Of a DNA stretch of 64,000 nucleotides, positions 1-64,000 are shown one piece after another; the first letter of the stretch is position 1, and each line of letters opens with the position of its first letter. The DNA lies in assembly GCF_000312425.1 (NCBI RefSeq), contig NZ_HE997181.1:4158045-4222044 (forward strand), written 5' to 3'. The position numbers and the translations under genes are program-made. The DNA comes from Reyranella massiliensis 521. GTDB lineage: Bacteria > Pseudomonadota > Alphaproteobacteria > Reyranellales > Reyranellaceae. The notes under the pieces were generated by a model. That model ran no database searches and had not been told where the DNA came from. It saw only the letters and a program-made list of their open reading frames with translations.

Positions 1-322
1 CCGGTGTGGGCGCAGGTGCGGCGGGCTTCGGCACGGGAGCAGCGGCCGGCGCGGCCGCCGGCTTCGGCGCCGCGGCACCGGCAGCGCCGGCTTCGATGTG
101 ACAGAGCACGCCGCCCACCTGGACCGACGCCCCTTCCTCGACGACGAGATCGGCAATCGTGCCGGCAACCGAGGCATTCACCTCGACCGTCACCTTGTCG
201 GTTTCCAGTTCGCACAAGGGCTGGTCGACGGCAACCGCATCGCCCGCCTTCACCAGCCACTTGGCGACGGTCGCCTCGGTGACCGATTCACCCAGCGCCG
301 GAACCTTGATCTCGACAGACAT
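1..322 (-). CDS. sucB: 2-oxoglutarate dehydrogenase E2 (dihydrolipoyl succinyltransferase), 5' part
   Basis: Only the N-terminal ~107 codons lie in the window; the gene runs off the left edge. The start ATG at 322 follows an AGAAGGGG ribosome binding site. The protein opens with the E2 lipoyl domain: VPALGESVTEA near the start and ETDKVTVEV around residue 40, whose Lys carries lipoate. An Ala/Pro-rich flexible linker follows. E2 transfers the succinyl group from E1 to CoA in the cytoplasmic 2-oxoglutarate dehydrogenase complex. It lies 42 bp downstream of sucA in the same direction, so it is probably the next gene of the mdh-sucCDAB operon. The catalytic domain is not visible; identity rests on the lipoyl domain and on context. 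Confidence 0.93.
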   Translation of the reverse strand, partial: MSVEIKVPALGESVTEATVAKWLVKAGDAVAVDQPLCELETDKVTVEVNASVAGTIADLVVEEGASVQVGGVLCHIEAGAAGAAAPKPAAAPAAAPVPKPAAPAPTP

Positions 323-364
323 GACTAAACCCCTTCTCTACCCATCGGCCATAGGCCGCGCCGC

Positions 365-3265
365 TCAGATGGTGAGCGCGCGGTCGACCAGATCGGCCTG
401 TTCCTTGAGATGCGTGCGCGCCGAGCCGGTGGCTGGCGAGGCTGCCTCAGCCCGGCCGACATAGACCGGCCGCTTAGCCTTGACGTCGATTCCGGCCAAA
501 GCACGTTCGATACGGCGGTCGGCGAAGTGCCAGGCGCCCATGTTCTCGGGCTCCTCCTGACACCACACGACCTCGGCATTCGGATACTCCGCAAGCCGCA
601 CGCCGAGCCGCGTGAACGGGAACGGATAGAGCTGTTCGATGCGCAGGATTGCGATGTCGTCGATCTTGCGCTTGCGGCGCTCGGCGACGAGATCGAAGTA
701 GACCTTGCCCGAGCAGAGCACGACGCGGCGCACCTTGGAACCGGGCGCGATCTGGTCGGTCTCGGCGAGAATGCGGCGGAACGAGCTTCCCGGGCCGAAA
801 TCCGCCAGGGTCGACACGCACTCCTTGTGACGCAGCAGCGACTTCGGCGTCATCACCACCAGCGGCTTGCGGAAGGTCCGGCGCATCTGCCGGCGCAGTG
901 CGTGGAAGTAGTTGGCCGGCGTCGTCGGATTGACGACCTGCCAATTATCCTCGGCCGAAAGCTGCAGGTAGCGCTCAAGGCGCGCCGAGCTGTGCTCGGG
1001 TCCCTGGCCCTCGTAGCCGTGCGGCAGGAGCAGGACGAGGCCAGACATGCGCAGCCACTTGCTCTCGCCCGAGCAGATGAACTGGTCGATGATGACCTGC
1101 GCGCCATTGGCGAAGTCACCGAACTGCGCCTCCCACAGGACCAGCGCGTTGGGCTCGGCCAGCGAGTAGCCGTATTCGAAGCCCAGCACGGCCGCCTCGT
1201 TGAGCGGGCTGTCGATCACCTCGAAACGCGCCTGGCCATCGGCGACGTGGTTCAACGGAACGTACTTCTGCTCGTTGACCTGATCGACCAACACCGAATG
1301 GCGCTGCGAGAAGGTGCCACGGCCGGAGTCCTGTCCGCTGAGGCGAACCGGCGTGCCCTCCGACAGCAGCGTGCCGAAGGCCAGCGCTTCGCCGGTCGCC
1401 CAATCGATATCCGCGCCGGACTCGATCGTCTTGCGCTTGTCCTGGAGCTGACGCGCGATCTTGCGGTTGAGTTCGAAGTTCTTCGGCGGCTCGGAGATTG
1501 CGCGGCCGACCATTCTCAGCTTGTCGAGATCGACAGCTGTGATGCCCTTGCGATCTTCCTCGCCCGGCGCAACGGTGAATCCCGACCACTTGCCTTCCAG
1601 CCAGTCGGCCTTGTTGGGCTTGTAGTTGGCCGCCGCTTCCAGTGCCTTGTCGAGCTTTTCGCGCAACGCGGTATTCATGCCCGCGACGTCCTCGGCGCTC
1701 ACCACGCCCTCGGACTCCAGCCGAGCGGCGTAGATTTCCATCACCGACTTGTGGCCGCCGATCTGCTTGTACATCAGCGGCTGGGTGAACATCGGCTCGT
1801 CACCCTCGTTGTGGCCGTGCCGGCGGTAGCAGAACATGTCGATGACGATGTCGCGCTTGAAGTGCTGGCGGAATTCGGTGGCGATGCGCGCGACGTGCAC
1901 CACGGCTTCCGGATCGTCGCCGTTCACGTGCAGGATCGGCGCCTGAACGATCTTGGCGATCTCGGTGCAGTACGGACCGGAGCGCGACTGCGTCGGGAGG
2001 GTCGTAAAGCCGATCTGGTTGTTGACCACGAAATGGATCGTGCCGCCGATGCGATAGCCATCGAGGTCGGAAAGATCGAGGCTCTCGGCAACCAGGCCCT
2101 GACCTGCGAAAGCCGCGTCGCCGTGCATCAGGACGCACATGACCTGACTGCGGTCGGTGTCGCCGCGCTGGTCTTCCTTGGCGCGTGCCTTACCCAGCAC
2201 CACCGGGTTCACCGCTTCGAGATGCGAAGGGTTGGGCGAAAGCGAGAGATGCACGACGTTGCCGTCGAACTCGCGATCGGCCGAGGCGCCGAGATGGTAT
2301 TTCACGTCGCCCGACCCGCGCATTTCCTCGGGCTGCGAAGAACGGCCTTGGAACTCGGAGAAGAGCGCCGTGTAGCTCTTGTGCATGACGTGCACGAGCG
2401 TATTGAGACGGCCGCGATGCGGCATGCCCAGCATCACTTCCTTCACGCCGAGCTGGCCGCCGCGCTTCAGGATCTGTTCGATACCGGGGATCAACGCTTC
2501 GCCGCCATCGAGGCCGAAGCGCTTGGTGCCGACGAACTTCACATGCAGGTAGCGCTCGAGGCCCTCCGCTTCGATGACCCGTTCCAGGATCATCTTGCGG
2601 CCCGTCAGGGTGAATTCGGTCTGGTTCTCGATGTGCTCGATACGCTCCTGGATCCACGCCTTCTGCGCCGGATCGGAAATGTGCATGAACTCGACGCCGA
2701 TCTTGCCGCAATAGGTCTTGCGCAGGCGTTCCATGATCTGGCGCAGGGTCGCGGACTCGCCCAGAGCCAGCGAACCGAAGATCAGGATCGGACGATCCCA
2801 GTCGCTCTCGGCAAAACCATAGGTCGCCGGATCGAGTTCGGGATGCGGTGCCTGGCGCACGAGGCCCAGCGGATCGAGGTCGGCCTCGAGATGGCCTCGG
2901 ATGCGGTAGGCGCGGACCAGCATCAGCGCGCGTGCCGTATCCTGCGCCGCGGCGCGGATTTCGGCTTCGGTCTTGCCAGCCAACGGGACAGCGGGAGCGG
3001 CGGCGCCCTTGCCGCCCTTCACGTTGCGGTTGGCGGCCGCCGGCAGCGTGTCGGGATCGACGACACCGATCACCCGCTCCTTGTTGGGAGCCCAGGACGC
3101 GCCACGCACTTCAGCCAGCACGTCGCCACTCTGGTCGGCCAGCGCACCGAAGAAGGTGCGCCACTCCGCATCGACCGCATTGGGATCGGCAAGATAGCGC
3201 GCGTGAAGCTCTTCGATGAATGGCGCGTTGGCGCCGAACAGGAACGATGTCTGTTCTGCTCTCAT
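365..3265 (-). CDS. sucA: 2-oxoglutarate dehydrogenase E1 component
   Basis: 966 residues, close to the usual ~930-1000 for bacterial SucA. It is the thiamine-diphosphate E1 subunit that decarboxylates 2-oxoglutarate and passes the succinyl group to lipoyl-E2. Visible landmarks are the N-terminal FGANAPFIEELHARY segment typical of SucA, the HRGRLNTL motif, the ThDP/Mg region GDAAFAGQG...NNQIGFTT, and C-terminal transketolase motifs such as LLPHGYEGQGPEHSSAR. The start ATG follows AGGGAG at good distance. It lies between sucD (64 bp upstream) and sucB, giving the order sucC-sucD-sucA-sucB usual in alphaproteobacteria. A long antisense reading frame on the plus strand is a codon-bias shadow. 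Confidence 0.97.
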   Translation of the reverse strand: MRAEQTSFLFGANAPFIEELHARYLADPNAVDAEWRTFFGALADQSGDVLAEVRGASWAPNKERVIGVVDPDTLPAAANRNVKGGKGAAAPAVPLAGKTEAEIRAAAQDTARALMLVRAYRIRGHLEADLDPLGLVRQAPHPELDPATYGFAESDWDRPILIFGSLALGESATLRQIMERLRKTYCGKIGVEFMHISDPAQKAWIQERIEHIENQTEFTLTGRKMILERVIEAEGLERYLHVKFVGTKRFGLDGGEALIPGIEQILKRGGQLGVKEVMLGMPHRGRLNTLVHVMHKSYTALFSEFQGRSSQPEEMRGSGDVKYHLGASADREFDGNVVHLSLSPNPSHLEAVNPVVLGKARAKEDQRGDTDRSQVMCVLMHGDAAFAGQGLVAESLDLSDLDGYRIGGTIHFVVNNQIGFTTLPTQSRSGPYCTEIAKIVQAPILHVNGDDPEAVVHVARIATEFRQHFKRDIVIDMFCYRRHGHNEGDEPMFTQPLMYKQIGGHKSVMEIYAARLESEGVVSAEDVAGMNTALREKLDKALEAAANYKPNKADWLEGKWSGFTVAPGEEDRKGITAVDLDKLRMVGRAISEPPKNFELNRKIARQLQDKRKTIESGADIDWATGEALAFGTLLSEGTPVRLSGQDSGRGTFSQRHSVLVDQVNEQKYVPLNHVADGQARFEVIDSPLNEAAVLGFEYGYSLAEPNALVLWEAQFGDFANGAQVIIDQFICSGESKWLRMSGLVLLLPHGYEGQGPEHSSARLERYLQLSAEDNWQVVNPTTPANYFHALRRQMRRTFRKPLVVMTPKSLLRHKECVSTLADFGPGSSFRRILAETDQIAPGSKVRRVVLCSGKVYFDLVAERRKRKIDDIAILRIEQLYPFPFTRLGVRLAEYPNAEVVWCQEEPENMGAWHFADRRIERALAGIDVKAKRPVYVGRAEAASPATGSARTHLKEQADLVDRALTI

Positions 3266-3329
3266 GGCCTCTACTCCCTGGCCTATCGTCGCTGGCCGCC
3301 TAGCAGAGGCTGGGCGGCACCTACACTTG

Positions 3330-4205
3330 TCAGCCCTTCATGGCTTTAAGCATTTCCTCGCCCAGCGCCGCAGGAGACTCAGCGACTCTGATGCCGGCAG
3401 CGCGCATGGCTTCGACCTTGAACTCGGCGGTGTCGTTGCCACCCGAGATCACGGCACCGGCATGGCCCATGCGACGGCCCGGCGGCGCGGTGCGGCCGGC
3501 GATGAAGCCGACGACCGGCTTCTTCACCTTGGAAGCCTTGATGTATTCCGCGGCCTTCACTTCGGCGTCGCCGCCGATCTCGCCGATCACGATGATGCCC
3601 TGCGTCTCCGCATCGGCCATCAGCATCTCGAGACACTCTACGAAGTTGGTGCCGTTCACCGGATCGCCGCCAATGCCGATGCAGGTCGTCTGGCCGAGGC
3701 CGGCCGCCGTAGTCTGCGCCACCGCTTCGTAAGTCAGCGTGCCGGACCGCGAGACGATGCCGATCTTGCCACGCTTGTGGATGTGGCCTGGCATGATGCC
3801 GATCTTGCATTCGCCCGGGGTGATGACGCCGGGGCAGTTCGGCCCGATCAGGCGCGACTTCGAGCCGACCAATGCCCGCTTCACCTTCACCATGTCGAGC
3901 ACCGGAATGCCCTCGGTGATGCAGACGACCAGCGGAATCTCGGCATCGACCGCTTCGAGAATCGAATCGGCGGCATAGGGCGCCGGCACGTAGATCACGC
4001 TCGCCGTGGCGCCGGTCTTTTCGACGGCTTCGGCAACGGTGTCGAACACCGGCAGGTCGAGATGCTTCGTGCCGCCTTTGCCCGGCGTCACGCCGCCCAC
4101 CATCTTGGTGCCGTAGGCGATCGCCTGTTCGGAATGGAAGGTACCCTGCGAGCCGGTGAAGCCCTGGCAGATGACTTTGGTGTTCTTATCGACCAGGACA
4201 GCCAT
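3330..4205 (-). CDS. sucD: succinyl-CoA synthetase alpha subunit
   Basis: 291 residues, the standard SucD size. It forms the alpha subunit of ADP-forming succinyl-CoA ligase, which binds CoA and carries the phosphohistidine. The N-terminal Rossmann CoA-binding domain starts with a [10 protein letters not shown] motif. The catalytic-His region appears near the C-terminus as [13 protein letters not shown], where the His is the phosphorylated residue. Its ATG overlaps the sucC stop codon by one base (TGATG), so translation is coupled, as expected for a 1:1 complex. It performs substrate-level phosphorylation in the TCA cycle, converting the product of the SucAB complex encoded just downstream. 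Confidence 0.97.
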
Positions 4206-5401
4206 CAGTTCGCCTCCTTGACCGCCTTGACGATCTTTTCCGCAGCGTCGGCCAGATGATCGGCCGAGGTGATCTTCAGACCCGATTCCTTCAGAATCTT
4301 CTTGCCGAGCTCAACATTGGTGCCTTCGAGCCGCACGACCAGCGGCACGTGCAGATTGACCTCGCGTGCTGCCGCGACCACGCCCTCGGCGATGACGTCG
4401 CAGCGCATGATGCCGCCGAAGATGTTGACCAGGATGCCTTCGACGTTGGGGTCCTTCAGGATGATCTTGAAGGCCGCCGTCACACGCTCCTTGGTGGCGC
4501 CGCCGCCGACATCGAGGAAGTTGGCGGGCGAGGAGCCGTAGAGCTTGATGATGTCCATGGTGGCCATGGCGAGGCCTGCGCCATTCACCATGCAGCCGAT
4601 CTGGCCATCGAGCTTCACGTAGTTCAACGCGTACTTGGCCGCTTCGGTTTCCGCGGGATCCTCTTCGTCGAGGTCGCGCAGATCTTCTAGTTCCTTGTGG
4701 CGGTAGAGCGCGTTGTCATCGAAGTTCATCTTGGCATCGAGCGCGACCACCTCGCCCGCGCCGGTGACCACCAGCGGGTTGATCTCGATCAACGACGCAT
4801 CGAGCTCGATGAAAGCACGATAGAGGTTGCCCAGCATCGTGGCGAAGGCCCCGACCTGCTTGCCCTGCAGGCCCAGCGCGAAGGCAATCCTGCGGCCCTG
4901 GTAGCCCTGATAGCCGGCCGCCGGATCAATCGCCTGCTTGACGATCTTCTCGGGCGTCTCGTGCGCCACGGTCTCGATATCCATGCCGCCTTCGGTCGAC
5001 GCGACCACGGAGATCCGGCCGACCGCACGGTCGACCAGCATCGAGAGGTAGAGCTCGCGTTTGATGTCGCAGCCGTCTTCGATATAGAGACGCTGGACGG
5101 TCTTGCCGGCCGGGCCGGTCTGCTTGGTCACCAGATCCTGGCCCAGCATTGCCGCCGCGGCGGCACCGACCTCGTCGGCCGACTTGGCGATGCGCACACC
5201 GCCCTTGCCCTTGGGATCGCTCTTGAAGTGTCCCTTGCCGCGGCCGCCCGCATGGATCTGGGCCTTCACGACGGTGACAGGCCCGCCAAGCTTGCGGGCG
5301 ACGTCCATCGCCTCGTCCTTGGTGTACGCGACGCCGCCCTTGAGCAGCGGGACGGCGAATTTGGCCAATAGCGCCTTGGCCTGGTATTCGTGGATGTTCA
5401 T
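4205..5401 (-). CDS. sucC: succinyl-CoA synthetase beta subunit
   Basis: 398 residues, the normal length for the ATP-grasp beta subunit. The N-terminus [15 protein letters not shown] and the segment [13 protein letters not shown] are signatures of SucC; the C-terminal half has [10 protein letters not shown] and [10 protein letters not shown] from the ligase-CoA domain. It pairs with SucD to make succinate and nucleoside triphosphate from succinyl-CoA. It is the first gene of the sucCDAB group and follows mdh after a 191-bp intergenic region that holds a strong hairpin and a possible promoter. The ATG is preceded by AGGA at about 5 bases. Confidence 0.97.
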
Positions 5402-5434
5402 GGAGTCCTATCGTTCGGGACTGCTTGCAAGAAG

Positions 5435-5462
5435 CTTATCAGCCCTCAGTTTTTAAACGCAA
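5435..5462 (-). promoter_or_regulatory. possible sigma70-type promoter of sucCDAB
   Basis: On the minus strand there is a -35-like TTGCGT (5462-5457), a 16-base gap and a -10-like GATAAG (5440-5435), followed about 33 bases later by the sucC ATG. Each hexamer matches the consensus only in part. It would let sucCDAB be transcribed separately from mdh. This is pattern matching only. Confidence 0.35.
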
Positions 5463-5466
5463 CTAA

Positions 5467-5506
5467 CCAAGGGATGCGGCACTTTATGAGTGCCACAAGC
5501 CCTTGG
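5467..5506. promoter_or_regulatory. two-tier perfect hairpin in the mdh-sucC gap
   Basis: An outer stem CCAAGGG (5467-5473) pairs with CCCTTGG (5500-5506), and inside it GGCACT (5478-5483) pairs with AGTGCC (5489-5494) around a 5-base loop. All 13 pairs are Watson-Crick. There is no T-run directly after it on either strand, so it is not a standard terminator. Possible roles are mRNA stabilisation of the mdh 3' end, partial termination, or a 5' leader element of sucC if transcription starts upstream of it. Confidence 0.6.
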
Positions 5507-5592
5507 CAACGACGGACTGATGACCCTTTTGAGGCGTTCGACCAAAGTCGCAGGCAGCCTTTGCGCAGGCCGCCTGCAACACAGGCCGAAAC

Positions 5593-6576
<984 letters not shown>

Positions 6577-6643
6577 TTAAAGGCGGCGCGTGGTAGCGCG
6601 ATTCGCCGGGAGCGGCAAGACGAGCCGATGCCGGGCCGATTTC

Positions 6644-7507
6644 TCAGACCGGATGTTTCTTCAGGTGCGCCAGCAAAAGATCGGTGGCCTTGGCCGGCGC
6701 CTGATCCATGACAAAATGGCCGACATTCGGCAGCACTTCCATGGCAAACGAGGGCGCCACGAACTCGGCTGTGCCGTAGGCGGCATCCGGCCCGACCGTC
6801 GCGTCGGCATCGCCCCAGATATAGAGCGTCGGCGCCGCAATCGTGCCGATATCGGCGGCGAGTCCCTTGTTCGAGCGATACCAGGCAAGGGCTGCTTCCA
6901 GCGCTTCGGGATTTCCGAGGACCGAGAGATGATCTTCGAGCGCCGCCGCTGGCACGCCCTGTCCGAACAGACCTTCCCGCAGACGCCGCGCATTGTCGGC
7001 CAGCAGCAGCCTGCCGGTATCGGCGTCGAGGAAGGCGCGATGGTGGCGCGAGCGATGCTTCTGGTCGCCATCCTCCTTCTGGAGGGCCCGACGAAATGAC
7101 GAGGGATGCGGCCGCGACAAGATGGTGAGCGACGCCAGCCGCTCCGGATGCCGGCTCGCAACGCCCCACGAAACTTGCCCGCCCCAATCGTGGCCGACCA
7201 AATGGAAGCGCTTACCTTCGTAACCGGCCGCCGCCACGATCTCGATCGCATCGCCAATCAGCTTGTCGAAGGCGTAGTTGGCGAGGTCGGCCGGATCGGG
7301 ACGCGCGCCTGGCGAGTAGCCCCGCTGGTCGGGGGCGACGGCACGGTAGCCGGCCGCTGCGAGGGCCGGCAACGCAGCGCGCCAGCTATGCCGCGATTCG
7401 GGAAACCCGTGCAGCATCAGCACGAGTGGACCACTGGCCGGGCCCGCAACATCCGCGGTGAATGTCAGGCCCGAGCGCGTCTTGATACCTGTTGTGTCGA
7501 CGGTCAT
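6644..7507 (-). CDS. alpha/beta hydrolase (epoxide hydrolase / haloalkane dehalogenase-like)
   Basis: 287 residues with the alpha/beta-hydrolase fold. The oxyanion-hole motif HGFPES is at about 33-38. The nucleophile elbow reads GHDWGG with Asp107 as nucleophile, which places it in the epoxide hydrolase / haloalkane or fluoroacetate dehalogenase branch rather than the Ser esterases. The catalytic His is likely in NVGHFVMD near the C-terminus. No signal peptide is seen, so it should be cytoplasmic. The substrate cannot be told from the sequence. It lies 4 bp from the dienelactone hydrolase gene upstream, so the two are probably cotranscribed. Confidence 0.88.
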   Translation of the reverse strand: MTVDTTGIKTRSGLTFTADVAGPASGPLVLMLHGFPESRHSWRAALPALAAAGYRAVAPDQRGYSPGARPDPADLANYAFDKLIGDAIEIVAAAGYEGKRFHLVGHDWGGQVSWGVASRHPERLASLTILSRPHPSSFRRALQKEDGDQKHRSRHHRAFLDADTGRLLLADNARRLREGLFGQGVPAAALEDHLSVLGNPEALEAALAWYRSNKGLAADIGTIAAPTLYIWGDADATVGPDAAYGTAEFVAPSFAMEVLPNVGHFVMDQAPAKATDLLLAHLKKHPV

Positions 7508-7511
7508 CCCG

Positions 7512-8411
7512 TCAGGTTACGCCATTGGCCTTGAACCAGGCGAGCGCGCGTTTCCAACCGTCTTCGGCCTGTTCCTTGCGATAGCTCGGACGGTAGTCGG
7601 CGTTGAAGGCGTGCGGGGTATCGGGATAGGTCACGATCTCCGACTTCTTCGCCGCCGCATTGCCGTCCTTAAGGGCCGCCCGCATCTTGTCGACCGTATC
7701 GTTCGGGATGCCCGTATCGGCGCCGCCATAGAGGCCCAGGACTGGGCCGTTCAGCGTCTTCGCGATATCGATCGGATGCTTGGGCGTGAGCGGCGTGGCG
7801 TCGCCGACGACGCGGCCGTACCAGGCCACGCCTGCCTTAACGGCCGGATTGTGCGCGTCGTAGAGCCAGGTGATGCGCCCGCCCCAGCAGAAGCCGGTGA
7901 TGCCCAGCTTGGCAGTATCGGCCTTGCCCTCGCCCTTGGCGAAGGCGACCGTCGAGTCGAGATCGCCCATGACCTGCGCATCCGGCACCTTGGCCACGAC
8001 TTCGCTGATCAGCTTCGGGATCTCGGTATAGCCCTTGGGGTCGCCCTGGCGGAAATAGAGTTCTGGCGCAATGGCGTAGTAGCCCGCCTTGGCGAAGCGG
8101 CGGCACATGTCGGCAATGTGAGCGTGGACGCCGAAAATCTCCTGTACGACCAGGATCGTGCCGAAGCCCGTGCCCGAAGCCGGCATGGCGCGATAGGCAA
8201 CCATTTCCTTGCCGTCCGACGTCTTGACCTTGACCTCGCCGGCGGTGAGTCCGTCGGTCGGCGTGGTGATCATCGTCTGCGCCTGGACGGGCTGAACCGC
8301 CAGCGCGAAGGTGCTGCCCAGTGCCGCGCCGCTCGCCGTCGCCTTGAGCGCGTTGCGCCGCGACAGGCCGTAGCTTTCCAGAGAAATCGTGCGATCGCCG
8401 TCCATTCCCAT
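7512..8411 (-). CDS. dienelactone hydrolase family protein with Tat signal
   Basis: 299 residues. The N-terminus has a twin-arginine motif, LSRRNALKA (about residues 16-24), then a hydrophobic stretch ending at VQAQT, so export by the Tat system is likely. The mature part is a dienelactone-hydrolase fold: [10 protein letters not shown] and the nucleophile elbow GFCWGG with Cys175. The Asp and His of the triad are expected near the C-terminus, with His in DTPHAFNAD. Family members hydrolyse lactone or ester bonds of dienelactones and related compounds; periplasmic versions are widespread and mostly uncharacterised. It is followed at 4 bp by an Asp-nucleophile hydrolase gene. Confidence 0.9.
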
Positions 8412-8474
8412 GCCTCCCGAAGCTGAAATGCCGGGCGGAGCCTAGGCTGCAGCCACAGGCCGCCACAATCACAA

Positions 8475-9650
8475 TTAGGCGATGTGATCCAAAGCGAGAT
8501 ACTCCGGGCTCTGCATCTCCATCAGCCGAGATACGGTCCGCTCGAATTCGAACGAACCGTCGCCCGCGAGATAGAGCGACGCCGGCGGACCGGCCGCGGA
8601 GCAGATCAGCTTCACCTTCCTTTCGTAGAAGGTGTCGATCATGGTCACGAAGCGGGTGGCCTTGTCGCGACTGTCTGGCCCCATCTTCGGGATGTCCGCG
8701 ACGATGATCGTATGGAAGTGATCGGCAATGCAGAGGAAGTCGGCGGCGCCCATCGGCTTGGCGCACCAGTCGAGGAAGTGCGCCATGGCGACACCCGGCG
8801 CGGCGCGCGGCACCTCGACGTCGCGCCCCTGCGTGCGCAGCACGCGCGGCGCGCCGTCGGAGCCGCCACTCAGGGCGCGAAAGGCTTCGTCGAGCTTGGC
8901 GTTGGCCCAAGCGCCGAGCGGCGTCAGGTAGAGGTCGAATTCGCGCATGCGGCCCATGCGGTAATCCTGCGCACCGCCCAGTTCGAGAACTTCGAGGCGC
9001 TGCTTCAGCAGTTCGATGAACGGCAAGAAACGGTCGCGCTGCAGTCCGTTCTTGTAGAGATCGTCGGGCGCTCGGTTCGAGGTGGCGATCACGGTGATGC
9101 CTTCCTCGAACAGCGTCTCGAACAGGCGGCCGAGGATCATCGCATCGGCGATATTGGTCACCTGGAATTCGTCGAAGCATAGCAGCCGCGTCTCGGCGGC
9201 AATCTGCCTGGCGATCGGCACGATTGTATCGGACTCCGGAGACGCGCCCTTGGCCGCCAGCTCCTCGCGGCGGCTGTGCAGGCGCGCCTGAACTTCAAGC
9301 ATGAATTCGTGGAAGTGGACACGACGCTTCTTAGCCACCGGCGCATCGGCAAAGAAGAGATCCATCAACATCGACTTGCCGCGACCGACCGGCCCCCAGA
9401 TGTAGAGACCGTGCGGGCCATCGGGCGGCTTGGGTGCACTGACCAACCCCAACCGGGCAAGCAGCCCCGCCGGCTTGGCGGGCTGGGCTGCCATCGCGAC
9501 GAGCTGGTCGTAGATTGCCTGCAGGCGCAGGACGACCTTCTCCTGCACAGGATCGGCATGGATCTCGCCGGCGGCGCGGCGTGCCGTGAGATTGGCGAGA
9601 GGTCCCTTCTTTTCAACCAGAGGGCCGGGCGAGGAGGTCGCGGATTCCAT
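8475..9650 (-). CDS. zapE: cell division protein ZapE (AFG1-like ATPase)
   Basis: 391 residues, an AAA+ P-loop ATPase of the AFG1/ZapE family. Walker A GPVGRGKS is at 86-93, Walker B LLCFDEF at about 156-162, and sensor-1 is in TSNRAPDDLY. In E. coli ZapE acts at the Z-ring during constriction and has been linked to respiratory quinone enzymes; mitochondrial AFG1 homologues help protein quality control. Its position upstream of the mdh-suc block in the same direction is a familiar alphaproteobacterial arrangement. Only 50 bp separate it from the divergent fmt gene, so both promoters must lie in or near that gap. Confidence 0.93.
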   Translation of the reverse strand: MESATSSPGPLVEKKGPLANLTARRAAGEIHADPVQEKVVLRLQAIYDQLVAMAAQPAKPAGLLARLGLVSAPKPPDGPHGLYIWGPVGRGKSMLMDLFFADAPVAKKRRVHFHEFMLEVQARLHSRREELAAKGASPESDTIVPIARQIAAETRLLCFDEFQVTNIADAMILGRLFETLFEEGITVIATSNRAPDDLYKNGLQRDRFLPFIELLKQRLEVLELGGAQDYRMGRMREFDLYLTPLGAWANAKLDEAFRALSGGSDGAPRVLRTQGRDVEVPRAAPGVAMAHFLDWCAKPMGAADFLCIADHFHTIIVADIPKMGPDSRDKATRFVTMIDTFYERKVKLICSAAGPPASLYLAGDGSFEFERTVSRLMEMQSPEYLALDHIA

Positions 9651-9700
9651 TGAACCGCATACCTAGCTCACCGACGCTTCGCTGCCTATAAGGTGCGGCG

Positions 9701-10663
9701 ATGAAGATTGCGTTCCTTGGCACTTCCGCATTTGCCGTGCCCGCTCTGCGGGCCCTGGTCGAGGCCGGACACGACGTGGCCGTCGTCTATACAAGAGCCC
9801 CCAAGCCTGCAGGCCGTGGCCAGCAGGAACGCAAGACGCCCGTTCATGAGCTTGCCGACCAGCTCGGCCTGACCGTGCACACACCGCGAAGCCTTCGGAG
9901 CGACGAGGAAGCCGCATCGTTCAAGGCGCTCGATCTCGACGCCGCCGTCGTCGTCTCCTACGGGCACATCCTGCCCAAGAGCTTCCTCGACGCGCCGGTG
10001 CTTGGCTGCATCAACATCCACGGTTCGTTGCTGCCGCGCTGGCGCGGGGCCGCACCGATCCATCGCGCCATTCTGGCGGGCGACGCCGAGACGGGCGTCA
10101 CCACCATGCGCATGGACGAAGGCCTCGACACCGGCCCGATGCTGCTGGCGGAAAGCACGCCGATTTCCGCGGCCGACACCGCCGAAAGCGTGCACGACCG
10201 TCTGGCCGAGCTGGGCGCACGCCTGATCGTCTCGACGCTCGACGGGCTGATGCGCAAGAGCATCAACGCTGTCGTACAGCCCGAGGAGGGCGTCACCTAT
10301 GCCCATAAGCTCGGCAAGGAGGAAGGCGTGCTCGACTGGCGCCGGCCGGCCGCCGAGATCGAGCGCAAGATACGCGCCTTCCATCCCTGGCCCGGCACGT
10401 CGTTCGAAGCCCCCAAGGACAATGGGGTCGAGCGCATCAAGGTGCTGGAAGCGACCCTTACGCTGGCCGGCGGCACGCCCGGCACGGTCAGCATCGCGCG
10501 CGATGGCTTTCCCGTCGTGGCCTGCGGCGTGGGCGGGCTCAAGCTTCTGAAGCTGCAACGGCCTGGCAAGTCGGCGCAGTCCGCCGATGCCTTCTTGCGC
10601 GGCTTCGCCCTCGGCGCCGGAACCGTGTTGGCGTCGCCCGCGGTCGTACGCCTGCCGACTTGA
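9701..10663 (+). CDS. fmt: methionyl-tRNA formyltransferase
   Basis: 320 residues, the usual length. It formylates the initiator Met-tRNA using 10-formyl-tetrahydrofolate. The N-terminus MKIAFLGTSAFAVPAL is typical. The catalytic residues Asn105, His107 (INIHGSLLPRWRGAAP) and Asp143 (DEGLDTGPM) are all present. The C-terminal tRNA-binding OB-fold domain starts at about residue 205. The gene commonly sits with def in other bacteria; def is not in the window, and here it is followed 4 bp later by truA, so both genes of this pair concern RNA modification or initiation. Confidence 0.97.
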   Translation: MKIAFLGTSAFAVPALRALVEAGHDVAVVYTRAPKPAGRGQQERKTPVHELADQLGLTVHTPRSLRSDEEAASFKALDLDAAVVVSYGHILPKSFLDAPVLGCINIHGSLLPRWRGAAPIHRAILAGDAETGVTTMRMDEGLDTGPMLLAESTPISAADTAESVHDRLAELGARLIVSTLDGLMRKSINAVVQPEEGVTYAHKLGKEEGVLDWRRPAAEIERKIRAFHPWPGTSFEAPKDNGVERIKVLEATLTLAGGTPGTVSIARDGFPVVACGVGGLKLLKLQRPGKSAQSADAFLRGFALGAGTVLASPAVVRLPT

Positions 10664-10667
10664 CGCC

Positions 10668-11456
10668 GTGCCGCGCTACAAGCTCACCATCGAGTATGAC
10701 GGCGAGCCCTTCGTCGGCTGGCAGCGTCAGGAAAACGGTCTTTCTGTACAGGGTGCACTCGAGGACGCCGTCTTTGCCTTCTGCGGCGAACGTGCCGCCG
10801 TCGTCGGTGCCGGCCGCACCGATGCCGGCGTCCATGCCCGCGGACAGGTAGCCCATATCGATCTCGCCGGCGAGAAATCCGCCGAGACCGTGCGGTCCGC
10901 CCTCAACTTTCATCTGAAACCCCATCCGGTCGCCATCGTGCAGGCCGAACCCGCGACGGCGGATTTCCATGCACGTTTCTCGGCGACCTGGCGACGCTAT
11001 CGCTATCGCATCCTCAATCGCCGAGCGCCGCCTGCCCTCGATCGCGGCCAGCTCTGGCATGTTCCCGTGCCGCTCGACGTCGAAGCGATGGCCGATGCGG
11101 CGTCGGTACTGCTGGGCCACCACGACTTCAACAGCTTTCGCTCGACCTCCTGTCAGGCGCTCTCGGCCCTGAAGACCCTGGATTTGCTCACCGTCAGTCG
11201 AAACGGCGACGAGATCACGCTCGACGTCGGCGCCCGCTCCTTCCTGCACAATCAGGTACGCATCCTGGCCGGTACGCTCCAGCTCGTGGGCCGCGGCCAA
11301 TGGAGCCGCCGCGACGTCGAACAGGCGCTGGCGGCCCGCGACCGCACGCGCGCCGGCCCGACGGCGCCGCCTCAGGGCCTTTGCTTCATGGAGGTGCGCT
11401 ACGACCTAGGTGCTAATCGCCGGAGCGATCCCGAGGAAACGGTCGACGATCACTGA
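10668..11456 (+). CDS. truA: tRNA pseudouridine(38-40) synthase
   Basis: 262 residues if the GTG at 10668 is the start, four bases after the fmt stop; this gives the canonical N-terminus VPRYKLTIEYDG. An upstream in-frame ATG at 10587 would lie inside fmt and add non-homologous residues. The catalytic Asp is Asp52 in GRTDAGVHA. TruA makes pseudouridine at positions 38-40 of the anticodon stem-loop. The protein extends some 17 residues past the usual C-terminal RYDL, and the 3' end overlaps the convergent membrane-protein gene by about 50 bp, so the exact stop may reflect a recently extended reading frame. Confidence 0.95.
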   Translation: MPRYKLTIEYDGEPFVGWQRQENGLSVQGALEDAVFAFCGERAAVVGAGRTDAGVHARGQVAHIDLAGEKSAETVRSALNFHLKPHPVAIVQAEPATADFHARFSATWRRYRYRILNRRAPPALDRGQLWHVPVPLDVEAMADAASVLLGHHDFNSFRSTSCQALSALKTLDLLTVSRNGDEITLDVGARSFLHNQVRILAGTLQLVGRGQWSRRDVEQALAARDRTRAGPTAPPQGLCFMEVRYDLGANRRSDPEETVDDH

Positions 11457-11990
11457 GAGGAAGCGCGACGGCACCCAGTTGACCAGCAGCAGCATGAACG
11501 ACTGCAGCCAGCTCGCCTTCAGGACCGACCGTGTCACCGCGAGGAACCAGTAGAAGAGCAGACCATAGAGGCCGAGCTGAATCAGGACCGCGGCAGCCGT
11601 CGGCAGGATCGACGCCAGGATGACGGCAACCACTGCCACGATCATGAGCGGCAGGTTCACCCAATTGAGAGCAGAGATATAGCGCGGATACTGCCCCACC
11701 CAGTTCTGACGTCGGGCAATCTCGAAGAAGATGACCGGAAACAACAGCCAATCGACGGTGTAGCGCAGCGCCTCGACGAGGACGATCTCCCATCCTTCGG
11801 CCGTCGTCGTCACGTTCGAGTAGAGAATCATCAGAACCACGGCGTAGAGCGGCGCCACCAGGATCATCACCTGGAACGAACGCAGGCAGCTCTCGGCCGT
11901 GTTGTCGAAATAGGATGGCGCCCCCGGATCGCGTTGCAGGAAGCCAAGCGCTCCCTGCATGCCGCGGGCGATTTCCCCGGCGCTCAGCAC
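11406..11990 (-). CDS. small integral membrane protein, function unknown
   Basis: 194 residues from a GTG at 11990; the longer open frame upstream is only an out-of-phase reading of dapE. Starting there the protein reads MLSAGEIARGMQGALGFLQRD and then has about five hydrophobic segments: MILVAPLYAVVLMILY, a weaker one around WLLFPVIFF, MIVAVVAVILASILP, IQLGLYGLLFYWFL and SFMLLLVNW. It starts 7 bp after the dapE stop, so it is the downstream partner of dapE in an operon. I do not recognise the family; its layout is like other Yip1/DUF-type alphaproteobacterial inner-membrane proteins. Confidence 0.75.
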   Translation of the reverse strand: MLSAGEIARGMQGALGFLQRDPGAPSYFDNTAESCLRSFQVMILVAPLYAVVLMILYSNVTTTAEGWEIVLVEALRYTVDWLLFPVIFFEIARRQNWVGQYPRYISALNWVNLPLMIVAVVAVILASILPTAAAVLIQLGLYGLLFYWFLAVTRSVLKASWLQSFMLLLVNWVPSRFLSVIVDRFLGIAPAIST

Positions 11991-11997
11991 GATCCGC

Positions 11998-13185
11998 TCA
12001 GGCCGCGAAGTAGCGGTCGAGCACTGTTTCGTAGACGCGGGCCAGCGTCTTGAGGTCGGCGATAGCGCTCTTCTCGTCGACCTTGTGCATGCTCTCGCCG
12101 ACCAGGCCGAACTCGAGGACCGGACAATAGCTGCGAATAAAGCGTGCATCCGAAGTACCGCCGGTGGTCGAAAGCTCGGCCTCGACACCGGCCACGTCGC
12201 GGATCGCGCCGGCGACGAGATCGCTGAGCGAACCCGGCGGCGTGTAGAACGACTCGCCCGAGACCGAGACCTCGTACTCGATCGTGCCGTTACCGCCGAT
12301 CGCGGCGCTGGCACGTTCGATACGCTCCTGCAGATGAGCCAGCAGGGTCTTGGAGGTCCAGAGATCGTTGAAGCGCGTGTTGAAGCGGGCGCGCACGACA
12401 CCCGGCGCGATGTTGGTCGCCTTGTTGCCGACATCGACGGTGGTGAACTGCAGCGAGGTCGGCTGGAAATGCGTGCTGCCCTTGTCGATCGGCTCGCGCA
12501 CCAATGCTTCGATGATGGCCGACAGGCGATGGACGGCATTGTCGAGGCGCTCGGGATAGGCGACATGGCCCTGCACGCCGCGCACCGTCAGGTCGACCGT
12601 CATGCTGCCGCGCCGACCGATCTTCATCATGTCGCCGAAGCGCTTCGAGCTCGTCGGTTCGCCGACCACGCAGACATCGATGGTCTCGCCGCGCTCGGCG
12701 AGGCGCTTCAGCATCTTCACGGTACCGTTGACCGCAGGCCCTTCCTCGTCGCCGGTAATCAGGAGGCTGATCGAGCCGCCGAAATCGCGGCCGCGACGGC
12801 TGAGGAATCGGGCCGTAGCATCGGTGAAGGCCGCGATCGCCCCCTTCATGTCGGCGGCACCACGGCCGAACAGATAGCCGCCCGACAGCTCGGCCGCGAA
12901 GGGACCGATCGTCCAGGAGGAAAGATCGCCCACCGGCACCACGTCGGAATGGCCGGCAAAGCAGAAATGGCGGCCCCCCGTGCCGATTCGGGCATAGAGG
13001 TTGGCGACATCGTCGGTGCCGGCCTGCGTGAAATCCATGCGCTCGCAGCGGAAGCCCAGCGGCTCCAGCGTGCGCTCGAGAATCTGCAATGCGCCCGCTT
13101 CCTTCGGCGTCACGCTTTCGCAGCGGACCAGGGCGCGCGTCAGTTCGACGACATCGGTGACATTGGGAGCCAGGGTATCGGGCAT
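11998..13185 (-). CDS. dapE: succinyl-diaminopimelate desuccinylase
   Basis: 395 residues, an M20-family di-zinc amidohydrolase. It removes succinate from N-succinyl-LL-diaminopimelate in the lysine/meso-DAP branch that feeds peptidoglycan. Motifs in order: RCESVTPKEAGAL near the N-terminus, the metal-binding His/Asp in FAGHSDVVPVG, the catalytic-Glu region LLITGDEEGPA, a lid domain about 180-290, and TTGGTSDARFI near the C-terminus, which is typical of DapE rather than other M20 enzymes. It lies between smc (with terminator) upstream and the small membrane protein downstream. Confidence 0.96.
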   Translation of the reverse strand: MPDTLAPNVTDVVELTRALVRCESVTPKEAGALQILERTLEPLGFRCERMDFTQAGTDDVANLYARIGTGGRHFCFAGHSDVVPVGDLSSWTIGPFAAELSGGYLFGRGAADMKGAIAAFTDATARFLSRRGRDFGGSISLLITGDEEGPAVNGTVKMLKRLAERGETIDVCVVGEPTSSKRFGDMMKIGRRGSMTVDLTVRGVQGHVAYPERLDNAVHRLSAIIEALVREPIDKGSTHFQPTSLQFTTVDVGNKATNIAPGVVRARFNTRFNDLWTSKTLLAHLQERIERASAAIGGNGTIEYEVSVSGESFYTPPGSLSDLVAGAIRDVAGVEAELSTTGGTSDARFIRSYCPVLEFGLVGESMHKVDEKSAIADLKTLARVYETVLDRYFAA

Positions 13186-13227
13186 GGCCGGACACTACAT
13201 CCGCCCCCTTCCAAAGAGAAGGGTGCC

Positions 13228-13265
13228 CAAAAGAGAAGGGCGCCGGCTCAGGCCCGCCGGCGCCC
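13228..13265 (-). terminator. rho-independent terminator after smc
   Basis: Read on the minus strand, a 10-bp perfect stem GGGCGCCGGC / GCCGGCGCCC (13265-13256 with 13247-13238) encloses an 8-base loop and is followed by TTCTCTTTT. It lies 41 bp past the smc stop and ahead of dapE. An imperfect copy of the tail, AAAGAGAAGGG in plus-strand terms, occurs again at 13213-13223. Confidence 0.88.
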
Positions 13266-13305
13266 AGTCATTTGAGAGGAAGATAGTCTTGCTTGCTTAT
13301 TCGAC

Positions 13306-16300
13306 TCAGGCCACCAGGCGGTCGGCCTCCTGCAGATTGACCGAGACGAGCTGGGAGACGCCCTGCTCGGCCATGGTCACGCCGTAGAGACGATCCATGC
13401 GCGCCATGGTGACGCGATGGTGGGTGACGACCAGGAAGCGCGTGTCGGTGCGACCGGCAATGTCGTTCACCAGGCCACAGAAGCGTTCCACGTTCAGATC
13501 GTCCAGCGGTGCGTCCACCTCGTCCAGCACGCAGATCGGCGCCGGGTTGGTCATGAACACCGCGAACAGCAGCGAGAGAGCGGTCAAGGCCTGCTCGCCG
13601 CCCGAGAGCAGCGACATGACCTGCAGCTTCTTGCCCGGCGGGCTGGCATGGATCTCCAGGCCGGCCTCCAGCGGGTCCTCCGACTCGGTCAGCCTGAGTT
13701 CGGCCTTGCCGCCGCCGAACAGCTTGGTGAAGAGCTGCTGGAAGTGCCCGCTAACCTGCTCGAAGGCGGCGAGGAAGCGCTCGCGGCCCTCGCGGTTCAG
13801 GCTCTGGATACCCTGGCGCAGGCGACCGATGGCGGCGACCAGATCGTCGCGTTCGGTCGTCATGCCGGTGATCTGCTGCTCGAGCTCGTTGGCTTCTTCC
13901 TCGGCGCGCAGGTTCACCGCGCCCATGGTCTCGCGCTCGTGCACCAGACGTTCGAGCTTGTGCTCGGCCTTATCGAGTTCGGGCAGCTCGTCCAGCGTCT
14001 GCACCTCGGCCAGCGCCAGCACGCCCTCGGGCTCGCAGCGCAGGCGCTCGACGATACGCTCGACGACCGCCTCGCGATCCTTGGTCGCCTGCTCCATCAA
14101 ACCCTCGCGGCGCACACGGCTCTCGCGCGCCTGACCCATTTCGGTCTCGGCCTGCCTCAGCGCCTTGTCCGCTTCGCCGAGCCGCGTCTCGCCGATGGCC
14201 AGCCGGTCGGCGGCTTCCTGGCGGTTGGCCTCGGCCTTTTCGATCTCGTCGGCCAGCGTCTCGCGCTTGGCTTCGATTTCCTCCGGCTTGGCGGACAACT
14301 CGGCAATGGCGGCGGCAGTCTGTTCGCGGCGGGCGTCGAGTTCGACGATCTGGCTGTCGGCATCCTCCAGGCGCTTGGCCCAGCCATCGCGATCCCGCTC
14401 GATCTGCCCCAGCCGCTCGACCCGCATCGCCGATTCGCGCGCAAGGCGGCTGCACTGCGCTTCGGCCTCGACAAGAGCGGCGCGCAGCTCGGCAATGCGA
14501 GCACGGAGCTGGCCGGCCTCGACGCGATCGGCCTGGCCGTCGGAGATCGACGACAGACGCGCCTCGCGGAAGGTGCGGCGCATCTCAACGTCCGCGATGT
14601 CGCCGGTCACCTCGGCGCGCAGCTGCTCGATGCCGTTCAGGCGTGTCCGCAGTTGGTCCGTGCGGCGCGCCACCTCGACATGACGATCGCGTGCCTGCGC
14701 AGCATTGCGCTCGGCCGCGGAAATCGCGGACTGCGAGGCCCGCTCTGCCGCACGCGTGGCCTCGCCGGCTTCCTGCGCCTTGCGGCGCGAGGCCTCGGCG
14801 ATCTGACGCTCGTGCGCACGTGCCTGCTCGACGCAGGTCTTCTCGGCATCACGCGCGGCTGCGAGCCAGATCTTTTCCGCATCGACACGAGCCTGTTCGG
14901 CTGTCTGCTCGGCGACCACCCCGTCGATCTGGAGACGGATCTCGGCTAGGCGGTTGCGCTGGCTGAGACGCACGGCGGCGGTAGAGGGAGCGCCGGCCCG
15001 CATCGTGTAACCGTCCCAGCGCCAGACCGCGCCTTCGCGGCTGACGAGCTGCTGACCGGGCTTGAGGCCGGCTTGCAGCGCGGCACCCGTGGCGTCGTCC
15101 GCCACGATGCCGATGAAGGCCAGGCTCCGGGCAAGTTCCGGCAGGGTCTGGACATGAGCGCCGAGCGGCGTCACGCCTTCTGGCAGCGCCGGCGCATCGG
15201 CCAGCGGTTCGAGCGGCAGCCAGTGCACCGGCGCACCGCGATCCGACGAGGCTTCGAGCTCGTCGCCGAACGCCGCGCCCAGCGCCTTCTCGAAGCCCGG
15301 CTCGACGGTCAGCGCATCAAGCAGCGGCGGCCAGAGTGAATCGGCGGCCGACTTGAGCGCAGCGGCAACGCCCGCTTCCTCGGCGCGCAGCTTGGTCAGG
15401 CGCGCATTGGTCTTCTGCAGCGTTTCGACGGCGGCGGTGTGGCTGGCTTCGGCAGCCTGCCGTTCGGCAGCACGCGCACGCTCCATGTCGAGACGCTCGG
15501 CCTCGGCTTTGGCAACTGCGGCGCGGGCCGCCTCGGACTCGTAGCGCTCGGCTTCGCGGGCCGCCTCGATCGCGTCCTGGCCCTGGTAACGCGCCTCTTC
15601 CAAAGCCACGCGAGCGGCTTCGAGCGCTTCCTCGACCTCGGGCAGCGCCGGCAGGCTCGCCAGCTCGTTCTCGATCTGCTGCTGCTGCGCGGCGACCTCA
15701 TTGCGGCGCACGGTCAGACGACGCAGGCGATCCTGCAGCTCGGACAGTTCGCGGCCGACGCTCTGGCGCAGCGCCTCGTCGGCGGCGATCTGGCGGGTCA
15801 GCTGATCGAGTTCGATCTCGGCCGTGCCGGTCTCGGCCTGAGCCGTGTCGCGCGCCTCCTGAGCGGCCTCGGCGCGATCTTCCTCGCCGACCTGATCCTC
15901 TTCGAGCCGCGTACGTTGAGCGTCCAGCTCGGCGATGGCCTTTTCAGCATCGCCCTTGCGTCCCTGCTCGCGGGCAAGGTCCTGCTCGGTCTGCTGCAGA
16001 CGGGTTTCGGCTTCGAGCTGGGCGGCGGCCACACGTTCGGCTTCGGCCGTCAGCGCATCGTGCGCCACGCGCAGGCGCTGCAAGGCGGCCGCAGCAGCCG
16101 CTTCGTCGTTGCGCAGCGGTGGTAACGCCGTGGCGGCTTCGGCCTGCGCCGTGGTGGCAAGGCCGACCAGGCGGGTGAGATCGGCAACCTGCGCCTCGGC
16201 TTCCTTCAACCGCTCGCCCGATTCGGCCAGTTCGCGCTCGGCGTTAGCGAGCTTCAGTGCCAGCACGGAGGCTTCGGCACGGCGGATATGGTCGGAGAGG

Positions 16301-16962
16301 TTGCGATAGCGGCTGGCCTGGCGCGCCTGGCGCTTCAGGCCCTTATGCTGCTCCTCAAGGGCCACCAGCACGTCCTGCACGCGGGCGAGGTTCTGCTCGG
16401 CGGCGCGCAGGCGCAGCTCGGCCTCGTGGCGGCGGGCATAGAGGCCGGTGATGCCGGCGGCCTCGTCGATGACCATACGGCGGTCGGCCGGCTTGGCATT
16501 GATCAGGGTTCCGATACGGCCCTGGCTCACCAGCGCGGTCGAGCGCGAGCCCGTCGCGGCATCGGCAAACAGCGTCTGCACGTCGCGGGCGCGAATCTCG
16601 CGGCCGTTCACCGAATAGGCCGAGCCGTGGCCGCGCTCGATGCGGCGCACGACGTCGAGCTGGTCGGTATCGTTTACCATCGCCGGCGCGGTGCGGGTCT
16701 TGTTGTCCAGCGACAGCATCACTTCGGCGATGTTGCGCGCCGGCCGCGTGCCGGCGCCCGCGAAGATGACGTCCTCCATCTCGCTGCCGCGCATCTGCTT
16801 GGCCGAGGTCTCGCCCATGACCCACTTGAGCGCTTCGACGAGGTTCGACTTTCCGCAGCCGTTGGGCCCGACGATTCCGGTCATCCCGGGCTCGATCGCG
16901 AGCTCCGTCGGATCGACGAAGGACTTGAAGCCGGAAAGCCGGAGCTTGTCGAACTGGACCAT
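13306..16962 (-). CDS. smc: chromosome segregation protein SMC
   Basis: 1218 residues, at the long end for SMC. The N-terminal ATPase half has Walker A GPNGCGKSN (about 33-41). Long Glu/Ala/Arg-rich coiled coils flank a hinge at about 530-660, recognisable around FEKALGAAFGDELEA and GQQLVSREG. The C-terminal half has the ABC signature LLSGGEQALTALSLLF and Walker B VLDEVDAPLDD. Working as a dimer with ScpA and ScpB, it extrudes DNA loops and aligns chromosome arms. The stop is followed by a strong terminator. A DsbA-like gene lies 22 bp upstream of its start, so smc may be read from that promoter. Confidence 0.96.
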   Translation of the reverse strand: MVQFDKLRLSGFKSFVDPTELAIEPGMTGIVGPNGCGKSNLVEALKWVMGETSAKQMRGSEMEDVIFAGAGTRPARNIAEVMLSLDNKTRTAPAMVNDTDQLDVVRRIERGHGSAYSVNGREIRARDVQTLFADAATGSRSTALVSQGRIGTLINAKPADRRMVIDEAAGITGLYARRHEAELRLRAAEQNLARVQDVLVALEEQHKGLKRQARQASRYRNLSDHIRRAEASVLALKLANAERELAESGERLKEAEAQVADLTRLVGLATTAQAEAATALPPLRNDEAAAAAALQRLRVAHDALTAEAERVAAAQLEAETRLQQTEQDLAREQGRKGDAEKAIAELDAQRTRLEEDQVGEEDRAEAAQEARDTAQAETGTAEIELDQLTRQIAADEALRQSVGRELSELQDRLRRLTVRRNEVAAQQQQIENELASLPALPEVEEALEAARVALEEARYQGQDAIEAAREAERYESEAARAAVAKAEAERLDMERARAAERQAAEASHTAAVETLQKTNARLTKLRAEEAGVAAALKSAADSLWPPLLDALTVEPGFEKALGAAFGDELEASSDRGAPVHWLPLEPLADAPALPEGVTPLGAHVQTLPELARSLAFIGIVADDATGAALQAGLKPGQQLVSREGAVWRWDGYTMRAGAPSTAAVRLSQRNRLAEIRLQIDGVVAEQTAEQARVDAEKIWLAAARDAEKTCVEQARAHERQIAEASRRKAQEAGEATRAAERASQSAISAAERNAAQARDRHVEVARRTDQLRTRLNGIEQLRAEVTGDIADVEMRRTFREARLSSISDGQADRVEAGQLRARIAELRAALVEAEAQCSRLARESAMRVERLGQIERDRDGWAKRLEDADSQIVELDARREQTAAAIAELSAKPEEIEAKRETLADEIEKAEANRQEAADRLAIGETRLGEADKALRQAETEMGQARESRVRREGLMEQATKDREAVVERIVERLRCEPEGVLALAEVQTLDELPELDKAEHKLERLVHERETMGAVNLRAEEEANELEQQITGMTTERDDLVAAIGRLRQGIQSLNREGRERFLAAFEQVSGHFQQLFTKLFGGGKAELRLTESEDPLEAGLEIHASPPGKKLQVMSLLSGGEQALTALSLLFAVFMTNPAPICVLDEVDAPLDDLNVERFCGLVNDIAGRTDTRFLVVTHHRVTMARMDRLYGVTMAEQGVSQLVSVNLQEADRLVA

Positions 16963-16984
16963 CTACACCACGCCTGTCTGTTAC

Positions 16985-17644
16985 TTACTTGGCTAGCTTG
17001 CCGAACACGCCGTCGAGATCCTCGACCGAGCGCGATCCGCGATAGAGCTGGCCGTTGATGAACAGGGTGGGCGTCGAGTTGACGCCCATCTGCTCGCCGG
17101 CCTTGTAGTCGTTGATCACGGCGTTGCTCATCGCCTCGTTGGCGAGACAGGCCTTGATTTCGTTCTCCCCCATGCCGGCGATGCGCAGCGGCTTGGCGAG
17201 TTCGGTCAGCGGATCGGCGGAGGCCAGCCATTGCGGCTGACCGCGGAAAATGATGTCGAGAACGCCGAAATAACGGTCGTTGCCGGCGCATTCGGCGATC
17301 TGGGCAGCCTTGGCCGCCACCTGGTCGAGCGGGAAGTCGCGATAGACCAGCTTCACCTTGCCGGTATCGATCCACTTCTTCTTGATCTCAGGCAGGACCT
17401 GCGTGTGGAATTGCGCACAGTGCGAGCAGGTCAGCGAGGCATATTCGATGACGGTGATCGGGGCCTTGGGGTCGCCCAGGACATGGTCGCCGGGCTGAAC
17501 GGCCGCCAAAGCGGACGAATCCGGGGTCGCCACCGCGGCCACGGGCGCCGTGCCCGTTGTGGCAGGACGGGTGCCGAAATAGGCGCCAGCCGCAATCGCG
17601 GCCACCGCCACGACCCCGCCGGCGACGATCAAGATATTCCGCAT
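16985..17644 (-). CDS. DsbA-family thiol:disulfide interchange protein
   Basis: 219 residues. An N-terminal membrane anchor or uncleaved signal (residues 5-23, VAGGVVAVAAIAAGAYFG) places the rest in the periplasm. The thioredoxin-like DsbA domain carries the active site CSHC at 73-76 and the cis-Pro segment NSTPTLFING near the C-terminus. Such proteins oxidise or isomerise cysteines of exported proteins. It lies directly upstream of smc and directly downstream of a second, related DsbA domain (17699-18769). The two share VLGDPKAP/VLGKPDAP, so they look like a tandem duplication. Confidence 0.93.
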   Translation of the reverse strand: MRNILIVAGGVVAVAAIAAGAYFGTRPATTGTAPVAAVATPDSSALAAVQPGDHVLGDPKAPITVIEYASLTCSHCAQFHTQVLPEIKKKWIDTGKVKLVYRDFPLDQVAAKAAQIAECAGNDRYFGVLDIIFRGQPQWLASADPLTELAKPLRIAGMGENEIKACLANEAMSNAVINDYKAGEQMGVNSTPTLFINGQLYRGSRSVEDLDGVFGKLAK

Positions 17645-17698
17645 TCCGTCTTCCTCTCCACTACATCTTGGGAATTACGCCTGTGGGGAGTCAAACGT

Positions 17699-18769
17699 TT
17701 ACCGCCCCACCTGGCGTAATATTGCTGCGATGGCGTCGGCGCCGCCGGGATTGCCGTAGTTCTGCTCGTTGATGAACACCGTCGGGGTGAACCGAACCCC
17801 CAACATCTGGCCCGACTGCACGTCGTTGATGACTTTGTCCAAAAGCCGGTCGTTGGCGATACAGGCCGCCGCCCCTTCGGGCGTCACCCCGAAATCCGCC
17901 AGCACCGTCAGCAGTTCCGTCGCAGGATCGGGCGCGGTCATCCACTGGACCTGCGTGCGAAAGAGCGTGTCGACCGCGTCGAAGAATTTGTCGGGGCCGC
18001 TGCATTCGGCCAGCACGCTGGCGCGCGTCGCCACGCCATCGGAAGGGAAGTGGCGATGGATCAGGCGCATCTTGCCGGTCTCGATCCATTCGCGGCGCAA
18101 TACCGGCATCACGGCGGCATTGAAGTTGGCGCAGTGCGGGCAGGTGAAGGAGGCGTAGTCGATCAGGACGTTCGGTGCGTCCGGCTTGCCCAGCACGTGG
18201 TCGTCCGGCAGCGGGTCGAGGAACTTCGCCGCCGATTGCGCCTGCAGGTTATCGCCGAGGAAGAGCGCCCCAAGGCCGCCGATCAGCAGGCTGCGCCGCC
18301 CCGTTGAGATGCGCGCACCGAGCCGCGCCAGGGCGGCCCGCAGTTCGGGATCTTTCACGTCAGCAACCTTGTTCGCGATCTCACGCTCGACGGCAGCATC
18401 GGGGCGCTTCACCTTGGGTTTGGCCGGAGGGGCCGCGATCGCGCCCTGGACGAGGCGCAGTTCGTCGATCAGCCGGTGCCCGAAATAGGCGTTCACGCGC
18501 TCCACGACCTGACTGCTCCTGTGCTGGACCTCGAGCGCGGCCGCGCCGGACACTTTGAGGCGCAGCACCTTGCCGCTGCCGGATCGAGCGCTTCGGGCTC
18601 CGCGAGCGGAGAGGAGAGCGTCCGGCCGGGTGACGCGCGCCAGCTCGGGACCGACGATGGCCGACCACTCCGCTTTCAGTCGCACGACCGAGGCGTCCCG
18701 GCCTTTCGCCATGCCGGACGTTAGCCTCTGGGCCAGCCCGCCGATCGCACGGAAGCCGTTTTCCCGCAT
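17699..18769 (-). CDS. DciA-like (DUF721) domain fused to a DsbA-family domain
   Basis: 356 residues from the ATG at 18769, chosen because GAAAGG lies 5-6 bases upstream; an upstream GTG/ATG would overlap mutY's start. Residues 1-155 are a DUF721/DciA-like domain (LAQRLTSGMAKGR, WSAIVGPELARVTRP, and the family's C-terminal PELRAALARLGARI). At 157-178 comes a Tat-like signal (GRRSLLIGGLGALFLG...LQAQ), then a DsbA domain with CPHC at 210-213 and RFTPTVFINEQ. In related bacteria these are two neighbouring genes (replicative-helicase loader and periplasmic thiol oxidase). Here no stop separates them. Either a true fusion, an internal start for the exported part (for example a GTG near codon 138), or a sequencing error that removed the frame break. 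Confidence 0.85.
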   Translation of the reverse strand: MRENGFRAIGGLAQRLTSGMAKGRDASVVRLKAEWSAIVGPELARVTRPDALLSARGARSARSGSGKVLRLKVSGAAALEVQHRSSQVVERVNAYFGHRLIDELRLVQGAIAAPPAKPKVKRPDAAVEREIANKVADVKDPELRAALARLGARISTGRRSLLIGGLGALFLGDNLQAQSAAKFLDPLPDDHVLGKPDAPNVLIDYASFTCPHCANFNAAVMPVLRREWIETGKMRLIHRHFPSDGVATRASVLAECSGPDKFFDAVDTLFRTQVQWMTAPDPATELLTVLADFGVTPEGAAACIANDRLLDKVINDVQSGQMLGVRFTPTVFINEQNYGNPGGADAIAAILRQVGR

Positions 18770-18821
18770 GGACCCTTTCAAACTCCACTCCGTATGGTAG
18801 GCCACACCCCGTTGCCTGACC

Positions 18822-21034
<2,213 letters not shown>

Positions 21035-21141
21035 TCAAATCACACGACTACCCACCAGCCCTAGCGAAGACGCGATAGCCCATGCGCGATCACGCCTGAC
21101 ATCTTCTCCTTCTCGCACGGCACTCGGGCGGAGAGGAAAAC

Positions 21142-22245
21142 ATGATCGTCGATTGCCACGCCCATGTGTTCACGCATTGGATCGGCGCCTGCGGACATCC
21201 GACGCGCGAGATTCACAAGCGCTACCTGCAGCGGGTCGTCACCCGAACGGTCGCATCGACTTTCCGACTCCGCGATGGCGCACACGCCGACACAAAGGCC
21301 CTGTTCCGCGCCGGAGAGGAAGGATGGACCGGCCTCGCGAACGTCGATTTCCGCGTCGGCCGCTTTGGGCAGCTCGAGTTCACGCACGACGGTGAAGACT
21401 ATGCCATCCAGTACATGCCCGTGGGCATGCAGGAGATGACCGCGCCGCCAGAGCTCATGCTGGCCCAGATGATGAACGCCGGCGTCGATCACTGCCTGCT
21501 GCAGGCAGGCGGCGGCTATGGCGCGATGACCGAGATGAACGCTTTCGCCGAGCGGCAGTTTCCCGGGAAGATGACCGGCCTGATGCATGTCGACGAAGCG
21601 ATGGCCGGGCACCCCGAGCAACTCGCCGAGATCGACCATGCCTTCGACGTGCTGAAGCTTCGCGGACTCTATTTCAACGTCGATTCGCTGAGCCGCCATG
21701 GCTTCCCCTGGCCGCTCGATGCGCCGCAGATGGAGGCGTTCTGGGCCAAGGTCGCCGAATTGGGACTCGTGCTGTGCCTCGAATTCAGCTCTGGGCCGAG
21801 CTACGACATGGCGGGCTACATGGCGCACGTCACCGCCTTCGGCCGGGTGCTCGCGCGACACAAAGACCTGCGCGTGCATCTGGCGATGAGTCCGCCTGTT
21901 GCCTACTTCGCCAGGAATGGGCGGTACGAGTTCCCCGAGGAACTCCTACGCCTCTACCGCCACGAGCCGTTGGTGCTGGAAGTGGTTTTTCCGATCACCT
22001 ATGGCGGGATCTGGGACTACCCCTACCCCGAGGCACAGACGCTGATTGCCGACATGCGCGATCAGCTTGGTGCCGAACGGCTGGTCTGGGGTTCCGACAT
22101 GCCGAACGTGGAACGGTTTTGTACGTACAAGCAGTCGCTCGACTATGTGAGGCGATACTGCCCGTTCCTGACTGCGCGCGAAAAAGACCTGATCCTCGGC
22201 GACACCTGCGCGGCCTTCTATGGGATCAGGAGGGCAGACACCTGA
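21142..22245 (+). CDS. amidohydrolase family protein (TIM-barrel metal hydrolase)
   Basis: 367 residues. It opens directly with the metal-binding HxH motif in MIVDCHAHVF, and near the C-terminus has the conserved Asp of GSDMPN, as in the amidohydrolase_2 family that includes decarboxylases such as ACMSD and gamma-resorcylate decarboxylase and various lactonases. The last helix DTCAAFYGI is also typical. Start: ATG after GGAGAGG. It is isolated, between divergent ccrM and a convergent binding-protein gene, so the substrate cannot be inferred. It is probably cytoplasmic, since there is no signal peptide. Confidence 0.88.
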   Translation: MIVDCHAHVFTHWIGACGHPTREIHKRYLQRVVTRTVASTFRLRDGAHADTKALFRAGEEGWTGLANVDFRVGRFGQLEFTHDGEDYAIQYMPVGMQEMTAPPELMLAQMMNAGVDHCLLQAGGGYGAMTEMNAFAERQFPGKMTGLMHVDEAMAGHPEQLAEIDHAFDVLKLRGLYFNVDSLSRHGFPWPLDAPQMEAFWAKVAELGLVLCLEFSSGPSYDMAGYMAHVTAFGRVLARHKDLRVHLAMSPPVAYFARNGRYEFPEELLRLYRHEPLVLEVVFPITYGGIWDYPYPEAQTLIADMRDQLGAERLVWGSDMPNVERFCTYKQSLDYVRRYCPFLTAREKDLILGDTCAAFYGIRRADT

Positions 22246-22261
22246 TCGCAGGCGCCGGTCC

Positions 22262-23287
22262 TTAGCGGATCGGCGGGGCGTATTGCAGGCCGCCCTTGGT
22301 CCATAGTTCGTTCTGGCCGCGCTCGACCTTGAGCGGCGAGTCCTTGCCGACATTGCGGTCGAAGCTCTCGCCGTAGTTCCCGACCTGCTTGACGATGGTG
22401 TAGACCCACTTCTCGTCGACGCCGAGCGCCTTGCCCATGCCCGGCGTGACGCCGAGGATACGCTTGATGCTGGGGTTCTCGGACTTCAACATCTCGTCGA
22501 CGTTCTTGGACGTGATGCCGTACTCCTCGGCCTCGAGCATCGCGTACTGAGCCCAGCGCACGATGTCGGCGAACTGGTTGTCGCCGTGGCGCACGACGGG
22601 GCCCAGCGGCTCCTTTGAAATGATCTCCGGCAGAACGACGTAGTCTTCGGGATTGGGCGCATTGGCCGCGCGCGTGGCATAGAGCCGGGCCTGATCGCCG
22701 GAATAGGCATCGCACCTGCCGCCGAAGAAGGCCGCCCGGCTCTGGTCAGGATCCTCGAAGAGCACCGGACGGAAGCTCATCTTGTTGGAGCGGAAATAGT
22801 CGGCGATGTTGAGCTCGGAGGTGCTACCCGACAGCACGCAGATCGAAGCGCCGTTCAGCTCCTTGGCGCTCTTCACGCCGAGCTTCTTGTTCACCATGAA
22901 GCCCTGGCCGTCGTAGTAGGTGATGCCCACGAAATCGAGACCGAGCGCGGTGTCGCGCGTCAGCGTCCAGGTCGAGTTGTTCGACAACAAGTCGACCTCG
23001 CCCGACTGCAACGCCGTGAAGCGTTGCTGCCCCGACAGCGGCACGTACTTCACCTTCTCCGAATCGCCGAAGATCGCGGCCGAAACGGCGCGGCAGATGT
23101 CGACGTTCATGCCGGTCCATTTACCCTGGCTGTCGACCACCATGAAACCGGCGATGCCGCCCACCGCCACACCGCAGATCAGCGTGCCCCGCGCCTTGAC
23201 CGCATCGAGATCCTTGCCGGCCAGAGCCTGCCCCGCATGAGAAATCATGGCCCCGCAAACAGCCAATGCCAGAAAGATACGTTGCAT
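22262..23287 (-). CDS. amino-acid ABC transporter periplasmic binding protein (AapJ/BztA-like)
   Basis: 341 residues from the ATG at 23287 (GGAGG at 8 bases). A Sec signal peptide ends near AGQALAGKD. The mature protein has the general L-amino-acid binding-protein pattern: TLICGVAVGGIAGF, DVDxCRAVAAAIFGD-like NVDICRAVSAAIFGD, LSNNSTWTLTRD and the C-terminal YGESFDRNVG. In rhizobia AapJ is encoded with AapQMP permease/ATPase; here no permease or ATPase gene adjoins, so it is an orphan that may feed a transporter encoded elsewhere or act in sensing. It converges with the amidohydrolase gene 16 bp away. Confidence 0.92.
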   Translation of the reverse strand: MQRIFLALAVCGAMISHAGQALAGKDLDAVKARGTLICGVAVGGIAGFMVVDSQGKWTGMNVDICRAVSAAIFGDSEKVKYVPLSGQQRFTALQSGEVDLLSNNSTWTLTRDTALGLDFVGITYYDGQGFMVNKKLGVKSAKELNGASICVLSGSTSELNIADYFRSNKMSFRPVLFEDPDQSRAAFFGGRCDAYSGDQARLYATRAANAPNPEDYVVLPEIISKEPLGPVVRHGDNQFADIVRWAQYAMLEAEEYGITSKNVDEMLKSENPSIKRILGVTPGMGKALGVDEKWVYTIVKQVGNYGESFDRNVGKDSPLKVERGQNELWTKGGLQYAPPIR

Positions 23288-23332
23288 CACTCCGACCTCC
23301 CGCGTGCAGTTGTGTCCCTTAGTCCTGCCGGT

Positions 23333-23962
23333 CTATGGCGCGAACTCCTGCGCGATTGCCTTCTTCACATTTGGCCGCTCCGACATGCGGCGGCGATGGT
23401 CGACGACCTTCGGAATGCGCGCGAGGTCGACGCCGTCGGCCTCCAGCCATTGCGCCAGGGTGAAGAGATAAGGATCGCAGATCGTGTAGCGCTCACCCAT
23501 CACCCAGGGGCCCTTGAACATGTCGTGTTCGACCTGCTCGAAACCGGCCGTGACCGACTGCGGCACCTTGCGCTGCATGGCTGCAATTGCCGCCGCGTCT
23601 TCGGCGTCGACCCAGCGGTGCCCCCGCATGCGATGGGCATGCGCGATATGCAGGGTGGAGCAGAGATAGCTGTTGAAGGCCTGGACCTCGGCAAAGGCGA
23701 AAGGATCGTCGAGCGGCGCCAGCTGTGCCGCGGGAAAGCTCTGCGCCACGAAGGCCAGCATCGCCGGCGTCTCCGTCAGGATGCCGCGATCGGTCACCAG
23801 CGCCGGCACGCGGCCTTTGGGATTGATCTTGAGATAGTCGGGTGATTGCTGCTGGTTGGCGGCAAAGCTGATCCGTACCGTGGAGTAGTCGGCGCCGACA
23901 TCTTCCAGGGCGATATGAGTGGCGAGCGAACAGGTGCGCGGGGCGTAGTAGAGCTTCAACAT
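23333..23962 (-). CDS. glutathione S-transferase
   Basis: 209 residues with an N-terminal thioredoxin-like GST domain (MLKLYYAPRTCSLATHIAL, with Tyr/Ser/Cys candidates for glutathione activation; NPKGRVPAL and TETPAML are the cis-Pro and glutathione gamma-Glu-binding motifs) and a helical C-terminal domain with the ICDPYLF cap motif. The YAPRTCS start resembles beta-class bacterial GSTs. It could conjugate electrophiles or act as a glutathione peroxidase or lyase; the sequence does not settle this. It lies 4 bp after rnhB in the same direction, so it is probably cotranscribed with it. Confidence 0.92.
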   Translation of the reverse strand: MLKLYYAPRTCSLATHIALEDVGADYSTVRISFAANQQQSPDYLKINPKGRVPALVTDRGILTETPAMLAFVAQSFPAAQLAPLDDPFAFAEVQAFNSYLCSTLHIAHAHRMRGHRWVDAEDAAAIAAMQRKVPQSVTAGFEQVEHDMFKGPWVMGERYTICDPYLFTLAQWLEADGVDLARIPKVVDHRRRMSERPNVKKAIAQEFAP

Positions 23963-23966
23963 TTGC

Positions 23967-24587
23967 TCAGACTAGCGCGCGGACCGGCGCAAAGCTCCTA
24001 CGGTGATGGGGGGTCGGCCCGAGAAGTTTGAGGGCTTCGAGATGGGCGGCACTGCCATAGCCGCGATTGGTTTCCCAGCCATAGCCGGGAAAGACCGTCG
24101 CCAGCGCCGCCATCTGCCGGTCGCGGGTCACCTTGGCCAGGATCGATGCCGCCGCGATGGAGTAGGAATACGCGTCGCCGCCGACGATGGTCTCAGCCGG
24201 ACAGCCGAGTTGCGGCGGCACTCGATTTCCGTCGACGAGCACCAGACATGGCGGCTCGGCCAGCGCCTGGACCGCCCGGCGCATGGCGAGAAAGGTCGCC
24301 TGCAGGATGTTGATGGTGTCGATTTCCTCGACGCTGGCTTCGGCCACGGCGAACTGGACGGCGCCCGATACGATCATCGCCTCGTAAGCTTCCTCGCGCT
24401 GCGCGTGATCCAGCTTCTTGGAATCGTCGATCAGGCGCAGGAGCTTGCGTGTGGCGCGGCCGCGATCGATGACCGCGACAGCGGCAACCACCGGCCCCGC
24501 CAACGGCCCGCGCCCGACCTCGTCCACGCCGGCAATTCGCACGGCGCCCTGGGTCTCACAACGCAGCTCGAAATGAAAACTCGGCAT
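23967..24587 (-). CDS. rnhB: ribonuclease HII
   Basis: 206 residues from the ATG at 24587; the frame is open further upstream, but that part overlaps the divergent gene and has no similarity. It cleaves RNA in RNA-DNA hybrids and single ribonucleotides in DNA. Motifs: GVDEVGRGPLAGPV with catalytic Asp22 and Glu23, DSKKLD, LVDGNRVP with another acidic residue, and SILAKVTRD. The window also has rnhA (55154-55597), so both RNase H types are present. It is divergent from the nucleotidyltransferase-like gene, with only 30 bp between starts. Confidence 0.96.
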   Translation of the reverse strand: MPSFHFELRCETQGAVRIAGVDEVGRGPLAGPVVAAVAVIDRGRATRKLLRLIDDSKKLDHAQREEAYEAMIVSGAVQFAVAEASVEEIDTINILQATFLAMRRAVQALAEPPCLVLVDGNRVPPQLGCPAETIVGGDAYSYSIAAASILAKVTRDRQMAALATVFPGYGWETNRGYGSAAHLEALKLLGPTPHHRRSFAPVRALV

Positions 24588-24617
24588 ATCCCCTGCCGCC
24601 GCGCGTATCCTGCGACG

Positions 24618-25160
24618 ATGTCCCTGATTGCCGACATCATCGCTCAAGACCCTGTGGCTATGAAACAGCTTCGTGCGGCCCGCGCGCTCGGTCTGCCGGA
24701 CTGGTGCATCGCCGCAGGCTTTGTGCGCAATCGGGTGTGGGATCATTTCCACGGCGTCGTGCCGCCGCGCGCGCCCGCGGATATCGACCTCATCTACTAT
24801 GACGCGAACGATCTCTCGAAGGAGAGCGAGCAGGCCTACGAAGCCGCACTCGATCGCCTGCTGCCCGGCCTGCCCTGGCAGGTCCGCAACCAGGCACGCA
24901 TGCACATCTGGAAGAACCTGCCGCAGCACCGCGACACGGCCGACGCTATGATCTACTGGCTGGAAAGCGTGACCAACATCGGCGTGTGCTTGGAGGCCGA
25001 CGATTCGCTCACCGTGATCGCGCCGCTCGGCACCGACGATCTGCTCAACCTGCGTTGCCGGCCGACACCGTTCGGCCGCACCAAGCGCCACGAGTACGAC
25101 GAGCGCATCGCCAGCAAGCGCTGGCGCGAGCTTTGGCCGAAGGTCGTCTTCCTCGACTAG
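24618..25160 (+). CDS. nucleotidyltransferase family protein (DUF925-like)
   Basis: 180 residues from the ATG at 24618; the long open frame before it is a reading of rnhB in antisense. The fold signature is AAGFVRNRVWDHFHG followed by PADIDLIYYD, where the paired acidic residues resemble the catalytic D-x-D of minimal nucleotidyltransferases. The C-terminal part has HIWKNLPQHRDTADAM. The family is widespread and I know of no proven substrate. The gene ends 6 bp before the convergent radical SAM gene. Confidence 0.8.
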   Translation: MSLIADIIAQDPVAMKQLRAARALGLPDWCIAAGFVRNRVWDHFHGVVPPRAPADIDLIYYDANDLSKESEQAYEAALDRLLPGLPWQVRNQARMHIWKNLPQHRDTADAMIYWLESVTNIGVCLEADDSLTVIAPLGTDDLLNLRCRPTPFGRTKRHEYDERIASKRWRELWPKVVFLD

Positions 25161-25166
25161 ATTTGG

Positions 25167-26324
25167 CTAGAAAAGCCGCATCTGCCGCGCATCGCGTTTG
25201 GCGTCGACCAGCGCGGTGCGCGCGGAGTCCGGCACGGAGAAGCGCAGTGTGTCGAGGCGGTAGCGGACGCGGTTGAGCTCCAGCCGCTTCACGGCCGCCG
25301 TGAAGCGGGCGCTGAGGAGCTGGGCAATCGGCCCCTCGCCCCTCATGCGCGTGCCGAACTCGGCCTGATAGAGTGCCCCGCCACGCATCTGGCGGACCAG
25401 CGACAGCACGCGCTCAGCACGATCCGGCCGGTTGAGGCGCAGCCACTCTTCGAACAGGTCCTTGATCTCGAGCGGCAGGCGCAGAACCGTGTAGCCGGCA
25501 CGCGTGGCGCCGGCCTGGTGCGCGGCATCGAGAATGGATTCCATCTCATGATCGTTGAGGCCGGGGATCATCGGCGCCGTCATGACGCCCGTCGGGATGC
25601 CGGCGGCCGATAGCGCCCGGATGGCATCCAGCCTCTTCTGCGGCGTCGAGGCCCGCGGCTCCATCGCACGTGCAAGGTCTCGATCGAGCGTCGTCACCGA
25701 CAGGAAGACCTCGGCTAGGTTGCGCTTGGCCATGTCGGCCAGGATGTCGATGTCGCGCGTGATCAGGTGGTTCTTGGTGACGATGCCCACTGGATTGTTG
25801 AAGTCGCTCAGCACCCGCAGGATCTGGCGCGTCACTTTGAGGTCGCGTTCGACCGGCTGGTAGGGATCGGTGTTGGTGCCCATCGCCACGACGTCGCAGC
25901 GATACTTGGGTGAGGCCAGCTCCGCCATCAGCAGCTTGGCCGCGTCCGGCTTGAAGAGGATCTTGGTCTCGAAGTCGAGGCCGGGCGACAGGCCGAGATA
26001 GGCATGGGTCGGACGCGCGAAGCAGTAGATGCAGCCATGCTCGCAGCCGCGATAGGGATTGATCGAGCGGTCGAACGGCACGTCGGGCGACGTGTTGCGC
26101 GCCAGGATGGTGCGCGTGGCATCGCGTGTCAGCGTCGTGCGCAGCGGCGGCAGATCGTCGTCGTCCGACGGATCTGGCGACGCCTCTTGTTCCCATCCAT
26201 CGGTCGTTCGAATCCGCTTCTCGCTGTCGTAGCGGCTGGATTCGTTCGACAGCGCCCCACGGCCTTTGTGGACAGGCTCAGGGGTCGCATCGTCCGGATA
26301 GTCGGGGGGAACCTTCGGCCTCAT
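25167..26324 (-). CDS. PA0069-family radical SAM protein
   Basis: 385 residues. The radical SAM cluster motif has the spacing C-x3-C-x2-C, CEHGCIYC at 94-101, followed by a TIM-barrel domain (GTNTDPYQP, TKNHLITRDIDIL, TGVMTAPMIPGLND). An N-terminal extension of ~80 residues (KGRGALSNESSRYD) is characteristic of the PA0069 group, which is related to SplB-like photolyases. The reaction of this group is unknown to me. A short 99-bp gap upstream separates it from the divergent GNAT gene. Confidence 0.9.
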   Translation of the reverse strand: MRPKVPPDYPDDATPEPVHKGRGALSNESSRYDSEKRIRTTDGWEQEASPDPSDDDDLPPLRTTLTRDATRTILARNTSPDVPFDRSINPYRGCEHGCIYCFARPTHAYLGLSPGLDFETKILFKPDAAKLLMAELASPKYRCDVVAMGTNTDPYQPVERDLKVTRQILRVLSDFNNPVGIVTKNHLITRDIDILADMAKRNLAEVFLSVTTLDRDLARAMEPRASTPQKRLDAIRALSAAGIPTGVMTAPMIPGLNDHEMESILDAAHQAGATRAGYTVLRLPLEIKDLFEEWLRLNRPDRAERVLSLVRQMRGGALYQAEFGTRMRGEGPIAQLLSARFTAAVKRLELNRVRYRLDTLRFSVPDSARTALVDAKRDARQMRLF

Positions 26325-26423
26325 GGGCCGACTATTAGAACAAAAAGAGAACGAGTCAATCGTTGTCGTGACACAAGATCGCGATATAGCTCCCGCCCCT
26401 TTCCCGTTCGACGAGCGTCAGAA

Positions 26424-26894
26424 ATGTCAGGCATCGAGATCAGGCCCGCCGAGCCCAGCGACATGGATTTCGTAACCAGCCTGTCGCCACGTCTGGCAAA
26501 TGTCCCTGGACCGGCCTGGCACACAATAGAGGCCATGGAAGGCTTCCAGGACCGCTATATGTCGTCGACCTTCGCCCCAACCGCGTTGGAAGGATCGAGG
26601 ACGTTGATCGCCTGGTCCGCGGACGGGCGGCGGCTGGGCTACGTCCACATGCGGCCCGGCAAGGATGGCGTGACGGACGAGCCCTGCGGCTACGTCTCGC
26701 TGCTGGCCCTGGGGCAGGAAGCCGAAGGGACCGGCGTCGCGCGCCGGCTGATGGCGGAGGCCGAAACCTGGGCGCGTGGCTGCGGCTATCGTTTCCTTAG
26801 CCTCGACGTCTATGCCGATAACAAGCGGGCGGTCGATTTCTACGCCAGCGGCGGCTTCAAGCCGGAGACCATCCGGATGGTGAAGCCGCTATAG
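26424..26894 (+). CDS. GNAT family N-acetyltransferase
   Basis: 156 residues from the ATG at 26424. It has the GNAT acetyl-CoA binding pattern: a strand YVSLLALGQEAEGTGVARRLM (motif A, R/Q-x-x-G-x-G/A variant EGTGVA), then FLSLDVYADNKRAVDFYASGGF (motif B). The acyl acceptor cannot be inferred. The ribosome binding site is weak (GAGCG). The stop overlaps the convergent kinase-like gene by 6 bp. Confidence 0.85.
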   Translation: MSGIEIRPAEPSDMDFVTSLSPRLANVPGPAWHTIEAMEGFQDRYMSSTFAPTALEGSRTLIAWSADGRRLGYVHMRPGKDGVTDEPCGYVSLLALGQEAEGTGVARRLMAEAETWARGCGYRFLSLDVYADNKRAVDFYASGGFKPETIRMVKPL

Positions 26895-27875
26895 CCATTC
26901 GGCCCTGACCGCGCGAACGAAGTCGCGGTCGAAGCAGCGGTCGATGGCGGCATCGATATGCGCCTTCATGCGGGGCTCCAGTCCGGCGTCGCTCCATTGA
27001 CCGGGATCCGACGGGTCGCGCGGAGTGCGGGTCTGCACGCGCCAGCGCGCCATGAACAACGTCGTACGCAACCAGGTGAGACGCCGCATCGGCAGCAACC
27101 AGGGCTGCAACTCGGCCGCTCGCTTCTTTCCGACTTTGTCGAGATAGAGATCGTAGAAGCGCTGCACCTCGTCGCGCGACAGCAGCTTGCCGATATCGGG
27201 ATGCCACAAGGTCGAGGTGGCAAGCGTCGCGTGCGCGAGATCGATCGCCGGCGAACCGACATGCACCTTCTCGAGATCGACGAACCAGGCGAGCCCCGCC
27301 ATGTCGACGATGAAGTTCCCGGGATGGGTATCGGCGAGCGCGACCGACAGCGGTTGCTTGCGCTGCGCGAAGGCCAGCGCCATGCCGCGCATCAGGCGCA
27401 GTTCCTCGGCAATCTCGGCGCGCGAACCGGAGTCGGGCACGGCCTTGTCGAGAAACCGCATGGCGTTCAACTCGACGGCTTCGAGCGTTTCGAGAAAAGG
27501 ATTCTTCTGGCGCGGGATCGTCGAGCTTGCCGCCGGTAACGGCAGAGAATGAAGACGCACCAACGTATCCGCCAATGCCGGCAGATCGTCCGGCAAACGC
27601 GGCGCCCGGCCCTCGACAAAGTCGACGATCAGCGCACCGCCGGGCAGTCCCGGTTGCGGCTTGACGATGGCGTGCAGCTTCGGCGTACGTCCCGCCGGCG
27701 CGAGATGGCGAAAGGCTTCGGCCTGCGTCGCGAGGCGCGCCGCCGCCAAAGGATCGCCGTCATGCGCATAGGCAATCCGCGCCAACGATCCGTTGGCCAG
27801 ACGCACATGCCCGTGTGCCGTGCCTGTCGCCGGCAGTGTCTCGCCATTGCGGATGGCGTCGAGAAGGTCAGCCAC
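26889..27875 (-). CDS. phosphotransferase (aminoglycoside/choline kinase fold)
   Basis: 328 residues of the APH/choline-kinase fold. The catalytic loop reads LADTHPGNFIVD, where the usual HxDxxxxN motif is replaced by a related D-x-H-P-x-N form, and a metal-binding Asp is in AWFVDLEKVHVG. A weak nucleotide-binding region lies at 30-80. The family includes kinases of sugars, choline and lipid-linked substrates; nothing here fixes the substrate. Its start overlaps the moaB stop by 8 bp, so it is read as the second gene after moaB. Confidence 0.78.
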   Translation of the reverse strand: MADLLDAIRNGETLPATGTAHGHVRLANGSLARIAYAHDGDPLAAARLATQAEAFRHLAPAGRTPKLHAIVKPQPGLPGGALIVDFVEGRAPRLPDDLPALADTLVRLHSLPLPAASSTIPRQKNPFLETLEAVELNAMRFLDKAVPDSGSRAEIAEELRLMRGMALAFAQRKQPLSVALADTHPGNFIVDMAGLAWFVDLEKVHVGSPAIDLAHATLATSTLWHPDIGKLLSRDEVQRFYDLYLDKVGKKRAAELQPWLLPMRRLTWLRTTLFMARWRVQTRTPRDPSDPGQWSDAGLEPRMKAHIDAAIDRCFDRDFVRAVRAEWL

Positions 27876-28416
27876 TCCGCGGCATCTTGCCTTCGTTGAG
27901 GCGCGGCATCAGCTCGGCGAAGTTGCAGGGCCGGAAGCGGATGTCGAGCTGCTGGCGCAGGATGTCGTCCCAACCGTCCTTGCAGGCGCCGGTGGAGCCC
28001 GGCAGCGCAAAGATGTAGGTGGCGTTGGCCACGCCCGCGACCGCGCGCGACTGCATGGTCGAGGTGCCGATCTTCTGGAAGCTGATCCAGCGGAAGGTTT
28101 CGCCGAAGCCTTCGATGCGCTTCTCGAACAGGCCTTCCAGCGCCTCGGGCGTGACGTCGCGGCCGGTGACCCCGGTGCCGCCTGTGGTGATCACGACCTC
28201 GATCTTGGGATCGTCGATCCACTTCTTCACCTGGGCGCGGATCAGGGCGATATCGTCCGTGACAATCGCGCGGTCGGCCAGGACATGGCCATCCCGCGCG
28301 ATGCGCTCGACCAGGGTGTCGCCGGACTTGTCGGTCTCCAGCGTCCTCGTATCGGAAACCGTCAGGACGGCGATGTTCACCGGCTTGAAGGGCTTCGTCT
28401 CATCAATCCTGTTCAT
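27868..28416 (-). CDS. moaB: molybdenum cofactor biosynthesis protein MoaB
   Basis: 182 residues of the MoaB/MogA fold that adenylylates molybdopterin before metal insertion. Key motifs: VLTVSDTRTLETDKSGD near the N-terminus, the molybdopterin-binding TTGGTGVTGRDVTPEAL, and ALPGSTGACKDGW. The gene heads a two-gene unit with the kinase-like protein. No other Moco gene is in the window. A 49-bp gap separates it from the divergent cupin gene. Confidence 0.93.
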   Translation of the reverse strand: MNRIDETKPFKPVNIAVLTVSDTRTLETDKSGDTLVERIARDGHVLADRAIVTDDIALIRAQVKKWIDDPKIEVVITTGGTGVTGRDVTPEALEGLFEKRIEGFGETFRWISFQKIGTSTMQSRAVAGVANATYIFALPGSTGACKDGWDDILRQQLDIRFRPCNFAELMPRLNEGKMPRSG

Positions 28417-28465
28417 GCGAACATTGTATCTTTCCTCGCTTGTCGATGCGAGCCGGCGAGCCTAG

Positions 28466-28939
28466 ATGGGAATTATGACCGACTGGAAGCATGACGGCGT
28501 GCGGGTCATCCCCGCAGGCTCCCTCGACACCAACACGGCCCAGACCCCGGGCATGAATCGCGCAGCGGCAATCAATTTCGCCCGCGTCGGTGCTCAGAAG
28601 CTGTGGGCCGGCACGGTGACCATCCACGCCCACGCCAAGACGGGCGCGCATCATCACGGCCACCTCGAAAGCGTGATCTACGTCGTGAAGGGCCGCGCCC
28701 GCATGCGCTGGGGCGATCAGCTCCAGTTCACCGCCGAGGCCGGTCCGGGCGACTTCATCTATGTGCCGCCCTACGTGCCGCACCAGGAGATCAACGCCTC
28801 CGAGACCGAGCCGCTGGAATGCGTGCTGGTCCGCTCCGACAACGAGGCGGTCGCCATCAACATCGACATCGCGCCGGTCGAGAAGCCGGAAGAAGTCTAC
28901 TGGGTCGATCCGACCCATCCCCATCCGCACAAGCACTGA
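28466..28939 (+). CDS. single-domain cupin protein
   Basis: 157 residues (or 154 from the ATG at 28475, which sits better behind GGGA). A beta-barrel cupin with metal-ligand motif 1 AHHHGHLESVIYVVKG and motif 2 GDFIYVPPYVPHQEIN. The C-terminus is His-rich (PTHPHPHKH). Small cupins of this kind are often metal-dependent oxygenases or isomerases, or ligand sensors; I cannot tell which. It is followed by a clear terminator that overlaps the 3' end of the convergent tctA gene. Confidence 0.88.
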   Translation: MGIMTDWKHDGVRVIPAGSLDTNTAQTPGMNRAAAINFARVGAQKLWAGTVTIHAHAKTGAHHHGHLESVIYVVKGRARMRWGDQLQFTAEAGPGDFIYVPPYVPHQEINASETEPLECVLVRSDNEAVAINIDIAPVEKPEEVYWVDPTHPHPHKH

Positions 28940-28967
28940 GCTTTCGCGGATCGGTGAACAAGAGGAA

Positions 28968-29000
28968 GGCGCGGGCCGCTCAGGCGGGCCGCGCCTTTTT
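28968..29000 (+). terminator. rho-independent terminator after the cupin gene
   Basis: Stem GGCGCGG (28968-28974) pairs with CCGCGCC (28989-28995); after a single G.G mismatch CCGC pairs with GCGG around a TCAG loop. TTTTTCTTT follows. The 3' end of tctA on the other strand is built from the same bases. Confidence 0.85.
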
Positions 29001-30464
29001 CTTTGGCCAGAGCCCCGCAATCAACAGCGCGACTGCGACGATGGCGAAGCCGGTCGACAGGTAGCTGTGCAGGAAGATCGACGGATCGCCGTCGGAGATG
29101 GCCAGCGCCTGACGCACCGAGCGCTCGAAGATCGGCCCCAGTACATAGGCCAGGATGACGATGCCGAGGTCGAAGCCGTAGCGGCGCAGCACGTATCCGA
29201 CGAAGCCGAAGATCACGGCGATCAGCACATCGGCGGGATTGCCGCTCGAGGAGTAGACACCGATCAGGCAGACCGCGAGGATCATCGGCGTGAGATAGGC
29301 GCGCGGGATCTCGAGGATGCGCACGAACAGGCCGATCAGCGGCAGGTTCAGCACCAGCAGCATGACGTTGCCGATATACATGCTGGCCACGACACCCCAG
29401 AAAACTTCCGGCTGGCGTTCAAGGATAGTCGGCCCCGGCACGACGCCATGAATAATGAAGGCCCCCAACAGCAACGCCGTGACGGCGTTGGCGGGAATGC
29501 CCATGCAGAGGAGCGGCACGAAGGCACCGGCCGTGCCGGCATTGTTGGCGGACTCCGGCCCAGCCACGCCCTCGACGGCCCCCTTGCCGAATTCCTCGGG
29601 ATGCTTGGAGAGCTTGCGTTCGATGCCATAGGACAGGAACGACGCCAGCACCGCACCGCCGCCGGGCAACAATCCCACGAGGAAGCCCATCACCGTGCCG
29701 CGCGCCACCGGCCCGACCGACCGTTTGGCTTCGTCGCGCGAGGGCAGGAAGCCCAGCAGGCGCGACGGCGGCGGCAGGATCTTCATGTCCTCCGGCCTCT
29801 GCCGCGCCATGAACAGCACTTCCGACAGGCCGAACAGGCCGATCGCCAGCGGCACCAGGTTGACACCGTCGCCCAGCGCGAGAATCCCGAAAGTGAGGCG
29901 CGGCGTCATATTGAGCGGATCGCTGCCGACAGTGCCGAGCAGCAGGCCGAAGGCCGCCATCAGCAGCGCGCGTGGCAGCGAGCCGCTCGACATGTAGGTG
30001 ACCATGGTGAGGCCTGCGAGCATGAGCATCGCGTATTCGGCCGGACCGAAGGCCAGCACCAGCTTGGCAAGCGGCGGCGACAGGAAGGTGATGCCGATGA
30101 CGCCCACGGTACCGGCAAAGAAGGAACCAAAGCCCGCGATGCCCAGCGCCGCGCCGGCGCGCCCCTTGCGCGCCATCTCGTAGCCGTCGAGACAGGTAAC
30201 GACCGACGAGGCCTCGCCCGGGATGCGCATCAGCACCGACGTCACGGTGCCGCCGTAGGCCACGCCGTAATAGATGCCCGACAGCATGATGATCGCCGAC
30301 GTGACATCCATCTTGAAGGTGATGGGCAACAGGATGGCAATGGTCGTAAGCGGCCCGAGACCGGGCAGGATGCCGACGACGGTTCCCAGAAACACGCCGA
30401 CGAAGCAGTAGAGCAGATTGTCGAGGCTCAGGGTGACGGCAAAGCCGTGGAGCAAGGCTTCCAT
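28980..30464 (-). CDS. tctA: tripartite tricarboxylate transporter, large membrane subunit TctA
   Basis: 494 residues, the usual TctA length, with about 11-12 membrane segments. Family motifs: [11 protein letters not shown]-like [43 protein letters not shown], and [23 protein letters not shown]. It is the ion-coupled channel subunit that takes solute from a periplasmic binding protein of the Bug family. It is the last gene of tctC-tctB-tctA (12 bp after tctB). Substrates of this family include citrate, tartrate, terephthalate and other carboxylates; here it is unknown. Confidence 0.95.
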
Positions 30465-30476
30465 GGGCGGCCTCGA

Positions 30477-30974
30477 TCAGCGCACGAGGGTGTAGAAGGC
30501 ACGCTCGATCGGCCCTTCGGGCAGATCGACGCGCAACAGCCAGCCGAAGCAGACCAGGCCGATGGCCGCACAGGCGACGCCATAGGTCACCGCCGCGACC
30601 CACGATCGCCGCTCGGCGAATCGCATGATCAGCACCGTCACGGCAATGGTCGTGACAAAGAACCCGGCAAAGGCCGTGCCGAGCGCCAGCAGCCCGAACG
30701 ACGCAACATAGATTGCGAAGGTGTTGCCGGTGCCTGCAGAGGCATCCTTCGGCACGTCGTCAGTGTCACCCTCTTCGGTGGCACCGGCGCGACCGGGAAA
30801 AAAGAAGACGATCACGGCGAGCGCGACGCAAACACCGGCCACGAGGGTCGGGAAGAAACCCGGCCCCGGCCCGTCGAAGCCCCAGCTGTCGAGCCGCAGG
30901 GACTGCCACAGACCAACCAGCGCGGCCGCCAGCAACCCCAGCGTGGCGAGCCGCGTCCCGCTCAGCCGGCTCAT
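30477..30974 (-). CDS. tctB: tripartite tricarboxylate transporter, small membrane subunit TctB
   Basis: 165 residues with four predicted membrane segments, including TLGLLAAALVGLW, FFPTLVAGVCVALAVIVFFF and AAIGLVCFGWLL, and the conserved GPGFFPTLVA motif of TctB. A charged cytoplasmic loop (RAGATEEGDTDDVPKDAS) lies in the middle. Its ATG overlaps the tctC stop as ATGA, so translation is coupled. It assembles with TctA in the inner membrane. Confidence 0.92.
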   Translation of the reverse strand: MSRLSGTRLATLGLLAAALVGLWQSLRLDSWGFDGPGPGFFPTLVAGVCVALAVIVFFFPGRAGATEEGDTDDVPKDASAGTGNTFAIYVASFGLLALGTAFAGFFVTTIAVTVLIMRFAERRSWVAAVTYGVACAAIGLVCFGWLLRVDLPEGPIERAFYTLVR

Positions 30975-31939
30975 GCCGGCTTCTTTGCCATGCCGGTTTC
31001 TTTCAGGATCGGCACGAGTTGCTCTTCGAGCGACTTCAGGAGCGCGCCATAGTCCTTGCCGTTACGATAGATCGCCTGAATGCCGAGCTTGGTGATCTGG
31101 CTGGTCACCGACTCGTCCTGCATCACGTCGGCCAGCGCCTTGTCCATGCGCTCCTTGATCGCCGGATCGACACCCTTCGGGAAGGCATAGCCGAACGGAC
31201 CGTTGGTGACGGCATTGAAACCCAGCTCGCGCAGGGTCTTCACGTCCGGATAGTCAGGCCAGCGCGCCTCGGCCGCCGAGGCGAGGAAGCGCAGCTTGCC
31301 GGCCTCGATCTGCGGCCTCATCTCGGTAACGGTCTGGATGACGGCATCGACGTGGCCGCCGATGGCTGCCGTCACGGATTCGACGCCGCCCGGGAAGACG
31401 ATCCAGCGGAACTTGGCGCCCGTCAGCTTCGCAAGCTGGAACATCGCCACGACGTTGGTCACGTTGTTGGAGCTGTAGGTGAGCTGCTTCTGCTTGCCCT
31501 GAGCGATCAAGTCTTCGATCGACTTGATCGGACCGTCGGCGCGGGCGCCGATGCCGTAACGAAGGGCGGCGACCTGACCGATGATGTCGAACGCCTTCCA
31601 CGGTTCGTAGCTGACATTCATCATGTTGGGCACGGCGATGTGGCTGGAGATCGCCACCAGGCCGAGCGTGTGGCCATCGGGAGTCGATTGCGCCAGGGTC
31701 GTCGGACCGAGCGCGCCGGCGCCGCCCACGACGTTCTTCACGATGACGGTCGCGTTCAGCCGCTTCTCCAGCGCCTGCGCGATGATGCGTGCGGTGAGGT
31801 CCGTCGAGGCGCCCGGCGCATTGGGATTGATCAGCGAAATCTCGCGGCTCGGCCACTTGCTCGATTGTGCGATAGCAGGCGCAGCCACTGCCATTGCCGC
31901 CAATGCGGTGCCGCCACGCAGCACGGTTCTACGGTACAT
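30971..31939 (-). CDS. tctC: tripartite tricarboxylate transporter binding protein (Bug family)
   Basis: 322 residues from the ATG at 31939, preceded by a strong GGGAGGGAAGG; an upstream GTG is less likely. The N-terminus YRRTVLRGGTALAAMAVAAPAIAQ is a signal peptide with a twin-Arg flavour. The mature protein has Bug motifs: the pocket segment LINPNAPGASTDLTARIIA, VVKNVVGGAGALG and GPFGYAFPKGVDPAI. It captures an organic acid in the periplasm and delivers it to TctAB. First gene of the operon; a 155-bp gap upstream presumably holds the promoter. Confidence 0.94.
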   Translation of the reverse strand: MYRRTVLRGGTALAAMAVAAPAIAQSSKWPSREISLINPNAPGASTDLTARIIAQALEKRLNATVIVKNVVGGAGALGPTTLAQSTPDGHTLGLVAISSHIAVPNMMNVSYEPWKAFDIIGQVAALRYGIGARADGPIKSIEDLIAQGKQKQLTYSSNNVTNVVAMFQLAKLTGAKFRWIVFPGGVESVTAAIGGHVDAVIQTVTEMRPQIEAGKLRFLASAAEARWPDYPDVKTLRELGFNAVTNGPFGYAFPKGVDPAIKERMDKALADVMQDESVTSQITKLGIQAIYRNGKDYGALLKSLEEQLVPILKETGMAKKPA

Positions 31940-32094
31940 CTTACCTTCCCTCCCTTTGTTGCCCGCGACAGTGAGTGCCACCGGCGCGATGGGTCAAGGG
32001 AGCCGTACCGGCACGCGAACGCATGCGTCCTTATGCGACGCGAAGATTGTGCTGCGTGCTACAGGGCCTATCGCACTGCGGCGTCTCGCGCGGT

Positions 32095-32706
32095 TCAGCC
32101 GGCGGCGCGGACTTCGGCGGAGCGATCCCAGATGTTGGGCTGTTCGCGATTGGTGTAGCCCGAGACGAAGAGATTGGGATTGCCCGTCTTCACGTCGAAC
32201 GTGTGCCGCCGCACCGCACCGATATTGCCGCCATAGACGTGGATGCTGATCGAGCCGCGATCGGCGAGGGCGTTGGTCACCTGATGGATGTCGCCCACCG
32301 CCGGCACCAGCACTTCGACGTCGCCCGGTTCGAGCTTGGTGAGCTTGCCCGGCACCAACGCGCCGGTCTCGGGATGACGCGAGAAGGCGAGCGACGTTTC
32401 CGAGCCGCGCAGCATGCCGACCAGCCCCCACATCTGATGATCGTGCACCGGCGTGTTGGCACTCGGCGCCCAGACGAAGCTCACGACACAGAAGCGCTCG
32501 AACGGATCGCACCATAGAAGATTCTGCGCATAGCCGTGCGCCGGCACTTTCGCGGCGCTTTCCGGCAGCCAGTCGTCGTGCTTCACCAGCTCGGCCAGCA
32601 GCTTGGCGCCGACTTCGACAGTCGCGCCCTCGTCCTTGTCCTGCCACGCGCCGCCGGTAAGCGATGTCATGTCGCCGATGAAACGGCGCAAACGGTCGAT
32701 GGTCAT
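32095..32706 (-). CDS. cysteine dioxygenase-type thiol dioxygenase
   Basis: 203 residues from the ATG at 32706, which overlaps the stop of the upstream CoA-transferase gene (ATGA). A cupin of the cysteine dioxygenase / 3-mercaptopropionate dioxygenase family: iron ligands in PVHDHQMWGLVGML (His-x-His) and VGDIHQVTN, and the conserved SISIHVYGG near the C-terminus. It would oxidise a small thiol to its sulfinate with O2. The coupling to a class III CoA-transferase suggests the two act in one catabolic route, perhaps of a sulfur-containing acid; which thiol is not decidable by eye. Confidence 0.88.
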   Translation of the reverse strand: MTIDRLRRFIGDMTSLTGGAWQDKDEGATVEVGAKLLAELVKHDDWLPESAAKVPAHGYAQNLLWCDPFERFCVVSFVWAPSANTPVHDHQMWGLVGMLRGSETSLAFSRHPETGALVPGKLTKLEPGDVEVLVPAVGDIHQVTNALADRGSISIHVYGGNIGAVRRHTFDVKTGNPNLFVSGYTNREQPNIWDRSAEVRAAG

Positions 32707-33866
32707 TGCGCGACCTTTCTCAAGAAAGATGAACCGAACACCGATTCGGTATCGGCGCCGAGAGCCGGCGGATCGCGCCGCTTGGCGAGATCGGTGCCGG
32801 AAATGCGAACCGGGCTGCCGAATGTCCGCGTCTTCACGCCGGACGGCAGCTCCATCTCCTCGATCCAGCCCATGTGCTGGACCTGCGGATCGGCGAGGAT
32901 CTGACTGTAACTGTTGATGCGGCCCTGCGGCACGCCCGCCTTCTCGAAGGCAGCAAGCCAATGGTCGACGCCCTTCTTGGCGAACTCTACCTCAAGCAAA
33001 TCCTTCAGCGCGATTTGGTTGGCCGCGCGTAACTGCGTTGTGGCGAAGCGCGTGTCGGCCAGCAGATCGGGCCGGCCTACAACTTCGGTCACCGACTGCC
33101 AGAGCTTGTTGTTGCCCGCGGCTATGACGAAATATCCATCGCCCGCCTTGAAGGCCTGATAGGGCGCGTTGCGCGGATGCGCCGAGCCCAGCTTCTTGGG
33201 ATCGCGGCCGGTGCCGAAGAATTCGCTGGTCTGCAGCGCCGCCATGCCGAGGCTGCAGCCCAACATCGAGGCATCGATATGCGCGCCCGCCCCGCCTCCG
33301 GCGACGCGACGCAGGACCGAGACGATGGTGAAGGCGGCGTAGAGGCCGGTGCCGACGTCGGAAACCGGCACGCCGCATTTCACGGGGGCGCCCTCGGGCT
33401 CTCCGGTCACGCTCATGATGCCGCTCATCGCCTGCACCGTGACGTCGAAGCCACCCTCGCCCGAGCGCGGCCCGCTCTGGCCGAACGCCGAGATCGAGCA
33501 GTAGACGAGGCCGGGCTTCTCCTCGCGAAAGGACTCGTAGCCCAGCCCCAGGCGATCCATCACGCCGGGCCGGTTGTTTTCCAACACCACGTCGGCCGAC
33601 AGCACGAGTTGGCGTGCCGCCGCCTTGTGCGCCGGATTCTTGAGATCGAGAACCACCGAACGCTTGTTGCGGTTGATCGAGGCAAAGTTCTCGCTGTAGC
33701 CGCCGTTGGCGCCTTCGGTGATGGGCGGCCATTGCCGCATCATGTCGCCATCGGGCGGCTCGACCTTGATCACCTCGGCGCCAAGATCGGCCAGCAACAT
33801 GCCGCAATAGGGACCTGCCAGAACCTGGCAGAACTCGACAACTCTCACGCCCGACAGCGGCTGCAT
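32703..33866 (-). CDS. class III CoA-transferase (CaiB/BaiF family)
   Basis: 387 residues. The N-terminal MQPLSGVRVVEFCQVLAGPYCGMLLADLGAEVIKVE is the classic family opening, followed by NRNKRSVVLDLK, a probable catalytic Asp around VQAMSGIMSVTGEP, and the C-terminal MGWIEEMELPSG. Members move CoA between carboxylic acids by a glutamyl/aspartyl-anhydride mechanism. It is translationally coupled to the thiol dioxygenase gene. A tct transporter lies downstream in the same direction, so uptake, CoA activation and thiol oxidation may concern one substrate (inference). Confidence 0.93.
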   Translation of the reverse strand: MQPLSGVRVVEFCQVLAGPYCGMLLADLGAEVIKVEPPDGDMMRQWPPITEGANGGYSENFASINRNKRSVVLDLKNPAHKAAARQLVLSADVVLENNRPGVMDRLGLGYESFREEKPGLVYCSISAFGQSGPRSGEGGFDVTVQAMSGIMSVTGEPEGAPVKCGVPVSDVGTGLYAAFTIVSVLRRVAGGGAGAHIDASMLGCSLGMAALQTSEFFGTGRDPKKLGSAHPRNAPYQAFKAGDGYFVIAAGNNKLWQSVTEVVGRPDLLADTRFATTQLRAANQIALKDLLEVEFAKKGVDHWLAAFEKAGVPQGRINSYSQILADPQVQHMGWIEEMELPSGVKTRTFGSPVRISGTDLAKRRDPPALGADTESVFGSSFLRKVAQ

Positions 33867-33918
33867 TTCCTGTTACGTCTCCCGACTCAGCGCCCAGCTC
33901 CTTTGCTCTATAGAGAGC

Positions 33919-35772
33919 TTAGTGGCGTCCGTCCTGCGGCGCGTAGCGCGGCCAGTCGTGCGAGGCGATCTGGTCGAGCGACGGCGTCGGCTGCCCCATC
34001 CTGATCTGATACATCCAGTAATTGGTCAGCACGCGCTGTACGAAATCGCGCGTCTCGTGGAGCGGGATCGAGGCAATATAGAGCAGCGGATCCTGCGAGG
34101 CGTTTAGCGAGTTGTCCCAACGCATGACATTGCCGGGTCCGCCGTTGTAGCCGGCTGCCGTGCGAACCAGATTGCCGTCGACCTCGTTGAGCAGCATCGA
34201 AATATAGGCTTGGCCCAGCGCCACGTTGGTCGACGGGTCCCAGGGGTTGGCGCCCGCGGTCTCGGGCGCATAGCGCGCCGAGACCGCGCGTGCGGTCGCC
34301 GGCATGAGCTGCATCAGGCCCATTGCGCCGACATAGGAGCGCGCTTTCGGATTAAAGGCCGATTCCTGCCGCATGAAGCCGTAGACCAGCGCACGGTCGA
34401 CGATGAAGCCGCCCATCGGCTGCCAGGACGGGATGGGATACATCGCGCCGTCGTAGCCCTTGATGTTGTGGCGTTGATCCCAGTTGGCGTTGCCGACGCG
34501 CACCGCCAGCGCCGGGAGGTCGGCCTTGAGCGCCAGCGCCATCACCGCCTCGATATAGGCGGGGTCGTTGTCGATGGCGGCGGCGAAGAGTTCGCGTTCC
34601 GCGGCGGTCGTGGCCCCGAGCTGCAATAACCCCAGGGCGCGCCGCGCCGCTCGATCGTTTCGCAGCAGGTCGGCCTTCTTGCGATCGAGCGCCGGCACGT
34701 CCCAGTCGGGCTGGATCTGCATGCCGAGCGCCTTCTGCGCCACGAGGCCATAGAAGGTCCGGCCGTGGAGCGCCGCACGCTTGAGGTAGGGCGCGTATTT
34801 CTGCGGATTGCCGGCCAGCAGGTTGGCGCGCGCCGCCCAGAACGAGCCGGCCGACAAGGTCCATGACGAGGCCTGATCGGGCGAGGCATCGGCCACCAGT
34901 TCGAAGCGCCGTGCGGCTTCGGCCATGTTGCCGCGCGTAAAGGCCTGGAGAGCGGCCGTCCAATTGGCGTCGGGCGGCATGCCGACCTCGACCGGGACCT
35001 GGACGCCGCGCTGCGGATCGGCTTCGAGCTGGCGGGTGCGCATGCGGCCTCGCCACAGCTCGACCTCCTGCGGGCCGAGCACGTCGACCGTCGACTTGCG
35101 GTCGAGCAGCACGAAGGCGGCATTGAAGCCGCCATCGTCGGCCATGGTCTGCAGGCGTGCGCGCAGGTCGGCGGCCTGGCTTGCATCAGCGCCGCGTACC
35201 GTGCGGGCGGCCGCGAAGGTGGGCGACGGCTGGGCTTGGCCGACGAAGCTCGCAGGCGTCAGCTCCGGTCCGCCCGGCGTGCGGCGAGCAAGAGCGAGGC
35301 GGTAGACCGCCGGCGCATCGGGATGGTCGTTGTATTCCTGGAGCCAGGCGGCGAGCTGGTCGTAGCGTGCCTGATAGTTGGGCGCGAGCAGGCGCTGGGC
35401 GCCGACATAGCCCATCAACAGCTTGTCCTTGAGCTGGGCGATCTCGGCGTCGGCCTGCGACCAGCTCCCGCTCGCCTGCGCCTGGAAGATGCGCCGGTAG
35501 CGGTCGCGACTCTCGTTGTCGAGAACGGTCGGCAGATCGGCAACGACCGCCGCCTCGTCGAGTTCGATGATGGGCGGCGGCGGCACGAAGACCGGCGCCC
35601 GGGCCGCTGCTGGACGAACCGCCTGCCGCGCCGCAGGTCGGGCGATAGCAGGCTTGGCCGCCGCAGGCTTGGTTGCCTGCAGCTTGGCCGGCTTTTTCGT
35701 GGGCTGCGCCGAGGCGGAAACGGCCATCAAGGCGACCGCACCGATCATCACGGCAGAAACGATCGTTTTCAT
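33919..35772 (-). CDS. soluble lytic murein transglycosylase (Slt family)
   Basis: 617 residues. A Sec signal (MKTIVSAVMIGAVALMAVSASAQ) is followed by an Ala/Pro/Lys-rich linker with repeated AAKPA-type units (about 25-60), a long alpha-superhelical domain (about 75-440) and the C-terminal catalytic SLT domain: the catalytic Glu is in GFMRQESAFNP, then GAMGLMQLMPATA and AAGYNGGPGNV. It cleaves the MurNAc-GlcNAc bond of peptidoglycan with 1,6-anhydro ring formation in the periplasm. It is divergent from the cupin-rhodanese gene with 74 bp between starts. Confidence 0.94.
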   Translation of the reverse strand: MKTIVSAVMIGAVALMAVSASAQPTKKPAKLQATKPAAAKPAIARPAARQAVRPAAARAPVFVPPPPIIELDEAAVVADLPTVLDNESRDRYRRIFQAQASGSWSQADAEIAQLKDKLLMGYVGAQRLLAPNYQARYDQLAAWLQEYNDHPDAPAVYRLALARRTPGGPELTPASFVGQAQPSPTFAAARTVRGADASQAADLRARLQTMADDGGFNAAFVLLDRKSTVDVLGPQEVELWRGRMRTRQLEADPQRGVQVPVEVGMPPDANWTAALQAFTRGNMAEAARRFELVADASPDQASSWTLSAGSFWAARANLLAGNPQKYAPYLKRAALHGRTFYGLVAQKALGMQIQPDWDVPALDRKKADLLRNDRAARRALGLLQLGATTAAERELFAAAIDNDPAYIEAVMALALKADLPALAVRVGNANWDQRHNIKGYDGAMYPIPSWQPMGGFIVDRALVYGFMRQESAFNPKARSYVGAMGLMQLMPATARAVSARYAPETAGANPWDPSTNVALGQAYISMLLNEVDGNLVRTAAGYNGGPGNVMRWDNSLNASQDPLLYIASIPLHETRDFVQRVLTNYWMYQIRMGQPTPSLDQIASHDWPRYAPQDGRH

Positions 35773-35846
35773 GCCCTACCGTAGTTTGACTTGCCCTAGG
35801 GCGACAAGCGCCCGCCTCGCTATACTGCACCCAAACGGAGGAGCAA

Positions 35847-38048
35847 ATGACCCTGCATCAGGAGCGCGCCGCGGCGGTACGGCGCTTGATCGACGAGGCC
35901 CGGCAGATCGAAAAGGGCGGCGTCACCTATGCCAACCTCGACAAGATCGGCGGGCTGCTGGCCTCACTGGCCAGCCGGGCCGACCTCTTCCCGCAGGAGG
36001 AGTTCCCGCTGGGCGCCGACGGCGGCATCTACCGCCTGAGCGAGGACCCCGACCACCGTTTCGCCCTCTACGCCTCGGCCGGCGGGGCCGGCAAGAAGGT
36101 GCCGCCGCACAACCACACGACCTGGGCGATCATCGCCGGCGTCCATGGCGCCGAGCGCAACGTGGTCTACGAGCGGCTCGACAATGGCGACCGCGAGGGC
36201 TTCGTGCAGCTCCGCGAGGCGCCAGCCAAGGAAAAGACCCTGCGCCGTGGCGACGTGATCGCCTACCTGCCGGACGACTTCCATCACATCGAGACGCCGG
36301 TCGGATCGGGCGATGCCCTGCATCTCCACTTCTACGGGTTGAGCCTGGAGCAGCTTCCCGATCGCGTGACGGTCGACCTGGCGGCCGGCACCTCCAAGCG
36401 CTTCATGGCCAAGGCCAAGATCCTGACGCCGGTTCTTACGGTGCAGCAGGTCAAGGCGATGCTGCAGTCGGGTGAAGTCTTCGCTTTCTTCGACGTGCGG
36501 GAAGAAGGCGAGTTCTCGACCCAGGGCCATCCGCTGTTCGCGACGCCGCTCCCCCTCTCCCGGCTGGAGCCGCGGGCGCTGGCACTGCTGCCCGATCCCG
36601 GCACCCGCATCGTCTTGATGGACAGCGGCGACGATGCCCAGGATCCGCAATGGGCCGGCCGTGCCAACCGCGCCGCCGCCAAGCTCTCCCAGCTCGGCTA
36701 CACCAACCTCTCCGTCGTGAAAGGCGGGCTGAAAGCCTGGCGCGACGCGGGCTACGAGGTCTTCACTGGCGTCAACGTGCCCAGCAAGGCGTTCGGCGAG
36801 GTCGTGGAGCACGAGAACGACACGCCGCGCATTGATGCCGCCGACCTGCAGAAGCTGGTCGACGCCAAGACCGACCTGGTGATCCTCGATTCGCGGCCGA
36901 TGCCGGAGTTCAACAACATGTCGATCCCGGGCGGCGTCGACTGCCCCGGCGCCGAACTGGTCTATCGCGTGAAGGACTTCGCGCCGAACCCCGAGACCCT
37001 GGTGGTCGTCAACTGCGCGGGCCGCACCCGCTCGATCATCGGCGCGCAGTCGCTGATCAACGCCGGCCTGCCCAACAAGGTCATCGCGCTCAAGAACGGC
37101 ACGATGGGCTGGCACCTCGCCGGCCTCAAGGTCGCTCGCGGCGAGACCAAGAGCTTCGGCCCGCAAGGGCCCGAAGCCGCCAAGTTTGCCCAGGCCGCGG
37201 CCGCCGACATTGCCCAGCGCATGGGCGTGAAGAAGATCGACAGAGCCGGCCTCGACAAACTCATCGCAAGGGGCGGCCCGCTCTACCGCCTCGACGTGCG
37301 TGATCCTGCCGAGTATGGCCAGGGCCACCTCAAGGGCTTCCGCCATGCTGCCGGCGGCCAGCTCGTACAGGCAACGGATCAATATGTCGGCGCGCGCAAT
37401 GCCACGATCGTCCTGCACGACAATGACGGCGTGCGCGCCACCATGACGGCGCACTGGCTGATGCAGATGGGTTGGGCCGAGACTTACGTCCTCGACCACA
37501 AGCCGGCCGCATCCGAACTCACGACCGAGGCCGAGCCGCGCTTTCCCGCGGGCTTCGCCCTGCCGAAGGTGGACACGGTAGCGGCAGCCGACCTGCACAA
37601 ACAGCTCGCCTCGACCCTGGTCATCGACCTCGACACGAGCCTCCGGTACCGCGACGGCCACGTCCCGGGTGCCTGGTTCGCCGTCCGCGCCGGTCTTGCC
37701 CGGTCCATCCCGGAAATGCTGAAGAAGCAGGCCGGGGTGACGCGCATCGTGCTGGTCTCGTCCGATGCTGAGATCGCCACCCTCGCCGCCCCGGAAGCAG
37801 CCGAAGCCGCAGAGGGGCTGCCGGTCGCCATTCTGCAGGGCGGCTTTCGGGCCTGGCGCGATGCCAAGCTCCCGGTCGAGACAGGTCAGGTCCGAATGGC
37901 GGATCCGCCGACCGACGTCTGGTACCGCCCGTACGACTTCAAGGAGGATGTCGAAGCTGCCATGCGGCAGTATCTCGATTGGGAGGTCGACCTGGTGCCG
38001 CAGGTGGTCCGCGACGGCGATGCGAGGTTCCAGGTTCTGAAGCGCTAG
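35847..38048 (+). CDS. cysteine-dioxygenase-like cupin fused to four rhodanese domains
   Basis: 733 residues with no signal peptide. Residues 1-180 form a cupin like cysteine/3-mercaptopropionate dioxygenases: PPHNHTTW with His88 and His90, Glu103 nearby, and His146/His147 in DDFHHIE. Four rhodanese modules follow at about 195-310, 325-435, 460-560 and 570-690. Only the second has a Cys at the active loop (Cys390 in NCAGRTR); the others show Asp or Ser there (MDSGDD, HDNDG, VSSDA), so they are probably non-catalytic. GGLKAWRDAGYEV and GGFRAWRDAKLPVE are typical rhodanese ends. A thiol could be oxidised by the cupin and sulfur moved by the Cys390 domain, but no substrate is known to me. The start follows GGAGG. 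Confidence 0.9.
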   Translation: MTLHQERAAAVRRLIDEARQIEKGGVTYANLDKIGGLLASLASRADLFPQEEFPLGADGGIYRLSEDPDHRFALYASAGGAGKKVPPHNHTTWAIIAGVHGAERNVVYERLDNGDREGFVQLREAPAKEKTLRRGDVIAYLPDDFHHIETPVGSGDALHLHFYGLSLEQLPDRVTVDLAAGTSKRFMAKAKILTPVLTVQQVKAMLQSGEVFAFFDVREEGEFSTQGHPLFATPLPLSRLEPRALALLPDPGTRIVLMDSGDDAQDPQWAGRANRAAAKLSQLGYTNLSVVKGGLKAWRDAGYEVFTGVNVPSKAFGEVVEHENDTPRIDAADLQKLVDAKTDLVILDSRPMPEFNNMSIPGGVDCPGAELVYRVKDFAPNPETLVVVNCAGRTRSIIGAQSLINAGLPNKVIALKNGTMGWHLAGLKVARGETKSFGPQGPEAAKFAQAAAADIAQRMGVKKIDRAGLDKLIARGGPLYRLDVRDPAEYGQGHLKGFRHAAGGQLVQATDQYVGARNATIVLHDNDGVRATMTAHWLMQMGWAETYVLDHKPAASELTTEAEPRFPAGFALPKVDTVAAADLHKQLASTLVIDLDTSLRYRDGHVPGAWFAVRAGLARSIPEMLKKQAGVTRIVLVSSDAEIATLAAPEAAEAAEGLPVAILQGGFRAWRDAKLPVETGQVRMADPPTDVWYRPYDFKEDVEAAMRQYLDWEVDLVPQVVRDGDARFQVLKR

Positions 38049-38100
38049 AGAGGGCCGAAAGTGCTTGGAATTCCGGGCCTTGGCACATCGTCGCGTGTGC

Positions 38101-38129
38101 TTGACACCCAACGGGCCTGCCAATAGGTT
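38101..38129 (+). promoter_or_regulatory. sigma70-type promoter of the F0 ATP synthase operon
   Basis: A perfect -35 TTGACA (38101-38106), a 17-base spacer and a -10-like TAGGTT (38124-38129) lie ~75 bp ahead of atpI. The expected transcript would begin near 38136 and its leader contains arms GGTTCCG (38126-38132) and CGGAACC (38151-38157), which could pair if transcription starts a little upstream. It is the best-looking promoter in the window. Confidence 0.65.
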
Positions 38130-38203
38130 CCGGCGCGTTTTTCACTGATACGGAACCGTCGTGGAACTGGTGCGGTGGAAAGCCCGGAGCGGAACATCCG
38201 GTT

Positions 38204-38542
38204 ATGGCCGAGGACGAGCGAAAAGCGACGCCTGACGACCTGGACAAGCGCCTTGAAAGCGTACGCCAGGCCTATCGGAAGGGTGTTGGTGGACGGTCGT
38301 CGAAGCCTGCAACAAGCGCCGGGGGCGAAAAGCTCGGCGTCGGTATGCGGGTGGCGGTCGAACTGGTAGCCGGCGTCGTGGCGGGGGCTTTCCTCGGCCT
38401 GATGGCGGACAGGTGGTTGGGGACAAAACCCTGGCTGCTGATCGTAGGTTTCGTGCTCGGGTGCGGGGCGGCATTCTTGAATGTCTACCGGGTCGCGCAG
38501 GCTGAAGAGCGGCGCGGCAAGAGCCCGCCAAGTGCAGAGTAG
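38204..38542 (+). CDS. atpI: AtpI/AtpZ-like F0F1 ATP synthase assembly protein
   Basis: 112 residues. A charged N-terminal half (DDLDKRLESVRQAYRKG) is followed by two membrane segments, VAVELVAGVVAGAFLGLMAD and WLLIVGFVLGCGAAFLNVYR, the pattern of AtpI proteins. AtpI helps c-ring assembly and may take part in Mg transport in other bacteria. It is the first gene after the promoter and lies 22 bp ahead of atpB. Alphaproteobacterial F0 operons start in this way. Confidence 0.88.
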   Translation: MAEDERKATPDDLDKRLESVRQAYRKGVGGRSSKPATSAGGEKLGVGMRVAVELVAGVVAGAFLGLMADRWLGTKPWLLIVGFVLGCGAAFLNVYRVAQAEERRGKSPPSAE

Positions 38543-38564
38543 ACGGATTTGGGGATAGTTTATC

Positions 38565-39293
38565 GTGGCCAGCCCGGTTGAGCAGTTCGCTATCCAGAAC
38601 CTAAGCGCCCCGCTGTTCAGCATCGGCGGCCACGAAATCGCCATCACCAATTCGGCAGTGTTCATGTTCGCGGCAGTGGCCGTGTCCTCCGTCCTGCTGG
38701 TGGCCGGAGCGGGCAAAGCGGCGATGATCCCCGGCCGTTTCCAGGCGATGTCGGAGCTCTTCTACGAGTTCATTGCCAATATGGTTCGGGACAATGTCGG
38801 CACCGCCGGCAAGAAATTCTTCCCGTTCATCTTCACGCTTTTCATCTTCACGCTGTTCGGCAACGTGCTGGGGCTGATCCCTTACGGCTTCACCTTCACC
38901 AGCCACATCGCTGTCACGTTCTTCATGGCGTTCGTGGTGTTCATCGCCGTGACGCTGATCGGCATCTTCAAGCACGGCCTGCATTTCTTCTCGCTGTTCT
39001 TCCCGCATGGCGCGCCTCTTTTCACGGCGCCCATCCTGATCCCGATCGAGATCGTCTCTTATCTCAGCCGGCCGATCAGCCTGTCCGTCCGACTTTTCGC
39101 GAACATGACCGTGGGGCACGTGCTGCTGAAGGTGCTGGCCGGCTTCGTCGTGGCGCTCGGCATCTTTGGCGTCGTGCCGCTGGCCGTCCTCGTGGCGATC
39201 ACCGCGCTTGAGCTGCTGATTGCGCTGCTGCAGGCCTACATCTTCACGATCCTCTGCTGCATTTACCTGAACGACGCGCTGCATCTGCACTGA
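38565..39293 (+). CDS. atpB: F0F1 ATP synthase subunit a
   Basis: 242 residues from a GTG start at 38565. Five to six membrane helices make the stator half of the proton channel. The essential Arg lies in SLSVRLFANM, and the last helices have LELLIALLQAYIFTILCCIYLNDA. The N-terminus MASPVEQFAI matches alphaproteobacterial AtpB. Second gene of the F0 operon; the GTG start could lower its output relative to subunit c. Confidence 0.97.
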   Translation: MASPVEQFAIQNLSAPLFSIGGHEIAITNSAVFMFAAVAVSSVLLVAGAGKAAMIPGRFQAMSELFYEFIANMVRDNVGTAGKKFFPFIFTLFIFTLFGNVLGLIPYGFTFTSHIAVTFFMAFVVFIAVTLIGIFKHGLHFFSLFFPHGAPLFTAPILIPIEIVSYLSRPISLSVRLFANMTVGHVLLKVLAGFVVALGIFGVVPLAVLVAITALELLIALLQAYIFTILCCIYLNDALHLH

Positions 39294-39347
39294 TCGCCGC
39301 GCCCGTAACCATCCACCCAGTCAACGTTTGCTAAACAGGAGACAGAA

Positions 39348-39572
39348 ATGGACGCCTCAGCCGCCAAGTTTATCGGTGCTGGCCTCGCCGCCATCGGCAT
39401 GATCGGCGCCGGTATCGGCGTGGGCAACGTGTGGGCCAGCTACATCACGGCTCTGTCGCGCAACCCGGCCTCGAAGGCTGAAATCGGCGCGAACATCTGG
39501 ATCGGCTTCGCCGTCACCGAGGCCATCGCGCTGTTCGCGCTGATCGTCGCGCTGATCGCCCTCTTCGCCTGA
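39348..39572 (+). CDS. atpE: F0F1 ATP synthase subunit c
   Basis: 74 residues, two membrane helices joined by the polar loop RNPASK (38-43). The proton-carrying acid is Glu58 in FAVTEAIALFA; no sodium-type Gln is seen in the first helix, which has the GxGxG packing motif GAGIGVGNVW. It forms the rotating ring. The start follows AGGAGACAG, a strong ribosome binding site, in keeping with the high copy number of this subunit. Confidence 0.98.
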   Translation: MDASAAKFIGAGLAAIGMIGAGIGVGNVWASYITALSRNPASKAEIGANIWIGFAVTEAIALFALIVALIALFA

Positions 39573-39580
39573 GTTCGATC

Positions 39581-40150
39581 GTGCCCGTTTCGGCACTGCG
39601 AACTTCGGCATGGGCAGCAGCCCTGATCGGCCTGCCGGCAGCCGCGCAGGCGGCCGGCATGCCGCAGTTCGACATCACCACCTTCCCCAGCCAGATCTTC
39701 TGGCTGGTCGTGTGCTTCGCCGTGCTCTACGCGATCATGGCGACGCTCGTACTGCCGCGCATCGGTTCGACCGTCGAGGCCCGCGAGCGCAAGATCCAGG
39801 CTGACCTGGATGCAGCACAGCAGGCCAACGACGCGGCCCGCACGACGGCGGCGGCACAGGACAAGGCTCTCGCCGAAGCACGCGGACGCGCAGAAGCGGT
39901 CATCCGGGCCGCCTCCGATGCCGCCGCCGCCGAGACCTCGGCCCAAATGTACACTGTCGGCACCCGGTTGGCGGCCGATATCACGGCAGCCGAACGCCGC
40001 ATCGGCGAACAGCAGAACCAGGCCATGGCCGGCTTGACCGGCATGGCGGCGGAGATCGCCTCGGCGATCCTCGGCAAGCTGGTCGGCGCGGCGGACGGCG
40101 CACAGGTCGCCCGTGCCGTCGACGAGGCGGCCAAGGCAGGTAAGCGATGA
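39581..40150 (+). CDS. atpF': F0F1 ATP synthase subunit b'
   Basis: 189 residues from a GTG at 39581, 8 bp after atpE. A cleavable-looking N-terminal hydrophobic stretch (ALIGLPAAAQAAG) is followed by the family membrane helix FDITTFPSQIFWLVVCFAVLYAIM and a long Ala/Arg/Glu-rich coiled coil. A b' distinct from b is usual in alphaproteobacteria and photosynthetic bacteria; the two form a heterodimeric peripheral stalk. The stop overlaps the start of atpF (ATGA). Confidence 0.95.
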   Translation: MPVSALRTSAWAAALIGLPAAAQAAGMPQFDITTFPSQIFWLVVCFAVLYAIMATLVLPRIGSTVEARERKIQADLDAAQQANDAARTTAAAQDKALAEARGRAEAVIRAASDAAAAETSAQMYTVGTRLAADITAAERRIGEQQNQAMAGLTGMAAEIASAILGKLVGAADGAQVARAVDEAAKAGKR

Positions 40151-40671
40151 TCAGCACCGCATGGGCTGCCGATGCACATGGCGGCGGCCTTCTTTCCGAC
40201 CCGAGCCTGTGGGTTGCAGTCGCCTTCGTCATCTTCGTGGCCCTCGCCGGCAAGATGATGGTCAAGGGCATCACCAAGATGCTCGACGACCGTACGGCGC
40301 TCATCAGGCGCACGCTCAGCGAGGCCGAGAAGCTCCGCACCGAGGCTCAGAAGGCACGCGACGAGGCACAGAAGAACCTCGCCGAGTCCGCCGCTCTGGC
40401 CGAGGGCATCGTGGCGCAGGCCAAGGCGGAAGCCGAGCGCCTGACGCAGCATGCCGCCGAGGAGCGCGAGGCGCTGATCGCACGGCGCGAACAGCAGGCC
40501 CGCGATCGCATCGCGCAGGCCGAAGCCCAGGCCACCCGGGAAGTGCGTAACCTGGCGGTCGACGTTGCTCTCACGGCAACCCGTACGCTGCTCCGCGAGC
40601 AGGTCGGTTCGGCCAAGGGCACGGCGCTGATCGAAGAAGCGATCGCGGAACTGCCGCGCCGCCTGCATTAA
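40147..40671 (+). CDS. atpF: F0F1 ATP synthase subunit b
   Basis: 174 residues. One N-terminal membrane helix (SLWVAVAFVIFVALAGKMMV), then a long charged coiled coil (AEKLRTEAQKARDEAQKNLAE) ending in the part that contacts delta/F1 (ALIEEAIAELPRRLH). It overlaps atpF' by 4 bp, ensuring balanced synthesis of the two stalk subunits. It is the last gene of the F0 operon and is followed by a terminator; the F1 genes are not in the window. Confidence 0.96.
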   Translation: MISTAWAADAHGGGLLSDPSLWVAVAFVIFVALAGKMMVKGITKMLDDRTALIRRTLSEAEKLRTEAQKARDEAQKNLAESAALAEGIVAQAKAEAERLTQHAAEEREALIARREQQARDRIAQAEAQATREVRNLAVDVALTATRTLLREQVGSAKGTALIEEAIAELPRRLH

Positions 40672-40723
40672 GTTCCAGAAAACCAAGGATTTCCCGCAAA
40701 CAATAATCGCGGGCTACCTGACG

Positions 40724-40750
40724 CCCCCCGCCGCAAGGCGGGGGGTTTTT
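40724..40750 (+). terminator. rho-independent terminator of the F0 operon
   Basis: A perfect 9-bp stem CCCCCCGCC (40724-40732) / GGCGGGGGG (40737-40745) with a GCAA tetraloop and a following TTTTTCTTT. Located 53 bp past the atpF stop. Confidence 0.95.
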
Positions 40751-40909
40751 CTTTGATTGAGTGAGTTCGAAGTTCAATTCAACCAAATCCCGGGCGCGAC
40801 GGCCAAATTGCGCCGCAATCGATCGGTTGTGGATAACGGATCGGTCACACGTCACACGCAACGGTATATATTTGCAGCAATACAGCTAAAAGACGAGTGG
40901 CCATTAGTC

Positions 40910-42052
40910 ATGAAGAAGAAGATCAAGACACCGCCCAAGATCAGTGAGCCGAAGCGTGATCGGCTGTCTCAGGTCGACGTACCAATGTATGCTCTCGACT
41001 CGGCCATTCGTGTCCCCAAAGCGATCGCGGATAATTATGGCAGCGGCGCGGTAACACCATTGCAACTTGCTGCTGCTCTCGACATGTCTCCGAGTTCGGG
41101 GCCATTTCGATCACTATGTGGTGCAGCAATCGCCTATGGCCTGACCAACGGTGGCTACAACGCTCAGCAGATTGAGCTTCAATCGCTTGGAAGGCGCATC
41201 ACCAAGCCACTCACTGAAAACGATGATCAACTCGCTAAGCGTGAAGCACTTCAGAAACCTCGCGTGATCGGAGAGTTTCTCAAGAAGTATGCTGATTCAC
41301 CTCTGCCGCGAGCCGATATCGCAGTGAATGTCCTGCAGTCGATGGGAGTACCGGCCGACCGAGCGGATGCTGTATTTTCTATGATTGTTGAGGGGGCGAA
41401 AGCCGTCGGGCTGATTAGGGAAATCAAGGGCAAGCAGTATATCGAGCTAGGCGGCGTAGCGCCCATGCAGATCGAGGCGGGCTACGATGACTCGGCAGCA
41501 GAAGATCTAGAGCCAATGGGCGGTGAAGCACCTCCGTCACCAACTGCCCCGATTGCGCCTTTCCAAACTGGCGCGGCGATCACCCCAGTAATCAACAGGC
41601 GAGTTTTCATCACACATGGCAAGGACAAGTCGTTTCTGGACCCGATAAGGAAGCTACTGGGGTTTGGAGAGATGATCGCGGTTGTATCGGTCGAGAAGCA
41701 ATCCGTATCCAAACCCGTGCCTGACAAGGTTATGGACGACATGCGCAGTTGCAGCGCGGCCATCATTCACGTCGATGCTGAAGACACCTTCATCGACAAA
41801 GAAGCCAATGAACGAAAGATTCTAAATCCGAATGTCCTGATCGAAATTGGTGCTGCAATGGCCCTCTACGGACGGCGCTTCATTCTGCTTGTCCGTAGCG
41901 GCGTGGAACTTCCGTCAAACCTGCAAGGCTTATACGAGGTACGCTATACCGGTGATGCCCTCGATGGAGCGGCCACTATCAAGCTCCTTGAAGCCATCAA
42001 CGACATCAAGAACAACCCAATCCCAGAGCGATACAAGGACGGAGCGGCCTAG
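40910..42052 (+). CDS. TIR-like (CAP12/Pycsar-type) domain protein, putative defence effector
   Basis: 380 residues from the ATG at 40910; the frame is open further upstream but that part overlaps the atp terminator region and lacks protein character. Residues ~20-100 and ~110-180 look like two helical, winged-helix-like modules (TPLQLAAALDMSPSSGPFRSL; ADIAVNVLQSMGVPADRADAV). After a Pro-rich linker (205-220) comes a TIR-like domain at 230-370: RRVFITHGKDKSFLDPIRKLL, MRSCSAAIIHVDAED, NPNVLIEIGAAMALYG with the likely catalytic Glu312, and GVELPSNLQGLYEVRY. This matches the nucleotide-binding TIR family of CBASS Cap12 and Pycsar effectors, which cleave NAD. No cyclase adjoins it. AT content is higher than in neighbours, suggesting acquisition. 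Confidence 0.82.
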   Translation: MKKKIKTPPKISEPKRDRLSQVDVPMYALDSAIRVPKAIADNYGSGAVTPLQLAAALDMSPSSGPFRSLCGAAIAYGLTNGGYNAQQIELQSLGRRITKPLTENDDQLAKREALQKPRVIGEFLKKYADSPLPRADIAVNVLQSMGVPADRADAVFSMIVEGAKAVGLIREIKGKQYIELGGVAPMQIEAGYDDSAAEDLEPMGGEAPPSPTAPIAPFQTGAAITPVINRRVFITHGKDKSFLDPIRKLLGFGEMIAVVSVEKQSVSKPVPDKVMDDMRSCSAAIIHVDAEDTFIDKEANERKILNPNVLIEIGAAMALYGRRFILLVRSGVELPSNLQGLYEVRYTGDALDGAATIKLLEAINDIKNNPIPERYKDGAA

Positions 42053-42154
42053 GCCACGGCGCCGTCTGCCAGCCAACCATCTGACGTATTGAGACCACCT
42101 CGGAAAGGGGCGGTTACCACGCAAGGCGGGAGGGCTTTGTGAAAACGGGATGCC

Positions 42155-42838
42155 TCAGGCCGAGGCCACCCAGCCGCGCCATGTGAAGGCGGCGTAGAAC
42201 AGGCTCACGTCGGAAAAGCCGGCGCCTCGCAGGATTGCCTCGTCCTGTTCGGGCGTGAAGATGTTCAGGTGTGCCGCGACCGCCGCGCGCGCCTTCTGTG
42301 CCAGAGCAGGATCGGCCCCCGAGGCGACGGCGAAAGCTGCATATCGCGACAACCACAGCGCCCGTTCAGCTTCGCCTTGGGGAAAGCTGGAATGGGCAAC
42401 CACGAAGGGAGCACCGGGCTTGAGTCGCTTTCGGATCTCGCTGACGGTGCGCCGCCGTTCCTCCGGCGCCAGAAAGTGCAGGGTCAGCAGACAGGTCGCC
42501 GCATCGAAAGGACCTTCCGGCGCGTCGTCGATGTAGCCCTCGTGCAAACGCGCGCGCGGGGCGAGCGGGCCCAGGGTCCGTACGGCCTGCTTCAACATTT
42601 CGGCCGCCGGGTCGATGCCATCGAACGTCCAGCCCGGGTGAGCCTCGGCAAGCGCCTTCAGCTCCAGCCCGCCGCCCGCCCCGAGGACGAGCACCCGAGC
42701 CTCCCGCGGCGCGCGCTCGCCGAGCAAGACGGTAGTCATGCGATGCAGGTCGGAGAAGCCTGGCACGAATCGCGGCGGCCCTTCGGCGTAGCGCGCCACG
42801 GACTGCGGATCGGAGAACGGTGCCATCAGATCTCTCAT
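42155..42838 (-). CDS. class I SAM-dependent methyltransferase
   Basis: 227 residues from the ATG at 42838, which overlaps the Rrf2 stop as ATGA. SAM-binding motif I is [15 protein letters not shown], motif II around [11 protein letters not shown], then [13 protein letters not shown] and a [13 protein letters not shown] post-motif. It resembles small-molecule methyltransferases of the UbiE/tellurite-resistance type; the acceptor is unknown. Coupling to an Rrf2-type repressor suggests it is induced by some stress or toxic compound, a pairing I infer from the layout. Confidence 0.88.
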
Positions 42839-43299
42839 GATGCGTGGACGCTGTGCAAATCGCGCCGTCCGCCCCGCGCCACGAGGCGGGCATGGAAGTC
42901 GGCGCTCAGCATGGCCAAGGTGACTTCGCCTAGCCGCGCGAGCAGCAGCGCTTCCGCGTCGTCGAAGGCCTGATCGAGGGCGGCATTCACCGCCTGTTCG
43001 ACAAGGCAGCCGGGCGCTTCCGTCCGGTTTCCCATCGCGAGAAGCGATGGGCTGCCGAGCGCAGCGTAGATGTCGCGCAGCGTCACCTTCGATAGATCGC
43101 AGGCCAGCGTCCAGCCGCCGCCATGCCCCTTCTCCGAGCGCACATATCCTTGGTCCCGCAGGCCCGCCATGGTCCGTCGGATCACCACGGGATTGGTGTC
43201 CATCGCCTTTGCCAGCACTTCGGACGTTGCGGGACCCTCGTGCTCGGCCATGTGCAGCAGGACGTGGAGCACGCCCGACAATCGACTGTCTCGTTTCAT
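42835..43299 (-). CDS. Rrf2 family transcriptional regulator
   Basis: 154 residues. A winged helix-turn-helix occupies the first ~80 residues ([45 protein letters not shown]). Only two Cys are present, not in the three-Cys pattern of Fe-S Rrf2 proteins such as IscR, so it may sense by another means, like the YwnA group. It is coupled to the methyltransferase gene and likely represses itself and that gene, as a TAAC-N7-GTTA palindrome lies at its start. Confidence 0.9.
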
Positions 43300-43300
43300 A

Positions 43301-43315
43301 TAACTTCATATGTTA
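43301..43315 (-). promoter_or_regulatory. possible Rrf2 operator
   Basis: Perfect inverted repeat TAAC (43301-43304), seven bases, GTTA (43312-43315), placed one base upstream of the Rrf2 start codon and over its ribosome binding site (GAAG). Binding here would block transcription or initiation. Short arms make chance occurrence possible. Confidence 0.35.
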
Positions 43316-43365
43316 CGTGAATGCCCGATCGTCAAGCCCGGCTCGACTCTCCGCTTCTGGACTTT

Positions 43366-43977
43366 CTATCGCTCCGACAAAGCGAGCTTGGCGCCCAGCG
43401 CCGCAAAGGCACCGGCGAACACGCGGCGCATCCAGGTCATGACCTGCGGCCGCGAGATCACATGGTCGCGCACCACTGCCGCAAACAGCCCGTAGGCCGC
43501 GAAGACCAGGAAGGTCAGCAGCATGAAGACCGCACTCAGCTCCGACATGCGCAGCACGGGATGGGCCTCTGTCGCGTCGACGAACTGCGGCAGGAAGGCG
43601 AAGAAGAAGATCGAGAGCTTGGGATTGAGGATGTTGGCCAGGATCGCCGAGACGATGACCTGCACCGAGGAGCGCGGCGCCGCATCCGGCTGGACGGTCA
43701 GCGCACCGTGGTCGCGCAACGTCACCCAGGCCATGTAGAGCAGGTAGGCGACGCCGAGATATTTCAGGATCTGGAAGGCGAGCGCGCTGGTGTGCAGCAG
43801 CGCTGCCAGTCCCAGGATCGCGGCCAGCATGTGCGGAACGATGCCGAGCGTGCAGCCAAAGGCCGCCACGACGCTGGCCTTCGGACCGCGCGACAGGCCA
43901 GCTGCTACGGTGATCAGGACTCCGACTCCGGGCGAGGCGACCACGATCAACGACGTCAGTAGAAAGTCGAGACTCAT
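43366..43977 (-). CDS. LysE family amino-acid exporter
   Basis: 203 residues from the ATG at 43977. Six membrane segments in the LysE/RhtB arrangement: start MSLDFLLTSLIVVASPGVGVLITVAAGLSRG (the PGP-like motif appears as SPGVG), GIVPHMLAAILGLAALL, LKYLGVAYLLYMAWVTLRD, and NILNPKLSIFFFAFLPQF. These export amino acids or derivatives. It lies 44 bp after gcvPB in the same direction, so it may be the last gene of the riboswitch-controlled glycine-cleavage operon, which would suit export of excess glycine or serine (inference). Confidence 0.9.
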   Translation of the reverse strand: MSLDFLLTSLIVVASPGVGVLITVAAGLSRGPKASVVAAFGCTLGIVPHMLAAILGLAALLHTSALAFQILKYLGVAYLLYMAWVTLRDHGALTVQPDAAPRSSVQVIVSAILANILNPKLSIFFFAFLPQFVDATEAHPVLRMSELSAVFMLLTFLVFAAYGLFAAVVRDHVISRPQVMTWMRRVFAGAFAALGAKLALSER

Positions 43978-44014
43978 GGCTGCCCTCGCCCAGCTATCGG
44001 AAAGAAAGGAAGGG

Positions 44015-44035
44015 AGGCGGCCTACTCGGCCGCCT
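44015..44035 (-). promoter_or_regulatory. hairpin over the gcvPB stop codon
   Basis: A perfect 8-bp stem AGGCGGCC / GGCCGCCT with a 5-base loop covers the gcvPB stop. On the minus strand it is followed by CCCTTCCTTTCTTTCC, pyrimidine-rich but without a T-run, so it may be a leaky terminator or an RNA processing block ahead of the LysE gene. Confidence 0.45.
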
Positions 44036-45620
44036 GCTTCAGCGGACCGCCGTCCGGCGGATTGTTGGACGGCCGCCAGCGCAGGATCGGCTTGCGCGCC
44101 GCCAGGGTCTCGTCGAGGCGTCGACGCGGCGAGAAGCGCGGCGCCGCCTTGAACTCTTCGGCCGCCGTGCCGGTCTTGGCCCGCTCGGTGAGCGAGCGCA
44201 GCGCACCGATGAACTGATCCAGGTCTTCCTTGGCCTGGCTCTCGGTCGGTTCGATCAGCATCGCGCCATGGACGACCAGCGGGAAGTACATGGTCATCGG
44301 GTGATAGCCCTCGTCGATCATCGCCTTGGCGAAGTCGAGCGTGCTCACGCCGGTGTCCTTCAGGAAGCTGTCGTCGAACAGCGCTTCGTGCATGCACGGT
44401 CCCTCGAACGCCGGGCTCATGACGTCCTTGAGTGCTGCCATCACATAGTTGGCCGACAGCACCGCATCCTCTGCCACCTGCTTCAAGCCATCGGCGCCGT
44501 GGCTCATGATGTAGGCCAGAGCGCGCGTGAACATGCCCATCTGGCCGTGGAAGGCTTTCAGGCGCCCCAGCGGCGTGCCATCGACCTTGGCGCCGTCCTC
44601 GGCGACCCGCCACTTGTCGCCATCCTTCACGATCCAGGGATAGGGCGCATAGGGCGCAAGGGCTGCCGACAGCACCACCGGCCCCGCGCCCGGCCCGCCG
44701 CCGCCATGCGGCGTCGAGAAGGTCTTGTGCAGGTTGATGTGCATGCAATCGATGCCGAGATCTCCCGGCCGCACGCGGCCGACGATGGCGTTGAAGTTGG
44801 CGCCGTCGCAGTAGAAGTAGGCGCCCGCGTCGTGCACGGCCTTGGAGATCTCGACGATCTCGCTCTCGAACAGACCGCAGGTGTTAGGGTTCGTCAGCAT
44901 GATCGCCGCCACGTCGGGGCCGAGAGCAGCCTTCAACGCAGCAAGATCGACGCGACCGCGATCGTTGGCCGGGATCGGCTTCACGGTGAAGCCGAGCGCG
45001 GCCGCCGTCGCCGGATTGGTGCCGTGCGCTGATTCCGGCGCCAGCACGACCTTGCGCTTGGCCCGTTCGCCCTTGGCCTCGAGGGCCGCGGCGATCGCCA
45101 TCATGCCGCACATCTCGCCGTGGGCGCCCGCTGCCGGCGACATCGCGACGGCCGGCATGCCGGTCAACGTCTTCAGCCAATGCGCCAGACGGTCGATCAG
45201 CTCCAGCGCGCCCTGCACGGTCGAAACCGGCTGCAGCGGATGGAGATCGCCGATGCCCGGCAGGCGCGCCACCTTCTCGTTGATCCGCGGGTTGTGCTTC
45301 ATGGTGCACGAGCCCAGCGGGTAGACGCCCATGTCGATGGCGTAGTTCTTCTGGCTGAGGCGCGTGTAGTGCTGCACCACCTGCGGTTCCGAAAGACCCG
45401 GCAGGCCGATCGTGCCGGCACGGCGCAGGCCGTTCAGGCGATCCTTGACCTTTGGTGGTTCCGGCAGGTCGACGCCGCAGCGTCCCGGCTGGCCCATCTC
45501 GAAGATCAACGGCTCTTCGATCTGCAGCGCGCGGTTGCCCGTGAACGTGCCGTGATTGGAAGCGGCACTGGCGGCAACGCCACCGGCGCGGCCCTGGGAA
45601 CGGTCGAGCGACTGGACCAT
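44022..45620 (-). CDS. gcvPB: glycine dehydrogenase (decarboxylating) subunit 2
   Basis: 532 residues from the ATG at 45620, which follows AAGGAGG by 7 bases and overlaps the gcvPA stop (TGATG). It is the PLP-carrying half of the split P-protein: the PLP Lys is in HINLHKTFSTPHGGGGPG, with CDGANFNAIVG nearby. With GcvPA it decarboxylates glycine and loads the aminomethyl group on GcvH. The split form is common in alphaproteobacteria, archaea and Gram-positives; many other proteobacteria use one ~950-residue GcvP. Confidence 0.95.
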   Translation of the reverse strand: MVQSLDRSQGRAGGVAASAASNHGTFTGNRALQIEEPLIFEMGQPGRCGVDLPEPPKVKDRLNGLRRAGTIGLPGLSEPQVVQHYTRLSQKNYAIDMGVYPLGSCTMKHNPRINEKVARLPGIGDLHPLQPVSTVQGALELIDRLAHWLKTLTGMPAVAMSPAAGAHGEMCGMMAIAAALEAKGERAKRKVVLAPESAHGTNPATAAALGFTVKPIPANDRGRVDLAALKAALGPDVAAIMLTNPNTCGLFESEIVEISKAVHDAGAYFYCDGANFNAIVGRVRPGDLGIDCMHINLHKTFSTPHGGGGPGAGPVVLSAALAPYAPYPWIVKDGDKWRVAEDGAKVDGTPLGRLKAFHGQMGMFTRALAYIMSHGADGLKQVAEDAVLSANYVMAALKDVMSPAFEGPCMHEALFDDSFLKDTGVSTLDFAKAMIDEGYHPMTMYFPLVVHGAMLIEPTESQAKEDLDQFIGALRSLTERAKTGTAAEEFKAAPRFSPRRRLDETLAARKPILRWRPSNNPPDGGPLKQAAE

Positions 45621-46966
45621 CACAGCACCTCCTTCAGCACGGCAACCAGCGGGTCCATGCCCATGTCGGTCGCGGTCTCGGTGGCGGCCAGCAGGAGCAG
45701 GTTCTCGACCGAGGGATCGTTGGGGATGAGACGCGAGACCGGCAGGCCACCCAGGATGCCCTTCGCCGCCAATGCCTCGACGACGGGCGCAGCCGGCTTG
45801 GGCAGCTTAACCGTGAACTCGTTGAAGAAGCTGTCGTTCAGCAGCCTCACGCCGGAGATGGCGCTCACCTTGTCGGCGAGCTGCGACGCCTTGGCATGGT
45901 TCAGCTCGGCCAGCCGCGTGAAGCCCGCTTCGCCGAGCAGCGTGAGATGCACCGTGAAAGCAAGCGCGCAGAGGCCGGCATTGGTGCAGATGTTGGAGGT
46001 CGCCTTCTCGCGGCGGATGTGCTGCTCGCGCGTGCTGAGCGTCAGCACGAAGCCGCGCTTGCCGTCGGCATCGACCGTTTCGCCGACCAGGCGGCCCGGC
46101 ATCTGGCGCATGTATTTGTCGCGGGTCGCGAACAGGCCGACATACGGGCCGCCGAAGCCCAGCCCATTGCCGATCGACTGGCCCTCGCAGACCACGATGT
46201 CCGCGCCCATCTCGCCCGGCGGCTTCAGGAGGCCCAGCGACACGACTTCCGTCACGACGACGATCAGCAGCGCGCCGGCCGCGTGGCAGGCTTCGGCGAG
46301 CTTGGTGAAGTCGCGCACGTGGCCGAAGAAGCTCGGGTTCTGGACGACGACGCAGGACGTGTCCTTGTCGACCGAGGCGATCAGGTCTTCGAGGCCTTCG
46401 GCATCGGCCTTGGAGAAGATTGCCTTGAAGCCTTCCCACTTGGCCGTGGTCTCGATGATGCTGCGATACTGCGGATGCAGGCCGCCCGAGATCAGCGCCT
46501 TGTGGCGGCGGGTGATGCGGTTGGCCATCAGGACGGCCTCGGTCGTGCCGGTCGAGCCGTCGTACATCGAGGCGTTGGCCACTTCCATGCCGGTGAGCAA
46601 CGTCACCTGGGTCTGGAACTCGAAGAGATACTGCAAGGTGCCTTGCGTGATCTCCGGCTGATACGGCGTGTAGGAGGTCAGGAACTCGCCGCGCTGGATC
46701 ATGTAATCCACGGTCGAGGGCACATGATGGCGATAGGCGCCGGCGCCGATGAAGAAGGGCGCGGTGCCCGGCGAGACGTTCTTCGCCGCGAAGGCCTGGA
46801 AGGCGCGCTCGACTTCGAGCTCGCCCTGGTGATCGGGCAGGCCGCCGATCTTGGCGCCGAGCCGGGCCGAGGCCGGCACGTCCTTGAAGAGGTCGTCGAC
46901 CGACTTGGCGCCGATGACCGAGAGCATCTCCCGGCGATCAGCGTCAGTGAGGGGGAGATAGCGCAT
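45620..46966 (-). CDS. gcvPA: glycine dehydrogenase (decarboxylating) subunit 1
   Basis: 448 residues, the N-terminal half of the split P-protein. Opening [15 protein letters not shown] is typical, with [24 protein letters not shown] and [14 protein letters not shown] as diagnostic segments. It forms a heterotetramer with GcvPB; the PLP Lys is in the partner. It lies 12 bp after gcvH and is translationally coupled to gcvPB. Confidence 0.96.
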
Positions 46967-46978
46967 TAGGTGCTCCGT

Positions 46979-47356
46979 CTAGCCCAGGCTCTTCACGAAG
47001 GCGTCGTAGGCCGCCTCGTCCATCAAGCCATCGAGCTCGGCCTTGTCGGCGAGCTTCAGCTTGAAGAACCAGCCCTTGCCCGTCGGCTCGGCGTTGACGT
47101 CGCCCGGCGAGTCGGCGAGCGCCGCATTGCCTTCGACGATCTCGCCCGCCACGGGTGCGTAGATGTCGGACGCGGCCTTGACCGACTCGACCACGGCGCA
47201 GGCCTCGCCCTTGGCGACCTTGCGGCCGACGGCGGGCACTTCCACGAACACCACGTCGCCCAGCTGTTCCTGGGCGTATTGCGTGATGCCGACGGTGGCG
47301 ACATCGCCTTCGACGCGGACCCACTCATGCTCTTCGGTGTACTTGGTGACGGCCAT
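46979..47356 (-). CDS. gcvH: glycine cleavage system H protein
   Basis: 125 residues from the ATG at 47356; the longer frame upstream is a shadow of gcvT. The lipoate is carried on Lys60 in [13 protein letters not shown]. Family segments [13 protein letters not shown] and [19 protein letters not shown] are clear. H protein shuttles the aminomethyl group between P, T and L proteins. 11 bp after gcvT. Confidence 0.97.
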
Positions 47357-47367
47357 CTCTAGCTCCC

Positions 47368-48489
47368 TTATCCGCGGTAGTAGGCGTGTTTGACGAAAGG
47401 CATGGGCACAATCTCGGCAGGCACGGGCTTGCCGCGCACCATGAGATCGACCTTGGTCCCGTTGGCTGACTGGGCACGCTCGACGTAGCCCATGGCGATG
47501 GCGCGGCCGAGGGTCGGCGCGAAGCCGCCCGATGTCACCGTGCCGACGACCTTGCCACCGATGACGATTTCCGCGCCTTCGCGCGCGATCGCCTTGCCGT
47601 CGGGCAGAAGGCCCACGCGCTTGCGCGTCGAGCCTTCGGCGATCTGCTTCTGGATGACCGACGCGCCGGGAAAGCCGCCCTGCACGCGGCGCTCCTTGCC
47701 GACGCTCCACAGCAGCACGGCCTCGACCGGCGTGGTGGTCGTATCGATGTCGTGGCCGTAGAGGCAGAGGCCCGCTTCGAGGCGCAGCGAATCGCGCGCG
47801 CCCAGCCCGATCGGTTTCACTTCAGGATTCGACAGCAGCTTGCGAGCGATCGCATCGGTCTGGTCGGCCGGCGTCGAGATCTCGTAGCCGTCGCCGCCGG
47901 TGTAGCCCGAGCGCGTGACGTAGCAGCGCGCACCGTCGATCACGACATAGGCGCCGGTCATGAACTTCATGGTCGCGACCTGCGGCGCCAGCCGAGAGAG
48001 CACGGCCGATGCCTGCGGTCCCTGCAACGCGAGGAGGCCCCGCGAGAACATCGGCTCGACTTCGCACATGCCCGAGAGATGCTTCTGCATGTGCGCGAGG
48101 TCGGCGTCCTTGCAGGCGGCGTTGATGACCACGAGCAGGTGATCGCCCGTGCTGGTCACCATCAGATCGTCGAGGATGCCGCCCTGGTCGTTGGTGAACT
48201 GCGTGTAGCGCTGCTGGCCGGGCTGCAGGCCGACGATGTCGCCCGGCACCAGCGTCTCCAGCGCCTTGGCCGCGCTGTGGCCCGCCTTGGCCGTCAGTCG
48301 CACCTGACCCATGTGCGAGACATCGAACAGGCCGCAGGAAGTGCGCGTCTGCGTGTGCTCGGCCAGGATGCCGGTCGGGTACTGCACCGGCATCTCGTAG
48401 CCGGCAAACGGTACGAGACGCGCGCCAAGCTCGCGGTGGAGGTCGTAAAGCGGTGTACGCTTCAGGGGGCCGGCAGCAGGATCGCTCAA
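47368..48489 (-). CDS. gcvT: glycine cleavage system T protein (aminomethyltransferase)
   Basis: 373 residues. Visible: [40 protein letters not shown], the folate-binding Asp region [23 protein letters not shown]-like [14 protein letters not shown], and the [13 protein letters not shown] segment. It transfers the methylene group to tetrahydrofolate and releases ammonia. First gene of the gcv operon, with a tandem glycine riboswitch ~55 bp upstream, so expression should rise with glycine. Confidence 0.97.
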
Positions 48490-48540
48490 GTAGGTCTCCT
48501 CAGAGTCGCGTTCGCCAACGCAAGGACTGCGCCGGTCGCG

Positions 48541-48730
48541 ACCCCCTCTGTCCGGAGACCTGAAAGATTCGCCGGCGGCTAGGCCGGCTTACTTCGTCGG
48601 TGGGCGCACCTCCGCCAGGACGTGCGCCGCTTTCCAGAGACCCATCCTCCTGCGGTCCTTTTGCCTGAGAGTTTCCGGGGTCGGTTGCTCCTTCGGCGCC
48701 GCCCGAGCCGGGCGGTCTCTCCCACAGGGA
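48541..48730 (-). ncRNA. tandem glycine riboswitch upstream of gcvT
   Basis: Read on the minus strand, the first aptamer (about 48727-48652) has GGGAGAGACC ... GCCGAAGGAGCAACC ... AAACTCTCAGGCAAAAGGACCG, and the second (about 48644-48543) has TCTGGAAAGCGG ... CACCGACGAAGTAAGCC ... AATCTTTCAGGTCTCCGGACAGAGGG. The short linker between them is TAGGAGGATGGG-like. Both halves hold the conserved glycine-pocket segments of the Rfam glycine riboswitch. It sits 52 bp before gcvT and should activate glycine cleavage when glycine is high. Confidence 0.95.
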
Positions 48731-48815
48731 TCGTCTGGGTGAAAACGACCATACGGAGGGCCATTGCCGCCGTCCACCGGGAAAAGATGTGAGAAATCAG
48801 GGACTTTGCTGACCC

Positions 48816-48863
48816 TTGGGCTTGGGTGATTGCTCACTTATTTTATGAGCGATTACTCACTTT
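48816..48863 (+). promoter_or_regulatory. promoter and paired repeats ahead of the TetR gene
   Basis: A -35-like TTGGGC (48816-48821), 17 bases, and a -10-like TATTTT (48839-48844). Two direct repeats GATT[G/A]CTCACTT, at 48828-48839 and 48851-48862, overlap the spacer/-10 and the expected start site, 23 bp apart. The second is part of TGAG-N6-CTCA (48846-48859). A related palindrome GAGTG-AG-CACTC lies at 48956-48967. The placing suits repression by the TetR protein encoded downstream. Confidence 0.5.
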
Positions 48864-48875
48864 AGGGAGGGTAGC

Positions 48876-49019
48876 ATGTTCATTCGCCGATCTTTCGATG
48901 AGTTCCTGAAGCTTCAGAGTGACGCTGCGCCCGCGGACCACAACGCAGCTTTTCCGAGTGAGCACTCCCTCATAGACTGCGCGGCATGGGCAAAGCCGAA
49001 GAAACCAAAGCACGCGTAG
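48876..49019 (+). CDS. possible 47-residue leader ORF overlapping the TetR start
   Basis: An ATG at 48876 lies 5 bases after GGGAGG, a much better ribosome binding site than that of the TetR gene itself. It encodes a 47-residue polar peptide starting MFIRRSFDEFLKLQ and ending KPKKPKHA, stop TAG at 49017. The last 34 bases overlap the TetR gene in another frame, so ribosomes ending here could restart at, or pass over, the TetR ATG. No family is recognised; it may simply be an untranslated leader with a chance start. Confidence 0.35.
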   Translation: MFIRRSFDEFLKLQSDAAPADHNAAFPSEHSLIDCAAWAKPKKPKHA

Positions 49020-49561
49020 AGCGCGCGGCGCTCACGCTTTTCGTGGCGCGGGGCGTGACGGAGACCACGACCCGCGAGATCGCCATGGCGGCGTCGATCG
49101 CCGAGGGCACGATTTACCGGCACTTCCCGAGCAAGGAGCAGCTCGCCCTCGATCTATTCCTTCGCCACCACCGGGCGCTGGCCGAAGCACTGGCCGGCGT
49201 CGCACAGCAGGCGCAGGGCCTGCGCGCCCAGATCGACGCCATCGTCCGCTGCTATTGCAAATGGGCCGACGAAGACTGGACCCTGTTCGCCTATCACCTG
49301 CTGACCCAGCATATGTTCCTGGCGATGGTGCCCGAGGGCACGCCCAATCCGGTCGACGTCCTGCGCGAGGTGATCGTCCAGGCAATGGCCACGGGCGAGA
49401 TCCCGTCGCGTGACGCCGATCTCGCCGCTGCCTCGGCGATCGGCACGGTGATGCAACCGGCAACCTACAAGCTCTATGGGCGCTTCGAAGGCCCACTCAG
49501 TGCCCACGCCAACTTCTTCGCTGAGGCAGCCTGGGCTGTATTGTCGGTGAAGGAAGCGTAG
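48986..49561 (+). CDS. TetR/AcrR family transcriptional regulator
   Basis: 191 residues. The N-terminal helix-turn-helix is typical (AALTLFVARGVTETTTREIAMAASIAEGTIYRHFPSKEQLALDLF). The C-terminal ligand domain is helical and family-specific. No Shine-Dalgarno is seen before the ATG at 48986, so translation may depend on the overlapping small ORF, or the transcript may be poorly translated. It probably controls its own promoter; whether it also affects the divergent gcv operon, whose promoter must lie in the same 250-bp gap, is open. Confidence 0.92.
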   Translation: MGKAEETKARVERAALTLFVARGVTETTTREIAMAASIAEGTIYRHFPSKEQLALDLFLRHHRALAEALAGVAQQAQGLRAQIDAIVRCYCKWADEDWTLFAYHLLTQHMFLAMVPEGTPNPVDVLREVIVQAMATGEIPSRDADLAAASAIGTVMQPATYKLYGRFEGPLSAHANFFAEAAWAVLSVKEA

Positions 49562-49665
49562 GCGTCCTGTCGATTTGGCCAGTCAAGCAGAAGGTCGCGA
49601 GCTGGCCCCCTCCTGCTGCAAGGCCCCCTAGGAAAAGAGCCAGACGCCCGCTTCGGAAGCGCTGC

Positions 49666-51000
49666 TCATTCTCCCCCGCCCCTCGCGACATCGGCACCGC
49701 AGGCCGCCAGCTTTTCGGCCATCCGTTCGTAGCCCCGGTCGAGATGGTCGAGGCCGGCAAGCACCGTTTCACCGCTCGCCGCCAATCCTGCGATGACCAG
49801 GGCCGCAGCCGCCCGCACGTCGGTGCAGGTCACTGCGGCCCCGTGCAGTCCGGCCGTGCCGCGCACCAGGGCCGTCCTGCCATGGACCGCAATGTCCGCA
49901 CCCATCCGGCGCAGTTCACCGACATGAAGAAAGCGCTGCTCGAAAAGCGTTTCGGTGATGGCGCTGGCGCCCTTCGCCACCGATAGCAGCGCCATGGCAG
50001 GCGCCTGGAGATCGGTCGCAAAACCCGGATAGGGCTGGGTGGTGATGTCGATGCCGACAAGGCCATCCGGCGAGCGGCGCGCCAGCAATCCGCCCTCTAC
50101 ATCGCGCAGATCGACACCGGCCGACTGGAACACCGGAAGCGCCGCGCCCAAATGATCCGTGCGTCCGTTGCGCAGCAGGATCTCGCCATCAGTGACGGCC
50201 GCCACGCAGGCCAGCGTGCCGAGTTCGATGCGGTCGGGCATCACGTCGTGAACGGCACCGGCAAGCCGCACGCCTCCTTCGATGGTGACGATGTGAGTGC
50301 CCTGGCCGGTAACGCGTGCCCCCATGGCGATCAGGCAGTGCGCCAGATCGACGATCTCGGGTTCGCGGGCAGCGTTGCGGATCACCGTCGTGCCCGGGGC
50401 CATCACGGCGGCAAGCATCAGGTTCTCCGTCGCGCCCACCGACGGCAGCGGCAGCAGGATCTCCGCGCCTTTCAGGCCATACGGCGCCTTGGCCACGATC
50501 AGGCCGGCAGCCAGTTCGATTTCGGCGCCCATGGCCCGGAGACCGGCCAGATGAAAATCGACGCCGCGCAGGCCGATAGCGTCACCGCCGGGCATCGGCA
50601 GGCTCGCTTCGCCGCAACGTCCCAGCATCGCCCCGAGCACGAGGACCGACGCGCGCATGCGGCTCACCAGGTCGCCGTCGATGCTGCCGGGATGGAGCCG
50701 GTCGGCGCAGATCGTGACCGAGAGTCCGGCGGCCGTCGTCGACCAGTGCATCTCCGCGCCGAGGCGTCGCAGCAGCGCCGACAATACCGCCACATCGAGA
50801 CTCGCCGGCACGTTACGCAGGGTAACGAGATGAGGCGTCAGCAGCGCCGAGATCATCAACGGCAGGATGGCGTTCTTCGCGCCGCTGATCGGATAGACGC
50901 CGGAAAGTGGCCGTCCACCGCGAACAACGAGCGAGTGACCATGAGACGGACGCCACCAGGGCGCCGCCGCTTGCAGCGGCACCGGCGGCAAAGCTCCCAT
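49666..51000 (-). CDS. murA: UDP-N-acetylglucosamine 1-carboxyvinyltransferase with Asp in place of the catalytic Cys
   Basis: 444 residues from the ATG at 51000, four bases after the upstream stop; about 20 residues longer at the N-terminus than most MurA. It adds enolpyruvate to UDP-GlcNAc, the first committed step of peptidoglycan synthesis. The substrate Lys/Asn are present (ISGAKNAILPL, Lys42), as are MRAS, TQPYPGFATDLQA and RGYERM. The loop that normally reads PGGC reads PGGD (Asp140), the change known to make MurA insensitive to fosfomycin in mycobacteria and Chlamydia. It ends an operon that is otherwise about redox proteins, so it may be a second MurA paralogue. Confidence 0.92.
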   Translation of the reverse strand: MGALPPVPLQAAAPWWRPSHGHSLVVRGGRPLSGVYPISGAKNAILPLMISALLTPHLVTLRNVPASLDVAVLSALLRRLGAEMHWSTTAAGLSVTICADRLHPGSIDGDLVSRMRASVLVLGAMLGRCGEASLPMPGGDAIGLRGVDFHLAGLRAMGAEIELAAGLIVAKAPYGLKGAEILLPLPSVGATENLMLAAVMAPGTTVIRNAAREPEIVDLAHCLIAMGARVTGQGTHIVTIEGGVRLAGAVHDVMPDRIELGTLACVAAVTDGEILLRNGRTDHLGAALPVFQSAGVDLRDVEGGLLARRSPDGLVGIDITTQPYPGFATDLQAPAMALLSVAKGASAITETLFEQRFLHVGELRRMGADIAVHGRTALVRGTAGLHGAAVTCTDVRAAAALVIAGLAASGETVLAGLDHLDRGYERMAEKLAACGADVARGGGE

Positions 51001-51004
51001 GTCG

Positions 51005-52348
51005 TTAACCCTCGCGCGCCAGTGCGGTGAAGGCGTCGGCAAAAGCCTCGCGTGGGCCGCCAAGGCCGGTTTCGTTGAAAATGTCCGCCGTCAGCGACTT
51101 CACGGCGTTTTCGTCGACCTTCACGCCGTTGCCCAACAGGAAGCCGCGCGCTGCCGCGACGGCTTCGTCCATGGCGCCGCCCTTCCTGTAGAGCTGGTAG
51201 TAATCGGGGTGGCCGCCGCGGCCCAGCGCTTCGGCCAGGATGTCGGTGAAGTTGACGACGCGCAGCGGGTAGATCGCCTCGGCACCGGACAGGGCGCGAT
51301 GACAGGTGTGATACATGGTGACGATCGTGTCGGCGCCGGCCTCGACCGCGCCCATGACCAGCCCGCGATGGATCGCCTGCTCGCGCTCCTTGAACTTCGC
51401 GGCCTGGCCGCCGCAGGCGTAGGAGAAGCCCGAATCCTGCGGAAGCTCCACCAGCTCGAGATTAGGCACAGCGCACAGCAGGTCGCGAATGCTCTGGACC
51501 GTGGCACCGATGCCCAGATGCTCATGGATCACGACGCGGCGCCTGGGCTGGTCCGCCTTGAAGCGTGCCTTCAACGTATCGAGGTTGGCGGCAAGGAACT
51601 CGCTGACATGGTCGAGGCCGAACGACGGCGCCTCGACGTCCTTCTCGAGCTCGTCGAAATTCTTGGTGCAGGTCGGGCACCAGGTCAGGACCTTGGACGC
51701 GCCCGACTGGCCGAAGCGCTGGAAGGTGCGATGACCCATGCGCTCGTAGGTCGGAAGATCGGCTTCCTGGAACTGGTAGACGCCGCAGCAATGGGCGGTG
51801 CCGCCGACCACGTCGAAGTCGAGGTCGAGCGCGTCGAGGATGTCCATGACGTTCAGCACGATGTGCGGCGTCCGCAGCACGTTGCAGCCGGTATAGAAGA
51901 GGATGTCGGCCGTCCGCCGCTCGGCCGGCACCAGGATGCGCTTCAGCGTCTCCGACGGAAGCTGCATGCTGGCCAGCAGCCGCACCGCCTGCGCCATGTG
52001 CCGGAACCGGCTGGCCGCGTTAGTAGCCCCTTCCGTCATCGGCCGGCTGACCTGCAGCGACTTCAGCTTGGCGATCGTCACCCACTGGCGGACATTGATG
52101 TCCTCGGGGCAGGCCGCACTGCAGCGCGCACTGCCATCGCAGGCGTTGAGCCACGATTGCAGGACCGGTGCCGCGGCCCCGCCGTCCCGCGTCAGGGCAA
52201 CGAGCTCGCCCACACGTTGAGCGCCTGCCGCCATGTCGAGCCCGCTTTCGCGGGCAGTCGGGCAGGCTTCGAAGCATTTGCCGCAGCCGGTGCAACGATC
52301 CGCCGACTCGGCGATCAATGCTTCCAGTCTGTCGGCATAGGCGGTCAT
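51005..52348 (-). CDS. HdrD/GlcF-like Fe-S oxidoreductase with CCG domains
   Basis: 447 residues from the ATG at 52348, overlapping the lipoprotein stop (ATGA). A ferredoxin-like N-terminus has one complete 4Fe-4S motif CTGCGKCFEACP (Cys19, 22, 25, 29) and a second, degenerate one CDGSARCSAACP. Two cysteine-rich domains follow, with HCCGVY...WCPTC and YACGG. This layout is that of heterodisulfide-reductase subunit D and the glycolate/lactate oxidase Fe-S subunits, which pass electrons between a flavin partner and a quinone or thiol. No flavoprotein partner is adjacent. Likely cytoplasmic or peripheral to the inner membrane. Confidence 0.88.
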   Translation of the reverse strand: MTAYADRLEALIAESADRCTGCGKCFEACPTARESGLDMAAGAQRVGELVALTRDGGAAAPVLQSWLNACDGSARCSAACPEDINVRQWVTIAKLKSLQVSRPMTEGATNAASRFRHMAQAVRLLASMQLPSETLKRILVPAERRTADILFYTGCNVLRTPHIVLNVMDILDALDLDFDVVGGTAHCCGVYQFQEADLPTYERMGHRTFQRFGQSGASKVLTWCPTCTKNFDELEKDVEAPSFGLDHVSEFLAANLDTLKARFKADQPRRRVVIHEHLGIGATVQSIRDLLCAVPNLELVELPQDSGFSYACGGQAAKFKEREQAIHRGLVMGAVEAGADTIVTMYHTCHRALSGAEAIYPLRVVNFTDILAEALGRGGHPDYYQLYRKGGAMDEAVAAARGFLLGNGVKVDENAVKSLTADIFNETGLGGPREAFADAFTALAREG

Positions 52349-52884
52349 GGGCGCCTGTCCGACCGCCTGTTGTAGTCGAGCTCTTCCGGCGTCGGCTTCA
52401 GGCCGACGGCGATGCGGTAGGCGGCGAGGTCGCTCACCTCGCTGTAGGGCAAGGTGAGCGCCAGCTCTTCCTGCGACTGACCGCGCGGATTGGCGGCCGA
52501 CAGCTTGAAGCCGGCGATGAAGTCCTGGCCCTGGGCGACGGTGCCTGCTCCCGTCAGCACGCGCACGAAGTACGGCACCTGCGTCGGGGCGCCCGTCACC
52601 GACGGCCCGGCCTGGACGGCAATGCGCATCACCAGAGTGACGTTCATCTGCCCGCGCTTTATTTCGCACTGCGTCCTGGCGCCGACCAACGACGCCTCGT
52701 ATTCGATGTCGCGCGGATCGCGGCCGCCACCTGGCTTGAAGTGGGTGATGCGGTCAGCATCCTGCACCGTGAAGGGCGCCGGACAGTAGACGTTGGCGGA
52801 CGGGGCCGACGAACCGCCGCCGCAGCCGGTGAGGACAAGCGCCAGCGCGACCGGCGCGGCAAAAACGATCTTCTTCAAGGTCAT
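52345..52884 (-). CDS. putative lipoprotein, function unknown
   Basis: 179 residues from the ATG at 52884. The lipobox LTGC (Cys21) after a hydrophobic signal (KIVFAAPVALALVLTGCGGG) makes it a lipid-anchored envelope protein. The mature part is beta-rich in appearance, with CPAPFTVQDADRI and an RGQSQEELALTLPY segment; two further Cys could bond. I do not recognise the family. It is coupled by ATGA overlaps both to the CDGSH gene upstream and to the Fe-S oxidoreductase gene downstream. Confidence 0.82.
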   Translation of the reverse strand: MTLKKIVFAAPVALALVLTGCGGGSSAPSANVYCPAPFTVQDADRITHFKPGGGRDPRDIEYEASLVGARTQCEIKRGQMNVTLVMRIAVQAGPSVTGAPTQVPYFVRVLTGAGTVAQGQDFIAGFKLSAANPRGQSQEELALTLPYSEVSDLAAYRIAVGLKPTPEELDYNRRSDRRP

Positions 52885-53123
52885 GCCAATGTCTTGTGAG
52901 TGCCGTCGCAGAGGGGTTGCTTGTGGGTATGCTTGCAGGCGCAGAGCCAGTGGTCGCCGGTCTTTTGCGCGGTGTATTTGACGGGAGCAAGCCCGGTGCC
53001 TTTGTGGCTGCCGTCGCAGAAGGGCTGGTTCGCGGAACGTCCGCAGGCGCACCACCAATAGTCCTTGCCAGCGTCCAGCGTCACCTTCGCTGGCACTTTC
53101 GCCGCGACAACCGGCTCGGTCAT
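52881..53123 (-). CDS. double CDGSH iron-sulfur protein
   Basis: 80 residues holding two CDGSH modules. The first has Cys25, Cys27, Cys36 and His40 ([16 protein letters not shown]); the second Cys61, Cys63, Cys72 and His76 ([16 protein letters not shown]). Each should bind a 2Fe-2S cluster with 3-Cys 1-His ligation, as in mitoNEET-related proteins. Tandem small forms occur in many bacteria and are thought to work in electron or cluster transfer. First gene of the four-gene unit that ends with murA. Confidence 0.94.
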
Positions 53124-53245
53124 GTTGCTTTCCCCGTTGCGGCGGCTTTGTTACGGTGCCGCGCCAATCCGTCGTGCACGGACTCTAGGCAATGGCCCGC
53201 AGGCCCGCAAGCGAACGGGCCGGCATCCCGCTGAACGTTTTTTTC

Positions 53246-54196
53246 ATGACGACCCCAAAGAAGCCGCTCACGATCCTCCTCGCCAGCCCCCGCGGCTTCT
53301 GCGCCGGTGTCGATCGCGCCATCCAGATCGTGGAGCGCGCCATCGAACGCTATGGTCGTCCCGTCTACGTGCGCCACGAGATCGTGCACAATCGCTTCGT
53401 GGTCGAGAATCTCGAAGCGAAGGGCGCGATCTTCGTCGACGAACTCGACGAAGTGCCCGACGACCGCCCCGTCGTCTTCTCTGCGCACGGCGTGCCGAAA
53501 TCTGTCCCGGCCGAGGCCGGTCGCCGCAACCTGCTCTATGTCGATGCGACCTGCCCGCTTGTCTCCAAGGTCCATCGCGAGTCCGAACGCCACGCCGCGT
53601 CGGGCCGCACCGTCATCCTGATCGGCCATGCCGGCCATCCCGAGGTCATCGGCACGATGGGCCAGCTGCCGCCAGGCGTGGTCCTGCTGGTCGAGGATGT
53701 CGAACAGGCGGAGCAGATCGAAGTCGCCGATCCGCTGAACCTCGCCTACGCCACACAGACCACCTTGTCGGTCGACGACACGACCGAGATCGTAGCTGCG
53801 CTGCGCCGCCGCTTCCCCGCCATCCAGGGGCCGAAGCTCGAGGATATCTGCTACGCCACGACCAACCGTCAGGCGGCGGTGAAGGCCATCGCCGGGCGCT
53901 GCGACGCGCTGGTGGTGATCGGTGCGCCCAACTCGTCCAACTCGATGCGCCTCGTCGAAGTGGCTGCCAACTACGGCTGCGCGCGCTCGCGGCTGGTGCA
54001 GCGTGCGGCCGACATGGATTGGGCGTGGCTCGGCGACGCCCAGCGACTCGGCATCACGGCCGGCGCCTCCGCTCCGGAACTGCTGGTCGACGAGTTGATC
54101 GAAGCCTGCCGCGCGCGCTACGACGTCACCGTCGAAGAGGTGCGTACGACCGAGGAGAGCGTGGTGTTCAAACTGCCGCGAGCCCTGGTGGCGTAG
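53246..54196 (+). CDS. ispH: 4-hydroxy-3-methylbut-2-enyl diphosphate reductase
   Basis: 316 residues from the ATG at 53246. The last enzyme of the MEP isoprenoid route, a 3Fe-4S/4Fe-4S protein. Cluster Cys are Cys19 in [13 protein letters not shown], the Cys of [12 protein letters not shown] and that of [23 protein letters not shown] and [11 protein letters not shown] are also conserved. It heads an apparent operon ispH-thrB-rnhA, an order found in many alphaproteobacteria. The ATG follows a run of seven T, with no good Shine-Dalgarno. Confidence 0.97.
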
Positions 54197-54206
54197 TGGT
54201 GGTTTG

Positions 54207-55157
54207 ATGGCGGTCTATACGGAAGTCGGCGATACCGAACTCGAAGCCTTTCTCGCCGAATACGACATCGGCGAAGCCGACGCCCTCAAGGGCGTGGCCG
54301 AAGGCGTCGAGAACTCGAACTACCTGCTGACCACGAGCAAAGGGCAGTATTTCCTGACGCTCTACGAGAAGCGCGTCGACCCGAAGGACCTGCCCTTCTT
54401 CCTCGGCCTCATGGATCATCTATCGGCGCGCGGCATCAATTGCCCCCAGCCGATCCACGGCCGCGACGGCAATGCCGTACGCACCCTGGCCGGCAAGCCC
54501 GCGGCCATCACGACCTTCCTGCACGGCCTCTCGCCACGCCGCATCACCGTCGCCCATTGCGGACCCGTGGGCGAAGCGCTGGCCGGGCTGCATCTTGCCG
54601 GCAAGGATTTCGCACTGAAGCGACCCAATGCACTGTCGGTGGCCGGCTGGCGGCCGCTGTTCGAGGGGTCGCGGCACCATATCGACGATGGTCTGGCGCA
54701 TGAGCTGCAAGCCGAACTCGACTTCCTGGAAGCCAACTGGCCCAACGACCTGCCGTCGGGCGTGATCCACGCCGACCTGTTCAACGACAATGTCTTCTTC
54801 CTGCACGACAGGCTGTCGGGCCTGATCGACTTCTATTTCGCCTGCAACGACCTGCTGGCCTACGACGTCGCCATCTGCCTCAACGCCTGGTGCTTCGAGG
54901 TCGACAACGCCTTCAACGCCACCAAGGCGCGCAATCTGCTGCAGGGCTACGACAAGGTGCGTCGGCTCACCGACGAGGAACGGCGGGCGCTGCCGCTGCT
55001 GGCGCGCGGCTCGGCGCTACGCTTTCTGCTGACCCGGCTGTACGACTGGGTCCACACGCCGCCCAATGCGCTCGTCAAACGCAAGGACCCGCAGGAATAC
55101 CTCGCCAAGCTGCGCTTCCATCGCAATACGGCCTCGCTGTCGGACTACGGACTGTGA
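54207..55157 (+). CDS. thrB: homoserine kinase (APH-fold ThrB)
   Basis: 316 residues from the ATG at 54207. It belongs to the aminoglycoside-phosphotransferase fold class of homoserine kinases found in alphaproteobacteria and pseudomonads, not the GHMP class. N-terminal [22 protein letters not shown] and [11 protein letters not shown] are typical; the catalytic loop is [11 protein letters not shown] and the metal Asp follows in LIDFYFAC. It phosphorylates homoserine for threonine synthesis. The stop overlaps the GTG start of rnhA. Confidence 0.95.
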
Positions 55158-55597
55158 GCGAGGTCAAAGTCGAAATCTTCACCGACGGCGCCTGCAGCGG
55201 AAATCCGGGACCGGGCGGCTGGGGTGCCATCTTGCGGATGGGCGAGCGCGAACGTGAACTTTCCGGTGGCGATCCGGCAACGACCAACAATCGCATGGAA
55301 CTGATGGCGGCGATCCAGGGACTCGAGGCGCTGAAGCGCCCCTGTCACGTCCGGCTGTTCACCGACAGCACCTACGTGAAGGACGGCGTCACCAAGTGGA
55401 TCCATGGCTGGAAGAGGAACGGCTGGCGCACCGCAGACAAGAAGCCGGTGAAGAACGTCGAGCTATGGCAGCGCCTCGATGCGGCGCGAAGTTCCCATCA
55501 GGTCGAATGGCACTGGGTCAAAGGCCATAGCGGCCATCCCGAAAACGAGCGCGCCGACCGTCTGGCGCGCGACGAGATCGCGAAGCTCCGCTCCTAG
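55154..55597 (+). CDS. rnhA: ribonuclease HI
   Basis: 147 residues from a GTG at 55154, overlapping the thrB stop as GTGA. The catalytic acids are Asp11 ([16 protein letters not shown]), Glu49 (NNRMELMA) and Asp71 (FTDSTYV), with the His in [14 protein letters not shown]. It degrades the RNA strand of RNA-DNA hybrids. The stop codon overlaps that of the convergent exported-protein gene. Confidence 0.97.
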
Positions 55598-56247
55598 CCG
55601 CGTTTCGGCTGCGCCGGGGCGGGTTTCTTCTCGGCGGGCTTTTCCATCACGAGGTCGAAGCCCTCGCGCTTGCCGTCGCAGGGATTGTCGCCTTCGGCCA
55701 GACGCCAGGCGTTCGACTTGCCGGAACGACGGAAATGGAGCGTGCCGGCCACCTTGCAGGGCGTGCCGTTCTCGACCTTGGCGATGCGGAAGGCGACTTC
55801 GCCCTTCATCTGCACGACACCCGGCGAGATGCGCTCGACAACACCGTCTACCGACGCCCAATCGCCTTCGGTGCCGGGGGCAACGCTGTCGATGCGGCCC
55901 TTCACGACCCAAAGATTGCCCTGGCGCGTCACGGTGACTTCGCCGGCCTTTGCGCCCTTGATCTTGGCGTAGCGGCCCCAGACGATCTTGCGCGCGTCGG
56001 CGAAAAGCTGCGCCTCGGCTTCGGAGGCAATGTCGGTGCGCTCGACCTTGCTCTGCCCGGCCGGCAGCGGCGAGCCGAGGCTGGTGGGCGACATCCCTTG
56101 TTCGGTCGACGGCGCCTGCAAAGGTGGCGGCGCGGGATAGTAGGACGCCGGCGGCTGGGGCGGGTCTGCCGCAGGTGTCTGGGCAAAGGCCGGCGCCACG
56201 GTGACCAACGTGCCGAGGAGGGCGAACGACGAGAAGAATTTCTTCAT
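55594..56247 (-). CDS. exported protein of unknown function
   Basis: 217 residues from the ATG at 56247, with a Sec signal ([23 protein letters not shown]). A Pro-rich linker (residues 24-55) precedes a mature domain with [23 protein letters not shown] and a beta-rich rest containing two Cys ([18 protein letters not shown]) that could form a disulfide. The C-terminus is Lys/Pro/Ala-rich. Not recognised. It lies 34 bp downstream of the TPR protein gene and may be cotranscribed. Confidence 0.8.
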
Positions 56248-56281
56248 TTGTATCGCTCTTACATGAGGGAGGGGGATGACA

Positions 56282-57148
56282 CTATCGCTTCCCGCCGGCC
56301 GGCGGTGAAGCACCCGGCGTTGCCGGCGGTGGAGCTGCCGGAAGACTGCCGCTGAGGCCCGCTTCGGCGCGCCGCGCGGCCGGCGTATTCGGCGGGACGA
56401 GCTTCAGGACCCGCTCGAAGTCCCTGTTGGCGGCATCGCGCGTGCCGCGCGCCAGATAGGCAAAGCCACGCTCCAGCAAGGCCTCGGTATGGTCGGGTGC
56501 AATCGAAAGCGCCCGGCTGGCGTCGGTCAGGGCACGGCCCGGATCGCGCGCATTGCGCCACGCGGCAGCCCGCAGCACCAGTACCTCGACATCGTCCTGG
56601 CGCAGGCGGATGGCGCGATCGAAATCGGCGATGGCCCGCTGCCAGGACTGCATGGCAGCGTAGGAGAGGCCCCGATCGACCCAGAGATCGGGATCGTCGG
56701 TCTTGAGTTCCAACGCCCGGCTCTGCGCCTGCGCGGCCTTGTCGGCGGCACCGCCCTCCATCCAGGCCTGTCCTGCCTGCGCCCACAGTTCGGCGCGCAG
56801 CCCCGGTCGCTCGTGGCCCATGTCGCGCGCGATCGCCTCGAACTGCGCCGCGGCCTGGGCGTACCTGCCCGACTGAAACATGGCGAGGGCCACGCAGTGG
56901 CGCGCGCCCATGCCACCGCCCTCGCCCATCCATTTCTCGGCGAGAGGGAGCGCCTTCAGCGGCTCGCCGCGCGCGAGCTTCATGCAGTCGACGTAGCGAC
57001 GCTGATGGTCCGGTGGCATGTCGAGGACGCCGGGACCGGGGATCGTTGCCTGCGGCGTGGCTGGAACCACGGGAATGGGCTGCGCCCCCGCGGCGGGAGA
57101 GAGAAAAAGAGCGGCCGAGAGCCAAAGCGCCTTGCGACGAAACAACAT
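56282..57148 (-). CDS. exported tetratricopeptide-repeat protein
   Basis: 288 residues from the ATG at 57148. A signal peptide (RRKALWLSAALFLSPAAGAQ) is followed by about six TPR-like units from residue 60 to 260 (for example LAMFQSGRYAQAAAQFEAIAR; GLSYAAMQSWQRAIADFDRAIRL; GFAYLARGTRDAANRDFERVLKL). The C-terminus is Pro/Ala-rich. TPR proteins of the periplasm scaffold other proteins; the partner is unknown. It is divergent from the SDR-like gene, 36 bp between starts. Confidence 0.87.
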   Translation of the reverse strand: MLFRRKALWLSAALFLSPAAGAQPIPVVPATPQATIPGPGVLDMPPDHQRRYVDCMKLARGEPLKALPLAEKWMGEGGGMGARHCVALAMFQSGRYAQAAAQFEAIARDMGHERPGLRAELWAQAGQAWMEGGAADKAAQAQSRALELKTDDPDLWVDRGLSYAAMQSWQRAIADFDRAIRLRQDDVEVLVLRAAAWRNARDPGRALTDASRALSIAPDHTEALLERGFAYLARGTRDAANRDFERVLKLVPPNTPAARRAEAGLSGSLPAAPPPATPGASPPAGGKR

Positions 57149-57184
57149 GGTTGAAAAGAACCGCGCCGCGACGATCCTGACAAG

Positions 57185-58048
57185 ATGACAAGGCGTCTTT
57201 TCATCTTCGGTCTGGGCTATAGCGGCCTTGAAATTGCCAAGCTTGCCCGTGCGCAAGGCTGGGATCTCGCGGGAACCTGCACGACAGCCGAAAAAGCCGA
57301 GCGGCTTCGAGCAGCCGGCATCGAAGCGCATCCGTTCGACGGCACTGCCGCGCTGCCGGCCTCGGCGCTGGCCGACACCTCACACGTCCTGTGCACCATC
57401 GCACCGAAGGAGACCGGCGATCCCGCGCTCGGCAGTTGCCGTGCGCTGCTAGGACGCGCCACCTGGCTGGGTTATCTCTCCACCACAGGCGTCTATGGCG
57501 ATCACGGCGGTGGCTGGGTCGACGAAGCGACTCCGACCAAGCCGGGACAGGCGCGCAGCGTCGGGCGGCTGGCGGCCGAGCAGGCCTGGCGCGATCTCGC
57601 ACAGGAGACCGGCGCCGCCCTCGACATATTGCGCCTGCCGGGAATCTACGGCCCCGGCCGCAGCGCCATCGACCAGGTGAAGGCGGGCACGGCACGGCGC
57701 ATCGACAAGCCCGGACAGTTCTTCTCGCGCATCCATGTCGAGGACATCGCCAATGCGGCGCTTGCCGCCATGGCGCGCACGGACGGTGAAGCACTGTGGA
57801 ATGTCGCCGACGACCTGCCGGCCCCCAACAGCGAGGTGATCGCCCATGCCTTCGAGCTGTTGGGCAAACCCGTTCCGCCCGCGATTCCGTGGGAGCAAGC
57901 CGCGCCGGCGATGAGCCCGATGGCACGCTCGTTCTACATGGAGAGCCGGCGCGTGCGGAACGACCGGCTGAAGCGCGATCTTGGCGTCGTGCTGCGCTAT
58001 CCGACTTATCGCGAAGGGCTGAAGGCAATCGTCGACGCTGCGGGCTAA
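57185..58048 (+). CDS. NAD-dependent epimerase/dehydratase-like protein (YeeZ-like SDR)
   Basis: 287 residues. N-terminal Rossmann motif FGLGYSGLEIAKLAR replaces the usual GxxGxxG spacing of extended SDRs, as in the YeeZ group; the conserved STTGVYGDHGGGWVDE follows, then LRLPGIYGPGRSAID and a RIHVEDIANA segment. Substrate unknown. It converges with an alpha/beta-hydrolase gene, overlapping it by 4 bp. Confidence 0.9.
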   Translation: MTRRLFIFGLGYSGLEIAKLARAQGWDLAGTCTTAEKAERLRAAGIEAHPFDGTAALPASALADTSHVLCTIAPKETGDPALGSCRALLGRATWLGYLSTTGVYGDHGGGWVDEATPTKPGQARSVGRLAAEQAWRDLAQETGAALDILRLPGIYGPGRSAIDQVKAGTARRIDKPGQFFSRIHVEDIANAALAAMARTDGEALWNVADDLPAPNSEVIAHAFELLGKPVPPAIPWEQAAPAMSPMARSFYMESRRVRNDRLKRDLGVVLRYPTYREGLKAIVDAAG

Positions 58049-58791
58049 CGCGCCAGCTCTTCGACGGTGGCAATCAAGCGGGCGATGTCGGCAGGCGTGC
58101 TGAGACGGTGATCGCCGCCCTTCACGAAGGTGCTGATCACCTCCGGCGCGTCGAGATGCTTGGCGATCTGCAGCGAATATTCCCAGGGCACGTCGGGATC
58201 GCTCTGGCCATGCAGCAGACGCACCGGACAGGGCAGCGCCAGCGGCTTGTCGAGAAGCAGGTGATTGCGTCCCTCCTCGATCAGCTTCCAGGTGAAGACC
58301 GACGGTTCGGGCGAATACTGCGACGGACGTTCGAGGCGGCCGTCGCGCTGAAGGATCGCGCGATCCTCGGGCGAAAGACCACCGAGCAGCATGCGTTCGG
58401 TGAAGTCGGGTGCAGCGGCGATGAGGACTAGTCCTGCAAGTCGCTCCGGCCGTGCCTGCGCTGCCAGCAGCGACAACCATCCGCCCATGCTCGAGCCCAC
58501 CAGCACCAGCTTGCCGTCGGTCAGCGAATCGATGGCGGCCAGGGCGTCTTCCTTCCAGCGGCCGATCGTCCCGTCTTCGAAGCGCCCCGAAGACTGACCG
58601 TGCCCGAGATAGTCGAAACGCAGAAAGGCGTGACCCGATTTCTCGGCCCAGGCTTCGAGCGCGACGGCCTTGGTGCCGGTCATGTCCGATCGAAAGCCGC
58701 CGAGAAACACCACCGTCGGCGACTTCCCTTGCGTTCTTGCATAGGCAACGTAGTTGCCGTCGCCGCGCTGCAACTGCTCGACTCTACCCAC
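58045..58791 (-). CDS. alpha/beta hydrolase (serine esterase-like)
   Basis: 248 residues, cytoplasmic. Fold motifs: FLGGFRSDMTGTKA near the oxyanion hole, FDYLGHGQSSG, the nucleophile elbow VGSSMGGWLSL with its Ser at about 106, an Asp in LLHGQSDPDVPW and His in KGGDHRLS. The F-x-GGFRSDMxGxKA start is characteristic of a group related to mammalian ABHD10, which has thioesterase/depalmitoylase and glucuronide deacylase activities. Divergent from the glycosyltransferase gene, 59 bp apart. Confidence 0.88.
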   Translation of the reverse strand: MGRVEQLQRGDGNYVAYARTQGKSPTVVFLGGFRSDMTGTKAVALEAWAEKSGHAFLRFDYLGHGQSSGRFEDGTIGRWKEDALAAIDSLTDGKLVLVGSSMGGWLSLLAAQARPERLAGLVLIAAAPDFTERMLLGGLSPEDRAILQRDGRLERPSQYSPEPSVFTWKLIEEGRNHLLLDKPLALPCPVRLLHGQSDPDVPWEYSLQIAKHLDAPEVISTFVKGGDHRLSTPADIARLIATVEELAR

Positions 58792-58850
58792 GCTCCGGCT
58801 CCCGTGTTACCTGCTCGTTCCTCTGATCGCTTTACGCTTACGCAAACACA

Positions 58851-59984
58851 GTGTCCGCGCCAACCCTCCTGCAGATCGTTCCCACGCTGGCCGGCGGCGG
58901 CCTGGCCCGTGCGACGCTGGATGCGGCGCAGGCGGTGATCGCGGCCGGCGGCTCGGCGATCGTCGCCTCGCCAGGCGGCGCCATGGTCCCCGACCTGTTG
59001 CGCCTGCGCGGCAGCCACCTCGAACTGCCGGACAGTACACATGCCGTCTGGGGCCGGCTGACCTTGCCCGGCAAGCTGGCCTCGAGCCTGCGCGATGCCA
59101 AGGTCGACGTCGTTCAAGCACGCTCGCCTGCGACGGGATGGGTTGCACGCGCCCTGGCACGACGGCTCGGCATCAAGTGGATCGCGACCTTGCATCGCCC
59201 GTTCCTTGCGCATGATCTTGCCGGCCGCTTCATCGAGCGACGGCAAGCGCGCGCCGATGCGGTGATCGCCGTGTCCGACCATGTCGCGCGCGATGCGCTG
59301 GAGCGCTTCCCCACCCTCGAGGATCGCCTCGAAACGATCCCGCCGGGCATCAACATCGACCGCTTCAATCCGGCCATCGTGCGTGCCGACCGACTGATCC
59401 GACTGGCCGGCGAGCTGCGCATTCCCGACGGCAGTCATCTCGTGCTCTGCCCTGCGCGCTTCACCGAAGATAACGGCCAGAAGATCCTGATCGAGGCGAT
59501 CAAGCGGCTGGGCCGCGACGATGTCTTCTGTCTCCTGCTGGGCTCGACCGGCGTTCCGACACCCTTCGAGAAAGAACTGGAGAATGCCGTCGTGGCTGCC
59601 GAGATGCAGGGCCGCGTACAGATCGGCCCCTATGTCGATGACATGCCGGCGGCCTACATGCTGGCCGACGTCGTCGTCTCGACGGGCGGTGCGCGGCAGG
59701 GCTTCAGCCGCACCTTGATCGAAGCGCAGGCGATGGGGCGGCCGGTCGTGGCCGAGGATGGCGGCGGCGCGGCCGAGGCCGTGCGCGTCGGCGTCACCGG
59801 CTGGCTGGCGCCTCCCGGCGACCCGGCGGCGCTGGCCGACGCCCTGCGGGCCGCGCTTTCGCTGTCCATCGAGCGGCGCGCCGAACTGGCGCGCGCCGCG
59901 CAGGAGCACGTGCGCAGCCAGTTCAATCTGGCCCAGTCGAATGCACGCCTTCTTGCCCTCTACGAGCGCCTGCGGGTTCCCTAG
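58851..59984 (+). CDS. family 4 glycosyltransferase
   Basis: 377 residues from a GTG at 58851. A GT-B fold enzyme: N-terminal LLQIVPTLAGGGLARATLDA, the middle IAVSDHVARDALERF and PPGINIDRFNP, and the C-terminal nucleotide-sugar domain with GYxDD-like GPYVDDMPAAYMLADVVV, the E-x7-E-like RTLIEAQAMGRPVVAEDGGGAAEAV. It likely builds lipopolysaccharide or another envelope glycan. No other glycan gene is next to it. Ends ~20 bp before the thrS promoter. Confidence 0.92.
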   Translation: MSAPTLLQIVPTLAGGGLARATLDAAQAVIAAGGSAIVASPGGAMVPDLLRLRGSHLELPDSTHAVWGRLTLPGKLASSLRDAKVDVVQARSPATGWVARALARRLGIKWIATLHRPFLAHDLAGRFIERRQARADAVIAVSDHVARDALERFPTLEDRLETIPPGINIDRFNPAIVRADRLIRLAGELRIPDGSHLVLCPARFTEDNGQKILIEAIKRLGRDDVFCLLLGSTGVPTPFEKELENAVVAAEMQGRVQIGPYVDDMPAAYMLADVVVSTGGARQGFSRTLIEAQAMGRPVVAEDGGGAAEAVRVGVTGWLAPPGDPAALADALRAALSLSIERRAELARAAQEHVRSQFNLAQSNARLLALYERLRVP

Positions 59985-60002
59985 AACACCGAGGACCTTT
60001 GC

Positions 60003-60031
60003 TTGACTCGGGTCGGACCCCCGCCTATCTC
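60003..60031 (+). promoter_or_regulatory. promoter of the thrS leader
   Basis: -35 TTGACT (60003-60008), exactly 17 bases, -10-like TATCTC (60026-60031). The predicted start site, about seven bases on, coincides with the ATG of the threonine leader peptide at 60039, so the transcript may be leaderless. Confidence 0.65.
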
Positions 60032-60038
60032 CAAGCGC

Positions 60039-60092
60039 ATGGAACGCAGGTTTTCAACCGCTCCAGCCAACACCACCACCGTACGAACTTGA
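60039..60092 (+). CDS. threonine-rich leader peptide of thrS (attenuator)
   Basis: A 17-codon ORF, MERRFSTAPANTTTVRT, stop TGA. Five of 17 residues are Thr, with three ACC codons in a row and one Thr as the last codon. It lies between a good promoter and hairpins, 105 bp before thrS. No Shine-Dalgarno precedes it, but its ATG sits at the predicted +1, as in the leaderless trpL leader of Sinorhizobium. Stalling at the Thr codons when charged tRNA-Thr is scarce would raise thrS expression. Function is inferred from layout. Confidence 0.65.
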   Translation: MERRFSTAPANTTTVRT

Positions 60093-60095
60093 TTC

Positions 60096-60165
60096 GGCCG
60101 GGCGCAGGCACTCGTGCCGCTTCCCGGCCTGCCGTCGCCGGCGCTTTCGCGTCGGCGGGTGTGCC
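60096..60165 (+). promoter_or_regulatory. thrS leader hairpins (possible attenuator)
   Basis: First hairpin: GGCCGGG (60096-60102) with CCCGGCC (60123-60129), enclosing GGCA-CTCG-TGCC (60107-60118). Second: CGCCGGCG (60136-60143) with CGTCGGCG (60150-60157), one G.U pair. GGCAC (60107-60111) could also pair with GTGCC at 60161-60165, giving an alternative fold. Neither hairpin has a T-run, so a Rho-dependent or translation-level mechanism is more likely than intrinsic termination. Confidence 0.5.
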
Positions 60166-60196
60166 TCGTTCGCAATTTCGTTAGCTGGTGGATACC

Positions 60197-62140
60197 ATGA
60201 TCAACATTTCCTTGCCGGACAGTTCGGTCCGATCGTTCGACAAGCCGGTCAGCGGCGCCGAAATCGCCGCCTCGATCGGCCCGGGCCTGGCCAAGGCGGC
60301 CCTCGCCCTGCGCGTCGACGGGCAGATGAAGGACCTCGCCTACGTGGTCGATCGCGACGCCAAGATCGGCATCGTGACGGCGCGCGACCCCGATGCACTG
60401 GAACTGCTGCGGCACGACGCGGCGCACGTTCTGGCCCAGGCGGTGCAGGAGCTCTACCCAGGCACGCAGATCACGTTCGGCCCCTCCACGGAGGACGGCT
60501 TCTATTACGACTTCGTGCGGCCCGAGCCCTTCTCGCCCGAGGACTTCGCCAAGATCGAGCAGCGCATGGCCGAGATCGTCGACCGTGACCTGCCGATCAC
60601 GCGGGAAGTGTGGGACCGTGCGAAGATCAAGGACTACTTCGTCCAGCACGGCGAGAAGTTCAAAGCCGAATGGGCCGATGAGCTGCCGAAGGACGAGGAG
60701 ATCTCCGTCTACAAGCAGGGCGACTGGCTCGACATGTGCCTCGGCCCGCACCTGCCCTCGACGGGCAAGCTCGGCAAGGCCTTCAAGCTGACGAAGGTGT
60801 CGGGCGCCTACTGGCGCGGCGACGCCAAGAACGCCCAGCTCCAGCGCGTCTACGGCACGGTCTTCTTCTCCGACAAGGACCTCAAGGCGTACCTGACGCG
60901 CATCGAGGAAGCCGAGAAGCGCGACCATCGCCGGCTCGGCCGCGAGATGAACCTCTTCCATCAGCAGGAAGAGGCGGCCGGCATGGTGTTCTGGCACCCC
61001 AAGGGCTGGACGTTCTGGCGCACGCTCGAAGGCTATCTGCGTCGCAAGCTCGAGGCCGGCGGCTATGTCGAGGTGAAGACGCCGCAGCTCGTCGACCGCA
61101 AGCTGTGGGAGGAATCGGGCCACTGGGAGAAGTTCCGCCAGAACATGTATCTGAGCGAGAACGAGGAAGGCCTGCGCGAGTTCTTGGCCGACGACAGCAA
61201 GCGCATCTTCGCGCTGAAGCCGATGAACTGCCCCTGCCACGTCGAGATCTTCAACCAGGGTCTGCGCAGCTACCGCGAGTTGCCATTGCGCATGGCCGAG
61301 ATGGGTTCGTGCCATCGCTTCGAACCGTCGGGCGCGTTGCACGGCATTCTGCGCGTGCGTAACTTCACGCAGGACGATGCGCACATCTTCTGCAGCGAGG
61401 AGCAGATCGAGAGCGAGACGATCCGCTTCTGCAAGCTGCTGGACGAGGTTTACCGCGACCTGGGCTTCACGGATTACTTCGTGAAGTTCTCCGACCGGCC
61501 GCCGGTCCGCGCCGGTTCGGATGCGGTGTGGGACCAGGCCGAGGGCGCGCTTCTGTCGGCCTCGAAGGCGGCCGGCCTCGACGTCGTGCTAAATCCCGGC
61601 GAAGGCGCTTTCTACGGCCCGAAGCTGGAATTCGTGCTGCGCGACGCCATCGGTCGCGACTGGCAGTGCGGCACGCTGCAGGTCGATTTCGTGCTGCCCG
61701 AGCGGCTCGATGCGAGCTACGTGGCCGAGGATGGATCGCGCAAGCGGCCGGTCATGCTGCACCGCGCCATCTTCGGCAGCTTCGAGCGCATGATCGGCAT
61801 CCTGATCGAGAACTATGCCGGCCGCTTCCCCCTTTGGCTGGCACCGACGCAAGCTGTAGTAGTCACGATCGTGAACGACGCCGATGGGTATGCCGAGGAA
61901 GTCGCCTCGACCCTGCGTGCAGCGGGTATGCGGGTCGACACGGACCTGCGCAACGAGAAGATCAACTACAAGGTCCGCGAGCACTCGCTGGCCCACGTAC
62001 CGCTGATCCTCGCCGTCGGCCGGCGCGACATGGACAACCGCACGGTCGCCATCCGGCGGCTGGGCTCGGAAAAGCAGGAGGTCCTTGAACTCGGGGCCGC
62101 CGTCACTAAACTTTCAGTAGAGGCTCGGCCGCCTTTCTAG
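60197..62140 (+). CDS. thrS: threonyl-tRNA synthetase
   Basis: 647 residues from the ATG at 60197, preceded by GGTGG; a GTG three codons upstream is possible. Domains in order: N-terminal TGS (1-62), the editing/SAD domain (about 65-225, with [17 protein letters not shown]), the class II catalytic core with the zinc Cys in [10 protein letters not shown], motif 2 [24 protein letters not shown] and motif 3 near [15 protein letters not shown], and a C-terminal anticodon-binding domain. It charges tRNA-Thr. A Thr-rich leader peptide precedes it. It is followed 70 bp later by infC, a common pairing. Confidence 0.97.
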
Positions 62141-62210
62141 GCGGCCCAGTCTCGATGTCCCGCCCCGACTTCCGAAGTGGAAGGGGGCTTCAACGAAGGA
62201 GAATGAGGCC

Positions 62211-62747
62211 ATAGCACGACCTGCTCAACAGACTGCTCCGACCCGCGAGGGTCCGCGCGTCAACGGCGAGATCAGAGCGCCGCAAGTCCGACTGATCGAC
62301 GAGAACGGCGACATGGTCGGCGTCCTCAACACCCGCGAAGCGATTGAAATGGCCGAAGAAGCCAGCCTCGACCTGATCGAGATTTCGCCCAACGCGGTGC
62401 CCCCGGTCGCCAAGATCTCTGACTACGGCAAGTACAAGTACGAGGCCCAGAAGAAGGCCCACGAAGCGCGCAAGCATCAGAAGGTCATCGAGGTCAAAGA
62501 GATCAAGATGCGCCCGAACATCGACGACCACGATTACGAAGTGAAGATGCGCGCGATGAAGCGGTTCATCGAAGAAGGCGACAAGGTGAAGGTCACCCTG
62601 CGCTTCCGTGGCCGCGAGATGGTGCATTCCGAACTCGGCTTGCAGGTCCTGAACCGCGTGCGTGGTGAGATGGATCCGCTGACCAAGATCGAATCGATGC
62701 CGCGCATGGAAGGCCGGCAGATGATCATGGTGCTGGCGCCGAAGTGA
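62211..62747 (+). CDS. infC: translation initiation factor IF-3, probably starting at AUA
   Basis: 178 residues if the ATA at 62211 is the start. AAGGAG (62196-62201) lies nine bases before it, and the frame from there gives the expected IF-3 N-terminus ([36 protein letters not shown]). The first in-frame ATG, at 62313, would drop the first ~34 residues of the N-domain; an ATG at 62203 is in another frame. Later motifs: [29 protein letters not shown] and the C-domain [15 protein letters not shown]-3 rejects non-AUG starts, and infC often uses one for self-control (AUU in E. coli). Confidence 0.93.
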
Positions 62748-62825
62748 TCGGCCCAGCGGGATCGACGCGGCCTCGCTGCCACGGCTTTGATCGGTTGGGC
62801 GGGATCGACGCGACGTCGGCCCGCT

Positions 62826-63839
62826 TCAGCCGCTTTCCCTCAGGATAAGCTCGAAGCCGAGATCAATTCGGCGTGGCTTGGCGGGATCGAGCGCCAGTTC
62901 GGCGGCCGCCCGGCCAATCGCGGCACCGTCGATACGTATGGTACTGACCGTCGGCGAGAAGAGCCGGCCCATTTCGAGATCACCCAGGCCGACCACGGCG
63001 ACCTCCGGAACCGCCGCAGGCTCGGGGCCAAGCCGGTTGGCGCGACGAAGAGCCGACAGCAACCCGATGGCATAGGCGTCGTTTGCCGCAAACACAGCAT
63101 CCGCATCGGGTGTACTGGCGAGAACCGCTGCGCCTGCGCCCGCACCGGACTGCCACTCGATCAGCACACGTCGCGGCTCGTCGAGCCCGGCCTTGCGCGC
63201 GGCCTCGATAAAACCATGCCACCGCTGCGTCGCCCGGCGATCATCGCCGCCGACGAAGACCAGTCGACGCCGGCCTGTCTTGGCGAAATGTCGTCCAACA
63301 ACGACACCGGCATCGTGATTGTCGAAACCTACAGCAGCATCGACGGGCGCTTCCGGCAGTTCCCAGGTCTCGACAACGGGAATGCCGGCCCGCTTCAGCA
63401 TCTCGATGCCCTCGGCCGTGACCGGCGCACCGATCATGATGATCGCCTCCGGCCGGCGAGACAGGAGCGCGGCCAGCGTCCGGGCCTCGCGCTGGTCGTC
63501 GTAGCCCGACTGCGCCAGGATGACGGAGAAACCCAGCGGCTCGAGCACGTCCGACAGACCCTGCACCGTATCGGCGAAGATCGAATTGGCGATGGTCGGG
63601 ACGAGCACGCCGACCGACTTGGTGCGGGCACTGGCCAGCGAACCGGCCACCATGTTCGGAACATAACCGAGCTTGCGGATGGCATCTTCGACGCGCAGAC
63701 GCGTCGCGCTGGACACGATGTCCGGGCGACGCACGACCCGGCTGACCGTGATAGGCGAAACCCCGGCCATCCTGGCGACTGCCATAAGCGTCGGCACCGG
63801 CGACTTCAAAGGGTCCGACGACCTGCTTTCCATGTCCAT
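62826..63839 (-). CDS. LacI family transcriptional regulator
   Basis: 337 residues from the ATG at 63839, placed 8 bases after AGGAG; other in-frame ATGs lie 2 codons either side. The helix-turn-helix is typical (TLMAVARMAGVSPITVSRVVRRPDIVSSATRLRVEDAIRKLGY), followed by the hinge helix and a periplasmic-binding-protein-like sensor domain (VGVLVPTIANSIFADTVQGL, VVGLGDLEMGRLFSPTVSTIRID). The sequence resembles GntR-type gluconate regulators in its GxxxVPNxVAGSLAS part. It is divergent from a dioxygenase-like gene that it probably controls through the palindrome between them. Confidence 0.93.
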   Translation of the reverse strand: MDMESRSSDPLKSPVPTLMAVARMAGVSPITVSRVVRRPDIVSSATRLRVEDAIRKLGYVPNMVAGSLASARTKSVGVLVPTIANSIFADTVQGLSDVLEPLGFSVILAQSGYDDQREARTLAALLSRRPEAIIMIGAPVTAEGIEMLKRAGIPVVETWELPEAPVDAAVGFDNHDAGVVVGRHFAKTGRRRLVFVGGDDRRATQRWHGFIEAARKAGLDEPRRVLIEWQSGAGAGAAVLASTPDADAVFAANDAYAIGLLSALRRANRLGPEPAAVPEVAVVGLGDLEMGRLFSPTVSTIRIDGAAIGRAAAELALDPAKPRRIDLGFELILRESG

Positions 63840-63890
63840 CGGCATATCTCCTAGCGCAGGTGGTCTGCAAGAAAGGGATAGCTTCCCCGA

Positions 63891-63910
63891 AAATGGTAGC
63901 GCTATCATTT
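63891..63910. promoter_or_regulatory. LacI-type operator
   Basis: A 20-bp near-perfect palindrome, AAATGGTAGC (63891-63900) / GCTATCATTT (63901-63910), with one mismatched pair (G/A) in the arms and the central CG step typical of LacI-family sites. It lies in the 105-bp gap between the LacI gene and the divergent gene at 63945. Confidence 0.75.
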
Positions 63911-63944
63911 CCAGAATCGATGAAGAGACCAGGAGGGAAACGGA

Positions 63945-64000
63945 ATGATCGGTGAGCGGGAAGTCCAAGCCTATAAGCAGGACGGCGTCATCGTCGTGCC
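63945..64000 (+). CDS. start of a phytanoyl-CoA dioxygenase-like gene (partial)
   Basis: Only 18 codons are in the window. The ATG at 63945 follows AGGAGGG at 7-8 bases. The protein begins MIGEREVQAYKQDGVIVVP; the pattern Y-K-x-D-G-x-I-V-V-P is how many Fe(II)/2-oxoglutarate-dependent PhyH-family proteins begin. The divergent LacI gene and the intervening operator suggest control by a small carbon compound. The identification is tentative because so little is visible. Confidence 0.55.
   Translation, partial: MIGEREVQAYKQDGVIVV

Follow-up and report, generated by a model that had tools for sequence, protein, structure and literature searches.

The threonyl-tRNA synthetase gene thrS of Reyranella massiliensis 521 is preceded by a conserved leader that we read as a leader-peptide switch; on the evidence of sequence comparison, this switch probably raises threonyl-tRNA synthetase (ThrRS) when charged threonyl-tRNA is scarce. 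In more specific terms, we interpret the leader as a translational attenuator of thrS that would sense threonyl-tRNA, a position that we hold with slightly better than even confidence in the light of the predicted folds. The leaderless layout, the short open reading frame (ORF), its Thr codons, the complementarity of the ORF with the thrS start region, and the predicted masking and release of that region were all computed. An alignment of related genomes, which a preliminary description of this DNA had put forward as a check, found that the ATG position, the Thr codons and the ORF length are conserved, which makes threonyl-tRNA-dependent control of thrS the best reading. The ORF end finds its conserved complement in the start region of thrS, and this favours an output at the level of translation. 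That description had also named two elements ahead of thrS: a leaderless ORF rich in Thr codons, which our comparisons support, and alternative GGCAC/GTGCC hairpins, which they do not.

In the window (the whole stretch of 64,000 nucleotides that was analysed), thrS occupies positions 60197–62140 on the plus strand (TIGR00418 of NCBIfam, 651 bits, cut-off 384) and is followed by infC (TIGR00168, NCBIfam); all of the leader features lie on the same strand. A predicted promoter at 60003–60031 consists of TTGACT (60003–60008), a 17-nt spacer and TATCTC (60026–60031), and its predicted +1 falls at 60039; direct reading of the window places 7 nt between TATCTC and an ATG at 60039, which agrees with the ATG described at the expected +1. 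This ATG opens a putative leaderless leader-peptide ORF of 17 codons at 60039–60092, which encodes MERRFSTAPANTTTVRT followed by a stop, and which we recognize from reading, family comparison and coding signal. The five Thr codons that had been reported are confirmed at codons 7, 12, 13, 14 and 17, so that Thr is the last residue; codons 12–14 are ACC ACC ACC (60072–60080), among which codons 13 and 14 are the conserved, predicted sensor codons and also form the segment that is complementary to the thrS Shine-Dalgarno (SD) sequence. The ORF closes with CGA ACT TGA (Arg-Thr-stop; 60084–60092), identical in 66/66 family leaders. Both of the hairpins said to lie behind the ORF are present: hairpin 1 (60096–60129; GGCCGGG/CCCGGCC) begins 3 nt past the leader stop codon and is found family-wide, and hairpin 2 (60137–60156) is genus-wide and variable in sequence. 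Further downstream, GTTCG at 60168–60172 is predicted to pair with CGAAC at 60084–60088; as an alternative in the window, TTCGT at 60177–60181 is able to pair with ACGAA. The thrS SD region, TGGTGG (60186–60191), is complementary to CCACCA within the Thr codons. As for the GGCAC segment (60107–60111), the two GTGCC partners ascribed to it do exist in the window, at 60114–60118 and 60161–60165, but the alternative that they offer is not conserved: GGCAC occurs in hairpin 1 of only 4/56 genus leaders, and together with the second GTGCC in only 2/56, namely the window itself and its close relative L157.

The promoter and the start codon keep their arrangement throughout the family. In 66/66 leaders, we found TTGAC[A/G/T], a spacer of 17 nt and an ATG 6–8 nt past the –10 box, using a script that took the best-scoring combination in each leader and gave a small bonus to a spacer of 17 and a distance of 7. 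It is on this conserved layout that our promoter claim depends: a generic promoter scan of the window did not list the leader promoter (0 found), because its rule demands T as the final base of the –10 box. Promoters of the sigma-70 type begin transcription about 6–8 nt past the –10 box; the leader mRNA would be leaderless, with its start codon as the predicted 5′ end. The leaders of genus g279 contain a second in-frame ATG 6 nt upstream, one base past the –10 box, which we place outside the transcript because it is too near to that box. It was also seen by eye that the sequence 5′ of the promoter varies widely among genus genomes (L081–L108), while the promoter and leader stay.

Several properties of the ORF would fit a translated frame. 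Its length is 17 codons in 56/56 genus leaders; outside the genus it is 17 in g280, 22 in g26 and g278, and 23 in g279, so the frame is kept and the differences in length between genera are whole codons. At least two Thr residues lie within the last eight positions in 66/66 leaders, and at least three in 63/66. Among the 40 distinct ORFs of the genus, codon 14 is ACC in all 40, and codon 13 is ACC in 38 and ATC in the other two. In a coding test with the same 40 ORFs, the BLOSUM score per changed codon was 0.71, versus –0.22 (sd 0.36) for shuffled columns, and 14/2000 shuffles reached the observed score; the synonymous fraction moved in the same direction without being significant (173/2000 shuffles). 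Between genera, the peptide diverges except at its final two residues.

Our survey of the leader's distribution began from a thrS search of 61 genomes, 37 of them being our own genome plus its genus; the upstream regions compared first came from 28 genus genomes, our own included. A covariance model that extends from codon 12 to the thrS ATG (R1) was run on 65 genus genomes and matched the leader in 56. The nine misses arise because those assemblies lack the 5′ part of thrS: eight contain a weak paralogue only, and one contains thrS residues 522–647 only. Hence the leader is present in 56/56 genus genomes in which the 5′ part of thrS is assembled. In other genera of the family, all ten genomes, from four genera (g26, g278, g279 and g280), keep the promoter, the leaderless ORF, CGA-ACT-TGA and hairpin 1. 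The leader adjoins thrS, on its upstream side, in 66/66 cases. It is absent from the single genome that represents another family of the order (G037).

We extended this search to 385 sampled genomes of the class (E 0.001, with stricter filters), using R1 and also R2, a model of the family core. Each survey returned family members plus one weak match, in G386 for R1 and in G427 for R2; the family members in the R2 survey were five genomes. In neither of these two stretches was a thrS seen by eye among the longest frames. At E 0.001 we found no leader outside the family among these 385 genomes. An order-level search with R2 also gave weak matches in G087 and G013. Separately, we scanned the 220 nt upstream of 77 non-genus thrS loci (75 plus L109 and L110) for short Thr-rich ORFs, with L032, L037, L044 and L046 (upstream sequence truncated) and L001 (which shares a contig with L107) excluded, and with the listing for L003 void since that locus has no upstream sequence; no comparable leader was seen at these 77 loci. 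An ORF at L109 whose product ends in Arg-Thr was rejected, as it precedes a TTGACA and hence is not in a leader. The motif CGAACTTGA was found within 300 nt upstream of thrS in 0/76 non-genus loci that have upstream sequence. Judged from these sequence comparisons, the conservation of the leader is not due to chance.

A key element of our interpretation is the pairing of the ORF end with the thrS start region. When RNAalifold was given an alignment of 28 genus leaders as its only input, the Thr codons paired with the SD sequence (0.83–0.97) and CGAAC paired with GTTCG (0.99–1.00); in this fold both hairpins are enclosed by the helices that join the ORF end to the start region. Across the 56 genus leaders the SD sequence is GGTGG in 43, GGTGA in 12 and AGTGG in one. 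(The thrS start codon of L155 is a GTG, at the conserved position.) We counted paired cells in 55/56 genus leaders, leaving out L165 on account of its longer spacer: the two switch helices are 88% and 93% paired, and the whole structure is 92.8% paired, versus 22–47% with the partners slid. The inner pairs of both switch helices are mostly invariant, and so say nothing for or against these helices. Changes in the outer pairs were counted on a tree of 39 genomes as kept/broken: 5/5, 1/4, 2/3, 0/1 and 0/3. Since breaks in these outer pairs are no rarer than changes that preserve pairing, the tree does not establish covariation for the two switch helices. Three pairs of hairpin 2, counted on the same tree, gave a mixed result (5/1, 3/1 and 1/3).

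We also compared the observed pairing with shuffled sequences in 20 leaders, comprising ten chosen genus leaders and all ten from the other genera. The genus leaders have 13.8–16.9 expected pairs; in each of the ten, shuffled start regions equalled the observed pairing 0–3 times in 60, and shuffled ORF ends did so 0–14 times in 60. Furthermore, the longest helix that codons 10–15 can form with the last 18 nt ahead of thrS is at least 6 in 52/56 genus leaders (0.929), against 0.19 for shuffled controls. In the window, GGTGG lies near the start of 2/45 ORFs, a figure that is too small to provide a background, and for which the start calls are crude.

We then consider what a ribosome on the ORF would do to this structure. 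In the free fold of the 56 leaders, the mean openness of the SD sequence is 0.04, and its mean pairing probability with ORF nucleotides 37–45 is 0.72; in genus g1, that of the window, the default fold is thus predicted to mask the thrS SD sequence, with the leader codons as part of the mask. Openness is 0.07 when nucleotides 1–27 are covered and 0.29 when nucleotides 1–54 are covered. The energy needed to open the start region follows the same course: 8.8 kcal/mol in the free leader, 7.8 with an early ribosome and 5.2 with the ORF covered. The gain exceeds 2 kcal/mol in 42/56 leaders and is 1.9 kcal/mol in the window's own leader. If the footprint of the stalled ribosome alone is blocked, openness rises to only 0.18–0.20; a footprint at codon 14 leaves the SD sequence more open than in the free leader in 48/56 cases, and by >0.3 in 8/56. 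Openness is just as high (0.19) with a ribosome at the stop codon, and a ribosome at codon 8 has a partial effect (0.15). Bearing in mind these footprint-only results, the model needs the ribosome to depart quickly after termination, and we would expect the switch to be graded and not sharp.

We infer the following course of events from these data, including the start site, the translation of the ORF, the stalling and the direction of control. The A of the leader ATG would be the first transcribed base, and it is there that 70S ribosomes would start without a SD sequence. With ample charged threonyl-tRNA, ribosomes would traverse the 17 codons and depart; the freed ORF end (ACC ACC ... CGAAC) would then fold onto GTTCG ... 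GGTGG, with the two hairpins enclosed, and this fold would mask the thrS SD sequence. When charged threonyl-tRNA is scarce, a ribosome would wait on Thr codons 13 and 14 (and 17), covering ACCACC and CGAAC; the thrS start region would stay open, and more ThrRS would be made. In genus g1, the sensing codons themselves would be the anti-SD sequence. If this model is true, the level of charged threonyl-tRNA sets the synthesis of its own charging enzyme with no regulatory protein or riboswitch ligand, sensor codon and anti-SD sequence are the same bases, and the leaderless leader peptides of alphaproteobacteria gain both a synthetase gene as target and an output in translation.

Outside genus g1 the GGTG SD sequence is not kept, and no SD sequence ahead of thrS is visible by eye except in g280. 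It is also only in g280 that an ORF-end mask at the SD sequence is found beyond g1; there the pairing is made with different letters, AACCGCC with GGCGGTT. Genera g26, g278 and g279 (L167–L175) retain the leaderless ORF, and their thrS ATG follows sequences such as CATCC. In g279 we found GAAC/GTTC and GAGGC/GCCTC, about 15–25 nt before thrS, and in one g26 leader the pairing CGAACTTGAG/CTCGAGTTTG. By the shuffle test, the pairing of the ORF with the start region exceeds shuffles only weakly in L168, L170 and L174, and does not exceed them in L172, L173 and L175. A bolder version of our reading is that the leader is a one-piece switch, in which the sensing codons of a leaderless ORF are the anti-SD sequence and their occupation is the release, with the family having re-made the contact between ORF end and start region by means of pairs that differ between genera; we advance that version tentatively, giving it a little less than an even chance. 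The invariant core of the family, together with genera that lack the SD sequence and have the ORF, offers a natural series for studying the evolution of the switch.

The same ORF could serve transcriptional attenuation, in which stalling would decide whether an antiterminator forms or whether transcription ends at a terminator, either intrinsic or dependent on Rho. Leader-peptide attenuators usually act in this way, and so do those described for synthetase genes (PMC1262725); the absence of SD pairing in three genera of the family means that another output may operate there. A simple terminator rule (a stem of 5–7 pairs and ≥5 T within 8 nt) does find a terminator-like site between the ORF and thrS in 11/56 genus leaders, including one at 60155–60173 of the window; the preliminary description had remarked on the lack of a T-run, which is right only in part: a long T-run is lacking, yet the rule does find this site. 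On the other hand, the site is absent from 45/56 genus leaders and from 10/10 of those outside the genus, and this scarcity makes transcriptional attenuation less likely. The longest T-run between the leader stop and thrS is ≤4 in 54/56 genus leaders, and in 53/56 the 14 nt past hairpin 2 contain no 8-nt stretch with more than 3 T. Direction also counts against it. The 3′ arm of the window's site includes GTTCG and competes with the CGAAC/GTTCG pairing, and GTTCG is part of the site, by eye, in ten of these 11 leaders (all but L082); a ribosome waiting at Thr codons would then favour the site, so that the window's site and most of the 11 would be expected to form when charged threonyl-tRNA is scarce, which is opposite to what a starvation response calls for. 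To our minds these sites weaken the translational reading and do not overturn it, and we regard transcriptional attenuation as unlikely. The shortage of terminator-like sites bears also on a second proposal, in which the leader RNA or peptide acts in trans, like rnTrpL and peTrpL, and thrS in cis is a minor target or none. PMC7298713 describes peTrpL as a leaderless leader peptide of an alphaproteobacterium that acts in trans, and the core of our leader is more conserved than a cis-acting switch requires. Yet only the 11/56 genus leaders with such a site might release a small RNA, the peptide diverges between genera apart from its last two residues, and the element stands ahead of thrS in every one of the 66 leaders; we consider action in trans very improbable.

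Hairpin 1 and its surroundings prompt two further proposals. The segment CGAACTTGANNCGGCCGG (60084–60101 of the window) is invariant across 41 aligned family sequences, and the peptide is less well conserved than CGAACTTGA and hairpin 1. As judged from this alignment, the invariance of CGAACTTGANNCGGCCGG appears to exceed what either the peptide or a helix needs, and no model proposed here explains it. The tip of hairpin 1 (60112–60117) reads [C/T]GTGC in 55/55 aligned genus leaders, preceded by T in 53, and it thus holds a Thr anticodon, CGU or UGU. These features might be expected if ThrRS were to bind a tRNA-like hairpin 1 and repress its own synthesis, with the ORF being secondary: E. coli ThrRS binds hairpins that adjoin the thrS start, according to the part of PMC3858243 that was accessible, and invariance past structural need is what a protein site might display. 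However, g26 and g278 retain hairpin 1 but not the anticodon-like triplet, for which reason we rejected a tRNA-anticodon mimic. The invariance of GUGC can be accounted for by its other role, as the 3′ arm of the inner stem. Moreover, 67 nt separate the end of hairpin 1 from the thrS ATG, and with this gap and the loss of the triplet the leader does not present the tRNA-like hairpin beside the start that would mark an operator of the E. coli type. Autogenous repression would also leave the leaderless ORF and its Thr codons unexplained, and we rate it as improbable. The conservation of CGAACTTGA and hairpin 1 above that of the peptide could instead denote a structured RNA, such as a ligand-binding element, with the ORF as an untranslated by-product. 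That proposal we find scarcely credible: the ATG sits 6–8 nt past the –10 box in 66/66 leaders, the frame is kept at lengths of 17, 22 and 23 codons, and only 14/2000 shuffles match the coding score. Nor did the leader match any Rfam family up to E 5, T-box included, so the T-box and other Rfam families were set aside. Elsewhere in the window, 55468–55499 gave a Rfam match to CRISPR-DR29 (19 bits, E 4.1) that is far under threshold and probably due to chance.

Our preferred reading, a translational attenuator that would sense threonyl-tRNA, has relatives among several known systems. In erm leaders, ribosome stalling controls a masked SD sequence and antibiotics are sensed; a T-box makes direct contact with tRNA and works without a leader peptide; and we know of no leader peptide in the E. 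coli thrS operator. Control of a masked SD sequence is shared with the erm leaders and with the SD-masking T-boxes of ileS, in which, in the excerpt of PMC1262725 used here, tRNA exerts that control. Leader-peptide attenuation of a synthetase gene is shared with pheST of gammaproteobacteria and with trpS and leuS of Streptomyces; these are classical transcriptional attenuators, and the same excerpt of PMC1262725 describes none for thrS, none that is leaderless and none that masks a SD sequence. With the E. coli thrS operator our leader has in common both the gene and control at translation initiation, but that operator, in which ThrRS binds hairpins near the start, senses the free ThrRS protein (PMC3858243, in the part available), whereas ours is predicted to sense threonyl-tRNA. 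No thrS leader peptide is named in the titles or abstract openings among the matches listed from the open-access literature. Leader peptides of synthetase genes and the leaderless trpL are known; we read the thrS leader as a novel form of ribosome-dependent attenuation.

The closest parallel to its leaderless layout is trpL of Sinorhizobium meliloti (rnTrpL/peTrpL), in which the RNA begins with the leader ATG, as reported in PMC7298713 and PMC10117765. Both would be alphaproteobacterial leaderless leader peptides in which the sensed amino acid has codons of its own. The trpL leader terminates transcription and serves a biosynthetic operon, whereas the thrS leader has a tRNA synthetase gene as its target; the end of its ORF is predicted to pair with the start region of the gene, and terminator-like sites are limited to 11/56 leaders. 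In the Reyranella massiliensis 521 genome itself, the likely ATG of trpE (L177, 1404–1419) lies 10 nt past the stop of an upstream frame of at least 467 codons, which leaves no room for a trpL leader at that gene.
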